From the NCBI RefSeq assembly GCF_022026155.1, contig NZ_CP085041.1, positions 1,334,306-1,398,305 on the forward strand: a stretch of 64,000 nt of DNA. Reading direction: 5' to 3'. Below the pieces are notes generated by a model. It made no database searches. It had not been told where the DNA came from and worked only from the letters and a program-made list of their open reading frames with translations. This DNA is from Dissulfurimicrobium hydrothermale (GTDB lineage: Bacteria; Desulfobacterota; Dissulfuribacteria; Dissulfuribacterales; Sh68). Numbering within the stretch: the stretch's first letter is position 1; every line of letters begins with the position of its first letter. Below are positions 1 to 64,000 of this stretch, one piece after another. Position numbers and translations under genes: made by a program.

Positions 1-213
1 ATAAAGAGGTGGCTTTTCTAGAAAGGGCAAGCCACACAAGTGCGGGATGACGAAGTTTCCGGTCTCAAGGGCCTCCCTTGCCGACTCGGCCTCTCTTGGC
101 TCATCAGGCCCCCAGAGATATGGATATGCGACATTTACAGCCATCGCTACAGAAATGGCCAGTAAAAATACATAAAATGCCTTTTTGTCACCTTCTCTGA
201 GGTGATTGTCCAT
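1..213 (-). CDS. ArnT/GT39-like glycosyltransferase, N-terminal fragment (partial)
   Basis: The frame is open from an ATG at 213 to the window edge and gives 71 residues. A cytoplasmic start is followed by a hydrophobic helix (about residues 12-32) and then the motif DEPREAESAREAL, followed by NFVIPHLCGLPFLEKPP. The acidic DE(P)R loop after the first helix and the EKPPLY stretch are hallmarks of the PMT/ArnT family (GT39), integral membrane enzymes that transfer a sugar from a polyprenyl-phosphate donor to lipid A or protein in the periplasm. The acceptor cannot be told from this fragment. Family assignment is fairly sure; the rest of the gene lies outside the window. Confidence 0.8.
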   Translation of the reverse strand, partial: MDNHLREGDKKAFYVFLLAISVAMAVNVAYPYLWGPDEPREAESAREALETGNFVIPHLCGLPFLEKPPLY

Positions 214-223
214 ATAACCCACG

Positions 224-253
224 CCCTTTCGATATTTTTCGAAATATCAAGGG
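224..253. other. Hairpin between pgm and the GT39-like gene
   Basis: GATATTT (231-237) and AAATATC (242-248) form a perfect 7-bp stem around TTCG. CCCTT (224-228) and AAGGG (249-253) extend it after a two-base bulge. On the minus strand it follows pgm and precedes the GT39-like start by about 10 nt. There is no U-tract, so it is not a typical intrinsic terminator. It could be an mRNA stability or attenuation structure. The rest of 214-315 shows nothing recognisable. Confidence 0.3.
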
Positions 254-315
254 TAAAATTATATCGGCGTAAAATTACTGCTGAATTAAAGTGAAATTAA
301 AACAGGGTTAAAAAA

Positions 316-3588
<3,273 letters not shown>

Positions 3589-3592
<4 letters not shown>

Positions 3593-4920
3593 AAATAATG
3601 ATTGTAGATGACGAACCGGAGCAGATTGAGCTGCTGTCTGGTTTTCTCAAAAACCAAGGCCATGATGTCATCACCGCTCAAAACGGCGAAGAGGCCCTGG
3701 TGGTTTTTAAAAAGACACCCGTGCAGCTGGTGTTCCTTGACCACAGGATGCCTGGAATGACGGGTGATGAGGTCCTTAAAAGGCTCAAGGTGATAAACCC
3801 ATTGGTTCATGCCATTATTATAACCGCATATGGCGCTGTCGACACAGCGGTCAGGGCGATGAAGCTGGGGGCCGATGATTTTCTGGAAAAGCCAGTGGAC
3901 CTGACAGATCTCATTCAAAAGATACAGGAGATTGATGAAAGGGTGTCTGTGGAGGAAGATATCAAGACGGTCAGAGATTTTATGGATGATGGCTACCTTC
4001 CAGATGGGATAATTGCGAACTCCCTTACGATGAAAGAGGTCGTCTCCATCGCCTATAAGATAGCGCGAACCCCTTGGGCGGTTCTCATAAGCGGTGAGAC
4101 TGGTACCGGCAAGGAGGTTATGGCCAGACTCATACACGGCTTGAGTGACAGAAAGGGCAGGCCTTTTATAGAGATAAATTGTGCGGCGATACCTGAAAAT
4201 CTCTTTGAAAGCGAGCTGTTCGGACATGAAAGAGGGGCATTTACCGGCGCTGTTTCATTAAAGCGGGGTAAATTTGAGCTTGCGAGAGGCGGGACGCTCT
4301 TTCTTGATGAGATAGGCGAGATGCCACTTGCCCTTCAACCAAAACTTTTGAGGGTCCTGCAGGAGGGACGTATAACACGTGTAGGTTCTGAAAAAGACGC
4401 TGTAATAGACGTGCGTGTCCTAGCTGCAACCAACCGGGACTTGAAGGGAATGTCAAAGATTGGCCAATTCAGGGAAGACCTTTACTATAGACTTAATGTC
4501 TTTGAGATAGAGATGCCGCCTCTTCGTCAGAGAAAAGAAGACATCCCGTTGCTCATCGATTTTTTTGTCAGGAGATATGCGCAGAGACCCATTGATTTCT
4601 CTCCAGACGCCCTTGATGTGTTGATGAAATATCCATATCCAGGCAATGTTCGGGAGCTTGAGCACATCATCCAAAGGACGGTTACCCTTCTAAGGGGCAA
4701 GGTGATAAGGCCATCTGATCTGCCTGATGAGATAAGGGCATATCAGGGCGAGGATATAGGCATATTAAACGCAAGGCTTGATGCCGTTGAGCGACGCATG
4801 ATCATCTCTGCGCTTGAACAGAACGGTTGGAACCAGACCAAAGCGGCTGCACAACTCGGGATCAGCGAGAGGGTGATCAGATATAAGATCCAGAAACACG
4901 GGATAATCAGGCCAAGATAG
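3589..4920 (+). CDS. Sigma-54-dependent response regulator (NtrC/ZraR family)
   Basis: 443 residues with an N-terminal receiver (phospho-acceptor Asp51 in VFLDHRMPG), a central AAA+ domain (Walker A GETGTGKE, sigma-54 contact loop GAFTGA, Walker B GGTLFLDEIGE) and a C-terminal Fis-type helix-turn-helix (NQTKAAAQLGISERVIRYK). It should oligomerise on phosphorylation by the kinase encoded just upstream and open sigma-54 promoters. All catalytic motifs are canonical. Kinase and regulator overlap by 4 bp. I found no convincing -24/-12 promoter beside the pair, so the target genes are unknown. Confidence 0.93.
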
Positions 4921-4945
4921 GCCCTAAGTCCATGGTCTTAGTTTT

Positions 4946-5605
4946 TCAATTCGTCGCCGTCCATTCGGATATGTATTCTTCAAGCTCTACGTGCGACGAA
5001 AGGACCTTATCGGCTTGTGAGAGGTACTCCATTGAAAGTGTGGTTGTGATGGCTACACAGTGGAGGGATGCAGCCTTTGCCGCCGCAATCCCTGCCGGTG
5101 CGTTTTCCACCACAAGGCAGGCCTGTTTATGGATGCCGAGGCCTGACACGGCTGCAAGATATGGGTCAGGAAAGGGTTTGCGCCTATTGATGCTGTCGCC
5201 AGTTACGATATGGTCAATACGTCCCAGGATTTCCTTCGGCAGGATGTTTTCGACAATCTCTTTGTGGGAGCTCGTAACAAGCGCTATTCGAATACCCTTA
5301 GATGAAAGCGTCTTAACCAAGCCTGGTGCCTCCGGATATGGACGCACCATATGTCTGTAATGTGTATTGAATATCTCCATTTGGCGCCTGAAAAGCCCCT
5401 TGAAACCCTCTTCATCCATGCGGAGTCCATTTTTTTCAAATATATCTATGGCCGTTTTAGGTTCTATGGCACCCTCATGGAGATATATGACTTCTTCAGG
5501 TACGGAAACGCCGCACTCGGCCAAGGCGTCTTGCCAAGCCCTTACATGAAATGACATACTGTCAAGTATTACGCCGTCCATATCAAACAAGACTGACTTT
5601 TTCAT
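4946..5605 (-). CDS. HAD-superfamily phosphatase/phosphoglucomutase-like (subfamily IA)
   Basis: 219 residues. Motif I is FDMDGVILDS (nucleophile Asp8, acid/base Asp10), motif II the serine in LVTSSHKE, motif III the lysine in NRRKPFPDPYL, and motif IV VVENAPAGIAAA. The helical cap between motifs I and II marks the beta-phosphoglucomutase/phosphoglycolate phosphatase group. The substrate cannot be fixed from sequence; sugar phosphates are typical. It is last in a purA-kamA-HAD minus-strand run with gaps of 15 and 29 bp and converges with the response regulator gene 25 bp away. Confidence 0.85.
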   Translation of the reverse strand: MKKSVLFDMDGVILDSMSFHVRAWQDALAECGVSVPEEVIYLHEGAIEPKTAIDIFEKNGLRMDEEGFKGLFRRQMEIFNTHYRHMVRPYPEAPGLVKTLSSKGIRIALVTSSHKEIVENILPKEILGRIDHIVTGDSINRRKPFPDPYLAAVSGLGIHKQACLVVENAPAGIAAAKAASLHCVAITTTLSMEYLSQADKVLSSHVELEEYISEWTATN

Positions 5606-5634
5606 CTTCCTACTATCTTTGAATATAGATTTTG

Positions 5635-6798
5635 TTAATCTGTCCCATCATCCGCCCCTTTCGGGGAGAGATAATGTATGAGCCTCCCTTCAAAGGTCTT
5701 GAACACGGCCATATTATCATCAATCGAGACAATATGCGAGGGCATAATCCTGGCCTTTCCTCCTCCGTCTGGCAGGTCGACTACATAATCAGGCATGGCT
5801 AGTCCGCCAAGTTTGCCATATAGATCGTCCATTATCTCTATACCTCTTCGAATATCTGTTCTGAAATGGTCGGTGCCTGATACGGCGTCGCAGTGAAAGA
5901 GATAATATGGCCTTATCATATGCCTCTGAAGGGCACTGCAGAGGGTCTTAATAGTCTGGGCGGAGTCGTTTATTCCCCTAAGGAGCACCGTATGATTTGA
6001 GACCGGGATGCCGGCCGTAAGGATCCTCTCACAGGCTGAAACAGCCTCTTCGGTCAGTTCGCGCGGGTGATTGAAGTGGGTATTGATCCAAACAGGCCTG
6101 TGTCTTGAAATGACATCGATGAGCCTGTTGGTGATTCGCATTGGAAGCACGGCTGGTATGCGGGTACCTATCCTTATGACCTCGACGTGAGTAAATTTCC
6201 TTATCTTTCCAAGGAGTTCATCAAGGAAATCCGTGCTTACCAGGAGAGGATCGCCTCCCGAGATGATAACCTCCCTTATCCTGGAATCCGTTTTGATGTA
6301 GGAAAGGATGCGGCAAAGGGCCTTTTCCCCGATGATCCTTTCGCCATGTCCTGCCCACAGGCGCTTTCTGTTGCAGTGTCGGCAGTACATGGCGCACATG
6401 TTCGTAAGGAGGATGAGTGCCCTGTCAGGATATCTGTGTATGAGACCAGAGACAGGCATGTAGCGTTGCTCTGCGAGCGGATCTTCGTTAGAGCCTGGGA
6501 GCCTGAACGTTATCTCTTTTGGATCCGGCAGACACTGTTTTTTTATTGGATCCGCAGGATCGGAAAAATCGATCAGTGAAAGGTAATACGGCGTTACAGC
6601 GTATCTGTAGGTGGAGATGAGATTACCGTAAAGAGGGAGATCATCAGCCCTGAGACCAAGGAGTGTCGTTAATCTGTCAAGATCCCTTATACGATTTGCA
6701 ATCTGCCACCGCCAATCAAACCAATCCTTCTCGGTTGCGTCTGGCCACATGTCTTTGATCCGGCGGCCGTACGCCGTGATTCTATAGGTGTCATCCAT
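5635..6798 (-). CDS. kamA: Lysine 2,3-aminomutase family radical SAM/PLP enzyme
   Basis: 387 residues. The radical-SAM cluster motif is CAMYCRHC (Cys135, 139, 142) and the C-terminal PLP-lysine motif is VVDLPDGGGK. KamA enzymes convert L-lysine to beta-lysine, used in lysine fermentation or to make the osmolyte N-epsilon-acetyl-beta-lysine. Two acidic residues that bind the lysine side chain in characterised KamA appear conserved: Asp in HCDAVSG and Asp in VVDLP. This favours lysine over glutamate as substrate. The partner acetyltransferase AblB is not in the window. An EF-P-modifying EpmB is less likely because of the length and the absence of epmA or efp nearby. Confidence 0.85.
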   Translation of the reverse strand: MDDTYRITAYGRRIKDMWPDATEKDWFDWRWQIANRIRDLDRLTTLLGLRADDLPLYGNLISTYRYAVTPYYLSLIDFSDPADPIKKQCLPDPKEITFRLPGSNEDPLAEQRYMPVSGLIHRYPDRALILLTNMCAMYCRHCNRKRLWAGHGERIIGEKALCRILSYIKTDSRIREVIISGGDPLLVSTDFLDELLGKIRKFTHVEVIRIGTRIPAVLPMRITNRLIDVISRHRPVWINTHFNHPRELTEEAVSACERILTAGIPVSNHTVLLRGINDSAQTIKTLCSALQRHMIRPYYLFHCDAVSGTDHFRTDIRRGIEIMDDLYGKLGGLAMPDYVVDLPDGGGKARIMPSHIVSIDDNMAVFKTFEGRLIHYLSPKGADDGTD

Positions 6799-6813
6799 CA
6801 GATCGATGAGGCG

Positions 6814-10904
<4,091 letters not shown>

Positions 10905-10934
10905 GTGGGTTTGGGTTGAAAATAGGACTGGAAT

Positions 10935-11912
10935 TCAAAACCAAGCAGCATCAGCCAGGGCCTTTGCAACAACAGGGATTGAATAATATCTTTCAACCTT
11001 TTTTCTGGCATTGAGTCCCAATTCCTTTCTCAATTTATCATTCATGGCGAGCGACTTAAGGGCGTCATAAAATCCATTGATCTCCGAGACGACTAGGCCT
11101 TCTTTGCCGTTTTCGACTATCTCGCCGTTGACCCCGACGTCAGAGACGACCGGCGGGACAGAGGCCGCCATGTACTGCAGGGCCTTGTAGCCGCATTTGC
11201 CTTCGGAATGCCTTGTCTTTGGAAGGGGCATGACGCCGATGTCAAAGTAGGATATCTCCATGTCCTGCGTCTCCAGCCGCCATGGGATGAAACGGACGTC
11301 AACCCCTGGGATCTCCAGGCCTTTACTGCACAATATCCTGATCTCCATTCTAATCTCCCTCGAAAGTCTTTGAAATGTTTCAGAGAGCAGCTTCAGATGG
11401 GTAAGGTTTATTTCTCCTCCAACCCATCCTATAACGACCTTGTCATTGCGGCCGTTGTAGTCTTTTTGTGGGATGCCCCTCGTTTCGACGGCTGAAGGGA
11501 TGATTTTGACACATGGATTGAATTCTCTCGCTGCATCGGCAAGTATCCTGTTTCCTGCAATAACTATGTCTGCATTTTTAACGGCATATTTGAACTTGAT
11601 TTGACGCGATACGCTGTCTAGGGTCTCGTTTTTGTCATGGCGCAGGTAAATAGCGTCATCAAAGTCAAAAACAAGCCGTCTGGAACACCTCTTAAGGAGA
11701 TATGATTCAGCAGGGGATGGAAGCTTTTTCTGTAAAAAGACCGTGTCGTAGCCTTTGCACATCTTAAAGAGCCTCAGCTTTTCCAAAAGCCCTTTAGGAT
11801 ATCTGATAACATCCCCTGTTACGCCATGCTTTTTAAGCTCTGGAAGCAGGTTTAAAACCCTTACTCTGCTGCTTGGCATCGCATGATCTTGTATAAGAAA
11901 GAGGATATTCAT
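10935..11912 (-). CDS. Glycosyltransferase, GT4-like (GT-B fold)
   Basis: 325 residues starting MNILFLIQDHAMPSSRVRV, a typical GT-B N-terminal strand with the SRVR motif. The C-terminal half has VIGWVGGEINL, MPLPKTRHSEGKCGYKAL (acidic donor-binding E) and PPVVSDVGVNGEIVENGKEG, as in the nucleotide-sugar binding domain of GT4 enzymes. It follows a methyltransferase and an O-antigen ligase gene in the same orientation with small gaps, so transfer of a sugar in LPS or another surface glycan is the likely role. Donor and acceptor are not predictable. Confidence 0.82.
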   Translation of the reverse strand: MNILFLIQDHAMPSSRVRVLNLLPELKKHGVTGDVIRYPKGLLEKLRLFKMCKGYDTVFLQKKLPSPAESYLLKRCSRRLVFDFDDAIYLRHDKNETLDSVSRQIKFKYAVKNADIVIAGNRILADAAREFNPCVKIIPSAVETRGIPQKDYNGRNDKVVIGWVGGEINLTHLKLLSETFQRLSREIRMEIRILCSKGLEIPGVDVRFIPWRLETQDMEISYFDIGVMPLPKTRHSEGKCGYKALQYMAASVPPVVSDVGVNGEIVENGKEGLVVSEINGFYDALKSLAMNDKLRKELGLNARKKVERYYSIPVVAKALADAAWF

Positions 11913-11921
11913 ATTTATGCC

Positions 11922-12920
11922 CTATTTAAACGCTATTAATACGCATTCTTCACCTGAGCCTGGATCAGAGACATGAAAGAATTTTGCCTTTATCTGAAAG
12001 ATTATCGCCATGATATATCTCTTCAGTTTCGTCATTGGTCCTGTTTTGTGTTGCTGGATATCCAGACTTCCCAGTGCAAAAGATTCAGCCCTGTCAGGCG
12101 TTGTCCAGGTTTTAAATCTGTCGAAGCCCGCATTTTCAGCCAATTTCTTCAGCGTATTTGTCGAAAAGATGTATAAATGTCTTGGCGGCTCAAGGCCTCG
12201 CCATGCGGATTTGAAATATCTGTGCCCAAAGCTGTTGATATTCGGTGTAGCAAGTACGAGAGCACCGCCTTTTTTTAATATCCTGAGACATTCTTTTAAA
12301 AGGGACATTGGGTCATGCAGGTGTTCGATGACATGGTTCATTATGATTGCATCAAATGCGCCATCAGGATAGGAAAGATCGCGAAGTCCGCCCAGACTAA
12401 CCTCAAGCCCAGGGTGTTTTCTCAGGCACGTACTGACAGCCACTGGGTCGATCTCCTGGCCCTCGACACCCCAGCCCAGCCGCCTTATCTTGATCAGTCT
12501 GTCACCATTTCCACACCCGATCTCAAGCAATCTCCCAGGCTTTATATCGTCAAGATACATTACATCTATCCTTTTGCGCCCTTTCTTAATCAATGCAGCC
12601 TGTTTTATGATTGAATAAAAAAACTTGATGCATTTCCTGACAAGATATTGGGATACGCCTTCCCTGCTGTCTTTATCCCCTTTGAGATCATGTGTATAGT
12701 ATTTTGCATAGACCTTTCCTATCACCTTTTCTGTTGGCCTTGGGTCAAGCCATACAAGGCCGCAATCAGGATTTTTGCATATCTTCAGATCCCATTCGCC
12801 ATTCGCGCCATAGAGTAAATCTTTTAAGCGATGGTGCAGAACAGACCCCTCGCTCCCGCAGAGGTAACATGCAGATAAAGATTCCAAGGGGATATCAGTA
12901 CCCGCCATCGCCTGTCTCAT
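11922..12920 (-). CDS. Class I SAM-dependent methyltransferase with N-terminal zinc-finger-like region
   Basis: 332 residues. An N-terminal C-x2-C ... C-x4-C pattern (CYLCGSEG; CKNPDCGLVWLDPRP) precedes a Rossmann methyltransferase domain: motif I GRLLEIGCGNGDRL, acidic loop EGQEID, motif IV AFDAIIMNHVIEHL, post-motif LKKGGALVLATPN. This arrangement is common in methyltransferases of surface-polysaccharide and LPS clusters that modify sugars. It lies between the ligase (26-bp overlap at its start) and a glycosyltransferase. A second ATG at 12908 is an alternative start. The acceptor is unknown. Confidence 0.85.
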   Translation of the reverse strand: MRQAMAGTDIPLESLSACYLCGSEGSVLHHRLKDLLYGANGEWDLKICKNPDCGLVWLDPRPTEKVIGKVYAKYYTHDLKGDKDSREGVSQYLVRKCIKFFYSIIKQAALIKKGRKRIDVMYLDDIKPGRLLEIGCGNGDRLIKIRRLGWGVEGQEIDPVAVSTCLRKHPGLEVSLGGLRDLSYPDGAFDAIIMNHVIEHLHDPMSLLKECLRILKKGGALVLATPNINSFGHRYFKSAWRGLEPPRHLYIFSTNTLKKLAENAGFDRFKTWTTPDRAESFALGSLDIQQHKTGPMTKLKRYIMAIIFQIKAKFFHVSDPGSGEECVLIAFK

Positions 12921-14130
12921 TGTTTCTCATAAAGCCTAGAGCGAGTCCAAGACACGGCCAGACAAATATATTGTAACGTATTGAAAAAAACGAAAGTGAG
13001 ATAAAGGCCGTGAGCATTGGCCCCAATGCCATGCCGATCAAAAAGGCGCCCTGCCTCTTTTTCAGACAAGGGAAAATATAGCCTTTAAGTATGCGATAGA
13101 GAAAATAGCCAAAAATCATAACGGCAAATATCCCGCACTCAATGGTTATTTCTAAAAAGAAATTATGCGGTATGGTAAACATGCCGTCTGATAGTCCAGG
13201 ATTTGCAGGAAAGACCCTGGACGAACGAAGGCCATGGCCTAAAAAAAGGGAGTTCATCATAATCGGGATTGAGTGTCGCCAATAATAAAATCTTGGATTG
13301 TTGCCAAAGGCCTCTATCACCCTCTCTGATATGAGATGCCCAGTCAAGATGAGCCCGGCCATGAGTGAAGCGCCGATGATCAGAAGCGAACGTTGGCCGA
13401 GGTCGCGTGAAATAGAACTGAAAAGGGGCAGGAGCATGACAGTGGCAGCTATCCATGCAGAGCGTGTGCCTGAAAGGATGATCCCTGTAATGCACAATAG
13501 AAAAGAGAGCGTGCCGAAGCCGGATATGATGAGTGAATGTGCTTGCGTAAACTCAAGACAGTCTTTAATGTCTCTGCGATCCATAAGAAAAAGGCTTGCA
13601 GGGGCCATACCTGACAGCAAAAAGGCGAGGTGTATAGGGTTGTCAAAAATAGCAGTGATCCTGCCGTCCCAAAAAGGTCTTACCCCCAGAAAGTCCATGC
13701 CTGATATCCCTTGGACAATCGAGTCCAGCCCCAGAAAGGCCCCTATGGCGGCAAGGAAGACGAGATATCTGTAAAAAAAGTCCTTTTTAGATGTTAATTC
13801 ATATACGATAAGACAAAGGATGATCCCGCATACAAAAGACTTGCCGTAACGCCATGTTAGATCAGGGCCTATCGTTATAAACGAAGGGGTTATGATAAGC
13901 GGCAGCCATCCGAATACAGGTTCTTTTTTTAAAAGTGTGGGTGGTCTGCCTCTGATTATGCACAGGAGTATATATGAGATAGGAATCAATACTAAAAAAA
14001 TGAAACTTTCACCTCGAATGTCAAAAATAAAGCCTAATAGGACCAAAAAGGAAGATAAATAGAGAATTATAACTAGAGATTGTTCAAGCAATGTGCGGTA
14101 AGGGCTGAATCTGGTCCATAGATGAGTCAT
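12895..14130 (-). CDS. O-antigen ligase/polymerase family membrane protein (WaaL/Wzy-like)
   Basis: A polytopic membrane protein of about 411 residues with roughly 11-12 hydrophobic helices and a large periplasmic loop containing the Wzy_C-type segment YYWRHSIPIMMNS...GHGLRSSRVFP. O-antigen ligases move lipid-linked polysaccharide onto lipid A-core in the periplasm; polymerases of the same fold link repeat units. I chose the ATG at 14130 because AAGGGGG lies about 10 nt upstream. The frame stays open to an ATG at 14223, which would add 31 mostly hydrophilic residues. Neighbours (methyltransferase, glycosyltransferase, LPS-type kinase, MsbA) favour LPS. Confidence 0.8.
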   Translation of the reverse strand: MTHLWTRFSPYRTLLEQSLVIILYLSSFLVLLGFIFDIRGESFIFLVLIPISYILLCIIRGRPPTLLKKEPVFGWLPLIITPSFITIGPDLTWRYGKSFVCGIILCLIVYELTSKKDFFYRYLVFLAAIGAFLGLDSIVQGISGMDFLGVRPFWDGRITAIFDNPIHLAFLLSGMAPASLFLMDRRDIKDCLEFTQAHSLIISGFGTLSFLLCITGIILSGTRSAWIAATVMLLPLFSSISRDLGQRSLLIIGASLMAGLILTGHLISERVIEAFGNNPRFYYWRHSIPIMMNSLFLGHGLRSSRVFPANPGLSDGMFTIPHNFFLEITIECGIFAVMIFGYFLYRILKGYIFPCLKKRQGAFLIGMALGPMLTAFISLSFFSIRYNIFVWPCLGLALGFMRNNETGDGGY

Positions 14131-14279
14131 GATTGATTGTTTTGCCCCCTTATTTCCATCGGCAGAATCGATTTTTGTTGGATCCAAACGGAATATAATT
14201 GCAAAAGGGTTATTTTGCACCATTATGATATGATATCAGCCCTTTCATCTACCTAGGCTTTGATATTATATTGCTGCAG

Positions 14280-15071
14280 ATGAAGTTCATGAATTGGAAA
14301 GGTGCACGGATTATCATTGGGAAGGGGCCTTCCGGAATGGATATGCTAGATGGATATCCTTCGTGGAATGCCTTTATAAAGGATGGGGCCATCAAGGTCG
14401 TAAAAAAGAGCAGGGGCACCTCTGTTTACATTTGGCAAGGCAGCGGACGTTCGTTTGTTCTCAAATACTACAAGACCCTGCCGTTTCCGATCTGGTGGCC
14501 CTGGCTTCATGGGCGTCCAAGGAGGGTCTGGCCCATAGGAACGATGCTTGAAGAAGCTGGTATCCCAGTCCCAGCCCATATCGCCCTTGTCCGTCCTTCA
14601 ATTGGTGTAACTGTTATTGTTCTCGAATACATCATGGATGCCGTTACCCTCCATGCCTTTGTTGCGGCGAAAAGGGCCGGCGAGGTACACTTTGCTTCCC
14701 TCGGCAGGCTTGTCGGACGTCTTCATAGATCAGGGGTGGTTCACGGTGATCTTAAGTGGTCGAATATTATGGTGAATGGCCCAGATATCCCGGAGGGTGC
14801 ACCATATTTTCATCTGGTCGATCTTGATGGTGCGTTTTGGTTTAAATGTAGCGACACGGAGGCGATGGCCAGGGATGTGGCCAGATTCCTGTGCGATGGT
14901 ATAAAGGAGCGGGTCGAAACCAGCCTTTTAAGGGCGTTCAGGCATGGATATCATGAGCTGTGGCCTGTTGATCCTAACTTTGAAATGGAGGTAGATAAAC
15001 GCCTTAAGGGACTTCTTAAAAGAAAGATGATACCTTCGACCGCATCATATCCACAGAATCTTTATGTCTGA
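14280..15071 (+). CDS. LPS core/Kdo kinase-like protein (WaaP/InaA/KdkA family)
   Basis: About 263 residues with a protein-kinase-like fold: an ATP-lysine strand SFVLKYYKTL, the catalytic loop VVHGDLKWSNIMV (HGD-x4-N) and a metal-binding DLDGA in place of DFG. This is the pattern of the lipopolysaccharide kinases that phosphorylate heptose or Kdo in the inner core on the cytoplasmic face. It is divergent from the ligase gene and ends 10 bp inside the 3' end of msbA on the other strand. The start is ambiguous: TTG 14271, ATG 14280 and ATG 14289 are in frame and none has a strong ribosome-binding site. Confidence 0.8.
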   Translation: MKFMNWKGARIIIGKGPSGMDMLDGYPSWNAFIKDGAIKVVKKSRGTSVYIWQGSGRSFVLKYYKTLPFPIWWPWLHGRPRRVWPIGTMLEEAGIPVPAHIALVRPSIGVTVIVLEYIMDAVTLHAFVAAKRAGEVHFASLGRLVGRLHRSGVVHGDLKWSNIMVNGPDIPEGAPYFHLVDLDGAFWFKCSDTEAMARDVARFLCDGIKERVETSLLRAFRHGYHELWPVDPNFEMEVDKRLKGLLKRKMIPSTASYPQNLYV

Positions 15072-16798
15072 TCAACTTCAGATAGGTGGGCTTCGTCGTT
15101 GTTTGGCGTCTGTCTTGAAGTGAGATTGAGATAAAGCCCGTTATATAGGGGTGATCGCTCCAAGAGTTCACTGTGTGTCCCTCTAGCTGCGATCCTTCCC
15201 TTATCAAGCACTATGATTTCGTCGGCATTCTGGATGGTACTCAGGCGGTGTGCGACGACAATGGTTGTGCGTCCTTTCATAACAATCGCTAGGGCCTTTT
15301 GGATGGCCTGTTCGGATGCCGTATCGAGGGCGCTGGTGGCCTCGTCCAGGATAAGGAGAGGCGGATTTTTCAGGATAGCCCTTGCGAGCGCTATCCGCTG
15401 TCTTTGACCCCCGGAAAGATTGAGACCCCTTTCGTCGAGAACGGCGTTATATCCTTGGGGCAAGGTCATGATAAAATCATGTGCATTGGCGAGTCTTGCC
15501 GCCTGTTCTATATCTTCTTCGGTTGCATCAGGTCTTCCGGCCGCTATGTTTTCCCTGATCGTGTCGCTGAAGAGTATGATGTCCTGGCTTACTATGGCAA
15601 TGTTTCTTCTGAGTTCGATTAGATTCAAACGCTCCAGATCTACCCCATCCCAAAGGATCACCCCTTTGGTGGGCGTGATGAATCTTGGTATGAGGTCGAT
15701 TATTGTGCTCTTGCCGGCCCCGCTTGGCCCTACTATCGCTATCACCTTACCCTTTGGTATCTCAAGGTTTATGTCATGGAGTATCTTTAAGTCGCTTCCT
15801 GGATATGTAAAACAGACGGATTTGAATTCTATCCCCTTATGGAGCCCGCATACCGGCAGCCCTTCAACCGGTTCGGGCGAAAAGTCCATGAACTGGTCAA
15901 CCCTTTCCATTACCCCGATGGTCTCCTGAAAGATGTTGTATGCCCCACCTATTTTTTTAAGGGGGTTCAATGCAATGGTTATGGCGGCAAGGATGGAGAA
16001 AAAGTCGCCTGATGTCATCTTGCCTTTAGCGACCAGCAGGCCTCCATAACCGAGTATTATGGCTATTGATACCCCTGAGAGCACCCCGATCAGGTACTGG
16101 GTGGCTTCTTTGAGCATGATGACCTTTGCGTTCTGGCGATATGATATCTGGTTTTCCCTTTTAAACTGGGCTATTTTCATCTTTTCCATGCCGAATATCT
16201 TTATCACCTTGATGCCCATCACCATCTCATTCATTCTGTGCGTGAGTATGGCCATATACTGTTGAACGATTTTCCGTTTCTTCCTCACGAACCAGCTCAG
16301 TGTCTTTGTCCCATATGCTATAAAGGGGAACAGCGCAAAGCTTAAAAGCGCAAGATCCCATTGCCTGTAGATTGCGATGCCCGCAAGGACTATCACCTTC
16401 GGGACCTCCACTAGAAACGTGCGGAAGCTCTCGGACAAGATACCGCTCATGAGGCTTACGTCGTTCATCTGCCTTGAAACCATATCACCTGAGGAAGATT
16501 TGGTGACAACAGACAGCGGCAGGCTGATCAGGTTTTGAAAAAAGCGGTCTCTGAGGTCTCTGACCATGCGGAAGCCGGCTGTGCGCATGAGGTATGACTG
16601 GGCGAAGTCAGCCGCCCCTCTCAATGCATATAGAATTACGATGCCCACCGGCAGATAGAATATATATTTATACTGATGCTCTACAAATATGCGGTCCATA
16701 ACTGGTTTCACGAGCCAGGCTATGGCGCCGTCGAACGCAGAGACCAACAAGCCGAATATGATGGCGGCGATCACCCTTGGCGCATATGGTTTTATCAA
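15062..16798 (-). CDS. msbA: Lipid A export ABC transporter MsbA
   Basis: Half-size exporter: six transmembrane helices (about residues 1-310), then an ATPase domain with Walker A GPSGAGKST, Q-loop, signature NLSGGQRQR, Walker B LLILDEATSALD and H-loop VAHRLST. It flips lipid A-core across the inner membrane; the surrounding LPS genes support this. The only standard start is a TTG at 16798, with no ribosome-binding site. The frame is open about 65 bp further upstream and encodes W-R-K-L-R-H-L-I-K-P-Y, which matches the N-terminal elbow helix of MsbA. The true start may therefore be non-standard, for example an ATT at 16864 preceded by GAAGGTG. Confidence 0.9.
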   Translation of the reverse strand: MIKPYAPRVIAAIIFGLLVSAFDGAIAWLVKPVMDRIFVEHQYKYIFYLPVGIVILYALRGAADFAQSYLMRTAGFRMVRDLRDRFFQNLISLPLSVVTKSSSGDMVSRQMNDVSLMSGILSESFRTFLVEVPKVIVLAGIAIYRQWDLALLSFALFPFIAYGTKTLSWFVRKKRKIVQQYMAILTHRMNEMVMGIKVIKIFGMEKMKIAQFKRENQISYRQNAKVIMLKEATQYLIGVLSGVSIAIILGYGGLLVAKGKMTSGDFFSILAAITIALNPLKKIGGAYNIFQETIGVMERVDQFMDFSPEPVEGLPVCGLHKGIEFKSVCFTYPGSDLKILHDINLEIPKGKVIAIVGPSGAGKSTIIDLIPRFITPTKGVILWDGVDLERLNLIELRRNIAIVSQDIILFSDTIRENIAAGRPDATEEDIEQAARLANAHDFIMTLPQGYNAVLDERGLNLSGGQRQRIALARAILKNPPLLILDEATSALDTASEQAIQKALAIVMKGRTTIVVAHRLSTIQNADEIIVLDKGRIAARGTHSELLERSPLYNGLYLNLTSRQTPNNDEAHLSEVDQT

Positions 16799-17005
16799 AT
16801 GCCGTAGTTTTCGCCAGACGGATGTAGAGACGTATTTGTCAGATCCTTCGAGTCTTTGATTAATGGCGCACCTTCACTTGAATGATATTAAAGCAGAAAT
16901 GAAAATACACCAAACAATGGCCGGTGTCACCCGGGCCTTGCCGTCCGTCCAGGCCGATGTAATTTATAAAAAATAAACAAGGTTTTCTGCTGATGAAATC
17001 TCGAA

Positions 17006-17473
17006 ATGTTTCAGGCAATGACTCTTAAAAAGACAGGCATATATCTGCTGGGTTGTATGTCTTTTTTGCTTATATATCCTTTTTCTTCCTTGGCCGGGTG
17101 GGCAGAGGGCCGAGTAGTGTCGGTAGATGACAGCACAGGTAGGTTTGTAATGGATGTAACACAGGGGCGCATGAGGGGAGAGTGTCTGGGCGGACGGCTT
17201 GTATTCCTAGCGGGTGGCTGCGGATTGCCCGAAGGGTTCGCGTCTGGTGTATCGGCCAAGGTCTGGATAAGGGGAAATAAAAAAGAAGAAGATATTATAT
17301 TTATTGTAAATAAAATCACAGTATCTGATCCGGGCGCAACTCAGTTAGGCCAGGATTCTACGGGGGTGCGTTTGAGGCTTATGGGCCCATGTCGTCGCGG
17401 CGCAAGGCCTCATGGCAGGCGTGGAGGCGGCACAGATGGCGGCGTCGGATGCAGGGGGGTCAATCGGCGCTAG
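17006..17473 (+). CDS. Small secreted hypothetical protein
   Basis: 155 residues. The N-terminus is a signal peptide (K-K, hydrophobic core GIYLLGCMSFLLIYPF, cleavage near SLAG/WAEG). Next comes a beta-strand-rich segment of about 80 residues beginning RVVSVDDSTGRFVMDV. The last 30 residues are Arg/Gly-rich and look like out-of-frame translation of GC-rich DNA. The +1 frame over the same stretch reads more like protein (HVVAAQGLMAGVEAAQMAAS). I do not recognise the family. The ATG at 17018 is an alternative start. It stands alone between msbA and the LEA-2 gene. Confidence 0.5.
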   Translation: MFQAMTLKKTGIYLLGCMSFLLIYPFSSLAGWAEGRVVSVDDSTGRFVMDVTQGRMRGECLGGRLVFLAGGCGLPEGFASGVSAKVWIRGNKKEEDIIFIVNKITVSDPGATQLGQDSTGVRLRLMGPCRRGARPHGRRGGGTDGGVGCRGVNRR

Positions 17474-17580
17474 CTGTGTACGGATAACACCCCGCTGACT
17501 AATTTCGTCTGATCTGAGGTTTGCAGAGAGATGTCCTGCTCCGAGATTTTCGTATGGATGGGCAGGCCTGAAAGATCAGT

Positions 17581-18078
17581 TCAATTCTGAATAGGGGAGG
17601 AGACGGGGAGTGTGCCTTTCTTTTTGAATCTGTAGGTTAGATTTGAAAAACCGAAGACCTCGTATTTTACCTTGCCCTCAATGACAAAATCCATATCGCT
17701 ACCGTTTTGGACCTTGTTCAGCACCCTTATGATGTCCAGATAGTTGCTTGAAAGACGCATATCCACTTGGCCAGTTTCAAATGCGCCAATCCTTATCCTT
17801 TTGATTGATTCTCCCCTTGAAACCCTGATGCCGCCTATTGCAAGTTCATAATCCACTTCTTTTATCGTTATAGTGGCATCATTTGGATTGTAGACCTTGA
17901 GGCCTGCAATAAGTTCTGCATTTGTGAGGGTAAGGTCTGTAACCTTGATGCTCGCCAGATTTATCTCCGGAGCAGATGGCCTGATGACGGCGCAGGAGGC
18001 AAGAAGCACCATGGAAAGAAGGGTAAGGACGAATAATAAGGGTCTTGCAGGGGCCTTTTGATTGATAGCGCTATTCAA
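17581..18078 (-). CDS. LEA type 2 (WHy-domain) lipoprotein
   Basis: 165 residues with a lipoprotein signal: hydrophobic core LLFVLTLLSMVLLASC with lipobox LAS-C. The mature part has the LEA-2/WHy pattern: INLASIKVTDLTLTNAEL, then LKVYNPNDATITIKEVDYEL and RIRIGAFETGQVDM. Bacterial members are periplasmic or membrane-anchored proteins linked to stress or envelope functions, with no known activity. The start is a TTG that overlaps the ferredoxin stop by 8 bp, so it is probably coupled to that gene. Confidence 0.8.
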   Translation of the reverse strand: MNSAINQKAPARPLLFVLTLLSMVLLASCAVIRPSAPEINLASIKVTDLTLTNAELIAGLKVYNPNDATITIKEVDYELAIGGIRVSRGESIKRIRIGAFETGQVDMRLSSNYLDIIRVLNKVQNGSDMDFVIEGKVKYEVFGFSNLTYRFKKKGTLPVSSPIQN

Positions 18079-18253
18079 GGGTTATGGCCGCTACAGGGCA
18101 TATGTTGGCCGCTTCTTCGCAGTTGCAGGTGTCACACTTGTCAGGCCCGATCACCCACGACTTTTCGTCTCTTAATTCAAAGACCTCGGGACATACCTCA
18201 ACGCAAGAACCGCATCCTATACAAAGGGCATAATCAACAACTGGTGTCGGCAT
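18071..18253 (-). CDS. Small ferredoxin, single [4Fe-4S] type
   Basis: 60 residues from the ATG at 18253, which has AAAGGAG 5-6 nt upstream; an upstream open frame is unsupported. Cluster ligands are C-x2-C-x2-C in CIGCGSCVEVCPEVF, with the fourth cysteine in the C-terminal ICPVAAITLE. A further CDTCNC lies near residue 40 and could bind extra metal. The architecture matches the short monocluster ferredoxins of anaerobes. Its partner is unknown: the LEA-2 gene downstream is not an obvious redox partner. Confidence 0.88.
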   Translation of the reverse strand: MPTPVVDYALCIGCGSCVEVCPEVFELRDEKSWVIGPDKCDTCNCEEAANICPVAAITLE

Positions 18254-18353
18254 AACATCTCCTTTTTGCAAAAAAATGAATAAACAAACTGACTCTCCTG
18301 ATAATTTCAATTTTAACAAAGAGAGATATTGATGTCCATGGCTAAATATGATC

Positions 18354-18383
18354 TTGTCTTATCTCTGAGTTGCTGTGTAAAAT
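18354..18383 (+). promoter_or_regulatory. Candidate sigma-70 promoter for cobU
   Basis: TTGTCT (18354-18359), an 18-bp spacer, and TAAAAT (18378-18383). The -10 box ends 6 nt before the ATG at 18390, so transcription would begin at or next to the start codon. cobU has no clear ribosome-binding site, which fits a leaderless mRNA. No cobalamin riboswitch is visible in the 130-bp gap. Confidence 0.4.
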
Positions 18384-18389
18384 GCCGTG

Positions 18390-18929
18390 ATGGATAAATC
18401 TCCACATACACTGGTTCTTGGCGGGGCAAAGAGCGGCAAAAGCGCCTATGCCCTTGCGCTCGGAGAGGATTATATAAAAAAAAGCGCCATGCCAGGGGCA
18501 AAGGGTCTATTTATTGCCACGGCCCAGGCCCTCGACGACGAAATGGCTGCAAAGATCAAGGCCCACAAGGCCACACGCGGATCTGAGTGGGAGACGCTAG
18601 AAGAGCCCATAAATATCTCCGCTGCAATAATTGATGCTCAAGAGACATACCCTGTCATTGTGGTTGATTGTCTGACCCTTTGGCTCTCTAATCTCATGGG
18701 GTTATCTATTGCAAACGTAAAACAAAGGGTAGATGACCTTGTTGATGCCCTTATGCTCGTCAAGACCCCTGTGGTCATGGTATCTAACGAGCTGGGGCTT
18801 GGCCTTGCGCCGGAGTCGGCTTTGGCAAGGCGTTTTAGAGATGAGGCCGGGGGGCTTCATCAAGCGCTTTTGAAGGTATGCACCAATGTCTTTTTCCTGG
18901 TAGCCGGTCTCCCGCTTAAATTAAAATGA
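18390..18929 (+). CDS. cobU: Adenosylcobinamide kinase/adenosylcobinamide-phosphate guanylyltransferase
   Basis: Bifunctional enzyme of the cobalamin nucleotide-loop pathway: phosphorylates adenosylcobinamide and then attaches GMP. The P-loop [11 protein letters not shown] begins near residue 11. Further family motifs are [40 protein letters not shown] and [13 protein letters not shown] (the VSNEVG-type loop). Length (179) is normal. The start may also be the GTG at 18387. The stop overlaps the cobT ATG in ATGA. Confidence 0.94.
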
Positions 18930-20017
18930 ATAGAAGGGTGATGAAAATGGAAGATAGATTTAGAGAGCTTGTTGATTCCATAGTGCCTGTTGATTACAAT
19001 ATTGAGCCCAGGATTCAAGCCCATCTTGATGACCTTACAAAACCCAAGGGGAGTCTCGGGCGTCTTGAGGAGCTTGCAAAGACGTACTGTCTTATCCGCC
19101 GTGAGCTGAAACCAACGCTGCCGAAAAAAGAGATATTCGTGTTCGCTGCCGATCATGGGGTTACGGAAGAAGGCGTAAGCGCCTTTCCAAAAGAGGTCAC
19201 ATTCCAGATGGTCTACAATTTCTTATCTGGCGGGGCGGGGATAAATGTCCTCGCAAGACATGTAGGGGCATCGGTAAGGGTGGTTGACATAGGCGTGGAC
19301 TACGACTTTGCCGGGGTTGACGGCCTGATACGAAGAAAGGTCATGCATGGAAGTAGAAACATGGCCAGGATATCTGCCATGGAGAGGACCGCGGCTATAG
19401 AGGCCGTAATGGTTGGGGCGGATCTTGCCAGAGAGGCCGCAGCCGCTGGGGTCACGCTCCTTGCCACCGGTGAGATGGGAATAGGCAATACCACCCCTGC
19501 AAGCGCCGTCACAGCGGTTTTTTGTGACATGCACCCAAAGGACGTGACAGGCCGAGGGACTGGGATCGGAGATGACGCCTTGAGGCACAAGATCTCAGTG
19601 ATTGAACGGGCGCTTTACCTTCACAGACCTGATCCGTCTGACCCGATAGGGGTCCTGGCCAAGGTAGGTGGTCTTGAGATAGCAGGCATATGCGGTTTTG
19701 TCCTTGGTGCGGCATCCGTAGGTGTGCCGGTTGTGACAGACGGCTTTATATCAACAGCAGGGGCCTTAGCGGCATATGCCATGCAGCCGTTGGTCAGGGA
19801 CTATCTTTTTGCCTCGCATCAGTCTGTTGAGAAAGGGCACAGTGTCCAGCTTGAATGTATAGGGCTTAGGCCAGTGCTAGATCTTGATTTGAGGCTTGGC
19901 GAGGGGACAGGTGCAGCCCTTGCTATGGGCCTTATTGAGGCCGGGCTTAAGATTTACCTTGAGATGGCCACCTTTTCAGATGCCAAGGTGTCAATCGGAA
20001 ACGATGCGCCTGTCTAG
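18926..20017 (+). CDS. cobT: Nicotinate-nucleotide--dimethylbenzimidazole phosphoribosyltransferase
   Basis: Makes the alpha-ribazole phosphate of the lower ligand of cobalamin. Seen: [14 protein letters not shown] near the N-terminus, [49 protein letters not shown], and near the C-terminus [12 protein letters not shown] containing the catalytic glutamate. 363 residues, full length. The ATG at 18926 couples to cobU; an ATG at 18947, preceded by AAGGG at better spacing, would shorten the protein by seven residues. Confidence 0.95.
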
Positions 20018-20024
20018 AGGACCG

Positions 20025-20828
20025 CTATAGATTTTCGATCGGTCCCGACGTGGTGCTTGCATAGGCCGAGTGGTTGTGGATGGATTCGAAGTTTTCGGCC
20101 TCTACAGAAAACCATGTGACTCCTGGCAGGGCCTTGATGCCCTCGCAAGCGCACCTCACTACATCTTCAACGAACATGGGTCGATCAAAGGCCCTTTCTG
20201 TAACAAATTTTTCATCCGGTCTCTTCAGTACCGAATAGATGTCAGACGAGGCGGACATTTCAACCACCGAGATTATGTCTTCAAGCCATAAAAATCTGTC
20301 AAACCTTACTCGGACCCGTACCTCACCCCTCTGATTGTGCGCACCGTAGTCCGATATCTCCTTTGAGCACGGACATACCGTAGTCACCGGCACGCGGACG
20401 GCAAGGACCATGTCAAGCCTGTCCGTCATAGTGCCGTGCATACCGCAGCCATATTCCATGAGCCCTCTGGTTTTTGTAACAGGTGCGGTCTTTTCGATAA
20501 AATACGGAAAATCCACCTCAAGGTGTGCCTCTCTGGCCTCAAGCCGTTTCTTCATCTCCAGGAGTATGTCTTCAAATGTGCGGATATTTATCTCGCGGCG
20601 GTATTTATTCAATATCTCGACAAAGCGGCTCATATGGGTCCCTTTGAACTGGTGGGGCAAGTCCACATACATGTTTATACTGGCGACCGTATGTTGTACA
20701 CCGTTGGCCTTGTCAAGGACAATGATTGGGTAGCGTATGTTTTTGATTCCAACCCGTTGGAGTGGGATATTCCTGTCATCAGACATGCCCTGGACGTCGA
20801 CAAGGCGCGGACATGGATGGTTTTTCAT
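20025..20828 (-). CDS. folE2: GTP cyclohydrolase FolE2 (type IB)
   Basis: Converts GTP to 7,8-dihydroneopterin triphosphate, the first step of folate synthesis, using a metal site more flexible than zinc-dependent FolE. Family motifs: VGIKNIRYPI, FKGTHMSRFVE, EYGCGMHG-type, PVTTVCPCSKEISDYGAHNQRG and FVEDVVRCACEGI. 267 residues. The start at 20828 has GGAGG six nt upstream and overlaps the cooC stop by 4 bp. It converges with cobT 7 bp away. Confidence 0.94.
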   Translation of the reverse strand: MKNHPCPRLVDVQGMSDDRNIPLQRVGIKNIRYPIIVLDKANGVQHTVASINMYVDLPHQFKGTHMSRFVEILNKYRREINIRTFEDILLEMKKRLEAREAHLEVDFPYFIEKTAPVTKTRGLMEYGCGMHGTMTDRLDMVLAVRVPVTTVCPCSKEISDYGAHNQRGEVRVRVRFDRFLWLEDIISVVEMSASSDIYSVLKRPDEKFVTERAFDRPMFVEDVVRCACEGIKALPGVTWFSVEAENFESIHNHSAYASTTSGPIENL

Positions 20829-21580
20829 GTATATCCTCCTGAGAGTCTCTTGATTATCTCAGTTGCAGAGGCCTTAAGTCCTTGCTTTGCCTCATAGATG
20901 GGTATGGATGCGCGCTCTGCGGCGGCCACTTCTTCAGAGGCGTGAAAGATCCCTATCGGGTCCATGCCAAGGTGTTCTTTGATATATGAAAGGTCAGCCT
21001 GGTTTTTTATGTTATTGGCTATTACAGCAAGGTGTCTGATGTTGATATCATGCGCCAAGGCCTTTATCTTTATTGCGGTCTCAAGGCTTCCAAGGTAGGG
21101 TTGTACAACGACCAGGAGGTGATCCACAGCCTTTATGGTGCCGCGGCCCAGGTGTTCGACCCCTGCCTCCATGTCCAGGACTATGTCTTCATCAGGGCCT
21201 AGAAGGAGCATGTTTAAAAGCGCCCTTAATACAGCATTGTCCGAGCAGGCGCACCCGCCGCCGCCCTCCCTGATGGCACCGAGTACCATGAGTTTTATGT
21301 TTCCTTCTTTGAGCATGAAGCGTTCGGGAAGATCGTTTACTTTGGGGTTAAGCCGGTAAAAAGGACCGTCTCTCTCCGAGCGTTCTTGCAACAGCTCGCG
21401 CATTTCGGCAATTGGCGTGACTGCATTCGCGCCCTTAAATCCAAGCACCCTTGCAAGGTGCGGGCTTGGATCGGCGTCTATCGCCAGCACCTCTCTTCCC
21501 ATTTCTGCAAGGGCCTTTATAATAAAGGCGCTTACTGTGGTCTTTCCTACCCCGCCCTTGCCGCTTATGGCTATTTTCAT
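20825..21580 (-). CDS. cooC: CooC-type ATPase, CO dehydrogenase nickel insertion
   Basis: A 251-residue P-loop ATPase of the MinD/Mrp group. The deviant Walker A is SGKGGVGKTT and a C-x-C motif lies in GGGCACSDNAVLRALL, the CooC signature for dimerisation and Ni binding. Switch motifs are AIDADPSPHLARVLG and VLDMEAGVEHLGRG. CooC loads nickel into the C-cluster of anaerobic CODH. No CODH gene is in the window, so it presumably serves an enzyme encoded elsewhere, consistent with a Wood-Ljungdahl organism. Coupled to folE2. Confidence 0.9.
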   Translation of the reverse strand: MKIAISGKGGVGKTTVSAFIIKALAEMGREVLAIDADPSPHLARVLGFKGANAVTPIAEMRELLQERSERDGPFYRLNPKVNDLPERFMLKEGNIKLMVLGAIREGGGGCACSDNAVLRALLNMLLLGPDEDIVLDMEAGVEHLGRGTIKAVDHLLVVVQPYLGSLETAIKIKALAHDINIRHLAVIANNIKNQADLSYIKEHLGMDPIGIFHASEEVAAAERASIPIYEAKQGLKASATEIIKRLSGGYT

Positions 21581-21722
21581 CAGGATTCTCCAGATATTAG
21601 TTTATGTCAATTATTGTCTGGTTTTTATCAAAACCCGAAAACCTGCCAATAATTAATTTAAAAATCTAAATTGGCATGATTTAATTGTCATTATATTTTT
21701 TAAATAAAAGGAACATCTAATC
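21581..21722. other. AT-rich intergenic region
   Basis: Between the divergent cooC and DUF2156 genes (21581-21877). The cooC-proximal half is AT-rich and should hold the promoters, but no box pair stands out. A degenerate repeat begins at 21723. A short CCCC/GGGG dyad lies near 21792-21810. No gene is seen. Confidence 0.4.
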
Positions 21723-21751
21723 TGTCATTCCCGCGAAGGTTGGAATCTATC
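21723..21751. repeat. Degenerate REP-like element (GTCATTCCCGCGAA type)
   Basis: The stretch starts TGTCATTCCCGCGAAGG and continues to TTGGAATCTATC. It resembles the widely dispersed palindromic repeat GTCATTCCCGCGnnngCGGGAATC, but the right arm has decayed, so only a weak hairpin remains. I noticed no other copy in the window. Confidence 0.45.
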
Positions 21752-21877
21752 TTCATATGTCCCCCTGATAAAAGGGAAGGCTTCAATTTGATCCCCATCA
21801 ATGAGGGGAAATAGAGGAAATAGAGGGATGAGAAACATGATTTTCAAAGTTTTATTAAACAAAAGGAACCGCAGGAT

Positions 21878-22774
21878 ATGATCCCACCATTCCCTAATTT
21901 TAAACCTGTCGCTCTTGAAGACAAGGAGGCAATTGATGCATATCTGAGGCTGCATCCGCCGTTATGTTCGGAATTCACCTTTACCAATCTCTTCGCCTGG
22001 GCGCCTTCCTATGGCTTTCAGATATCCGGATTCGGCGATGGCTTTCTGATCCTTCGTAATACTGATAAAGAACAATCATTTCTGCAACCCCTTGTCCACA
22101 GACAGGCAAGAGAGGCAGTACTTGCGTGTCTTGATTTTTTAAAGATCAGGGTCAAGAGGCCGGTCATTGAACGGGTAGGGGAGGATTTTATTGAACATGC
22201 CCTTTCCGACAGGGCCGGCCTCGATATCCGGGAGGACAGGGATAATTTCGACTATGTCTATGATATACAGGAACTGATTGCGCTTAAGGGCAATAAATTT
22301 CACGACAAGCGGAATCACCTCAACAATTTTATCAAGAGATTTCGATACAATTACATACCTATAACCAGTAGCCTGATCATTCAATGTATGGAGTTTGCCC
22401 ATGAATGGTGTAACGACAGGGAGTGTGAAAAGGACGATGGACTTATAAAGGAGGAGTGCGCGACCTATCGGATGCTCAGATATTTTGATGAGCTTGGTGT
22501 AAAAGGCGGCGCAATCGAGATGGAAGGCAGGATATGCGCCCTGACCATGGGTGAGAGACTGAACCCTGACACATTGGTAATACATATCGAAAAGGCAAAG
22601 GCGGGTATTCAGGGGCTTTATCAGGCCATCAACTGGGAGTTTTTAAGGCATGAGGCATGGGACCTAAAATTTGTAAACAGGGAGCAGGACCTTGGCATTC
22701 CTGGTCTGCGAAGGGCCAAGAGATCATATAACCCCGTCAGGATGATAAAAAAATACAAAATATTCGCAAGATAG
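21878..22774 (+). CDS. DUF2156 protein (phosphatidylglycerol lysyltransferase-like GNAT domain)
   Basis: 298 residues. The N-terminus (PLCSEFTFTNLFAWAP) and the segment HDKRNHLNNFIKRF followed by MEGRICALTMGERLNPDTLVIHIEKA match DUF2156 proteins, built of two GNAT folds and related to the soluble domain of MprF. Characterised relatives transfer amino acids from aminoacyl-tRNA to lipids, but this stand-alone soluble form has no membrane flippase domain and its substrate is unknown. It converges with the metallo-hydrolase gene. Confidence 0.82.
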   Translation: MIPPFPNFKPVALEDKEAIDAYLRLHPPLCSEFTFTNLFAWAPSYGFQISGFGDGFLILRNTDKEQSFLQPLVHRQAREAVLACLDFLKIRVKRPVIERVGEDFIEHALSDRAGLDIREDRDNFDYVYDIQELIALKGNKFHDKRNHLNNFIKRFRYNYIPITSSLIIQCMEFAHEWCNDRECEKDDGLIKEECATYRMLRYFDELGVKGGAIEMEGRICALTMGERLNPDTLVIHIEKAKAGIQGLYQAINWEFLRHEAWDLKFVNREQDLGIPGLRRAKRSYNPVRMIKKYKIFAR

Positions 22775-22811
22775 AGATTAAGCGATATCTTATTTCATGG
22801 CTGACGCTGCC

Positions 22812-23462
22812 TCAGTCCGCGCAGCATTCCTTCAGATACGGGTTTTCCCGTTTCTCTCTCCCGATGGTGGACGTAGGGGTATCTCCATAGTCATGGCCAG
22901 GAAGGACTATGGTCTCATCGGGAAGGACTGCGATATTCTCTTTCAGTGACCTGACAAGGGTGTCAAATGAACCGCCTATGAGGTCAGTGCGGCCAGCGGC
23001 CCCGACAAACAAGGTATCACCCGTGATGATGTAACCGTGTCCATAGAGGCAGACAGAGCCGGGTGAATGGCCTGGCGTATGGAGGACCTTAAAGCTCAGC
23101 CGTCCGATCTTCAACTCGTCTCCGCCTTTTATGTAGGCATCGGCAGGCGGCGCGGGTTCAAAGCCCCACGATTTAAAGAGCGCGATGGCCTCTTTACCCC
23201 TAAAGAGCGTGTCGTCCTCCTGGTGCATGAGGACCTTGGCCCCTGTCAAGGCCTTGACCCTGGCGTTCCCAACGGTGTGATCAGGGTGGCCATGGGTGTT
23301 TATGATATATCTGAGATTAAGCCCCATGTCCCTTATCTCCTTTACAAGCATGTCTTCACTTCCCGCAGGGTCTATAATCACGGCGTCTTTAGTCTCGCTG
23401 CAACCGATTATGTATGCCTTGACCTGTAAAGGCCCGACTGTATGGGATTTGAGTATCATCAT
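22812..23462 (-). CDS. MBL-fold metallo-hydrolase (glyoxalase II-like)
   Basis: 216 residues. The metal motif is THGHPDHTVGN (HxHxDH), with further ligands in HTPGHSPGS, TGDTLF and PGHDYGDT. This fits the glyoxalase II/persulfide dioxygenase-like branch, without the C-terminal helical domain of true glyoxalase II. The substrate is not predictable; thioester hydrolysis is possible. Last gene of the long minus-strand run; its ATG overlaps the yacG stop. Confidence 0.87.
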   Translation of the reverse strand: MMILKSHTVGPLQVKAYIIGCSETKDAVIIDPAGSEDMLVKEIRDMGLNLRYIINTHGHPDHTVGNARVKALTGAKVLMHQEDDTLFRGKEAIALFKSWGFEPAPPADAYIKGGDELKIGRLSFKVLHTPGHSPGSVCLYGHGYIITGDTLFVGAAGRTDLIGGSFDTLVRSLKENIAVLPDETIVLPGHDYGDTPTSTIGREKRENPYLKECCAD

Positions 23463-23680
23463 AACGGCCTCCGCTTTACCGAGTCGTCTGTATCCCGGTC
23501 TTCATATTGGTCTGTATCGCCTTCTCCATCTGCACCAGGTATGTAATAATCTCCCTTCAGCCATGCCCCGAGATCGATCATCTTGCAGCGCCTGCTGCAA
23601 AACGGCCTGAAGGGGTTGTCTTCATACCGGACGGGTCGTCCGCAAATGGGACAATTGTATGTATCTTCAGTTTCGTTCAT
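23459..23680 (-). CDS. yacG: DNA gyrase inhibitor YacG, zinc-binding
   Basis: 73 residues with C-x2-C (CPICGRP) and C-x3-C (FCSRRCKMIDLGAWLKG). The SRRCKxIDLGxWL block is the YacG signature. In E. coli it binds GyrB and blocks DNA binding. The C-terminal 25 residues are acidic and low in complexity. It overlaps rimO and the MBL gene by 4 bp each. Confidence 0.9.
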   Translation of the reverse strand: MNETEDTYNCPICGRPVRYEDNPFRPFCSRRCKMIDLGAWLKGDYYIPGADGEGDTDQYEDRDTDDSVKRRPL

Positions 23681-25029
23681 AATAATATCCGCCCAACCAG
23701 GTCATAGACATGGGAGTCGGTGATCTGTATCTTGACCATATCTCCTGGTGAAGCCCGGCCATCGTTTATATAGACTATACCATCAACATCTGGGGCCTGA
23801 AATCTAGTCCTACCCACAAGCAGGAGATCGGTCTCGCTTGATATGCCTTCAACCAGCACCTCTTCGATATCGCCCACCCTTGCGGCGTTTTTTGCCTTTG
23901 ATATCCGGGCCTGGGCGGACATGATCTTTTTTCTGCGTTCTCTTGCCACTTTGGGGGAAACCTTGTCTGTCAGCCTGTAAGAGGCACTTTCTTCCTCGTC
24001 AGAATATACAAAGGCGCCAAGCTGATCAAATTGCCAACGTTTTATAAAATCCATGAGGATTTCAAAGTCCTCCTCGCTTTCGCCCGGGAACCCTGTCATC
24101 ACAGTGGTCCTTAATGAGGCATCGGGGATTTTCGTCCTTATCTCTTTAAAGAGGTCTTCCAGAAGCCCCTGCCCATAGCCCCTGCCCATGGTCCTCAAAA
24201 CCTTGTCGCTTGCGTGTTGAATCGGGATATCGAGATATCGGCATATCGAAGGACATGAGGCTATGACGTCAAGGAGCCTCGGCGTCAGTCTTGTCGGATG
24301 CAGATAGAGAAGACGTATCCATAGACTACTGGGGAGATCGATCTTAAACACTATCTCCTCAAGAAGTTCAGCAAGCCCCACCACACCGTCTCTGTAGGCG
24401 GTAAGGTCCTGACCTACAAGCGTAATCTCTTTTACGCCTCTGCCGGCCAACGATCTTATCTCAGAGATTATGCTTTCCGCTGGGACTGATCTCTGCCCGC
24501 CACGGAGTCTCGGGATCAGGCAATAGGTACAGCGGTTCGAGCAGCCTTCGGATATCTTGACATACGCCCGCCAGGGTGGGGTGGTAAGGGGTTCAGCGCC
24601 CTGCACCGTTTGAGCATTATTTGTTGCAAGGGCTCCAATACTAAAAAGCCGCCTTGTCTTGCCCTGGCCGACGAACCCTGCAAGCGCCGCCTTGAGTTCC
24701 TTTTTAAATCCGTCTTCTTCATGTGTCCCCAAAAATACATCTACTTCAGGCAGCTCGTCCTCAAGCGCCTTTCCGTATCTGGCCACCATGCAACCCATTA
24801 CCATCAGGATTTGGTCAGGACGTTTTCGGCTCCCAAGATCCAAGATGGCATCTATGGACTCCATTACTGCGGCCTCGATAAAGCCGCAGGTATTGACAAA
24901 CAGAAGGTCGGCCTTCTGTGGATCGTTTATAAATTCCGGATCGGGACAGGTGGTTGTTATCTCTTTCAAGACACATTCGGTATCAACACTGTTTTTTGGG
25001 CAGCCGAGGCTTACTGCATATATCTTCAT
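23677..25029 (-). CDS. rimO: Ribosomal protein uS12 methylthiotransferase RimO
   Basis: Radical SAM enzyme that adds a methylthio group to Asp of ribosomal protein S12. 450 residues: UPF0004 domain with three cysteines (SLGCPKN, NTCGFIEAA, MGCMVARYG), radical SAM motif SEGCSNRCTYCLIP, and a C-terminal TRAM domain. The SLGCPKNxVDxE opening separates RimO from MiaB. It abuts panD directly and overlaps yacG by 4 bp. Confidence 0.95.
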   Translation of the reverse strand: MKIYAVSLGCPKNSVDTECVLKEITTTCPDPEFINDPQKADLLFVNTCGFIEAAVMESIDAILDLGSRKRPDQILMVMGCMVARYGKALEDELPEVDVFLGTHEEDGFKKELKAALAGFVGQGKTRRLFSIGALATNNAQTVQGAEPLTTPPWRAYVKISEGCSNRCTYCLIPRLRGGQRSVPAESIISEIRSLAGRGVKEITLVGQDLTAYRDGVVGLAELLEEIVFKIDLPSSLWIRLLYLHPTRLTPRLLDVIASCPSICRYLDIPIQHASDKVLRTMGRGYGQGLLEDLFKEIRTKIPDASLRTTVMTGFPGESEEDFEILMDFIKRWQFDQLGAFVYSDEEESASYRLTDKVSPKVARERRKKIMSAQARISKAKNAARVGDIEEVLVEGISSETDLLLVGRTRFQAPDVDGIVYINDGRASPGDMVKIQITDSHVYDLVGRILL

Positions 25030-25410
25030 TTATTTGGAATCCTGCCACTTCACCTCTGCACGGCTTAAAATGCGATTTTTTGCATCGACAGAGACTGCTA
25101 TGGTCTTCCCGTTTTCGATGTCTTTTTCTGAAAACAGGGCGTAGCAGGCGATTATTATGACATCACCTACAGCCCCTTTTCTTGCCGCTGCACCGTTAAG
25201 GCACACGGTGCCGGAGCCTGCAGGGGCTTCTATGATATAGGTGTCAAAGCGCTCGCCGTTTGACACATTATAGACCTTTACCTGCTCAAAGGGCATGAGA
25301 TCTGCTGCAATCATTAAATCCCTGTCAAGAGAGAGACTACCTTCGTAAGTTAAGTCCGCCTCGGTCACAACAGCCCGATGTATCTTGGATTTCAGAAATA
25401 TCCTCTGCAT
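25030..25410 (-). CDS. panD: Aspartate 1-decarboxylase (pyruvoyl enzyme)
   Basis: Makes beta-alanine for pantothenate. 126 residues, with self-cleavage expected between Gly24 and Ser25 in TYEGSLSLD, giving the pyruvoyl group. Other conserved parts are RFDTYIIEAPAGSG and NGAAARKGAVGDVIIIACYA. It lies 5 bp after panC in the same operon. Confidence 0.96.
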   Translation of the reverse strand: MQRIFLKSKIHRAVVTEADLTYEGSLSLDRDLMIAADLMPFEQVKVYNVSNGERFDTYIIEAPAGSGTVCLNGAAARKGAVGDVIIIACYALFSEKDIENGKTIAVSVDAKNRILSRAEVKWQDSK

Positions 25411-25415
25411 AAATT

Positions 25416-26273
25416 CTATCTGATCGGTCCATTCAAGATAATATTATCAATAAGCCTTGTGCCACCAATCCACACGGCCAAGGCGAGAAGTACAGGCCTC
25501 TCCTTGACCATCTCAACCGGCTCCAGGGTCTCCGGATCACCAAAAAAGATATAGTCTATCTTTGTGTTGCACCTTGAAAGAATGTGTCTTTTTACCTCAT
25601 CACCGATTCTTTCCGTAAGGCATCCCCCTTTTTTCACCAGGTCCTCAGCCAGTTTCAAGGCCTCAAAGAGACAAACCGCAGCCCCGCGCTCTTCAATATT
25701 AAGATAGACATTCCTTGAGCTCATGGCCAGCCCATCTTTTTCCCTGACAATGGGGTGTCCTACGATCTCTACGGGCATATTCAGGTCTTTCACCATCCGC
25801 CTTATGATGACGAGCTGCTGAAAATCCTTTTCGCCGAATACGGCCCTGTCAGGACGGACGATGTTGAAAAGCTTACAGACAACAGTAGCTACCCCCCTGA
25901 AGTGACTGGGCCTTGATACGCCGCACATGATTCCGCTCAGTCCCTCAACATCTACCCAGGTCTTAAAGCCCTCAGGATACATATCGGCTGGATCCGGACA
26001 AAAGAGTATATCCACACCCTCTGCGTCAGCAAGGGAGGCGTCGCGCTCGAAATCCCTCGGATACCTCGCGAGGTCCTCGCCAGGTCCAAACTGTGTAGGG
26101 TTGACAAAGAGGCTCACCACCACCCTGTCTGCGATCTTTCTTGCAAATCTCATAAGAGATAGGTGTCCTTCATGGAAATAGCCCATCGTAGGGACGAGAC
26201 AGAGTTTCAGGCCGTTTGATCTCGCCTCTGTGGCGGCTTGGGTCATTTCATTTAGGTCTTGTATAAGCCTCAT
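25416..26273 (-). CDS. panC: Pantothenate synthetase (pantoate--beta-alanine ligase)
   Basis: ATP-dependent joining of pantoate and beta-alanine. 285 residues with the HIGH-like PTMGYFHEGHLSLM, FVNPTQFGPGEDLARYPR, FGEKDFQQL, and the KMSKS-like MSSRNVYL. With panD downstream and panB elsewhere in the window, the pantothenate branch is complete except for ketopantoate reductase. Confidence 0.96.
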   Translation of the reverse strand: MRLIQDLNEMTQAATEARSNGLKLCLVPTMGYFHEGHLSLMRFARKIADRVVVSLFVNPTQFGPGEDLARYPRDFERDASLADAEGVDILFCPDPADMYPEGFKTWVDVEGLSGIMCGVSRPSHFRGVATVVCKLFNIVRPDRAVFGEKDFQQLVIIRRMVKDLNMPVEIVGHPIVREKDGLAMSSRNVYLNIEERGAAVCLFEALKLAEDLVKKGGCLTERIGDEVKRHILSRCNTKIDYIFFGDPETLEPVEMVKERPVLLALAVWIGGTRLIDNIILNGPIR

Positions 26274-26281
26274 TTACTTTT

Positions 26282-27193
26282 TTACTTGCAAGGTTCTTCA
26301 AAGGAGCACACACCTTGTTGATCAAAAGGATTGGTTGGTGCAAGTCCAAGATTTGCACTGTTGGTAGATGCACATTGGTCTTTTACATACCTTATGATGC
26401 TATCTTGACCTTTTATAAAGCTCAACCCATCCCTGTTTTCCACTATCAGAACAGGGACGGTGTATATGCCAAGGATTCTTAAAATAACCTTGTTGGCCTT
26501 AGGTTCATACCTAGGCAAGGGTTCAAGGCCAGGCAATATTTCGGCCCTGGGTCTTGTAACTGGATTGAAATGCACCTCACATGCCGAACAGGTTTTTAAG
26601 ACATCAAGGACTGCTTTGCAGTGCGGACAATCCTCTGAAAAGATAAGATAGAGGCGTTTTCTGGGGTCGTTACATTGTCTTACTGCATAAGTACCGCTAT
26701 CAAGGTCGAATCTTTTTTGGAATGCATCTTCATCAAGCTTGAGAGCAGAGAATATAAAAAATTCAGTGACAAAAATCAACCCGCCGACAAAGAGATGTCT
26801 TAGATCGACGCAGACATTCATAAGGACTATAAATAAAAATATTAGGAGGCAATAGGAGCAGAATGAATGGACAACAAAGGTTTGTAAGCCGATCAAGACC
26901 CCTTCGACCCCAAGCCCTGCCAGCAAGAATCCAGGCAGCACAGCCATCGCCCAGGCCTTTCTTCGGCTCAAAAGTCCTGTCCAGAAGATGGTCTGGAAAT
27001 AGCCAAGTCCTACCAGATTTACATATATCTGATTTATAGATACGAAATTTTCTGCGATCTTACAGCCCTCGTTCAGACATACGGCTTCACCTCTTATCAG
27101 GATTGCGCCTATCTGGGCGAGCACCACAAGACTCCCAAGAAACGCCAAGACGTTCAGACCGAATGGGAATGTTATACTTTTTTTGTCCATCAC
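26282..27193 (-). CDS. VKOR-thioredoxin fusion, disulfide-forming membrane protein
   Basis: 303 residues. Four to five transmembrane helices form a vitamin K epoxide reductase domain with loop cysteines C39-x4-C44 and the active-site CSYC. A fused thioredoxin-like domain with CPHC follows near residue 195, including a cis-proline-type IYTVPVLIVENRDG. Bacterial VKOR oxidises DsbA-like partners and passes electrons to quinone; the fusion supplies its own partner. Two extra cysteines end the protein (VCSFEEPC). It sits between the RND pump gene and panC with 8-bp gaps. Confidence 0.87.
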   Translation of the reverse strand: MMDKKSITFPFGLNVLAFLGSLVVLAQIGAILIRGEAVCLNEGCKIAENFVSINQIYVNLVGLGYFQTIFWTGLLSRRKAWAMAVLPGFLLAGLGVEGVLIGLQTFVVHSFCSYCLLIFLFIVLMNVCVDLRHLFVGGLIFVTEFFIFSALKLDEDAFQKRFDLDSGTYAVRQCNDPRKRLYLIFSEDCPHCKAVLDVLKTCSACEVHFNPVTRPRAEILPGLEPLPRYEPKANKVILRILGIYTVPVLIVENRDGLSFIKGQDSIIRYVKDQCASTNSANLGLAPTNPFDQQGVCSFEEPCK

Positions 27194-27201
27194 TTTTAAG
27201 G

Positions 27202-30200
27202 CTAAAGGACCAGTCTTCCTTCCTGCTTCATCCTGTGGTCAAGGTAGTAAAGCACTGGGACTACCATACGAGAAAAGATCGTGGCCGCTATCTCGCCTGA
27301 CATGAGCGATATGGCAAGCCCTTGGAAGATTGGATCAAAGAGTATGACAAAGGAACCTACTACAACCGCTGAAGATGTCAGGAGCATCGGTCTGAATCTC
27401 ACGGCGCCTGCATCTATGACCGCCTCGGCGAGGGGCATCCCCTCCTTGAGCCTTAATTCTATAAAGTCAACTAGAATAATGGAGTTCCGCACGACAATAC
27501 CTGCGCCTGCGATAAAACCTATCATGGATGTGGCGGTGAAAAAGGCCCCCATGAGGGCGTGTGCCGGAAGGATGCCTATGAGGGAGAGCGGTATCGGAGA
27601 AAGAATGACCAGGGGCACGGAATAGGAATGGAACCAACCCACCACAAGGATGAAGATGAGCACGATCACCACTGCGAACGCCGCGCCCATATCCCTGAAT
27701 ACCTCATATGTTATATGCCACTCGCCGTCCCACTTCATGGACCAGTGCTGTGTGGAAAACGGCTGTTTGGTATAGTAAATTTCAAACCTTTCGCCATCGG
27801 GGGTCTTGAGCTTGGAAAGGGCCTTGTTCATCTTAAGTATGGCATAAATAGGACTCTCTTCCGAGCCTGAGACATCGCCCGTCACATAAACTACTGGTTT
27901 GAGGTTTTTGTGGTAGATTGGGTGGTTTATTATAGAATCTTTTATGGTGACCAGCTCCCCAAGTCCGACCATTTCACCGTTTGCAGCCCTCAGCCTGATA
28001 TCCTTGATGCCTTGCAGCGAAGATCTGTCGGAAAGCGGAAGCCTCACGATCAGTGGTATGTCTTCTTTGCTGTTGCCGTCATGAAGAAGCCCGACTTGGA
28101 CACCCTTGACCGAGGCCTTGAGGACCTCGGCGACCCTTTCGGGCGATATTCCGGCGGCCATTGCCTTGTCTTTTTGTACAGTAAGCACCAATTCCTTCTG
28201 TGGATCGGTCATGTACCAATCCACATCCACCACGCCATCCGTTTTTTTGAATATCTCTTTGACCTTTTTTGCGATCTCTATCTGCCCCTCGTAATTCGGG
28301 CCATAGATTTCGGCCACCAGGGTCTGGAGTACAGGCGGGCCAGGAGGAATCTCAACCACTTTTATGCGCGCCCCGTACCTTTGTGCGATCTCGGTTAGTC
28401 TTGGCCTCATTTTTTTGACTATCAAATGGCTCTCCTCCTTCCTCATTTGTTTTGGAAGGAGGTTTACCTGTATATCGGCCTCGTTTGCATACTTTCTTAG
28501 ATAGTAATGCCTTACAAGGCCGTTGAAATTAAAGGGTGCGGCGGTCCCTGAATATATCTCATAGTCTGTGACATAGCTTTGGGTTGCAATATAAGACCCA
28601 AGTTCCTCGGCGACAGCCGTAGTCTGTTCTAATGGGGTGCCGTTGGGCATGTCGATTATGACCTGAAATTCGTTCTTGTTATCGAACGGGAGCATCTTTA
28701 CCTTTACCACCTTGAGATATATAAGGGCGCACGATAGGACAAACGCAACGGCCATCACCGAGAGGAAGCCCCAGCGCCATTTGACGTTTTTGATAAGGTG
28801 CCCCATGGCCCAGCGATAGATGTGGGTGATCCGTCCCTCTGTTTCTTCTTTGTGCTCTCCTTTGACCTTGAGGATGTGGTAAGCAGTCCAAGGCGTGATC
28901 GCAAACGAGATGATCATTGAGAGAAACATGGCGACCGAGGCGCCGATCGGCATGGGTCTCATGTAAGGCCCCATTAATCCCCTTACAAAGGCAAGGGGCA
29001 GGATGGCCACTATTACCGTAAAGGTGGCAAGTATCAGGGGGCTTCCAACCTCTACGACCGCATTGACTATAACATCCTTTATAGGCCTTCCTTTGTTGAA
29101 GGGGAGACGGAGATGTCGGATGATATTCTCGACGCCTACTATAGGGTCGTCAACTAGGATACCGATGCAGAATATAAGGGCGAAGAGCGTAACTCTGTTT
29201 AATGTATAGCCATAGATGTAATAGACAAAAAGGGTCAGGGCCAGGGTCACGGGGATGGCCACGAGTACCACGAGGCTTGCCTGAACGCCAAGGAGTAGGG
29301 CCATAAGGATGGCTACAGATATAGTGGCAAGCGCCAGATGTTCAAGGAGCTCGTTGGACTTTTCCTTGGCGGTTTCGCCGTAATCCCGTGTCACTACCAC
29401 GTGGACGTCTGAAGGGAGGATGAAACCCTTTAGCCCCTCTACCTTATTGAGTACGGTGTTAGCGATGGATGTGGCGTTCTCACCTTTACGTTTGGATATG
29501 GCTATTGTCACCGCCTCTTTTAATGCACCAGGGGCGATCTTTACACCCTTTTTTTCAGCCCCAAGGCCGGCGCCTATCATTACATAGGATGTGGGTTCTT
29601 CAGGGCCATCTATTATCTGGGCCACTTGGCCGAGATAAATCGGTTTACCGTCCACGACCTTGATGACCGTCTTTTCAAGGTCGTTTATATCAGTAAAGAA
29701 ATTATTGAGCCTGAGGGAAAAGCTCTGGTTGTTGTTAGAGATGTCGGATATCCAGGAGGCCTGATTCTGGGACGAAAGGGCGGCTACTACGTCTGCCGCA
29801 TCAATTGAAAGGCCGGCAAGGGCATTGGGCTTAAGGATCACCCTGGCCTGTCTTTTGAGACCCCCTATGATCTTCGTCTCGCTTACCCCATTGACCGCGC
29901 GTATCTCGTCATTAAGCTGAGTCGCTATGCGCCTTAAGGTGGAGCCGTCATAGCCATCTCCCCACAGGGTGATGGCAAGTATCGGGACGTCGTCTATAGA
30001 ATGAGGTTTCAGGATGGGCTTGCTACAGCCTGGCGGGATCCAGTCAAGGTGGGCATAGAGCTTGTCATAGACCCTGACCAGGCTCTTTTCCATATCCTCC
30101 CCGACCTTGAACCTGACCACAGTCATGGCCTGGTCGGGCATAGCGGTGGAATAGACATACTCGACGCCAGGGATTTCCCAGATGAGTTTTTCCATAGGGC

Positions 30201-30438
30201 CTATGACCCTATTTTCGATCTCTTTTGGGGTCGAACCTGGCATAGAGACCATCACGTCTATCATGGGTACTACAATTTGGGGTTCTTCTTCGCTCGGCGT
30301 GAAAAAAATTGCAAACGCCCCGAGAAGGAGGCTTGCAATGATGGCAAGCGGGGTAATCTTAGAATCGATGAATGTCTCTGTAAGCCTTGCCAGGAAGGTA
30401 TTATGCGCCTCCATGACGTGGGGTTTAAGACTATTCAA
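27202..30438 (-). CDS. RND-family efflux transporter permease
   Basis: Inner-membrane proton-driven pump of more than 1070 residues with 12 helices and two large periplasmic loops. The N-terminal region ITPLAIIASLLLGAFAIF leads into EEEPQIVVPMIDVMVSMPG, and helix 4 holds the proton-relay acidic pair in IGILVDDPIVGVENI. It belongs to the AcrB-like/metal-RND-like group common in Desulfobacterota; the substrate is unknown. I chose the TTG at 30438 because AGGAGG lies 9 nt upstream. The GTG at 30447 sits directly on that Shine-Dalgarno sequence. Coupled to the adaptor gene. Confidence 0.92.
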   Translation of the reverse strand: MNSLKPHVMEAHNTFLARLTETFIDSKITPLAIIASLLLGAFAIFFTPSEEEPQIVVPMIDVMVSMPGSTPKEIENRVIGPMEKLIWEIPGVEYVYSTAMPDQAMTVVRFKVGEDMEKSLVRVYDKLYAHLDWIPPGCSKPILKPHSIDDVPILAITLWGDGYDGSTLRRIATQLNDEIRAVNGVSETKIIGGLKRQARVILKPNALAGLSIDAADVVAALSSQNQASWISDISNNNQSFSLRLNNFFTDINDLEKTVIKVVDGKPIYLGQVAQIIDGPEEPTSYVMIGAGLGAEKKGVKIAPGALKEAVTIAISKRKGENATSIANTVLNKVEGLKGFILPSDVHVVVTRDYGETAKEKSNELLEHLALATISVAILMALLLGVQASLVVLVAIPVTLALTLFVYYIYGYTLNRVTLFALIFCIGILVDDPIVGVENIIRHLRLPFNKGRPIKDVIVNAVVEVGSPLILATFTVIVAILPLAFVRGLMGPYMRPMPIGASVAMFLSMIISFAITPWTAYHILKVKGEHKEETEGRITHIYRWAMGHLIKNVKWRWGFLSVMAVAFVLSCALIYLKVVKVKMLPFDNKNEFQVIIDMPNGTPLEQTTAVAEELGSYIATQSYVTDYEIYSGTAAPFNFNGLVRHYYLRKYANEADIQVNLLPKQMRKEESHLIVKKMRPRLTEIAQRYGARIKVVEIPPGPPVLQTLVAEIYGPNYEGQIEIAKKVKEIFKKTDGVVDVDWYMTDPQKELVLTVQKDKAMAAGISPERVAEVLKASVKGVQVGLLHDGNSKEDIPLIVRLPLSDRSSLQGIKDIRLRAANGEMVGLGELVTIKDSIINHPIYHKNLKPVVYVTGDVSGSEESPIYAILKMNKALSKLKTPDGERFEIYYTKQPFSTQHWSMKWDGEWHITYEVFRDMGAAFAVVIVLIFILVVGWFHSYSVPLVILSPIPLSLIGILPAHALMGAFFTATSMIGFIAGAGIVVRNSIILVDFIELRLKEGMPLAEAVIDAGAVRFRPMLLTSSAVVVGSFVILFDPIFQGLAISLMSGEIAATIFSRMVVPVLYYLDHRMKQEGRLVL

Positions 30439-31639
30439 GGCGTACACCCTCCTGTACCATGTCTAGGTTTGAAACCACCACCGTATCCTTCGGGTTTACC
30501 CCGCTCAGTATCTCGACAAAGACATCCCCATGCCGACCTTGGCCGGACCCAGGATACGGCATCCACGTGCCATCTTCATATATCCACTTTCTACCGGTCT
30601 TTACTACCCTCCAGTGGACTATTCGGTCTCTGCCTACAGTATATACGGCCGTCATTCCACCCCTTGTGACCAGGGCCTTTTCAGGGACTACAAGACATTT
30701 TATGTGGCCTTTCAACAGAATGACTTTTCCATAGAGGCCGCTTTTTATCAGGTCATGGTCTGGCTGTTTTTTGAGGTCTATCTTTATATTAAACGTATGG
30801 GTTAGTGGATTTACATAAGGCACGACTCGGGTTATTTTTGCGGCTTCGCTGATGTGCGCTGATGGGATGGACAGATATACATTGTCGCCGGGCTTGGTCC
30901 TTGCAAGAAGGGCCTCGTCTATGTCGGCATCAAACCAGTATCCGCTGTCTACGGCGTCAATTTTTAAAAGGGGTGTGCCCGGATTTACATAGCTTCCTGG
31001 ATCGACCGTCTTTTCCACTATCAGGCCGTTTACAGGCGAGACGAGGGAGACGTATGAGAGCTGGTTTCTTGCTTCATTCAAGTTGGCTTCAATGCGTCTT
31101 ATGTTTGCATCAAGGGCGGAGGCTTGGTTCTCCAGGGCCTTGAATCGGGCGAGGGCCCGGTCAAATTCCTCCTGGGTTGCGGCATCCTCTTTTTTGAGTC
31201 GTTCAAGGCGCTCAAAATTGGCCTTTGCATATGCGAGATCCGCCATGACCGCTGCCTTTTGACTGACCATCGCCGCCTTTTCAGCCATTGCGGATTCTAT
31301 CTCCGACCTTGCCCTTGTATCATCTATAGTCAAGAGCAGATCACCCTTCTTGACCACATCGCCCTCGCGCACCCTGACCTCGCGGACAAATCCTGAGGTA
31401 TTTGATGCCAATACGGCCTGTATTTTGGCCTTCGTTCTGCCTGAAAAGACCTCCATATCAGGCATGGAGGCCTCTGTGACCTCATAGGTCTGAGCGCTGA
31501 CCGCAGAGACAGGTTTTCTTCTCGATTTTTGATCTTGATCGGCGCAACCGGTCAGAGAAAGCAATAAAAAGATAGATGCCGCGCCAAAAAGAAAAAATCT
31601 GCCCACATAATTACCTATAGGTCTAACTCTCGTCGTCAT
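30431..31639 (-). CDS. RND efflux periplasmic adaptor (MFP) lipoprotein
   Basis: 402 residues. A lipoprotein signal (FLFGAASIFLLLSLTGC) is followed by a lipoyl-like half (VLASNTSGFVREVRVREGD), an alpha-helical hairpin of about 100 residues rich in Ala/Glu/Lys, the second lipoyl half (YVSLVSPVNGLIVEKTVDPG) and beta-barrel domains. It should bridge the RND pump and TolC. It overlaps the TolC gene by 17 bp and the pump gene by 8 bp. Confidence 0.92.
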   Translation of the reverse strand: MTTRVRPIGNYVGRFFLFGAASIFLLLSLTGCADQDQKSRRKPVSAVSAQTYEVTEASMPDMEVFSGRTKAKIQAVLASNTSGFVREVRVREGDVVKKGDLLLTIDDTRARSEIESAMAEKAAMVSQKAAVMADLAYAKANFERLERLKKEDAATQEEFDRALARFKALENQASALDANIRRIEANLNEARNQLSYVSLVSPVNGLIVEKTVDPGSYVNPGTPLLKIDAVDSGYWFDADIDEALLARTKPGDNVYLSIPSAHISEAAKITRVVPYVNPLTHTFNIKIDLKKQPDHDLIKSGLYGKVILLKGHIKCLVVPEKALVTRGGMTAVYTVGRDRIVHWRVVKTGRKWIYEDGTWMPYPGSGQGRHGDVFVEILSGVNPKDTVVVSNLDMVQEGVRLE

Positions 31640-33062
31640 TACCCAATACCCCTGTCTTAAGCTTGAGATCCGACATGGCTGTCATGTAATCATATCGCGC
31701 CTGAGCAGCTTGAAGTCTGGTCTGTTTAAGGGCTGTCTCGGCGCTCAACACCTCCACCATCAAGGCCAATCCGTTTTCATAGCGTTTTTTAAGTATTCTT
31801 AAGGTTTCTTCAGCCTGTGCGACTGCTTTTTCCGTTACATCAAGCTGTTTTTTGGCGGTTATAAGATTGAAATACGCCTGCCTTACCTCAAGGCCGATCT
31901 GGGCGTTTATGTCTTGATCTTTATATCTGGTGCGCCGTTCCTCGGCACTGGCGGCTGCAAGCCTTGCCCTGTCTCCCAGACCATTAAATATATTGAAGGA
32001 CATCACAGCCATTATACTCCACGAATCTCCATCTGTTCCAAGGAGATCCCTGCTATTTGTTTCATATGATCCTTGGAGATTTAATGACGGCAAAAACTGA
32101 AACTCAGCCTCTTTGGTCTTGAGGCCTGCCGCCTGGACCATTTTTTTTGAAAGGAGCGATTCAGGCCGTTTCCTGCGGGCGATCTCAAGCCAGGCCTCCA
32201 AACCCCTGGATGCCAGGTCTGTATTTGTCTGAGGAGGTTCAAGTTCCCATTCGCGGTCTTGCGATATCCCCATGGCCTTATCCAACGCGGCCATCGCAAT
32301 CTTGACATCTCCCTCCGCCCTTAGTCTCTCGCGTTCGGCAGAGACGAGATGCACCCTTGCGGACAGTAGATCTGATTTCAGGGCAAGGCCGGCCTTTTCT
32401 CTTTTTGCCGCAAGTCCTTCCATGGCCTTGGCGGTCTCGACCGATGCTGTCATGACATCCAGGGTCTTCTCGGCAAGGATGGCCTGATAATAGGCCTTTT
32501 CCACCTGAAAAGAGACCTCTTGCCTTATCTTGGTCTTTTCTAGGGCTGCTATCTGTTCCTGGACCTTGGACAAGCGATATCCGATGATCTCCCTACCTTG
32601 GTTGAATATCGGCTGTGTCAATACGAAGCGGCCTTGCCAATTAGTTATCGGCGTAGGATTGTTAAGCCTGTCTATATCAAAATCCCGGGATGTAAAGCGT
32701 TCCTGCGCAAGTTTATAGGTAAAGACCATCGGCGGATTGTTGGTCCTTTCAAGGTCTTCATAGAAATTTAAGGTTGGAAAGAAGGCGCTCAGACTTGCCG
32801 ATCTATTCGCCTGCGACGCCTCCAGGGAGGCACTAGCGCCTTTTAGAAGTGGGTTGTTGGACATGGCCAACTCGACCGCCTTTGAAAGGGTAAGCTTTTC
32901 CGCAGCCTGTTCCTGTGCGGCAGAGAGACGAGGCTGTGAGAGTACAATTGCCGCAGCAAAGCAATAAAGACACAGTCTTAAAAGAAAACCCTTGCTGGTC
33001 ATGAATGATGAATGGTTGCGCAAAGGTCTTAAAAGGAGAATGTCTTCCTTTGAAAAAGACAT
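31623..33062 (-). CDS. TolC-family outer membrane efflux protein
   Basis: About 479 residues with two outer-membrane-efflux repeats. The first contains LSKAVELAMSNNPLLKGA, typical of the mature N-terminus of the family. Long helical segments match the trans-periplasmic tunnel. I chose the ATG at 33062 because TGAGGTG lies 6 nt upstream. The frame opens at a GTG at 33095, and a shorter form from the ATG at 33002 would place the signal peptide (LLRLCLYCFAAAIVL) nearer the N-terminus. First gene of the nine-gene run down to 22812. Confidence 0.9.
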   Translation of the reverse strand: MSFSKEDILLLRPLRNHSSFMTSKGFLLRLCLYCFAAAIVLSQPRLSAAQEQAAEKLTLSKAVELAMSNNPLLKGASASLEASQANRSASLSAFFPTLNFYEDLERTNNPPMVFTYKLAQERFTSRDFDIDRLNNPTPITNWQGRFVLTQPIFNQGREIIGYRLSKVQEQIAALEKTKIRQEVSFQVEKAYYQAILAEKTLDVMTASVETAKAMEGLAAKREKAGLALKSDLLSARVHLVSAERERLRAEGDVKIAMAALDKAMGISQDREWELEPPQTNTDLASRGLEAWLEIARRKRPESLLSKKMVQAAGLKTKEAEFQFLPSLNLQGSYETNSRDLLGTDGDSWSIMAVMSFNIFNGLGDRARLAAASAEERRTRYKDQDINAQIGLEVRQAYFNLITAKKQLDVTEKAVAQAEETLRILKKRYENGLALMVEVLSAETALKQTRLQAAQARYDYMTAMSDLKLKTGVLGNDDES

Positions 33063-33185
33063 CTGGATCACCTCAAATTTATTATCGTTGATCACTGTTT
33101 TTTCAGATCCTGAATTCTATTTTGTTAGTGTGCTTGAGTCAAGAAACTTAAAATAAAAACAGCGATAAAAATTTTTTTGGAAATC

Positions 33186-33217
33186 TTGACCTCAAAAACC
33201 ACCGGCCTCTATATAAT
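33186..33217 (+). promoter_or_regulatory. Candidate promoter for the L,D-transpeptidase gene
   Basis: TTGACC at 33186-33191 and TATAAT at 33212-33217. The spacer to the perfect TATAAT is 20 bp, which is long; CTATAT, overlapping it, gives 17 bp. It is followed by AGGTGG at 33231 and the TTG start at 33247. The remainder of the divergent region 33063-33185 is AT-rich and should hold the promoter of the efflux operon. Confidence 0.45.
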
Positions 33218-33246
33218 TCAGGGGCATAATAGGTGGTCTTTTAATT

Positions 33247-34518
33247 TTGTCGCTGTTTGCTATAAACGCTATTTGCTATAAGCTGTTCATCCGGCTGGTT
33301 GTGAATATGATCAATATTATTACACCTTTTTTCGTCGGCATACTTATTATGCTTGGTGCGCCTGTTTATGCCGTTTCCTTCGGATTATATTGGGGCCCAG
33401 ACAGCAATAAGGGATTCACTATCCTTGAAAACGTGCCATATCAGAAACTTCTTCATGAATTCTACCACTACAGGGACATTGCCGCTGCAGGAGGCTGGCC
33501 TTTTATCCCGTCCGGGCCTGCTCTTAGGCCTGGAGACAGGGACAAGCGTATATCAATTTTGAGGGCAAGACTTGCCATATCGGGAGATCTTGTCCAAGAT
33601 GGGCGACATTATAAAGAAGCCGGCGACAGTGAATTGTTCGACAAGGGTCTTCGTGAGGCCGTTGTAAGGTTCCAGATGAGACATGGTCTTGAACCTGATG
33701 GGGTGGTGGGCCGTAACACGCTGGATGAATTGAATGTCGCAGTGGAAGATAGGATACGGCAGATAAGGGTGAATCTTGAGAGATTTCGTTTATTTCTTGG
33801 TTTAATTGAAGACCGTTATATCGTTATCAATATACCAGATTTTGAATTGAGATTGATCGAAGGCGGCAAGACCGTCATGAGGATGAAGATAATAGTGGGG
33901 AGGAGCGATCGGCAGACGCCGGTTTTCAGCTCTGAAATCACGTCTATTGTCGTAAATCCGTATTGGCGTGTGCCTTATTCCATAGCCGTAAAGGATATCC
34001 TGCCCAAGATCCAAAAGCATCCAGATTATCTTGACAAGAAGCATATAAAAGTCATAAATACGTCTGATGATAGTATAGTAGATGTTTTTGCCGATAAGAT
34101 AGATTGGAAAAAGGTCTCCGAGAGGAATTTTAGTTATAAGCTGAGGCAGGATCCTGGCGCCGACAACGCCCTCGGCAGGTTGAAATTTAATATATCCAAT
34201 CGATACGATATATATCTGCACGATACGCCTGCACAGGGTCTTTTTAAAAGGACGAGGAGGGATTTCAGTTCAGGCTGTATCCGTCTTGAGCGGCCGCTGG
34301 AACTTGCCTTATATTTATTAAGTGATCATACTGCCTGGACGCGCGAAAAGCTGCTTGACCTCATAAAGGCCGGCAAAACAATAACTATAAGGCTCAAGAA
34401 GCCGATCCCTGTTCATATAGAGTATTTTACGGCATGGGTTGCTGACGATGGAGTTCTAAATTTCAGACGAGATATCTATGGGCGTGATGCAATGTCTGAC
34501 AGTGTTTCTAGAAAATGA
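33247..34518 (+). CDS. L,D-transpeptidase (YcbB/LdtD-like, YkuD domain)
   Basis: 423 residues: an N-terminal membrane or signal segment (IITPFFVGILIMLGAPVYA), a peptidoglycan-binding helical domain (LREAVVRFQMRHGLEPDGVVGRNT) and a YkuD catalytic domain with HDTP...SSGCIRLERP (His and catalytic Cys). These enzymes make 3-3 peptide crosslinks or attach lipoproteins in the periplasm; the long insert before the catalytic domain matches the LdtD type. I chose the TTG at 33247 because AGGTGG lies 10 nt before it and a promoter precedes it. The ATG at 33307, right before the hydrophobic segment, is the alternative. Confidence 0.9.
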   Translation: MSLFAINAICYKLFIRLVVNMINIITPFFVGILIMLGAPVYAVSFGLYWGPDSNKGFTILENVPYQKLLHEFYHYRDIAAAGGWPFIPSGPALRPGDRDKRISILRARLAISGDLVQDGRHYKEAGDSELFDKGLREAVVRFQMRHGLEPDGVVGRNTLDELNVAVEDRIRQIRVNLERFRLFLGLIEDRYIVINIPDFELRLIEGGKTVMRMKIIVGRSDRQTPVFSSEITSIVVNPYWRVPYSIAVKDILPKIQKHPDYLDKKHIKVINTSDDSIVDVFADKIDWKKVSERNFSYKLRQDPGADNALGRLKFNISNRYDIYLHDTPAQGLFKRTRRDFSSGCIRLERPLELALYLLSDHTAWTREKLLDLIKAGKTITIRLKKPIPVHIEYFTAWVADDGVLNFRRDIYGRDAMSDSVSRK

Positions 34519-34560
34519 AAATGGTTTGGATCTCACCAATAAATTGCTTAAGGAGGTGTC

Positions 34561-35172
34561 ATGGAGCAGGGGATAAGAGATGTATGGAGATCGTCTCCAA
34601 GAAGGATGAAAAATGCGGACCTTGCGATGCAGCTCAGCAGAAGGAGGTTTTTAAAGGTGGGCGCATTTGTAGCCATGGCGCTTTTGTCTCCCACAAGGGT
34701 TATGGCAAGGATCGGCCCTTTCAAGGGGACTGAAAAGACCTTGTCTTTTTATAACCTCCATACAGAAGAAAGCCTGCATAAGACATATTTTTCAAAGGGC
34801 AGATATATCCCAAAGGTCCTTTCGGACATCAATTATATATTGCGCGATTTCCGCGCCGGGGATGTGCGTCCTATTGATGTAAAGCTTTTGGATCTGCTTT
34901 ATGACATAAAGTGCAGGCTCGGCACAAAAGACCCGTTTCTGGTCATCTCGGGCTACCGTTCCCCTGCTACAAATCGCTATCTTAGAGAACATAGTAGCGG
35001 CGTAGCGTGCAAGAGTATGCATATGTTCGGAAAGGCCATTGATATAAGACTCCCCTCGATCGCACTCGAGACTTTACACAAGGTCGCCGTAGCATTAAGG
35101 CGTGGAGGGGTGGGTTACTATCCCGAATCCAATTTTGTCCATGTAGATGTCGGAAATGTCAGGTACTGGTAA
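34561..35172 (+). CDS. DUF882/YcbK-like murein peptidase, Tat-exported
   Basis: 203 residues. A twin-arginine motif SRRRFLK (26-32) precedes a hydrophobic stretch and A-R-I cleavage region. The M15-like zinc peptidase fold shows VISGYRSPATN, SMHMFGKAIDIRLP (H...D) and the C-terminal FVHVDVG (H). E. coli YcbK (MepK) cuts the 3-3 crosslinks made by L,D-transpeptidases, and the gene directly upstream encodes such an enzyme, so a paired make-and-cut role is likely. AAGGAGG is at ideal spacing before the ATG. Confidence 0.9.
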   Translation: MEQGIRDVWRSSPRRMKNADLAMQLSRRRFLKVGAFVAMALLSPTRVMARIGPFKGTEKTLSFYNLHTEESLHKTYFSKGRYIPKVLSDINYILRDFRAGDVRPIDVKLLDLLYDIKCRLGTKDPFLVISGYRSPATNRYLREHSSGVACKSMHMFGKAIDIRLPSIALETLHKVAVALRRGGVGYYPESNFVHVDVGNVRYW

Positions 35173-35224
35173 TTTGATTTTTTTTCTGTTAAATTTTTAA
35201 CCTGATTTTAAGACCTGTCCGGAT

Positions 35225-35300
35225 GGGGATGTAGCTCAGTTGGGAGAGCGCCACGTTCGCAACGTGGAAGTCAGGGGTTCGAATCCCCTCATCTCCACCA
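35225..35300 (+). tRNA. tRNA-Ala (anticodon CGC)
   Basis: Full cloverleaf: acceptor GGGGATG/CATCTCC, D-stem GCTC/GAGC, anticodon stem CCACG/CGTGG around loop TTCGCAA (anticodon CGC), T-stem AGGGG/CCCCT with TTCGAAT, then A-CCA. The acceptor has the G3-U70 wobble pair that defines alanine identity. CCA is encoded. Confidence 0.97.
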
Positions 35301-35516
35301 TATTTTATCGATTCTTATCAAAAAATCATATCTCGACCAAATGGAACTGAGCGGCAGGACGGTCGATTTGAACGGCGCGTTTCATAAATGCGGTCATCGC
35401 TGCGAGTCATACAGAGATCGGCTGATGCCAGCAAACCTGCCAATACCCTCCTGAGATGTCGGAGAGTGGTATGTTAAAATAGATAATTTTGAGACATACC
35501 TCGATCTGGTGCGGAT
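35301..35516. other. Intergenic, no supported gene
   Basis: 216 bp between tRNA-Ala and the end of the radical SAM gene. It contains a 37-codon open frame at 35341-35454 with no ribosome-binding site and no recognisable similarity. No terminator hairpin with a U-tract was seen. Confidence 0.4.
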
Positions 35517-36413
35517 TCAGATGAGGCGGCCCTCCAGGCGCTGGAGACCGGCGGATCCGGCGGCCCTGAGGGCCTGGTTGTACTCATGGTCTGTTATGCG
35601 TCTGTTCATGGGCGGAGGCAGGTGGCCTGGGCCGCATGGCCTGTACTGGTCCATGATGTTCATGTATGTATTTGAAGAAATTTCTTGCGCGATAAACTCT
35701 ACAATCTCCATTGTGTCGGAAAGACCGCCTGGAAGGACGAGGTGCCGTACTAAAAGCCCCTTTTTTGCAGTGCCATTTTTATCAAACACCAGGTCACCCA
35801 CCTGCCTATGCATCTCTTTGATGGCCTCCTTGGTTATCTTCGGATAGTCCTTGCACTGGCTGAATCGATTTGCGGCTAATCTATTCCAATACTTGAAGTC
35901 AGGCATATAAATATCCACTATACCGTCTAAAAGCCTCAGTACATTTACATTTTCATAGCCGCTCGTATTATAGATAATCGGCAGATCAAGGTCAGTTTCC
36001 TTTGAAATCATCTGCAATGCCTCGACCCAAAAGGGCAGTACGTGGGTTGGGGTGACGAGGTTTATGTTTTCGCATCCAGAGGCTTTGAGGGTCATGATGA
36101 TCAAGGCGATATCGTCTGGATTAACAGGATCTCCCTGGCCCAACCAGCTGATCTCGTAGTTTTGGCAGTAAATACATCGGAGATTGCACCAGGAAAAAAA
36201 TATGGTACCAGAACCACCTTTTCCAACAAGGCAACGCTCTTCACCGAAATGCGGCCCATAGCCGGCAACGACGGCCTTGTTGCCTGTCTTGCAAAACCCT
36301 GTTTCACCCTTCAGGCGGTTTACTCTGCACTGTCTGGGACAGAGGGTGCAGGATTCAAGTAAGGACTTCAGCTCCTTGACCCTTTCCGATAAATCGTCAG
36401 AAGAGAGCCTCAT
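35517..36413 (-). CDS. Radical SAM protein, PflX-like (COG1313)
   Basis: About 298 residues. An N-terminal Cys-rich region (ESCTLCPRQCRVNR, GFCKTG) precedes the radical SAM motif WCNLRCIYCQN (C-x3-C-x2-C). This is the uncharacterised PflX branch related to pyruvate-formate-lyase activase, often called an Fe-S protein of unknown substrate. The C-terminus keeps RHLVLPGGLSDT and MDQYRPCG. I chose the ATG at 36413; the frame continues to a TTG at 36446 without a better ribosome-binding site. It is divergent from the subtilase gene. Confidence 0.87.
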   Translation of the reverse strand: MRLSSDDLSERVKELKSLLESCTLCPRQCRVNRLKGETGFCKTGNKAVVAGYGPHFGEERCLVGKGGSGTIFFSWCNLRCIYCQNYEISWLGQGDPVNPDDIALIIMTLKASGCENINLVTPTHVLPFWVEALQMISKETDLDLPIIYNTSGYENVNVLRLLDGIVDIYMPDFKYWNRLAANRFSQCKDYPKITKEAIKEMHRQVGDLVFDKNGTAKKGLLVRHLVLPGGLSDTMEIVEFIAQEISSNTYMNIMDQYRPCGPGHLPPPMNRRITDHEYNQALRAAGSAGLQRLEGRLI

Positions 36414-36566
36414 ATCTTTCTCAAAAGTCCTGCCGACAGGATTCAAAATTTATTCAAATATTGACGCGCAAGGCGTAAAGGTTATAAAACCAAATATACA
36501 ACCTCATTTGGATGAGGTAAATATAATCCTTTATAAATATACCGGAGAGCAAAGAGGTATTCCGTC

Positions 36567-38138
36567 GTGAATTATTATCAAATTCGTTTATTTTTATCTC
36601 TTCTCCTGATCTTTTTCTGCACAGGGACTGCCCTTGCAAATGACGGTGTCAGCCCGAAGATCGACCCCTTCCTGCAGAATGAGCTGAACAACAGGACCGC
36701 ATCAGAGTCCATTGAGGTCATACTGGTACTGGACAGGGACCCTTTGGCCCAGATGCCCGAAGACCTTGTAAGGGAAATGAAAGATCGGATAGAAGGGCTC
36801 GGGGGCAGCGTCAGTAACTATGCATTCAATAATATCAAGGCAACAGTACCTGTTGACAAGATCTCAGAGATCGCAAAATGGCCTGAGATAAAGGTCATAA
36901 AACTGCCCACAAGGCCCCATGTAAGCAGCATGTCAGAGGGGGTGGGCGTGATAGGGGCCGATCGCTGGCAAAACAGCGGCCTTCTGGGACAAGGGGTCAA
37001 GGTGGGGATTATTGATGCGGGCTTCAAAGGCTGGGAAAGCGCCGGTCTTACCCGGTATTATCCATTAAAGGTATTTGGCGGGGATGAGAACTCCGACACT
37101 CATGGCGCCGAATGCGCGGCCTTGGTCCATGATGTCGCACCTGGCGCCATGCTGTACCTGGCCAACATAGGAAACGTAGACACAGACCTGTATAACGCCT
37201 ATAGCTGGCTGAAATCCCAGGGCGTGGAGGTGATAAGCTTTTCCATGGGAATTGATTGGTGGTGGCTGCTTTCCGGACAGATAGATCAACAGACCGTGGA
37301 TCAATTACATTCTATCGTTGAGCAGGCGCATAACGATGGTATTACATGGGTTAATGCTGCTGGCAACGAGGCCCAACAGGTATGGCTGGGGCAGGCAAAT
37401 CTTGATCAATACAACTATGTAAACTTTACAAGCGGCTGGGAAGTAAACCCGTTTATCTTATCTAAACATAGTGATTCAAGCCCATCCAGCGGCCAGGCCC
37501 TTGTGCGGCTTATATGGTTTAATCCCAGCGCCAACTATGACCTGAATATCTACAGATGGAATGGACAAAATTGGGATATAGTGGCGCATTCCGTTTCTGT
37601 CGGCACAGGATTAAAACTGTGTCAGTTCCAGGGGAACAGATATGATATATATGCCGCAGCGATAAAAGGCGGTTGGGGAAGCTCAAGCCAGGATTGGGTA
37701 GGTCTGATCCTGGATTCACTGGATGACCTGCAGCCATCGTTTGATCCATCGTTTGGTGGTGTTTACACCCGCACCTATTCGATCGATTATCCTGCAGACG
37801 ACCCGGCCGTCTTGACCGTGGGCGCAGTCCCTTATAACAATCCGTATCAAACAGAGGAATTCAGCTCATGCGGACCCACACTTTCTGGTGGGGCCAAGCC
37901 GGATATAGTCGCACCGGATTGTGTCACCACCTGGTTCGGCGGAAATTTTTGCGGGACATCCGCCGCAGCCCCTTATGCCGCGGGTGCTGTTGCGCTCCTG
38001 AAGCAGGCCCATCCTGAATGGGGGCCCGATCAGATCAAGTCCATGCTCAAGGCAACGGCCTATGACATAGCCCCTGCCGGTTGGGATTATTGTTCAGGGG
38101 CCGGGCTTATGCAGCTCGGAGGGCTGCTGGGGCGTTGA
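36567..38138 (+). CDS. Secreted S8-family serine protease (subtilase)
   Basis: 523 residues starting at a GTG with AGAGG 9 nt upstream. A signal peptide (LFLSLLLIFFCTGTALA) and a propeptide-like region of about 100 residues precede the catalytic domain: Asp in VGIIDAGF, His in DTHGAECA, oxyanion Asn in VNAAGNE and Ser in CGTSAAAPYAAG. An insertion of about 130 residues with WNPS-like beta strands lies between the Asn and Ser blocks, as in some extracellular subtilases. Substrate and regulation are unknown. Confidence 0.92.
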   Translation: MNYYQIRLFLSLLLIFFCTGTALANDGVSPKIDPFLQNELNNRTASESIEVILVLDRDPLAQMPEDLVREMKDRIEGLGGSVSNYAFNNIKATVPVDKISEIAKWPEIKVIKLPTRPHVSSMSEGVGVIGADRWQNSGLLGQGVKVGIIDAGFKGWESAGLTRYYPLKVFGGDENSDTHGAECAALVHDVAPGAMLYLANIGNVDTDLYNAYSWLKSQGVEVISFSMGIDWWWLLSGQIDQQTVDQLHSIVEQAHNDGITWVNAAGNEAQQVWLGQANLDQYNYVNFTSGWEVNPFILSKHSDSSPSSGQALVRLIWFNPSANYDLNIYRWNGQNWDIVAHSVSVGTGLKLCQFQGNRYDIYAAAIKGGWGSSSQDWVGLILDSLDDLQPSFDPSFGGVYTRTYSIDYPADDPAVLTVGAVPYNNPYQTEEFSSCGPTLSGGAKPDIVAPDCVTTWFGGNFCGTSAAAPYAAGAVALLKQAHPEWGPDQIKSMLKATAYDIAPAGWDYCSGAGLMQLGGLLGR

Positions 38139-38166
38139 GGGCCTGCCCTCAAACCCTTGTCTCGCC

Positions 38167-38195
38167 TTGACATTGGAGCACCTGATCCATATACT
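38167..38195 (+). promoter_or_regulatory. Strong sigma-70-like promoter for the putative selenoprotein gene
   Basis: TTGACA (38167-38172), 17-bp spacer, TATACT (38190-38195). The -35 box is consensus and the -10 box differs at one position. It lies in the 86-bp gap after the subtilase gene, 30 nt before the ATG at 38225, so the gene has its own transcription start. Confidence 0.7.
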
Positions 38196-38224
38196 TGTTT
38201 AAAAAATAAGGAGGTCCGACCGGC

Positions 38225-38794
38225 ATGTCTACGACGTTGAAGTGGGAAACCACGATGGAAGAGGCGCTGAAGCTTGCAAAGATGCACGATAGGCCGATTC
38301 TGTTGGATTTTTTTAATCCAGGCTGAATTGGCTGTCAACAGATGGATGCGGTTACGTATCCTGATGCAAAGGTCAGTGGATTTTTAATGGAAAATATGAT
38401 TCCGTTGAGGATTCTTTTTGATACAGTACCTTTGTCTATGGACTTTAATATCAAATGGACTCCCACCTTAATAACCCTTGATGCCGCCGGGAAAGAACAC
38501 CACAGGATAGTCGGATTTGTCGGACCGGATGAATTCATTCCATCGATGCTCCTCGGGATAGGCAAGACATATCTAGAGACGGACAGATTTGACAAGGCAA
38601 TAGCAAGTTTTGAAAAGGTGATAACCGAACATCCCAATTCACCTTCAGTGCCTGAGGCTGTTTATATGGCAGGGGTTGCCCGTTTTAAGGGTACTCATAA
38701 TCCGAGGCCGTTGAAGGAGGCTTACGAGATGTTGAACGTCCGTTTTCCTGGAAGCGAATGGACGAAACGGGCTTATCCATACAGATTGCTTTAA
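38225..38794 (+). CDS. Putative selenoprotein: thioredoxin-fold/TPR protein with UxxC motif (in-frame TGA)
   Basis: Read through one TGA (38324-38326) the frame gives 189 residues. The start ATG has AAGGAGG 10 nt upstream and a good promoter. Residues 25-41 read ILLDFFNPG-U-IGCQQMD, so the TGA is residue 34, where the first cysteine of a thioredoxin CxxC should be, and Cys37 is the second. Downstream the same frame keeps WTPTLITLDAAGKEHHR (cis-Pro strand of the fold), then a TPR-like helical region and the end WTKRAYPYRLL. Cys homologues of this architecture are known in Desulfobacterota as far as I recall. A SECIS-like hairpin follows the TGA. Without selenocysteine insertion the gene would be a pseudogene; its strong start signals and intact downstream frame argue against that. 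It is probably a cytoplasmic thiol/selenol oxidoreductase, since no signal peptide is seen. Confidence 0.85.
38344..38361 (+). promoter_or_regulatory. Candidate bacterial SECIS hairpin
   Basis: GGATGCG (38344-38350), loop GTTA (38351-38354) and CGTATCC (38355-38361) form a 7-bp stem with one G-U pair. The loop starts with G and lies 24 nt after the TGA. Both agree with published bacterial SECIS rules (G among the first two loop bases, loop about 16-37 nt from the UGA). It would bind SelB. Confidence 0.65.
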
Positions 38795-38820
38795 CAATAT
38801 TCTGTCTGATGGATAGGGCG

Positions 38821-39330
38821 ATGTCGAACCCTGTGCTGGATGCCATTTATTCGAGGCGGAGCATCAGACAATTTACAGATGAGCCGGTCGATCGTGAGGC
38901 GATATTGGAAATAATAAGGGCTGGCACATGGGCGCCCTCTGGGCTTAATAATCAGCCATGGAGATTCGCCATTGTAACGGATCGCAGCCTTAAGTCAAAA
39001 TTCGAAGGGCTTACGCGTTATGCAAAGGTTATAGCATCTGCAAAGGTGCTCATCGCTGTTTTTGTTGACAAGGCCGCTATGTATAGCGATGTAAAAGATT
39101 ACCAGGCAATAGGTGCCTGTCTTCAAAATATGTTGCTCGCCGCCCACAGTCTGGGACTCGGCGCCGTATGGCTCGGCGAAATCCTTAAAAACGCCAACAA
39201 GGCAAGGGCGCTTCTCGAGCTTCCTGGCAACCTCGAGCTTATGGCCGTTGTGGCCGTCGGGTACCCTTTGAGACGCAACCAGAGTTCCGAAAGAATGGGG
39301 ATAGACCAGGTAATAGTATTCGACCGCTGA
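38821..39330 (+). CDS. Nitroreductase-family flavoprotein
   Basis: About 169 residues. RRSIRQFTDEPVDREAI and APSGLNNQPWRF form the FMN-binding N-terminal part; GLGAVWLGE and AVVAVGYPLRR complete the fold. Such FMN enzymes reduce nitro compounds, quinones or flavins with NAD(P)H. It follows the putative selenoprotein by 26 bp and may be co-transcribed. The start is either ATG 38821 or ATG 38809; upstream in-frame starts overlap the previous gene. Confidence 0.88.
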   Translation: MSNPVLDAIYSRRSIRQFTDEPVDREAILEIIRAGTWAPSGLNNQPWRFAIVTDRSLKSKFEGLTRYAKVIASAKVLIAVFVDKAAMYSDVKDYQAIGACLQNMLLAAHSLGLGAVWLGEILKNANKARALLELPGNLELMAVVAVGYPLRRNQSSERMGIDQVIVFDR

Positions 39331-39356
39331 TCCAGCATGATTCAAAAATTATTGCA

Positions 39357-40616
39357 TTGACCGATCGACTTGAAATATCATACGTGCCTTCATACAGACC
39401 CCTTGAGGGCAAAAATATCCTCCTGGGCATAACTGGCGGGATTGCGGCATACAAGGCAGGGGATTATGCAAGGCGTCTGATGGAGCTCGGGGCGAGGATC
39501 CTGCCGGTCATGACGGCGAATGCCGCTAGGTTTATAACCCCACTTACCATCTCCGCCCTTACCGGCGAAATGGTCCATTCGGACTTGTTTGACCTCGAAC
39601 GGTCCGGTCCAATCAGGCATATCAGTCTTGCGCGAGAGGCGGATGTCTTTATGGTGCTGCCAGCGACTGCAGACATCCTTGCAAAGGCCTCGTCAGGGCT
39701 GGCTGATGACCTCCTTTCAACCCTTATCCTTTCCTTCAAAGGACCTGTGCTCTTCTTCCCGTCCATGAACCCTGCAATGTATGAAAATCCAATAACTAAA
39801 CGCAACCTGGAGTCTCTTCGCGCAGCTGGACATATCGTTGTCGAACCTGAAGTCGGTAAGACGGCATGTGGTGAGGAGGGAAGGGGGAGGCTTCCGGGTT
39901 GGTCTGTTGTAAAAGAGGTTGTCATGAAGGCGTTGACGCCGCAAAGCCTCAAGGGGCGGACCGTCCTTGTCACGGCAGGCCCTACAAGGGAGCCGATAGA
40001 TCCTGTACGCTATATTTCAAACAGGTCTTCAGGCCGCATGGGTTTTGATATGGCAAGGGTGGCATACAGACGCGGGGCACGGGTTGTCTTGATACACGGG
40101 CCTGTTTGCATATCTGCACCGTACGGGATCGAGTCTTATCCTGTAGAGACCGCGCAGGAGATGTCGGTTGCAGTCGTAAATTTTTCGGGTAACGTCGATA
40201 TTGTAGTCATGGCTGCCGCCGTGGCCGACTATACGCCTATTGAAAAGGCCGATCGGAAGCTCAAAAAGGTTGCTGAAAACATAAATATCAACCTGAAAAA
40301 GACAACGGATATCCTCATGGAATTGATAAAAAACAAGAGGCATAATCAGATTGTTGTAGGTTTTTGCGCCGAGACGCATGACCTTGAGAAAGAAGCTGTC
40401 CAGAAGATGCTTCGCAAACAGCCTGACCTCCTTGTTGCAAATGACGTATCGAGAAAAGATTCGGGTTTTGACGCCGCGACAAACAAGGTCTTGATTGTTT
40501 CAAGGGATCTGAAGGTCGAGGATATCCCCCTTCTTGACAAGGAGGCTGTAGCGGAAAAGATATGGGATAAGATAGAGGGCATAGCGTTACCTGCTTTATC
40601 TGATGCACCGTCTTGA
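39357..40616 (+). CDS. coaBC: Bifunctional phosphopantothenoylcysteine decarboxylase/phosphopantothenate-cysteine ligase
   Basis: Two consecutive steps of CoA synthesis. The CoaC half has GITGGIAAYKAGDYARRL (FMN-binding), PATADILAKASSGLADDLL and PSMNPAMYENP (substrate-binding PxMNxxMW-like) with a C-G-E loop EVGKTACGEEG. The CoaB half begins near GRTVLVTAGPTREPIDPVRYISNRSSGRMG and includes AAAVADYTP and a KKTTDILMEL lysine motif. 419 residues from a TTG start; a GTG at 39384 is another possibility. Confidence 0.95.
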   Translation: MTDRLEISYVPSYRPLEGKNILLGITGGIAAYKAGDYARRLMELGARILPVMTANAARFITPLTISALTGEMVHSDLFDLERSGPIRHISLAREADVFMVLPATADILAKASSGLADDLLSTLILSFKGPVLFFPSMNPAMYENPITKRNLESLRAAGHIVVEPEVGKTACGEEGRGRLPGWSVVKEVVMKALTPQSLKGRTVLVTAGPTREPIDPVRYISNRSSGRMGFDMARVAYRRGARVVLIHGPVCISAPYGIESYPVETAQEMSVAVVNFSGNVDIVVMAAAVADYTPIEKADRKLKKVAENININLKKTTDILMELIKNKRHNQIVVGFCAETHDLEKEAVQKMLRKQPDLLVANDVSRKDSGFDAATNKVLIVSRDLKVEDIPLLDKEAVAEKIWDKIEGIALPALSDAPS

Positions 40617-40640
40617 CAAAATACGATCTCAAGTTAGATT
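40613..40640 (+). promoter_or_regulatory. Candidate promoter for tRNA-Met
   Basis: TTGACA (40613-40618) overlaps the coaBC stop codon; a 16-bp spacer leads to TAGATT (40635-40640). The tRNA begins 35 nt further on. Confidence 0.5.
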
Positions 40641-40655
40641 ATCTCGATTCGAGAT
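40641..40655. promoter_or_regulatory. 15-bp palindrome at the tRNA-Met promoter start site
   Basis: ATCTCGA-T-TCGAGAT is a perfect 7-bp inverted repeat around one base, starting directly after the -10 box. It could be an operator or a structure in the tRNA leader. No regulator is assigned. Confidence 0.35.
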
Positions 40656-40675
40656 TTATTGCTATTTTATCAAAT

Positions 40676-40749
40676 GGGCCTATAGCTCAGTTTGGTAGAG
40701 CCACCGGCTCATAACCGGTTGGTCCCAGGTTCGAATCCTGGTGGGCCCA
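40676..40749 (+). tRNA. tRNA-Met (anticodon CAT)
   Basis: Cloverleaf: acceptor GGGCCTA/TGGGCCC, D-stem GCTC/GAGC, anticodon stem ACCGG/CCGGT around CTCATAA (CAT), T-stem CCAGG/CCTGG with TTCGAAT, discriminator A. CCA is not encoded. It is an elongator type rather than initiator, because the first pair G1-C72 is formed and the anticodon stem lacks three G-C pairs in initiator order. tRNA-Ile2, with lysidine at C34, cannot be fully excluded. Confidence 0.93.
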
Positions 40750-40768
40750 ATCAAAAAATAAATATAGA

Positions 40769-41590
40769 GTGGACTTATCACCTTCTGCCCGTGAAATATG
40801 GCAAGCCCTTTTAGATTGGGCGCCTTCAGAGCTTTCTGAATCCTGGGATAACATCGGAATACAGAGCGGCGATCCTGAGGCAAGGGTCAAACGCATTGTT
40901 GTGGCCCTGGATCCGACCTTCGCCCTTCTTGAAGAGGCGAGATGCAGGGGGGCCCAAATGGTCATAACGCATCACCCCTTGATCTTTGGCCCGCTTCGAT
41001 CCTTAGACCTTTCACAGCAAATACCCCGCCTTTTGGCGGGGTATTTGCGTTCAGGCATAGTTTTGTGTACCGCCCATACAAATTTGGATGCGGCGATAGG
41101 CGGGGTAAGCGATCTTGTAGCCGATTTTTTGGGATTGGTTGGGGCGAGGCCGATTGCATGCCGTCATGTATATGACGACAATGTTACGGGCCTTGGAAGG
41201 ATAGGGAGACTAGAAAAGGCAAGGTCATTGTCTGAGGTTGCCTCCGATGTTTTAAGATTTACATCGGCGCCAGGTTGCTTTATAGTCGGCGATCCAAGGC
41301 GGGTTATAGAAAAAACGGCCATATGTTGCGGTTCAGGTTCAGATCTTTGGCCATTTGTTATTGATTCAGGGGCCGAGCTATTCATAAGCGCCGAGATCAA
41401 GCACCATATTGCGAGAGATGCAGAGGAGCGAGGCATTGCAATAATAGATGCCGGACATTTTTACACCGAACACCCTATTGTATTTGAAATAGTGCGTTTT
41501 TTGAAGCGAAAAGCCGACCAAATGAAATGGGATATCGAATTATTTGTTTTTGAGGGCGAGAGGTCGCCTTTTGTTTATTATCAGCCGTAG
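40769..41590 (+). CDS. Nif3-like dinuclear metal-centre protein
   Basis: 273 residues. Metal ligands of the family are visible: ITHHPLIF (HH), CTAHTNLDAAIGG (H-TNxD) and DAGHFYTEHP (H...E). Nif3/YbgI proteins form hexameric rings with a two-metal site and are related to GTP cyclohydrolase I-like folds; their role is uncertain. The internal PII/CutA-like domain of longer members is reduced here. The start is a GTG 20 bp after the tRNA with no good ribosome-binding site. A perfect inverted repeat lies inside the gene at 41017-41048. Confidence 0.9.
   Translation: MDLSPSAREIWQALLDWAPSELSESWDNIGIQSGDPEARVKRIVVALDPTFALLEEARCRGAQMVITHHPLIFGPLRSLDLSQQIPRLLAGYLRSGIVLCTAHTNLDAAIGGVSDLVADFLGLVGARPIACRHVYDDNVTGLGRIGRLEKARSLSEVASDVLRFTSAPGCFIVGDPRRVIEKTAICCGSGSDLWPFVIDSGAELFISAEIKHHIARDAEERGIAIIDAGHFYTEHPIVFEIVRFLKRKADQMKWDIELFVFEGERSPFVYYQP
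41017..41048. repeat. Perfect 14-bp inverted repeat inside the Nif3-like gene
   Basis: GCAAATACCCCGCC (41017-41030), loop TTTT, GGCGGGGTATTTGC (41035-41048). The hairpin is perfect and GC-rich at its top, like a terminator stem but with no U-tract after it. It encodes part of the conserved IPRLLAGYL segment, so the reading frame is kept through it. Confidence 0.8.
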
Positions 41591-41644
41591 GTATCGAGTA
41601 TATCTCTAAATTTAATATAAATTAAGACTTAAAAGGAGCATGCA

Positions 41645-42367
41645 TTGAGAGCCGAACTTGAACCACTTTTAAAACTTCAAGAAATTGATCTGAAAATAAA
41701 GGACTTGGAAGCCAAAAAGGCTGAGGCACCGAAAAGGCTTGAGGCCTTGAGATGCAATCTGGCTGCAAGGGAGGCTGAGCTGGCACAGCTTACAGCGGAG
41801 CTTTCCGAGATAAAGAAGCGGAAGATCGACATAGAAGATGAATTGGAGATTGAGACGGGACGTCTTAATAAGTCTCAGCAAAAATTGAGCTCTATCAAGA
41901 CCAACCGTGAATATCAGGCGCTTCTCAAGGAGATCGAAGAGATCAAGAAGGCTAACAAGACAAGGGAAGACGAGATAGTAGCCACCATGGAAGAGCTTGA
42001 GAAGATCAATATCAGCATAAAGGAAAAGGAGGCAGAAATCAATGCCATGCAAAAAGAGGTGGAGGTGGAAAATCTCCACCTAAACCAGGTTGAGAACGAA
42101 ATCAATGGACAATTATACACCATGATGGAGCAAAGAGACGCTATAGCAAAAGATGCCAGGCAGGACCTCCTTTCCAGATATAATTTTTTAAGAGATAAAA
42201 GAGGCGGCGTTGTCATTGTGTCTGTTACAGGCGCCGTATGCAACGGTTGTCATATGAACCTACCCCCTCAGCTCTTCAACGAGCTTCTAAGGGATGAAAA
42301 GATCCATTATTGCCCCACTTGCCAGCGTTTGATATATGCAAAAACTAATGATAAAAATGGCGACTAG
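41645..42367 (+). CDS. Coiled-coil protein with C4 zinc ribbon (DUF164/CdsZ-like)
   Basis: 240 residues. A long antiparallel coiled coil rich in Glu/Lys/Leu covers residues about 5-170. A C4 zinc ribbon follows: CNGCHMNLPPQ and YCPTCQRLIY. Relatives include Helicobacter HP0958 and chlamydial CdsZ, linked to flagella or secretion and RNA handling, but the general function is unclear. The start is a TTG; AAGGAG sits 6 nt upstream, and the nearby ATG at 41640 meets a stop at once. It follows the Nif3-like gene by 54 bp and precedes rnpB, an order often seen in this bacterial group. Confidence 0.88.
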   Translation: MRAELEPLLKLQEIDLKIKDLEAKKAEAPKRLEALRCNLAAREAELAQLTAELSEIKKRKIDIEDELEIETGRLNKSQQKLSSIKTNREYQALLKEIEEIKKANKTREDEIVATMEELEKINISIKEKEAEINAMQKEVEVENLHLNQVENEINGQLYTMMEQRDAIAKDARQDLLSRYNFLRDKRGGVVIVSVTGAVCNGCHMNLPPQLFNELLRDEKIHYCPTCQRLIYAKTNDKNGD

Positions 42368-42445
42368 GATCCATTCTGACAATACTTTACCTTTTTCAAA
42401 AAAGGGGCCTTATATATAACTTTTGGACTTATGCTGGGATCGGGC

Positions 42446-42473
42446 TTGAATAAACTGCTTATCGAATTATAAT
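42446..42473 (+). promoter_or_regulatory. Promoter for rnpB
   Basis: TTGAAT (42446-42451), 16-bp spacer, consensus TATAAT (42468-42473). The RNA 5' end at about 42481 is 7-8 nt downstream, as expected. Confidence 0.75.
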
Positions 42474-42480
42474 ATTGATT

Positions 42481-42845
42481 CGATGGAGATGAACGGCGAT
42501 CGCTGGCGTGATACGTCAGAGGAAAGTCCGGGCTCCAAAGGGCAGGGTGGTTCGTAACACGAACCGGGGGTGACCCCAGGGAAAGCGCCACAGAAAATAT
42601 ACCGCCATGCCGTTTGGCGTGGTAAGGGTGAAAAGGCGAGGTAAGAGCTCACCGCTGAAGCGGCGACGCTTCAGGCATGGCAAGCCCCACCCGGAGCAAG
42701 ACCAAATAGGGAGGCGTTCGAGGGTGGCCCGTCCGATGCCTCCGGGTAGGTTGCTTGAGGCGTCGGGCGACCGGCGTCCCAGATGAATGATCGTCGCCCC
42801 GTACTTAATGGGGTTACAGAACCCGGCTTATGAACATCTCCATCG
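42481..42845 (+). ncRNA. rnpB: RNase P RNA, bacterial class A
   Basis: Catalytic RNA that matures tRNA 5' ends. Conserved blocks: GAGGAAAGTCCGGGCTCC near 42519, the CACAGAAA of P3/P4 surroundings near 42590, GGTAAGAGCTCACCG near 42640, AGACCAAATAGGG near 42700, and ACAGAACCCGGCTTA near 42816 that pairs to form P4. The ends form P1: CGATGGAGATG (42481-42491) pairs perfectly with CATCTCCATCG (42835-42845). There is no separate terminator before panB. Confidence 0.97.
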
Positions 42846-42889
42846 ATGTTTTTTCAAGTTTGTCTTCAAGCCTGTCAAAGGAGCGCCAA

Positions 42890-43735
42890 ATGACATCATC
42901 CTCCCTTAAAGCTGCTGAAGTGTCGGGCAATAACATCCTTAGGCCATTGACTATACCTGATCTCAAAAAAAAGGCCGCTTCGGGGGAAAAGATCGCCATG
43001 CTTACGGCCTATGATTGCCCCTTTGCCGGATTTGTAGATGAAGCCGGTGCCGATATAGTCCTTGTGGGTGATTCCCTTGGGATGGTGGTCCTTGGTTACG
43101 ATTCCACTGTGCCGGTTACGATGGATGAGATGCTTCACCATGCCAAGGCGGTAAGAAGGGGGGTCAAGAGGGCGCTTCTTGTTGCAGACATGCCCTTCCT
43201 TTCCTATCAGATCTCTGAAGAGGAGGCTATAAAGAATGCCGGTAGGTTTTTAAAAGAAGCTGGATGTCATGGTGTAAAGATTGAAGGTGGTCTTGATATG
43301 GCCGGTGTTATAAGGCGTGTGGTAAAGGCCGGCATCCCGGTTATGGGGCATATAGGTCTGACCCCACAGACCGTTACTGCACTTGGCGGTTACAAGGTCC
43401 AGGGAAAAGACGTCGAATCAGCCAAGAGGCTCATTGAAGACGCGTTGGCCGTAGAAGAGGCCGGTGCCTTTGCGATAGTGCTTGAGTGCATCCCGACAGG
43501 ACTTGCAGGTCTTATTACGGAGAAGCTCTCGATCCCTACGATAGGCATAGGTGCAGGTCCGTTATGCAGCGGGCAGGTGCTTGTAATAAATGATATTCTG
43601 GGGCTTTTTGATCGTTTCATCCCACGTTTTGTAAAACAGTATGCGAACCTTGCCCCGCAGATCAGGCAGGCATTAAAAAATTATGTTGAGGAGGTCAGAG
43701 AGGGACGTTTTCCTCTTGAGGAAAACAGTTTTTAA
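42890..43735 (+). CDS. panB: 3-methyl-2-oxobutanoate hydroxymethyltransferase
   Basis: First step of pantothenate synthesis, forming ketopantoate with methylene-tetrahydrofolate. Family motifs: LTAYDCPFAGFVDEAGAD, GDSLGMVVLGYDSTVPVT, ADMPFLSYQ, VKIEGG, GHIGLTPQTV and GIGAGPLCSGQVLV. 281 residues from the ATG at 42890, which has AAGGAG six nt upstream. An in-frame ATG at 42830 lies inside rnpB and is rejected. The gene begins 44 bp after rnpB and may depend on rnpB read-through. Confidence 0.95.
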   Translation: MTSSSLKAAEVSGNNILRPLTIPDLKKKAASGEKIAMLTAYDCPFAGFVDEAGADIVLVGDSLGMVVLGYDSTVPVTMDEMLHHAKAVRRGVKRALLVADMPFLSYQISEEEAIKNAGRFLKEAGCHGVKIEGGLDMAGVIRRVVKAGIPVMGHIGLTPQTVTALGGYKVQGKDVESAKRLIEDALAVEEAGAFAIVLECIPTGLAGLITEKLSIPTIGIGAGPLCSGQVLVINDILGLFDRFIPRFVKQYANLAPQIRQALKNYVEEVREGRFPLEENSF

Positions 43736-44001
43736 GATGGCAGTCTTTTGAAGATCTTGTCATCTCGAGAATAGTGCATACTCCTCATTTGAAGGTCGTT
43801 GGGTGTCTTTTTGTCCTTGGATATTTCGTCTGGGCCGCATCTGGACAATGTCATTAAATTCTAGTCTCCATGCAAGCCTATCCACCCTTACCTCTTTGTG
43901 TCAAACTCTCAAAAAACATCTGATCAGAGCGGACCAAGCGCAATATTTTTATTTGAGTTAAAGGGATTTTTGACCCCATACGTTGAAGATTTTAAAAGTC
44001 C
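43736..44001. other. Intergenic, no gene seen
   Basis: About 270 bp after panB. No open frame with a ribosome-binding site, no tRNA or known RNA motif. AGATG/CATCT arms near 43736-43770 could pair weakly, but there is no U-tract. Confidence 0.4.
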
Positions 44002-44030
44002 TTGTCTTTTGAGTAGTTACTCAATATTAT
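44002..44030 (+). promoter_or_regulatory. TetR-gene promoter with operator in the spacer
   Basis: TTGTCT (44002-44007), 17-bp spacer, TATTAT (44025-44030). The spacer is almost entirely the dyad TTGAGTA-GT-TACTCAA (44009-44024), the size and form of a TetR operator. A bound dimer would cover both boxes, so the gene should be self-repressed. The ATG is 7 nt after the -10 box, so the message is probably leaderless. Confidence 0.7.
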
Positions 44031-44036
44031 TAAATT

Positions 44037-44657
44037 ATGGATAGCGATATAAAAAAAGGGGATACTTTGACGCGCAAGGAGGCGATCATTGCAGCCGCAA
44101 TAACCCTTTTTGCCCAAAAGGGCTACGCCGCCACCACTTCCGAGATAGCAAAGGCGGCAGGTGTGGCTGAAGGTACTATTTTTCATCACTTCATCAACAA
44201 GAAAGGCATTATCGTCCAGATATTTAAAAATGTGCTTGACGCCTACATAACCGGGATGAATGCATCGGCCAAAGGGGCAGCAACAGGGTTTGATGCCTTA
44301 AGTCGTACAATTGCCTTTCATTTCAGGTTCTTAGATGGACATTCTCGTGAGTTCAAGATCATAGCGAGGGATTGTCCATATCACTTGATGGATACAGATT
44401 CTGCCTTTCGTGCCGAAATTTCTAAAAGTTTTCAGAAATTAAACGAGTTCTTTAAAGATTGTCTTGATCGCGGCCAGAAAGATGGTTTAATACGCCCGAT
44501 GCCGACTAAAGATATGGCCTTTGTCTTGCTCGGCATATTAAATGGCATCGGGCGCCAGAGACTCTTTTTGCCGTTTGAGACTGTAGATGCCCAGCCGTTG
44601 GTCATGGATCTTTTAAAATACGGTATTTGTAATGCCGGCACAAGGGATAGCCTATGA
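44037..44657 (+). CDS. TetR-family transcriptional repressor
   Basis: 206 residues. The N-terminal helix-turn-helix TSEIAKAAGVAEGTIFHHFINKK-type region is clear, preceded by IIAAAITLFAQKGYAATT. The C-terminal ligand domain is unlike anything I can name. The ATG has no Shine-Dalgarno sequence but follows the promoter at the distance expected for leaderless translation. The stop overlaps the TolC start in ATGA, so the regulator probably controls its own operon with that outer-membrane protein. Confidence 0.92.
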   Translation: MDSDIKKGDTLTRKEAIIAAAITLFAQKGYAATTSEIAKAAGVAEGTIFHHFINKKGIIVQIFKNVLDAYITGMNASAKGAATGFDALSRTIAFHFRFLDGHSREFKIIARDCPYHLMDTDSAFRAEISKSFQKLNEFFKDCLDRGQKDGLIRPMPTKDMAFVLLGILNGIGRQRLFLPFETVDAQPLVMDLLKYGICNAGTRDSL

Positions 44658-46291
44658 GACCTATGAGAATCACTTATTATATTGGTTCGTTGGGTATTGC
44701 AGTTGTGGTAATATGTTTATGGTTTCTGTGTTCGCCAGTCATCGGTGCCGCAATTGATAGGGATCCAGTTCAGATTTTGAGCTTAAGAGATGCCATTAAA
44801 TACGGCATCCAACATAATCTGGATATCAAGGCGGAAGAGATGAACATACCGATAGGCAAAAAGGGTGTCGTTATAAATAAATCGGCATTTGACCCACTCT
44901 TTAGCGCATCAATAAGCTCCAAAGACCAGAAGGCGCCGGCTTCAACCATAATGACGCCTGAAGACTTTAGTATCTATCGCGATGTAAAGGCTACGGTAGG
45001 ACTTCAAAAGCGTTTTTTGACAGGTCTTGAATCAAGCCTTTCCGTCTCTTCGTTAAAATCCATGAATAATTCATCTATAGACGCCCTCAGGCCACAGTAT
45101 TACAACGTAGTTGTCCTTGATCTGACCCAGCCACTTTTGAAGGATTTCGGGGTTGGTGTCAATTCGGCACATATCAGGATAAGTGAAAAACAGCTCCTGC
45201 AGGCGGCTGATATCTATTTGGACAAGGCAGTACGTATAAGCGGGCAGATAGAGAATGCCTATTACAACCTGGCCTTGGCTGAGGAGATACTTGCCTGCAA
45301 GTTGGAGTCAAGGCGCTTGGCGCAAGAGCTTCTCGACGCAAACAAAGAGAAGTTCAAGGCCGGGCTTGTGCCGATTACAGAGATCGAGGAGGCGGAGACG
45401 GCAGTTGCTTCAAGAGATGAGGAGGTGATTCAGGCGAGGGCTCAGACGGAAACAGCTGTCAATAACCTGCTGGATCTTCTTGGCTGTCATTCATATTCAG
45501 ATGACCCGATATGTAAAAAGACGATTAAGGTGCAGGCGCTTTCAGTGCAGGACAAGGATCTGCCGCGGCTTGATGATTCCCTGACCCTAGCACTGAGACG
45601 TCGTCCTGACCTTGAGGCCCAGAGGCTGGCTGTTGAGAGCAGTGATATCAAACTTAAATATTACAGGAATCAGAGGTTGCCAAGGCTGGATTTGGAGGCA
45701 ACCCTTGGCATAAACGGCCTTTCAGGCGGGGACAGACCCGTTCATTTTGTTGGGAACGACTATGCCAGTCCGCTTGTTGGTGATTACTGGGATTCTGTAA
45801 AAGACATGACACAGGACAGGCAGTGGTATGTAGGTATACGTCTTTCATATCCGATCGGCAATAGGGGCCCGGAGGCCAGGTATAGACAGGCGGACCTGGA
45901 AAAGATGCAGGCGATATATCGCCTGAAGCGCCTTGAAGATACATCTGAAACAGAGGTAAAAAATGCCTTTATTGCATCAAAAAGGGCGCTTGAACGTATA
46001 AAAGTGGCAGAGCATTTTGAAAATCTGGCACAGATTACACTTTCTCAGGAGATGGAGCGCCTAAAAGAGGGTCTTTCCGATACATTTCATATACTTAAGT
46101 ATCAAAATGACGTCATAGCTGCAAAGATCAAAAAGATCACTGCAATTGCTGATTTCAACAAAGGTCTTGCCTCCCTCTACAGCGCAACAGGGACAAATCT
46201 GGAACGATATGGAATAGTTGCAGAAATCCCTGGAGATACAAACCAGGATGAGAAGCAACAATTAAGATTCCCTTTGGTGGATTCTAAATAA
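44654..46291 (+). CDS. TolC-family outer membrane protein
   Basis: 545 residues, longer than a typical TolC. A signal segment (IGSLGIAVVVICLWFLCSPVIGAA) precedes LSLRDAIKYGIQHNLDIKAEEMN, the family's first helix. Two repeats follow, with QIENAYYNLALAEEILA and VKNAFIASKRALERIKVAEH as periplasmic helices. No pump or adaptor gene is adjacent, so it either pairs with one elsewhere or serves a secretion system. Coupled to the TetR gene. Confidence 0.88.
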   Translation: MRPMRITYYIGSLGIAVVVICLWFLCSPVIGAAIDRDPVQILSLRDAIKYGIQHNLDIKAEEMNIPIGKKGVVINKSAFDPLFSASISSKDQKAPASTIMTPEDFSIYRDVKATVGLQKRFLTGLESSLSVSSLKSMNNSSIDALRPQYYNVVVLDLTQPLLKDFGVGVNSAHIRISEKQLLQAADIYLDKAVRISGQIENAYYNLALAEEILACKLESRRLAQELLDANKEKFKAGLVPITEIEEAETAVASRDEEVIQARAQTETAVNNLLDLLGCHSYSDDPICKKTIKVQALSVQDKDLPRLDDSLTLALRRRPDLEAQRLAVESSDIKLKYYRNQRLPRLDLEATLGINGLSGGDRPVHFVGNDYASPLVGDYWDSVKDMTQDRQWYVGIRLSYPIGNRGPEARYRQADLEKMQAIYRLKRLEDTSETEVKNAFIASKRALERIKVAEHFENLAQITLSQEMERLKEGLSDTFHILKYQNDVIAAKIKKITAIADFNKGLASLYSATGTNLERYGIVAEIPGDTNQDEKQQLRFPLVDSK

Positions 46292-46355
46292 AAATTTGTC
46301 ATCTCTGCACTGCAATGGCCAGATGATTAGGCATATTGCCAGGGAATTGTTTCTG

Positions 46356-46385
46356 TTGACAGTAAATTCATAAATTATTTATTAT
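46356..46385 (+). promoter_or_regulatory. Candidate sigma-70 promoter for the chemoreceptor operon
   Basis: Consensus TTGACA (46356-46361), 18-bp spacer, TATTAT (46380-46385). A weak flagellar-type box (CAAA, 15 bp, GGCAATAA at 46415-46422) lies nearer the start and may be a second promoter. The ATG at 46441 has TAGGAGAGG upstream. Confidence 0.5.
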
Positions 46386-46440
46386 ACCTTATTATCAAAT
46401 AAAGACAATAAAAAGGCAATAAAATAATAGGAGAGGACTC

Positions 46441-48945
46441 ATGAAACAACACATCCGTTCCGTCTATTCCATCCGCTTCCTTATCCCGGCCCTGGTTGCA
46501 ATAATGTTCATTGCAACCATTGTCACCATATCTGTCAATCTCTTCCTAATGTCTGTGCATAAACATGACGCTGCCGCCATAACTCTGGGCGAGAGGGAGA
46601 GGGTGCTGAGCCAAAGGATGACCAAAGACGTCTATCTCTTTATGCTGAAAGGGAATCAGGATGCCCTTGATGACCTGAAAGATGCCTCCTCGTCCTTTGA
46701 TGGCTATCTCAAGGCATTAAAAGATGGCGACAATGACCTGGGTCTTTCCCCTGCCACCGATGAAAAACTCATCTCTGAACTGAACAAGCTCGAAGACATC
46801 TGGAGGCCTTTTTATTCAAACGTGAAGGTCATCATGGAGTCGCAGAAAGGCTCACCGGAGATGGGTGCGGCCCTGCGGTACATAGATGAACACAATGTCG
46901 AACTCCTGGAGCAGTCATATCTGGTGGTAAAGGCCCTCGAAGACCTCTCTCACCTCAAAGATACCTACGCCAAGATATTCCAATACATCACGCTGGCAGG
47001 CGGTGTCTGTTTCATAATCATCGTCAGCTTCTTTACAAAGAGACTCATCATAACCCCGCTTGAGAGGGCCCTGGGCGCCATCAGAGAGGCTGGATATGGG
47101 AGATTTGAAAGGGTGCTTCCTCCGGTCGGGCCACGTGAGGTAAGGGAACTGTGTACGGCCTTCGACTCCCTTTCTTCAGGCATGATAGGGCAGTTTTCCA
47201 CGTTGAATGCACAGAACTCCGTCATAGAGAAGGTCAAGGGGTCCATAAAGGCATCAAACAACAACATCTTGAAATACGGCGATGAGATAGAGGCAATAGC
47301 CGAGGATGTGGCCTCAGCCGCCACCCAATCCATGGAGAACCTCGACACAGTGGCCACGGCCACAAAGGACATGTCCACCGCCACAAACGAGATCGCCCGC
47401 AGCGTCGCTGTCACGGCTCAAAAAACCAACGACGCCCAGTCGCAGACTGCTGCGGCGGCAAAATCTATAGGAAGGCTCTCAGAGAGTTCAGAAAAGATAG
47501 GCGCCATCATACAGGTGATAAACAACATCGCATCCCAGACCAACCTTCTTGCACTCAACGCCACCATAGAGGCAGCCCGTGCCGGCGAGGCGGGCAAGGG
47601 CTTTGCCGTAGTAGCCAACGAGGTCAAGGAGCTTGCCAAACAGACAGCAGGCGCCACTGAAGAGATCACCCATATGATCCATGCCATTCAATCAGACACC
47701 ACAGAGGCCGTAAAGGCGGTGGAGGAGATCACTCAGGCCGTATCAGAGGTAAATGACCTTGCAAACACCATTGCAAGCGCCACTGAGGAGCAGACAGCGA
47801 CCGTCTCCGAGATCACGCGCAATATAGACCAAGCCGCCGAGGGCGCAAGGCGTGTGAAGAACCATGCCGACAACCTGCTCGATCACATATCGAACTTCGC
47901 ATCCATCCGCAGGACATTGGGGCTCGGCGAGGACGCCATGGCCGCAGTGGTATCGGATATCACCATCCTCATGGCCCAGGTCTCGGTCAATACAGAGATC
48001 ATGGACCGCCTGCTCGAATATACGCCCGACGTCTCCAGGGTCAAGAACATCATATACCAACATATGCAGTGGAAGGAAAAGGTGATAGGCGGCATCATAG
48101 AGGCCGTCCCGCCTGAGGTCGAGACAGACCCGCACCGCTGCGGCCTTGGAAGGTTTTTAGAGGTCTATCAGCCAGATTCCCCGGCCATAAAGGAGCTGAT
48201 TTCAAGGCTTATACCGGTACATGAAAGGCTTCACAGGTCAGCGATAGAGGTACAAAAACGCATCGCCTCAGGGCAAATCGACTCGCTGATGGAGTATTTT
48301 GAAACTGAGGCTGACCCGCTTTTTAAACAGACGATGGAGTATCTGTATAGGTGGATGGGGATCCTGGAGGGTGAGGGCCGTGATTCAAGGGTTGATGATA
48401 TCGGACATGGGTTGGTTCATAAATCAGTCAAGGAAGATATGCACTGGAATATGATGTCAAAAAAGACATCTTCTTCATATTCGAGCGAACATATTACAAA
48501 GAGGGCGGCGACAGGGGAAAAGGGCAGCGGGAAGTCTAATGAATTTTTTTCATGGGGGCCCAATCTGAGTGTCGGAATAAAATCGATCGATGAGCAGCAC
48601 AAAAAGCTGGTAAGGATGGTAAATGCCATTCACGATGTGGTCAAAAGTGGCAAGGGCAAGGAGGTCACCGGAAAGATATTGAATGAACTCGTGGAATATA
48701 CTGCATATCATTTCAAGACGGAAGAAGACTATTTTCAGAAATACAGCTATCCAGAGACCAAAGAACACATGGCGATACATGCAAGTTTGGTAAAAAAGGT
48801 CCTGGATTTCAAAGATAAGTTTGACAGGGGCGCTGCGATGTTGGATTTCGAACTCTTGAATTTCCTTAAAAATTGGCTTGTGGACCATATTGGCGTAACC
48901 GACAAGAAATATGGGCCGTTTTTGACCGGCAAGGGGGTCAAATAG
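46441..48945 (+). CDS. Chemoreceptor with PilJ-like sensor, CZB domain and C-terminal hemerythrin
   Basis: 834 residues. Order: TM1 (about 12-36), a PilJ/NarX-like four-helix periplasmic domain ([18 protein letters not shown]), TM2 (about 181-200), HAMP, a cytoplasmic signalling hairpin (tip about 360-385, [20 protein letters not shown]), a CZB zinc domain (about 540-610: [23 protein letters not shown]) and a bacteriohemerythrin (about 700-830: [37 protein letters not shown]). Hemerythrin binds O2 or NO at a di-iron site; CZB senses zinc or hypochlorous acid. The receptor therefore seems to combine three inputs. It precedes a kinase-like gene by 25 bp. Confidence 0.92.
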
Positions 48946-48970
48946 AGAAAAGGATAGTAATGGAATATGT

Positions 48971-49930
48971 ATGTCGGAAGACGTCCGGCAGCTCATCAAA
49001 GACCTCAGGCCCAACCTCTCTATCGGTAGATTCGGCAGGATCTTCACCGACACAACCGAGTATATGGAGATTTCATATGGTGATGTAATCGCCTTGGGCG
49101 GGCTCCATTATCTTGTACTGAGAGATGAGGCCGAGAGAAGCTTCGGTATAGAAGACCCGAAATACTGGGTCAAGCGTTGCACAGTGCTTGAGACAGGCGA
49201 CCGTCGTATTTTAAAACTCGTATTTCATGAGAGCTTTCCGCTTCAGCTCGGCAAACTCGTTGTCAAGTGCTATCGCAGCCCTGAAAAAGAGGCGCGAATC
49301 CTTGCACTCGTCCGTGGAGACAGGCGTTTCATGCAGGGGATTACTATAAAAGATGAAAGAGGTAATCCGGTCAGGATAATCGACATAATCAGAGGCAAGA
49401 GGCTTGATGAGACGGTAGCGGATATCGAGGCTGACCATAGGACATATTTCTTTGAGTTCTTTCCCGAAATCCTCGAGAAGTTCATGGGGGCATGCGAGGC
49501 GATAGAGTTTTTACACTCAAAAGGCGAAAAACACGGCGACATAAGAAGAGACCATCTGTGGATTGAGAGCGGCACAGGGCATTATCGTTGGATAGACTTT
49601 GACTACACATATGATTTTCACGAGAACCCATTTGGTCTTGATATCTTCGGGCTTGGGAGTATTTTCATTTTTTTGGCTGGCAAGGGCATATATAATCTGC
49701 AGGCGATAGAGGGTCTCGGACGGATTGAGGCCAGACTTGTCCCCGGGGACTTTTCATTACTTTATCCGAACAGGCTTGTAAATCTTAAAAAGGTGTTTCC
49801 TTATATACCAGATGAATTGAATAGGGTCTGTATGCACTTTTCAAGCGATGTTGAGGTCTTTTATGAGAGTGTCGATGAGTTTCTCAGAGAACTCGATATC
49901 TGCAAAAGGGTATTTACGAAAAAGGTATAA
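48971..49930 (+). CDS. Atypical protein-kinase-like protein
   Basis: 319 residues. The kinase-like core has an ATP-lysine strand (KLVVKCYRSPEKEARIL), catalytic loop EKHGDIRRDHLWIE and metal motif WIDFDYTYD (DFD for DFG). The Asn that normally ends HGD-x4-N is His here. Such proteins occur beside universal stress proteins in Desulfobacterota, as here (UspA gene 24 bp downstream). Whether it phosphorylates a protein, a small molecule or nothing is unknown. It follows the chemoreceptor gene closely, so the three genes are probably one transcript. Confidence 0.75.
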   Translation: MSEDVRQLIKDLRPNLSIGRFGRIFTDTTEYMEISYGDVIALGGLHYLVLRDEAERSFGIEDPKYWVKRCTVLETGDRRILKLVFHESFPLQLGKLVVKCYRSPEKEARILALVRGDRRFMQGITIKDERGNPVRIIDIIRGKRLDETVADIEADHRTYFFEFFPEILEKFMGACEAIEFLHSKGEKHGDIRRDHLWIESGTGHYRWIDFDYTYDFHENPFGLDIFGLGSIFIFLAGKGIYNLQAIEGLGRIEARLVPGDFSLLYPNRLVNLKKVFPYIPDELNRVCMHFSSDVEVFYESVDEFLRELDICKRVFTKKV

Positions 49931-49954
49931 TTTTATTGAAGATGGGGGATAATA

Positions 49955-50407
49955 ATGGATTTTAAAAAGATATTGATAGCCGTCGATGCCTCAGAAAATG
50001 CACGGCGGGCGGTCGAATATACAGGCGAGATCGTAGGAAATGCAAAGGGCTTTGAGATAATGTTGCTTCATATAGCAAGGCCGCCGGAGCGTGACACCTT
50101 TCCTGATGAGCAGGTCTGGGAGGCCAAGCGTCTTGAGATGATGGCAAAAATAATGGATTTTTTTAAGGAGGCGAGGCATATCCTTGAATCAATGGGCGTG
50201 GCCAATGAGTCGATTTCCGAGCGTTATGTCGAATCTACGGGCCCAAGTATATCTCATCAAATTTTGGCCGAACAGGAAGCGTGTGGTTTTGGCACGGTCG
50301 TAGTCGGAAGGAGGGGGGTTTCGAAGGAAGAGGAATTTCTGTTCGGCAGCGTGTCGAATAGGGTAGTTCATTATGCCAAAAAATGTACCGTATGGGTGGT
50401 GGAGTAA
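49955..50407 (+). CDS. Universal stress protein, UspA family
   Basis: 150 residues with the Usp fold: KILIAVDASENARRAVEYT at the N-terminus, and near the C-terminus VVVGRRGVSKEEEFLFGSVSNRVVHYAKKCTVWVV, carrying the G-x2-G-x9-G-S/T-like ATP-binding pattern. ATP-binding Usps act as stress or energy sensors. Third gene of the receptor-kinase-Usp run; downstream there is a 260-bp gap. Confidence 0.92.
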   Translation: MDFKKILIAVDASENARRAVEYTGEIVGNAKGFEIMLLHIARPPERDTFPDEQVWEAKRLEMMAKIMDFFKEARHILESMGVANESISERYVESTGPSISHQILAEQEACGFGTVVVGRRGVSKEEEFLFGSVSNRVVHYAKKCTVWVVE

Positions 50408-50669
50408 CAAGGGGTCCTGAACAAAAATTTGCACAAATGATTATTTATGCCCTGCCTGACTATAAGTCATTTTCAATTGTTAAGATGGTAGTACATAGCT
50501 ATTTCTCCTTTTTTTAATTCAAAATCAAATCATTTTGTATTGAAATATCTTGCACAATTAATTATGTAGGGCTATTATTGTTTGTTCGTTAAAAAAGCTG
50601 AATAACCATTCATTGTGAGGCGGTGCAGTGGCAAATATAAAATTGACCAGGGAGCATTATTGACCACCA
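50408..50669. other. Regulatory gap upstream of the TorD-Phs operon
   Basis: AT-rich, with no gene. TTGAAA near 50540 followed 17 bp later by TATGTA is the best promoter-like pair. No clear -24/-12 box or regulator dyad was found. Confidence 0.35.
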
Positions 50670-51269
50670 ATGGATGCGGCTTCTGTCTTTCATCTCCTGT
50701 CAGAGGCATTTTCGTTTCCTGATATGCCGCCGAGTGCAAATGAAGGGATTGTTGACCTAATTGCTGGATTCCCGACAGTTATCGAGTCGGGCAATTCAGA
50801 TGCAAATGCACTAGCAAATTCTATCTCGGCTGAAAATTTGCTTGAGCTTCAGGCTGAATATACACGTCTTTTCATTAACGCCCCGCGCAAGACACCAGCC
50901 CCTCCTTATGCCTCTGTTTATCTTTCAAACAACAGGCGTCTGATGCAGGAGGGGTATGACGATACTATCCGTTTCTATCTAGAGGCAGGCGTTGAGCCTC
51001 TGGATGGTCCTGAGCCAGCTGACCACATATTTTATGAACTCGAATTTGTAGGCCTCCTGATTGATTCAGGGCAGGCGGAACTGCTGTGTAGATTTCTTAA
51101 GGGACACTTGTTGAAATGGTATCCCGAATTCTTTGGTTGTATCTTACAGGCCGATCCTAATCCTTATTATGAGACAATCGCCAGGATTACAATGTCCAGT
51201 CTAACAAGCCTCGAAAAGGAGTTTTGTCATGAAGGTGAATCAAATCTTAAGAATGGAGGTTCTTTATGA
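50670..51269 (+). CDS. TorD/DmsD-family chaperone for the molybdoenzyme
   Basis: 199 residues, all-helical. LLELQAEYTRLFINAP, PPYASVYLSNNRRLMQEG and PEPADHIFYELEFVGLLID match the TorD family, which holds Tat-exported molybdoenzymes until the cofactor is inserted. The gene overlaps the catalytic subunit start by 4 bp, so its client is almost certainly that protein. The Shine-Dalgarno (AGGGAG) is rather far upstream. Confidence 0.9.
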   Translation: MDAASVFHLLSEAFSFPDMPPSANEGIVDLIAGFPTVIESGNSDANALANSISAENLLELQAEYTRLFINAPRKTPAPPYASVYLSNNRRLMQEGYDDTIRFYLEAGVEPLDGPEPADHIFYELEFVGLLIDSGQAELLCRFLKGHLLKWYPEFFGCILQADPNPYYETIARITMSSLTSLEKEFCHEGESNLKNGGSL

Positions 51270-53566
51270 AACGAAGGGAGTTTATTAAACTTTCCGCGGC
51301 AGGATGTGCGGCTTTGGGCCTTATGGAGCTTCAAGGGAGGGGGCTTTTTAGACCCGCCGTATCCCAGGGCGCTACAGCCGGCGCAACACCACAGTATCTG
51401 CCTGGAAGTCTTGGGGCCAAAGAGGTGCCGAGCGTCTGCGAGATGTGTTTTTGGCGTTGTCCGATAGTAGGCAAGGTAAAAGACGGTAAATTGGTAAAGA
51501 TTGAGGGCAATCCCAAGAGCCCATCCAATGGGCCAAGGGTCTGTGCGAGAGGTAATTCAGGGGTTCAGCTCGTTTATGACCCTGACAGGATGAAATATCC
51601 TATGAAGAGAATTGGGGCCCGTGGAGAGGGCAAGTGGGCCAAGATTTCTTGGGATGAGGCCCTGGATGAGATCGTGCACAATATGCAAAAGGTCAAGAAG
51701 GAATACGGCCCGAATGCGATTGCGTATTTTGATCATGGGGCGTCAGCCGAGTTCATGCGTGAGATATTCAAGGCTACGGGTACTGAAAATTATACAAACG
51801 AGCCGGCGTTCTTTCAGTGTGTAGGCCCTGTTGCCGTGGCCTATTTGAATACGGCTGGATACCTCGTATCAGGGACTAGACAGTATATAGACATGGGCAA
51901 TGCCAAGGTAATTCTTCTTGTGGGGAGCCATATAGGTGAAAACGTCCATGTTTCTCATGTCCGTGAGTTTGTGGCGGGTCTCAATAAAGGGGCGAAACTC
52001 ATAGTTGTTGATCCGAGGTTCTCTGCTCCTGCTAACAAGGCGGATATATATCTGCCCATACGTCCTGGCACAGATACCGCGCTTCTTCTCTCGTGGATCA
52101 ACTATGTCATACAGAAAAATTTGTATGATAAGGAGTTTGTGAGGGACCACTGCAACGGCTTTGAAAAGCTGCGTGAGTCAGTAAAACCCTATACCATCGA
52201 ATGGGCGGCCAAGATATGCGATCTTAATCCAAATGAGATGAGGAAGGCCATAGAGCTTCTGGCTAAGCACAGACCCAATGTGGCCATTCATCCGGGCAGA
52301 CATTCAACTTGGTACGGCAAGGAAGATGTCGGCAGACATCAGGCCCTGGCAATCCTCAATGGCCTTATGGGCGCCGTTGCGGTGCCCGGCGGTATATATT
52401 TTCAGACGCCAGTAAAGCCTGGTAAGGCAAAAGGTATGGAGGTTGAGGTGGAGGAAAACACGCCTGCAATTTCCTTGAAGACTGAATATCCCTATGCAGA
52501 GGCTCTTGGTACGCCTACGGCGAATATAATAAAGGCTACCCTCACAGGCAAACCGTATCCCATAAAGCTTTGGGGTATAAACGGTGTAAACATCCTCCAG
52601 ACCATCCCAAATCCCTATGACACAATGGAGGCCATAAAGAAGCTTGACTTCATCTTCTGCTCTGAGATGCTCGCAGGCGAGACGGCGATATGGTCAGACA
52701 TCATCTTGCCTGACGCCACGTATCTTGAGCGTTATGATGCGATTCATACCTATGACGGCCTCACGCCCTATCTGACCATCCGCCAGCCAGTGGTCGACGC
52801 CATGTTTGAGACCAGGTCCCCATATTGGGTTGCACATCAACTGGCAAGAAAGATGAATATCAATGTCTTTCCATATGAAAAGGAGCAGGATTATCTGAAT
52901 CTGCAGCTACAGCCGCTTGGTCTTTCCATTGAAAAGCTTAATGCCCAAGGTGGCATCTTAACCTTCCCCTCCAAGCCTTATAGAAGCAGAAAGGAATTGA
53001 AGCTCCCCACCGATTCTGGGAAGTATGAGCTTTATGTGGAGGATTTTGCCAAGAACAAGCTCGACCCATTGCCAAAGTTTATAACTGTTACAGCACCGCC
53101 GAAGGGCTATATGCGTCTTGTTTATGGCCGCGTGCCCATGCATACATTCAGTCGCACCATGAACAATCTCTGGCTTCACAACGAAATGCCGGAAAATGAA
53201 CTGTGGCTGAACGACGAGGTGGCTGCCAAGATAGGGATAAAAGACGGCGATATTGTGGTAATGGAAAATCAGGACGGGAAGAAATCAAATCCTGTCAAGG
53301 TGAAGGTGACTGCTGGAATGAGACCGGATGCAGCCTTCCTTCCGCATGGATTTGGAAGTAAATCCCCACTCCTTACCAAGGCCTACAACAAAGGCGCAAG
53401 TGACCAATTCATGATTACGCGTTATGAGAATGATCCCTATGTCGGATCATCTTCTCACCGAACCAGTTTTATAAGGCTTATCAAGGATGGCAAGACCCTG
53501 GATATACCTGAGATAAGGCCGCTTCCACCTGAGATACCGCGTTTTGAAATAAAAAAGACCGCTTAA
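51266..53566 (+). CDS. PhsA/PsrA-like molybdopterin oxidoreductase, catalytic subunit
   Basis: 766 residues. The Tat signal is KRREFIKLSAAGCAALGL. A [4Fe-4S] site Cys58-x2-Cys61-x3-Cys65-x27-Cys93 precedes the bis-MGD domains; the likely Mo ligand is Cys185 in FFQCVGP. Further DMSO-reductase-family motifs: LLVGSHIGENVHVS, VDPRFSAPANKADIYLPIRPGTD and the C-terminal cofactor-binding barrel. It is nearest to the thiosulfate/polysulfide/sulfur reductases; sequence alone does not fix the substrate or direction. GGAGG is six nt before the ATG. Exported folded with its Fe-S partner. Confidence 0.88.
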   Translation: MKRREFIKLSAAGCAALGLMELQGRGLFRPAVSQGATAGATPQYLPGSLGAKEVPSVCEMCFWRCPIVGKVKDGKLVKIEGNPKSPSNGPRVCARGNSGVQLVYDPDRMKYPMKRIGARGEGKWAKISWDEALDEIVHNMQKVKKEYGPNAIAYFDHGASAEFMREIFKATGTENYTNEPAFFQCVGPVAVAYLNTAGYLVSGTRQYIDMGNAKVILLVGSHIGENVHVSHVREFVAGLNKGAKLIVVDPRFSAPANKADIYLPIRPGTDTALLLSWINYVIQKNLYDKEFVRDHCNGFEKLRESVKPYTIEWAAKICDLNPNEMRKAIELLAKHRPNVAIHPGRHSTWYGKEDVGRHQALAILNGLMGAVAVPGGIYFQTPVKPGKAKGMEVEVEENTPAISLKTEYPYAEALGTPTANIIKATLTGKPYPIKLWGINGVNILQTIPNPYDTMEAIKKLDFIFCSEMLAGETAIWSDIILPDATYLERYDAIHTYDGLTPYLTIRQPVVDAMFETRSPYWVAHQLARKMNINVFPYEKEQDYLNLQLQPLGLSIEKLNAQGGILTFPSKPYRSRKELKLPTDSGKYELYVEDFAKNKLDPLPKFITVTAPPKGYMRLVYGRVPMHTFSRTMNNLWLHNEMPENELWLNDEVAAKIGIKDGDIVVMENQDGKKSNPVKVKVTAGMRPDAAFLPHGFGSKSPLLTKAYNKGASDQFMITRYENDPYVGSSSHRTSFIRLIKDGKTLDIPEIRPLPPEIPRFEIKKTA

Positions 53567-53582
53567 GGAGGGAAAATAAAAA

Positions 53583-54329
53583 ATGAGCCAATATGCCATG
53601 GTTATAGATCTGAATCGTTGTGTGGGGTGCCATGCGTGTGCCCTTGCATGCAGGGCGGAGTGGCAGGTTCCGGTGCCCTACCATAGGAATTGGGTGAAGC
53701 GCCTTGGTCCTGACAAGACGCCTGAGGGGCTTTCATACACATTCTGGCCTGGGTTGTGCAATCACTGTGATCATCCGGTCTGCGTCGGGGTGTGTCCGGC
53801 AGACAAGGTTGTAAGGGAATTTAAGAATCCAAAGACCGGTGAAGTAAAAAAGATGCAGATTGCGGCCACATATAAAGATCCATTTACGGGCGTCGTTCTC
53901 ATAGAAAAAGATCGCTGTATAGGCTGCGGCAATTGTGTGGCTGCCTGTCCATATGGAGCAAGATATCTAAACGAGCAGCTTGATGAGCCAAAGGCTGACA
54001 AATGCACGTTCTGCATCGAGCGCATTGCCCATGGTGAGATCCCTGCATGTGTAAAGACATGCATCGTCGACGCCCGTATATTCGGAGATCTTTCTGACAA
54101 GAAGTCAGAGGTTTATAAACTCGTGCACGAAAAGGGTGCCAAGCGCCTGAGTTCAAAAGAGGTCAGTATTGGTCCTAATATCTATTATCTAGGCAAAAAG
54201 AAGGATATATCCCTCCTATTTACAAAATGCGCGCCGCATGAAAGAAAATGGGAGAAGGTAAGCTCGCTGCCTCCTGGCAGAAGGGAGATGCTCCTTGCAG
54301 CAATCAAAGGGCTCCCAACTTTTATCTAG
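53583..54329 (+). CDS. Four-cluster ferredoxin subunit (PhsB/DmsB-like)
   Basis: 248 residues with four [4Fe-4S] motifs: RCVGCHACALACRAEW; CNHCDHPVCVGVCP; RCIGCGNCVAACPYG; KCTFCIERI...CVKTC. This is the electron-transfer subunit that hitchhikes through Tat with the catalytic subunit. AAGGAGG precedes the ATG. No NrfD/PhsC-type membrane anchor gene follows; a terminator lies directly downstream, so the partner must be elsewhere or the dimer is soluble in the periplasm. Confidence 0.92.
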   Translation: MSQYAMVIDLNRCVGCHACALACRAEWQVPVPYHRNWVKRLGPDKTPEGLSYTFWPGLCNHCDHPVCVGVCPADKVVREFKNPKTGEVKKMQIAATYKDPFTGVVLIEKDRCIGCGNCVAACPYGARYLNEQLDEPKADKCTFCIERIAHGEIPACVKTCIVDARIFGDLSDKKSEVYKLVHEKGAKRLSSKEVSIGPNIYYLGKKKDISLLFTKCAPHERKWEKVSSLPPGRREMLLAAIKGLPTFI

Positions 54330-54356
54330 TATGGGCCGCTAAAGACAAATGAATTC

Positions 54357-54381
54357 GGGGGGCAATCTGCCCCCCCATTTT
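54357..54381 (+). terminator. Intrinsic terminator of the TorD-PhsAB operon
   Basis: GGGGGGCA (54357-54364), loop ATC, TGCCCCCC (54368-54375), then C-ATTTT. An 8-bp GC-rich stem followed by a short T-run. Confidence 0.8.
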
Positions 54382-54457
54382 AAAATCAGACCTGCAATAT
54401 ATCGAATGTAATTTTCCTGATTTGAAGCGATAATCAGTCGGAGAATCAGGTTTTTTT

Positions 54458-54541
54458 ATGGCTGAAGAACGAAAATCATCAGCAAGAGATTTTTTTGGCC
54501 TTTTCTCGGTGTATTCAGCCTATGAGGAGAGGATTAGATAA
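54458..54541 (+). CDS. Possible 27-residue small protein
   Basis: ATG 54458 to TAA 54541, reading MAEERKSSARDFFGLF followed by an aromatic/charged tail ending EERIR. The composition is protein-like and amphipathic. AGG lies about 8 nt upstream and GGAG further back. It sits between the terminator and the DUF3034 gene. I know no family for it; it may be a chance frame or a leader peptide. Confidence 0.3.
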   Translation: MAEERKSSARDFFGLFSVYSAYEERIR

Positions 54542-54595
54542 AATTAGATAAAAGGTAAAAAAATAATAAATTATTAAAGGGGGAGATGTCGTTGT

Positions 54596-55456
54596 ATGAA
54601 GATGAAAACTGCAGGATTTGTTTTAGGGGTATTGGCGTTGTTTATTACTTCCGGTGTAGCCATGGCAGGTGCGCCTCTTACTAACATTGAAGGGGTTGGG
54701 GGGTGTGCCCTTAATCCGTTCGCCTATGTGGCTAATCCACTTAAAGGTGGTGACAAAGGACTGCTTGGGAATGGTATGATTTCAAGGCCGCAGATCGGCA
54801 TCTGGAACGTAGGGCTTACCGAGAGCCATATCAACTGGTGGAGCGTGGGTATTAATGAGACATTACTTAACCGGGTTGAGATAGGCTACGGCCATGAATT
54901 TATTGATGTAAAAAAACTTCAGAACATCGACAAGGACAATCTGTCCATGAAGGTCAATATGATCAAGGAAGGCGACTTTGGCATAGGGCTCATGCCAGCG
55001 ATATCGGCCGGATTGATTTGGAAAAATACTGGGTTCGACGCAAAGCTAAGGAAGAGCTCGGATGCCGATTATTATTTAGTTGCTACAAAGATGTTCGGAA
55101 ACCTCCCTATGCCTATAATATTAAATGCCGGCCTTTTGTCCACCACTGGTTATGTAAGAGGGGTGCTTGGCTTTGGCGACCATAGAGACACAGTGTTTTT
55201 CGGCAATGTCGAGACAGTCGTCCTCAAGAAGTTTATAGTTGGTCTTGAATACGAACAGGATGCCGATGTGGGCAAAGTCTTTAAAAATGATCCTACGCAT
55301 TATTCAACCCATTCTTTATGGGAAGGACATATAGCCTACAACTATGATGATCATCTGATGCTTGTAGCCTCATATGCGAATACAGGCGACAAGAATTCCG
55401 TCTCTGAAACGGCTTTTAGCGGTGGGTACGTATTGTCACTGCAATATGCATTTTAA
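54596..55456 (+). CDS. DUF3034 predicted outer-membrane beta-barrel protein
   Basis: 286 residues. A signal peptide (GFVLGVLALFITSGVAMA) precedes GAPLTNIEGVGGCALNPFAYVA, the typical N-terminus of DUF3034 proteins. Alternating strands fill the rest, and the protein ends in LSLQYAF with the C-terminal Phe of outer-membrane barrels. Function unknown. GGGGGAG lies 11 nt before the ATG. It has terminators on both sides and so is probably a single-gene unit next to the Phs operon. Confidence 0.85.
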   Translation: MKMKTAGFVLGVLALFITSGVAMAGAPLTNIEGVGGCALNPFAYVANPLKGGDKGLLGNGMISRPQIGIWNVGLTESHINWWSVGINETLLNRVEIGYGHEFIDVKKLQNIDKDNLSMKVNMIKEGDFGIGLMPAISAGLIWKNTGFDAKLRKSSDADYYLVATKMFGNLPMPIILNAGLLSTTGYVRGVLGFGDHRDTVFFGNVETVVLKKFIVGLEYEQDADVGKVFKNDPTHYSTHSLWEGHIAYNYDDHLMLVASYANTGDKNSVSETAFSGGYVLSLQYAF

Positions 55457-55468
55457 GGAGAGCCTGTT

Positions 55469-55508
55469 CGATCCCCCTACCAATATTAGGAAGGGGGATC
55501 GATTTTTT
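55469..55508. terminator. Bidirectional intrinsic terminator
   Basis: CGATCCCCCT (55469-55478) pairs perfectly with AGGGGGATCG (55492-55501), followed by ATTTTTTAT. It ends the DUF3034 transcript and may also stop the converging regulator message, although the regulator stop at 55514 leaves little room. Confidence 0.85.
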
Positions 55509-55513
55509 ATTTA

Positions 55514-56803
55514 TTATAAACCAAACTGTTTTAATCTATTCAAGAGGGTTTTGTAGCTGATCTTTAACATCCTGGCAGCCGCCGCCTTATTTCCTCCCGT
55601 AGCTTCGAGTGCGGTTTGGATAAGTCTTTTTTCCTTTTTGAGCGTTTCCTTTTTTGTTTCGGACCAGAGCCCATCCTTGCCTTCACTTCGTTTTTCTTGT
55701 TGATCGTCTCGGCGCATTAGCAATAGTTTCAATGATTCGGCTGTGATATTCCCTTTAGTGAAGACCGAAGCCCTATCAATGATATTGAAGAGCTCCCTGA
55801 CATTTCCAGGGTAGTCGTATTGTAACAGCAACGCCTCTGCATCCCTCTCGATGGTTATCCTGCCGCCGGACATCCTTTCGATCTCCTGTATGCGCAAACA
55901 GGCCAAAGGGATAATATCATCGGGTCTTTCTCTTAGGGGTGGTACGTGTATAGGAAGGCTCGAAAGGCGATAAAACAGGTCTTCTCTGAAGCCACTTTCT
56001 CTGTTAAGCTCACGATTTGTGGCTGCAATAACCCTTGTATTGCTCCTATGTTCAATCGAGGCCCCGATCGGCATATAAAGACCGGAGTCAAGGAATCTTA
56101 AAAATTTAGGCTGGACGGCAGGAGGCAGGTCGCCTATCTCGTCAAGAAAGAGCGTTCCATTGTTTGCATTCGCGATCAGACCTTGTCGGGTCTCGTTGGC
56201 GCCCGTAAAGCTCCCTTTTATGTGACCAAATAGCAAGGAATCGGCGAGTTCGGGGGTAAGGTTGGCGCAATTTATCGCTATGAAGCCCGCCCGCCCGCTC
56301 TCTCTGTGTATAAAACGGGCGAGCATGTCTTTCCCTGTACCGGTTTCGCCTGTGATAAGCACCGGTAGCATGGTTGGCGCCGCGAGTTCGGCGGTCTTTA
56401 AGACCTCTTTCATTTGATGGGATGCTGCAATGATGTTTAGTTGATCTTCAAGCGGGATATGTTCGGCAAATAACCTGCACATGGCTTCTATATCCACTGG
56501 TTTTTCAAGAAAGTCCGTTGCGCCAAGCCGTATTGCCTCGACGGCTTTTTGTATGGTCCCATAGGCGGTGACGACAATAACTATGCAAGATGGATTTCCA
56601 GCCTTTATCGGTCTTATCAATCCCAAACCATCTCCATCCGGGAGCTGTATGTCCAACAATGCGCCGTGGATTTCATTGAAGGCGGTCTTTTCCGCCTCTT
56701 TGAACGTACAGACCGTTTTGGTATTGAATCTTTCAGAGAGGGCTTGTGCAAATAACTCGGCAAGTCTTTTATTGTCTTCGACTATAAGTATATTCTTTTT
56801 CAT
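55514..56803 (-). CDS. Sigma-54-dependent response regulator, orphan
   Basis: 429 residues: receiver (phospho-acceptor Asp51 in GALLDIQLPDGDG), AAA+ domain (Walker A GETGTGKD, Walker B GTLFLDEIGD) and Fis-type helix-turn-helix (NKAAAARMLKISYKTLLNRL). The sigma-54 contact loop reads GSFTGA where GAFTGA is usual. No histidine kinase is adjacent, so its signal partner lies elsewhere. The ATG at 56803 is followed by MKKNILIVEDN. The 119-bp gap to the divergent Ppx gene should hold its promoter. Confidence 0.92.
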   Translation of the reverse strand: MKKNILIVEDNKRLAELFAQALSERFNTKTVCTFKEAEKTAFNEIHGALLDIQLPDGDGLGLIRPIKAGNPSCIVIVVTAYGTIQKAVEAIRLGATDFLEKPVDIEAMCRLFAEHIPLEDQLNIIAASHQMKEVLKTAELAAPTMLPVLITGETGTGKDMLARFIHRESGRAGFIAINCANLTPELADSLLFGHIKGSFTGANETRQGLIANANNGTLFLDEIGDLPPAVQPKFLRFLDSGLYMPIGASIEHRSNTRVIAATNRELNRESGFREDLFYRLSSLPIHVPPLRERPDDIIPLACLRIQEIERMSGGRITIERDAEALLLQYDYPGNVRELFNIIDRASVFTKGNITAESLKLLLMRRDDQQEKRSEGKDGLWSETKKETLKKEKRLIQTALEATGGNKAAAARMLKISYKTLLNRLKQFGL

Positions 56804-56922
56804 GCCGTTTGATCCGATCCGTTTCCTTGTTGACTTTATAGGGTTTTGCCTTTCTGATATTATAGGCTATTTTTAGCCTGTCTTGCTATAGCCGCAGTTT
56901 GGCCGTGTGAAATCTAATAAAA

Positions 56923-59326
<2,404 letters not shown>

Positions 59327-59333
59327 AAAAGAC

Positions 59334-59852
59334 ATGTCGTCTCCAATTGCTGCCTTTGACCTTGAGACAACAGGTCTTTCCCCTAGATCTGGTGCAAGAA
59401 TAATTGAAATAGGTGCGGTAATAATAAAATATGGCGTCATCACAGCCGAATTCTCAAGTCTTATTTATACCTCTCAGAAGATTCCACTGCAGGTTACACG
59501 TATCCACGGCATTACAAATGATATGCTTGATGGTCAACCTATGCCCGAGGATGTCTTTCCTGCCTTCATGAACTTTATAGGCAAGATACCATTAATAGCC
59601 CACAATGCACATTTTGATTTTAGCTTTTTGCGGCATGAGCTTAGATATATCGGTTTCGATCTCTTCAATGAGGGTATTTGTACCTTGGAGTTGAGCCGAC
59701 GGCTCTTGCCCCATTTATCCAATCATCGGTTGGAGACAGTCGCAAGGCATTTATTAGGAGATCTACCGGAAGGGATAAGGCTTCATCGAGCATTGGACGA
59801 TGCCAGATTGACAGCACTTATATGGAAAGAAATGACAATGATGCAAAAATGA
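59334..59852 (+). CDS. 3'-5' exonuclease, DnaQ/PolC-epsilon type
   Basis: 172 residues with all DEDDh motifs: AFDLETTGL (Exo I), AHNAHFDFSFL (Exo II), HRALDDARLTALI (Exo III). It resembles the stand-alone epsilon-like exonucleases; no BRCT or polymerase domain is attached. The ATG at 59334 lies 7 bp after the guaB stop. It may be the replicative proofreader or a repair nuclease. Confidence 0.88.
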   Translation: MSSPIAAFDLETTGLSPRSGARIIEIGAVIIKYGVITAEFSSLIYTSQKIPLQVTRIHGITNDMLDGQPMPEDVFPAFMNFIGKIPLIAHNAHFDFSFLRHELRYIGFDLFNEGICTLELSRRLLPHLSNHRLETVARHLLGDLPEGIRLHRALDDARLTALIWKEMTMMQK

Positions 59853-59865
59853 AAAAAATTTCAAA

Positions 59866-59883
59866 TGCAACAAAGTTGTTGCA
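59866..59883. promoter_or_regulatory. 18-bp palindrome after the exonuclease gene (dyad 1)
   Basis: TGCAACAA-AG-TTGTTGCA, perfect, followed by AATTTTTT. It may serve as a terminator for the guaB-exonuclease transcript. Its core GCAAC-N6-GTTGC recurs at 59951, which suggests a protein-binding site as well. Confidence 0.55.
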
Positions 59884-59950
59884 AATTTTTTAAAATTTTA
59901 ATTAGTGATTAAAAGAACTTGGCTTTTTTAATATAATTTTAAGAATTAAA

Positions 59951-59966
59951 GCAACTAAACTGTTGC
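59951..59966. promoter_or_regulatory. GCAAC-N6-GTTGC dyad upstream of rex (dyad 2)
   Basis: GCAACTAAACTGTTGC, flanked by A and T to make AGCAAC-N6-GTTGCT. Same half-sites and spacing as dyad 1, with centres 84 bp apart (eight helical turns). The spacing of six is that of CRP/FNR-family sites. The rest of 59884-60104 is AT-rich; TTCACAA at 60041 is a possible Rex half-site, but no full Rex palindrome is present. Confidence 0.45.
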
Positions 59967-60104
59967 TATAAATCAAAACATTCATCATCCAAAAATATTT
60001 TTATAATTATAACTAATTGAATTTATATAAGATTTAATTTTTCACAACTTGGTATCTAATTTGCATATTCATATGGCATCTGTCCTTAATGAAAGGAGGC
60101 GCCA

Positions 60105-60830
60105 TTGAATAACAAAAAGATCCCCAAGGCAACTGTATTGAGACTGTCGATGTATCACCGTTATCTGCAAGGCCTGCTCAGGGATGGCAAACATGTGATT
60201 TCATCGGCCGATCTGGCCCATTTCACCAATGTAAATCCTGCTCAATTGCGCAAAGATCTTTCGTATTTCGGCAAATTTGGCGTCCGCGGCGTCGGTTATC
60301 AGGTAGAGCAGCTAGTTTTGAAGATACAAAGCATCCTAGGTCTGGAAAAAAGATGGCGCATGGCGTTGGTCGGCATCGGACATATAGGTAAAGCCTTATT
60401 ACAGTATGGTCAATTTGAAAAGAGAGGTTATTTTTTTGTGGCAGCCTTTGATTTGGATGAGGCCAATATTGGAAAAATGATCGGCAATTTGGCTATAAAA
60501 TCTATAACTACCCTAGAGGAGATTGTAAAAAAAGAAGATATCGATTTTGGTGTTATAGCTGTACCTAATGAAAGGGCGCAAGAAATTGCAGATCTTTTTG
60601 TCAATTCAGGAATAAAAGGCATATTGAATTTCTCTTCTGCCCATCTTGAAGTACCTAAAAATGTATATGTAAGAAATATAGATTTTACTTTATTGCTCGA
60701 TACTATGACTTATGCAATATCGCGTCGCCATGAAACGGTAAACGATAAGATGTCGAGAGCTACATTTGATGAACATAAAAAGGGATTTGATATATTTACT
60801 GAACATATGACCCCATCTTGGCTCATTTAA
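60105..60830 (+). CDS. rex: Redox-sensing repressor Rex
   Basis: 241 residues: an N-terminal winged helix (RLSMYHRYLQGLLRDG; SADLAHFTNVNPAQLRKDLSYFGKFG) and a Rossmann domain with GIGHIGKALLQY, followed by the C-terminal domain-swap helix. Rex senses the NADH/NAD ratio and represses fermentative and respiratory genes. It starts at a TTG with AAGGAGG five nt upstream. The C-terminus is about 25 residues longer than in many Rex proteins. No ndh or ldh gene is adjacent. Confidence 0.94.
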   Translation: MNNKKIPKATVLRLSMYHRYLQGLLRDGKHVISSADLAHFTNVNPAQLRKDLSYFGKFGVRGVGYQVEQLVLKIQSILGLEKRWRMALVGIGHIGKALLQYGQFEKRGYFFVAAFDLDEANIGKMIGNLAIKSITTLEEIVKKEDIDFGVIAVPNERAQEIADLFVNSGIKGILNFSSAHLEVPKNVYVRNIDFTLLLDTMTYAISRRHETVNDKMSRATFDEHKKGFDIFTEHMTPSWLI

Positions 60831-60981
60831 TGCAAATTTTATCTTTATTTTGATTTTATCTTCAAATTTTCTTTGACTTTTTGTTGAGCCTTGATCTAAA
60901 AATATAAATAAAGGAGGTGAAAGGGGAGGGCAGCGGCAGGTATTATCCAAGGAAAATAAAATCCATTGAAAGGAAGGAGCT
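60831..60981. other. Gap between rex and the TauE/SafE gene
   Basis: T-rich after rex, then purine-rich from 60910 with two Shine-Dalgarno-like stretches (AAAGGAGGTGA near 60911; AAGGAAGGAG before the gene). No start codon suits the first one. No terminator hairpin was seen, so rex read-through is possible. Confidence 0.35.
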
Positions 60982-62268
60982 ATGAGAAAGGAAACAGCTT
61001 TATTTGTATTGTCTGCATTTATGATGGTTATGTTCTCCATAATCTCTACGGCCCATTCTCAAACAGGTGGGATCCAGTCTCCTCAACAAGGCATGGGTCC
61101 CGCTTCAGCTGGCCAAGCCAATACAGCTGGTGGTCAAGTAGGCGCCAATATATCATCTGTCACAATCAACATAGATAAGACTGCGCTTGATAATGGCGGT
61201 GTCATTACAGTAACTGGCACCGCGCCGCCAGGAAAACCTGTATATCTTGAGGTATATTCTGATGAAAAACGGGCGCGTGCAAACTTTTTTGACAACAAGC
61301 CTAATAAAGAGACCGGCAAGATCCCTTACATTTTTTATATGACATATGAAATGCCCGCTTATTACAAGATAATCCTGCCGAAAGACAAGTCTGATATACT
61401 TACAGAGATAAAAAAGGAAGGGGCTAAATGGAAATATTCCGATGCATTAAAGAAACTTGGCGCAGAAGATGCTTATATCGCCCCTGCCACTATAAATATA
61501 GAACGTTATCAGGCGAGCATTCTTGCAAGCATTATCGGTTCAAGGGGTCAGTTGCTCCCGCCTATGGATGCAAAGGAAAATAGAAGGCACTCTATGCAGC
61601 TAGTAAAAAGCCGATTCAAGTCCCCCGGAAAACTATTTGATGCAACAGTTGATACGGCGCCTGACGGTAAATTCAAGGCAGAGGTCAATATCCCGTCTGG
61701 TTCTCCCCCAGGTAAATACAATATAGTAGCGGTGGCCGATAAAGTTAAAAGCGAACCGGCCACGTTTGAAAATCATATCAGTTTCCCAATGGTTTATCTT
61801 GCAAATGCCGGTACAAGTCTCAATCTTTTATGGCCATTTCTACTCTGTCTGATCATCTCGATCTTTGGCGTCCTTATGGGGGCCGGTGGCGGATTCATTC
61901 TGAATCCTATCCTTGTCTCTCTCTTTCCGCTGCCTCATACAATCGTAGCAGGTACAGTCATGCCTACCGTCCTTTTCTCGCAGGGAAGCGGCATATATAA
62001 CTATTCAAAGATTAAATTCATAAACTGGAAGCTTGGTATTTCCATCGGGATAGCCATGATGGCTGGTGGATTTATCGGTCCGAAACTTACTGAACTCATT
62101 ACACTCTCTCAGTTTAAGTTCTTCTTTGGGTGGATACTCATAGTTCTTGCTGCTCTCATGTTCTGGCAAACTACACCTGGTTACATAGAAAAGAACAAGA
62201 AGGAAAAGGCCATCCTCCAGGAATTTAAGAAAAAAGCGGCAGAGGCAGCTGCAAAGGCCGGAAAGTAA
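60982..62268 (+). CDS. TauE/SafE half-transporter with N-terminal periplasmic domain
   Basis: 428 residues. A signal peptide (ALFVLSAFMMVMFSIISTAHS) is followed by about 240 periplasmic residues with an Ig-like start (VTINIDKTALDNGGVITVTG), then four transmembrane helices. The first helix carries GVLMGAGGGFILNPIL, the motif of one TSUP repeat. Normal TauE/SafE exporters have eight helices in two such repeats, so this is one half. AAGGAAGGAG precedes the ATG. The next gene encodes the other half. The family exports sulfite, sulfoacetate or other sulfur organoanions; the substrate here is unknown. Confidence 0.85.
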   Translation: MRKETALFVLSAFMMVMFSIISTAHSQTGGIQSPQQGMGPASAGQANTAGGQVGANISSVTINIDKTALDNGGVITVTGTAPPGKPVYLEVYSDEKRARANFFDNKPNKETGKIPYIFYMTYEMPAYYKIILPKDKSDILTEIKKEGAKWKYSDALKKLGAEDAYIAPATINIERYQASILASIIGSRGQLLPPMDAKENRRHSMQLVKSRFKSPGKLFDATVDTAPDGKFKAEVNIPSGSPPGKYNIVAVADKVKSEPATFENHISFPMVYLANAGTSLNLLWPFLLCLIISIFGVLMGAGGGFILNPILVSLFPLPHTIVAGTVMPTVLFSQGSGIYNYSKIKFINWKLGISIGIAMMAGGFIGPKLTELITLSQFKFFFGWILIVLAALMFWQTTPGYIEKNKKEKAILQEFKKKAAEAAAKAGK

Positions 62269-62288
62269 CTTAAAAAGGAGAATCAGAT

Positions 62289-62678
62289 ATGAAAGTAGAA
62301 TTTTGGGGACAGGAATTTGAGGCCAATCTCTTTATCGGTTGTATCGGCGGCTTTTTGATTGCCATTATGTCTTCCATGTTTGGTTTCGGCGGCGGGCCTT
62401 TCATAGTGCCACTTATGACTGTCGGCATGGGACTTCCGATGTACATTGTTGTCGGGAGTTCGCTCCTTGCCATCTTTTTTAACACACTTATGGGTACTAT
62501 AAGGCACTATCAGTTCGGAAATTTTGATCTCATACTCTTTTTATCGATGTTCCCTGCGGCATTACTTGGGGGTTATATAGGTCCACAGATAGCCAAAAGG
62601 GTGAGCCCTTTAATGGTAAAAAGGATTGCGGTTGTAGGGCTTTTGCTCCTGGCGCTGAATCTTTTGAACATATTTTAG
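62289..62678 (+). CDS. TauE/SafE half-transporter (four helices)
   Basis: 129 residues, almost all membrane: four helices, with the second-repeat motif MFGFGGGPFIVPLM. It lies 20 bp after the preceding half with AAAAAGGAG at its start, so the two are co-translated and probably form one eight-helix unit. It lacks any soluble domain. This is not a truncated gene by its signals: both start and stop are clean, and a terminator follows. Confidence 0.87.
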   Translation: MKVEFWGQEFEANLFIGCIGGFLIAIMSSMFGFGGGPFIVPLMTVGMGLPMYIVVGSSLLAIFFNTLMGTIRHYQFGNFDLILFLSMFPAALLGGYIGPQIAKRVSPLMVKRIAVVGLLLLALNLLNIF

Positions 62679-62697
62679 ATTTGTAAAAATTCATTTC

Positions 62698-62760
62698 GAC
62701 TACCCTTTCTTTTTGCCGCAGGCCCTCCTCCCTCCATTAAAGAAAGGGTAGTCTTTCTTC
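62698..62760. terminator. Intrinsic terminator between the TauE/SafE and feoB genes
   Basis: GACTACCCTTTCTTT (62698-62712) pairs perfectly over 15 bp with AAAGAAAGGGTAGTC (62739-62753), loop of 26, followed by TTTCTTCC. The stem serves the convergent genes; on the minus strand the A-rich side is less ideal. Confidence 0.75.
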
Positions 62761-62769
62761 CGTTGGTTT

Positions 62770-64000
62770 TTAGAAATTTCCTGATGCGAGACATCTCATA
62801 GCAAGGCAGCTCCATTTTATCAAAAAAGCCGCAATCCATGCAAGTATAAGTAGATAACTTACAGTAAATACAGTCCAGCCAACAGAGCCCGTCTCCCTCC
62901 AGATGGTTATAATCGTCACTATGCAAGGCGTATAAATGAGCACGAAGACCATAAAGGCAAGGGCGGTGGCTGGAGTAAGACCGCTTTTTCGAAGGACATC
63001 TTTAAGGTCATGGGTATCTTCCCCCTGGTCATCGGCCTGAAACAGCACGCCCATGGTGCTCACCACCACCTCTTTCGCCACAAATCCTGTAAGAAGGCTC
63101 ACCCCTAGGCGCCAGTCAAAACCAAGCGGCCTGAGCACCGGTTCGATAGCCTTTCCTATGCGACCTATGTAGCTGTGCGCCATGCGTTCCTTGGCCATTT
63201 TCCTTTCTATAGTGCGTAGTCTTTCTTTTAGTTGACCCGTTAGCTGCATTTGTTTAGATGGATCGTTGCTCTGTGAAGCAGCCGCTATATCCTTTTCGAT
63301 AGATGATTTCTGGGTCGGATAGTCTTGACTATATGGCACATTTCTTGGGAATGCCCCGAGAAACCAGATCACTATGGAAAAGGCTAGGACTACCCCACCC
63401 ATCTTTTGAAGATATACTTTTGCCTTATCCCACATGTGTATAATGAGGCTCTTGATGGTCGGGAGCCTGTATGGAGGGAGCTCCAGTACAAAAGGTGCGG
63501 CTTCGCCTTTGAAAAGGAGGCGTTTAAATAACTGTCCCATTAGGATAGCAAGGACTATCCCGAGGATATAAACGAAGAAGATTATATTGCCTTCCCTGCC
63601 GGGGAAGAAGACGCTGGCAAGCAGCACATACACAGGAAGCCTGGCAGAGCAACTCATAAGCGGGTTTATGAGGATAGTGAGGATGCGGTCACGCCTGGTT
63701 TCAAGTGTGCGGGTGGCCATGATGGCCGGGACATTGCATCCGAAACCCATAAGGAGGGGAATGAACGACTTACCGTGTAGCCCTAGGGTGTGCATCACCC
63801 TGTCCATTATGAAGGCTGCTCTTGCCATATATCCTGTATCTTCAAAGAGGCTTATCCCCAGAAACAATAAGACTATATTGGGTAGGAATACAAGGACGCC
63901 ACCTACGCCTCCAATGATGCCATTTACTATCAATTCCTTGATCATGCCGTCGGGGAGGAGTCTTTCAGATACATGCGCTGCAATGTCAACAGCTGATTGT
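62770..64000 (-). CDS. feoB: Ferrous iron transporter FeoB, C-terminal part (partial)
   Basis: The frame stays open to the window edge; about 410 residues are visible. Gate motifs are present: GGVLVFLPNIVLLFLGIS, EDTGYMARAAFIMDR, FIPLLMGFGCNVPAI and SCSARLPVYVL, then KEVVVSTMGVLF near the C-terminus. The G-domain lies beyond the edge. FeoB imports Fe(II), suited to an anaerobe. A cytoplasmic or loop insertion of about 60 charged residues (KDIAAASQSNDPSKQ) precedes GKAIEPVLRPLGFDW, as in many FeoB proteins. No feoA is seen on this side. Confidence 0.93.
   Translation of the reverse strand, partial: QSAVDIAAHVSERLLPDGMIKELIVNGIIGGVGGVLVFLPNIVLLFLGISLFEDTGYMARAAFIMDRVMHTLGLHGKSFIPLLMGFGCNVPAIMATRTLETRRDRILTILINPLMSCSARLPVYVLLASVFFPGREGNIIFFVYILGIVLAILMGQLFKRLLFKGEAAPFVLELPPYRLPTIKSLIIHMWDKAKVYLQKMGGVVLAFSIVIWFLGAFPRNVPYSQDYPTQKSSIEKDIAAASQSNDPSKQMQLTGQLKERLRTIERKMAKERMAHSYIGRIGKAIEPVLRPLGFDWRLGVSLLTGFVAKEVVVSTMGVLFQADDQGEDTHDLKDVLRKSGLTPATALAFMVFVLIYTPCIVTIITIWRETGSVGWTVFTVSYLLILAWIAAFLIKWSCLAMRCLASGNF

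Follow-up and report, generated by a model that had tools for sequence, protein, structure and literature searches.

This locus raises a simple question: is the TGA at codon 34 of a long reading frame a stop, or is it read as selenocysteine (Sec)? In the window—the whole stretch of 64,000 nucleotides analysed, from a host genome of one contig of 2,025,450 bases—the frame opens on the forward strand with an ATG at 38225 and ends with a TAA at 38792-38794, giving 189 residues. Its lone in-frame TGA lies within N-P-G-U-I-G-C and is followed by 155 sense codons, which bears out the original prediction that it falls where a CxxC motif would have its first Cys, to give U-x-x-C. The truncated call foreseen for standard annotation is also real: with table 11, only an ORF of 150 aa at 38342-38794 is seen and the redox half is lost. 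A promoter and a Shine-Dalgarno sequence had been claimed ahead of the gene, and both are found there as predicted elements (Table 1); GGAG-type sites precede most homologues too. Judged from its sequence, the product is almost certainly a selenoprotein of thioredoxin fold that has a U34-x-x-C37 active site, ends in a TPR tail and is probably located in the cytosol.

Table 1. Features of the thioredoxin-TPR locus, in window coordinates.
Feature	Position	Strand	Evidence
Sigma-70-like promoter TTGACA-17-TATACT, predicted	38167..38195	+	11/12 consensus positions
Shine-Dalgarno GGAGG, 10 nt upstream of the ATG	38210..38214	+	sequence
Thioredoxin-TPR selenoprotein gene, 189 residues and TAA stop	38225..38794	+	sequence; full-length homologues
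Thioredoxin-fold domain, residues 1-108	38225..38548	+	Pfam Thioredoxin_2; profile matches in PDB
TGA codon 34, predicted to be read as selenocysteine	38324..38326	+	TGA shared by 80 homologous loci; two close homologues have TGC
Cys37 codon, second (resolving) residue of U-x-x-C	38333..38335	+	Cys in every TGA homologue read
SECIS-like hairpin GGAUGCG-GUUA-CGUAUCC	38344..38361	+	fold of window, covariation, synonymous shuffles
W-T-P-T, residues 78-81, predicted cis-Pro loop	38456..38467	+	invariant, 13 aligned homologues
C-terminal TPR domain, residues 109-183	38549..38773	+	Pfam TPR_6; profile matches

The first 108 residues pass Pfam Thioredoxin_2 (PF13098; 38.4 bits for a gathering cut-off of 27) and also match Thioredoxin_7; in the PDB, the first half of the family profile finds 2kuc, a putative disulphide isomerase, and the gamma domain of DsbD. 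W-T-P-T we take to be the cis-Pro loop expected in a thioredoxin fold. Residues 109-139 match TPR_6 (31.2 bits, cut-off 26.3), and the second half of the profile matched CpoB and BamD; this C-terminal domain was absent from the earlier description of the protein. AlphaFold2 run on the single sequence gave a mean pLDDT of 55. Since no signal peptide is seen in the N-terminal sequence, the protein is likely to be cytosolic.

Homologues were sought in the order (46 genomes, which also make up the whole class) and in a phylum sample of 395 genomes. The order has 13 full-length members including that of the window, all of them with a single TGA, at codon 34, and the other 12 share 52-72% identity with the window protein. 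Across Desulfobacterota the TGA form occurs in 74 of the 395 genomes, and the same selenoprotein is found in many related sulfur bacteria. Read at the codon level, 80 homologous loci have TGA at column 34 together with Cys at column 37, and their matched stretch contains no second TGA. Because so many loci share the codon and no other TGA, a chance origin of the frame is excluded. The original prediction had named homologues with Cys or Sec at residue 34 as support, and what they carry is Sec, rarely Cys.

The Cys forms are two homologues (L089 and L090) in which codon 34 is TGC and residue 37 is Cys. Both are nested among the Sec rows of the tree, L090 on a long branch that leaves its placement unsure, and because of this nesting the two probably derive from Sec forms. 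Nine other rows (L091-L099), all from family f66, make up a clade of their own on a long branch. Most are CxxS; two have Cys at neither position, with V or E in the place of Sec, and most f66 members end with a Gly/Ser-rich tail. The function of the clade is probably altered. Elsewhere, a short thioredoxin paralogue with the motif Y-x-E/D-G-C-P/G-H-C usually has Cys (L101-L103), and TGA replaces its first Cys in L104 and L105, thus in at least two genomes (G368 and G385); as far as the sequences tell, this is an independent Cys/Sec exchange.

The host genome is equipped for such a reading. The original prediction had named selA, selB, selC and selD as the genes to look for, and all four are present: SelA, SelB, SelD—whose own gene carries an in-frame TGA—and a tRNA-Sec with a UCA anticodon, G73 and an encoded CCA. 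Among the other genomes, G323 has the TGC form and neither a SelA nor a tRNA-Sec match at 1e-8, and G394, from that genus too, combines the TGA form with SelA and tRNA-Sec; this is a natural experiment in one genus, where the gene has Sec if the machinery is present and Cys where it has gone. The other genome with a TGC form, G060, retains SelA and tRNA-Sec, so TGA can change to TGC without the machinery being lost. Five TGA carriers are without a complete SelA match (G008, G050, G086, G121 and G193); all five assemblies are fragmented, and each contains a tRNA-Sec match. That of G121 reaches just 58 bits and belongs to a shorter type (L160), perhaps a selC*-type tRNA with a UCA anticodon. Of the order's 46 genomes, 41 have SelA above the cut-off and only 13 have the thioredoxin-TPR gene. 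The gene is thus optional among Sec users rather than diagnostic of them.

A SECIS-like hairpin starts 20 nt from the U of the UGA. The five pairs of its consensus stem form in 66-78 of the 78 sequences compared, and they covary, with substitutions in both arms (A-U to G-C, U-A to A-U, G-C to A-U). Of 79 Sec loci, 72 have a stem of at least 6 bp whose loop has a G in its first two bases; permuting synonymous codons within each gene yields 11 such loci on average and never more than 18. The stem is a 4-bp ACGC/GCGU in six loci, the hairpin is shifted upstream by a few bases in four, and the Thr at U+10 is encoded by ACG in 57 of 60 cases. The folding excess is confined to the hairpin segment (mean z -1.15; other segments of the gene, -0.36 to +0.12); kinship between the sequences inflates the p-values but does not touch this comparison of segments within genes. 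Taken alone, the gene of the window shows a modest excess, 7% of its synonymous shuffles folding equally well. By the same stem measure the two TGC homologues form 5 and 4 bp, with no significant folding excess.

Should the TGA be a true stop, through a pseudogene or a sequencing error, the product, if any, would be the 150 aa protein from 38342. The table 11 ORF does offer such a protein; it would however be deprived of the redox motif, and the TGA is shared by the 80 homologous loci, in independent assemblies, with sequence conserved on both sides. The conserved TGA, the covarying hairpin, the nested TGC forms and the link with the machinery leave little room for this reading, which we regard as very improbable. 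A general reassignment of UGA to an amino acid, for which nothing speaks beyond the open frame itself, is the least credible of all: the adjoining upstream gene (36567-38138) stops at TGA, and so do many homologues of the thioredoxin-TPR gene.

A slightly lower probability than that of the true stop goes to a decoding of UGA 34 as Cys, by a tRNASec-like selC* tRNA-Cys with its own SelB*. Such a tRNA with a UCA anticodon has been reported in Desulfobacterales, according to a review, and the host genome possesses a second SelB adjoining a tRNA-Sec-like tRNA. This tRNA, however, has the anticodon GCA and U73 and so reads Cys codons, while the sole UCA tRNA found has G73 and the form of a tRNA-Sec; moreover, residues coded as Cys elsewhere do not require a UGA. 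The decoding of codon 34 as Sec, as first claimed, is thus supported by the machinery, the homologues, the hairpin and the TGC form in a genome free of SelA and tRNA-Sec.

The second SelB-like gene lies outside the window, directly behind its tRNA (G000:C1:1461214-1463225; L004, L042 and L053), whose T-stem also has a bulged A. We considered a recoding of Cys codons to Sec by this pair and rejected it, as the review of selC*/selB* describes a tRNA-Cys system which fits; by its sequence the pair fits that system. Just upstream are genes for an HGD-D protein (2-hydroxyglutaryl-CoA dehydratase D-type) and a BadF-type ATPase, which might be the target of the selC*/selB* system.

Coming back to Sec at codon 34, we infer with high confidence, from the parts found, a decoding by SelB, SECIS and tRNA-Sec. 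SerRS would load Ser onto the tRNA-Sec(UCA), SelA would turn it into Sec using the selenophosphate made by SelD, and SelB with the hairpin would bring the Sec-tRNA to UGA 34. If the protein works as thioredoxin and the DsbD gamma domain do, the selenolate of Sec34 would then attack a substrate disulfide and Cys37 would resolve the mixed selenenyl-sulfide; a thioredoxin-reductase-type system would presumably re-reduce the protein, and the TPR tail, given its profile match, probably binds a partner protein. The product is most likely a cytosolic selenol/thiol-disulfide oxidoreductase. Clustering of gene neighbours found no conserved partner gene; downstream nitroreductase and coaBC-like genes are common only to the window and to G032, of the same family.

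The original prediction also called the selenoprotein new, and there novelty is partial, since it joins the large and well-known group of UxxC selenoproteins with a thioredoxin fold. Many entries of this sort stand in the 2026 catalogue of 119 prokaryotic selenoprotein families (PMC13188914), and none of their descriptions mentions a TPR. The closest in kind is the "thiol:disulfide interchange protein" WP_011366075.1 (PMC13188914, PMC9312934), a PF13098 UxxC protein like that of the window and a type reported in three deltaproteobacteria (PMC1794560); the catalogue mentions no TPR tail for it and the comparison is by domain, motif and description only, so that the two may be one family. The Sec-containing thioredoxin (PF00085, UxxC) likewise shares fold and motif, but the window protein matches PF00085 weakly (15.6 bits, cut-off 23.5) and has the TPR tail. 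DsbD gamma and TsoB (NF045694) are the best PDB and NCBIfam sequence matches of the thioredoxin half; these, unlike the window protein, are membrane or fusion proteins, and the match to NF045694 covers the last ~113 of 572 positions with 43.6 bits, below the curated cut-off of 805. The VPGUxxT thioredoxin-like (seleno)proteins (NF041382, NF041383) have a thioredoxin-like domain with Sec similarly placed after P-G; however, they are UxxT and not UxxC, with longer models, for which the window protein scores 18.4 and 18.7 bits against cut-offs of 350 and 275. Within NCBIfam 20.0 it reaches no model's cut-off.

Searches elsewhere added little: among the matches listed for the contig search with the window protein there was only a distant Neomarinimicrobiota fragment, the plasmid search gave one 30% thioredoxin, in Emticicia, and text searches of the literature, whether for the motif or for thioredoxin selenoproteins fused to a TPR, gave nothing relevant. 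Whether the cytosolic thioredoxin-TPR protein is an uncatalogued selenoprotein family, with Sec as its usual state and Cys as a rare derived one, seems to us evenly balanced. If it is, such a Sec-dominated pattern would tend to escape searches that require Cys homologues. Automatic annotation probably truncates the protein in many anaerobic sulfur-cycling bacteria. The Sec-dominated distribution recommends the family for studying why a thioredoxin active site keeps Sec and what the TPR tail recruits.

Around the gene, the window also holds a class A RNase P RNA (42484-42846, 327 bits) and tRNA genes at 35225-35297 and 40676-40749, all ordinary.
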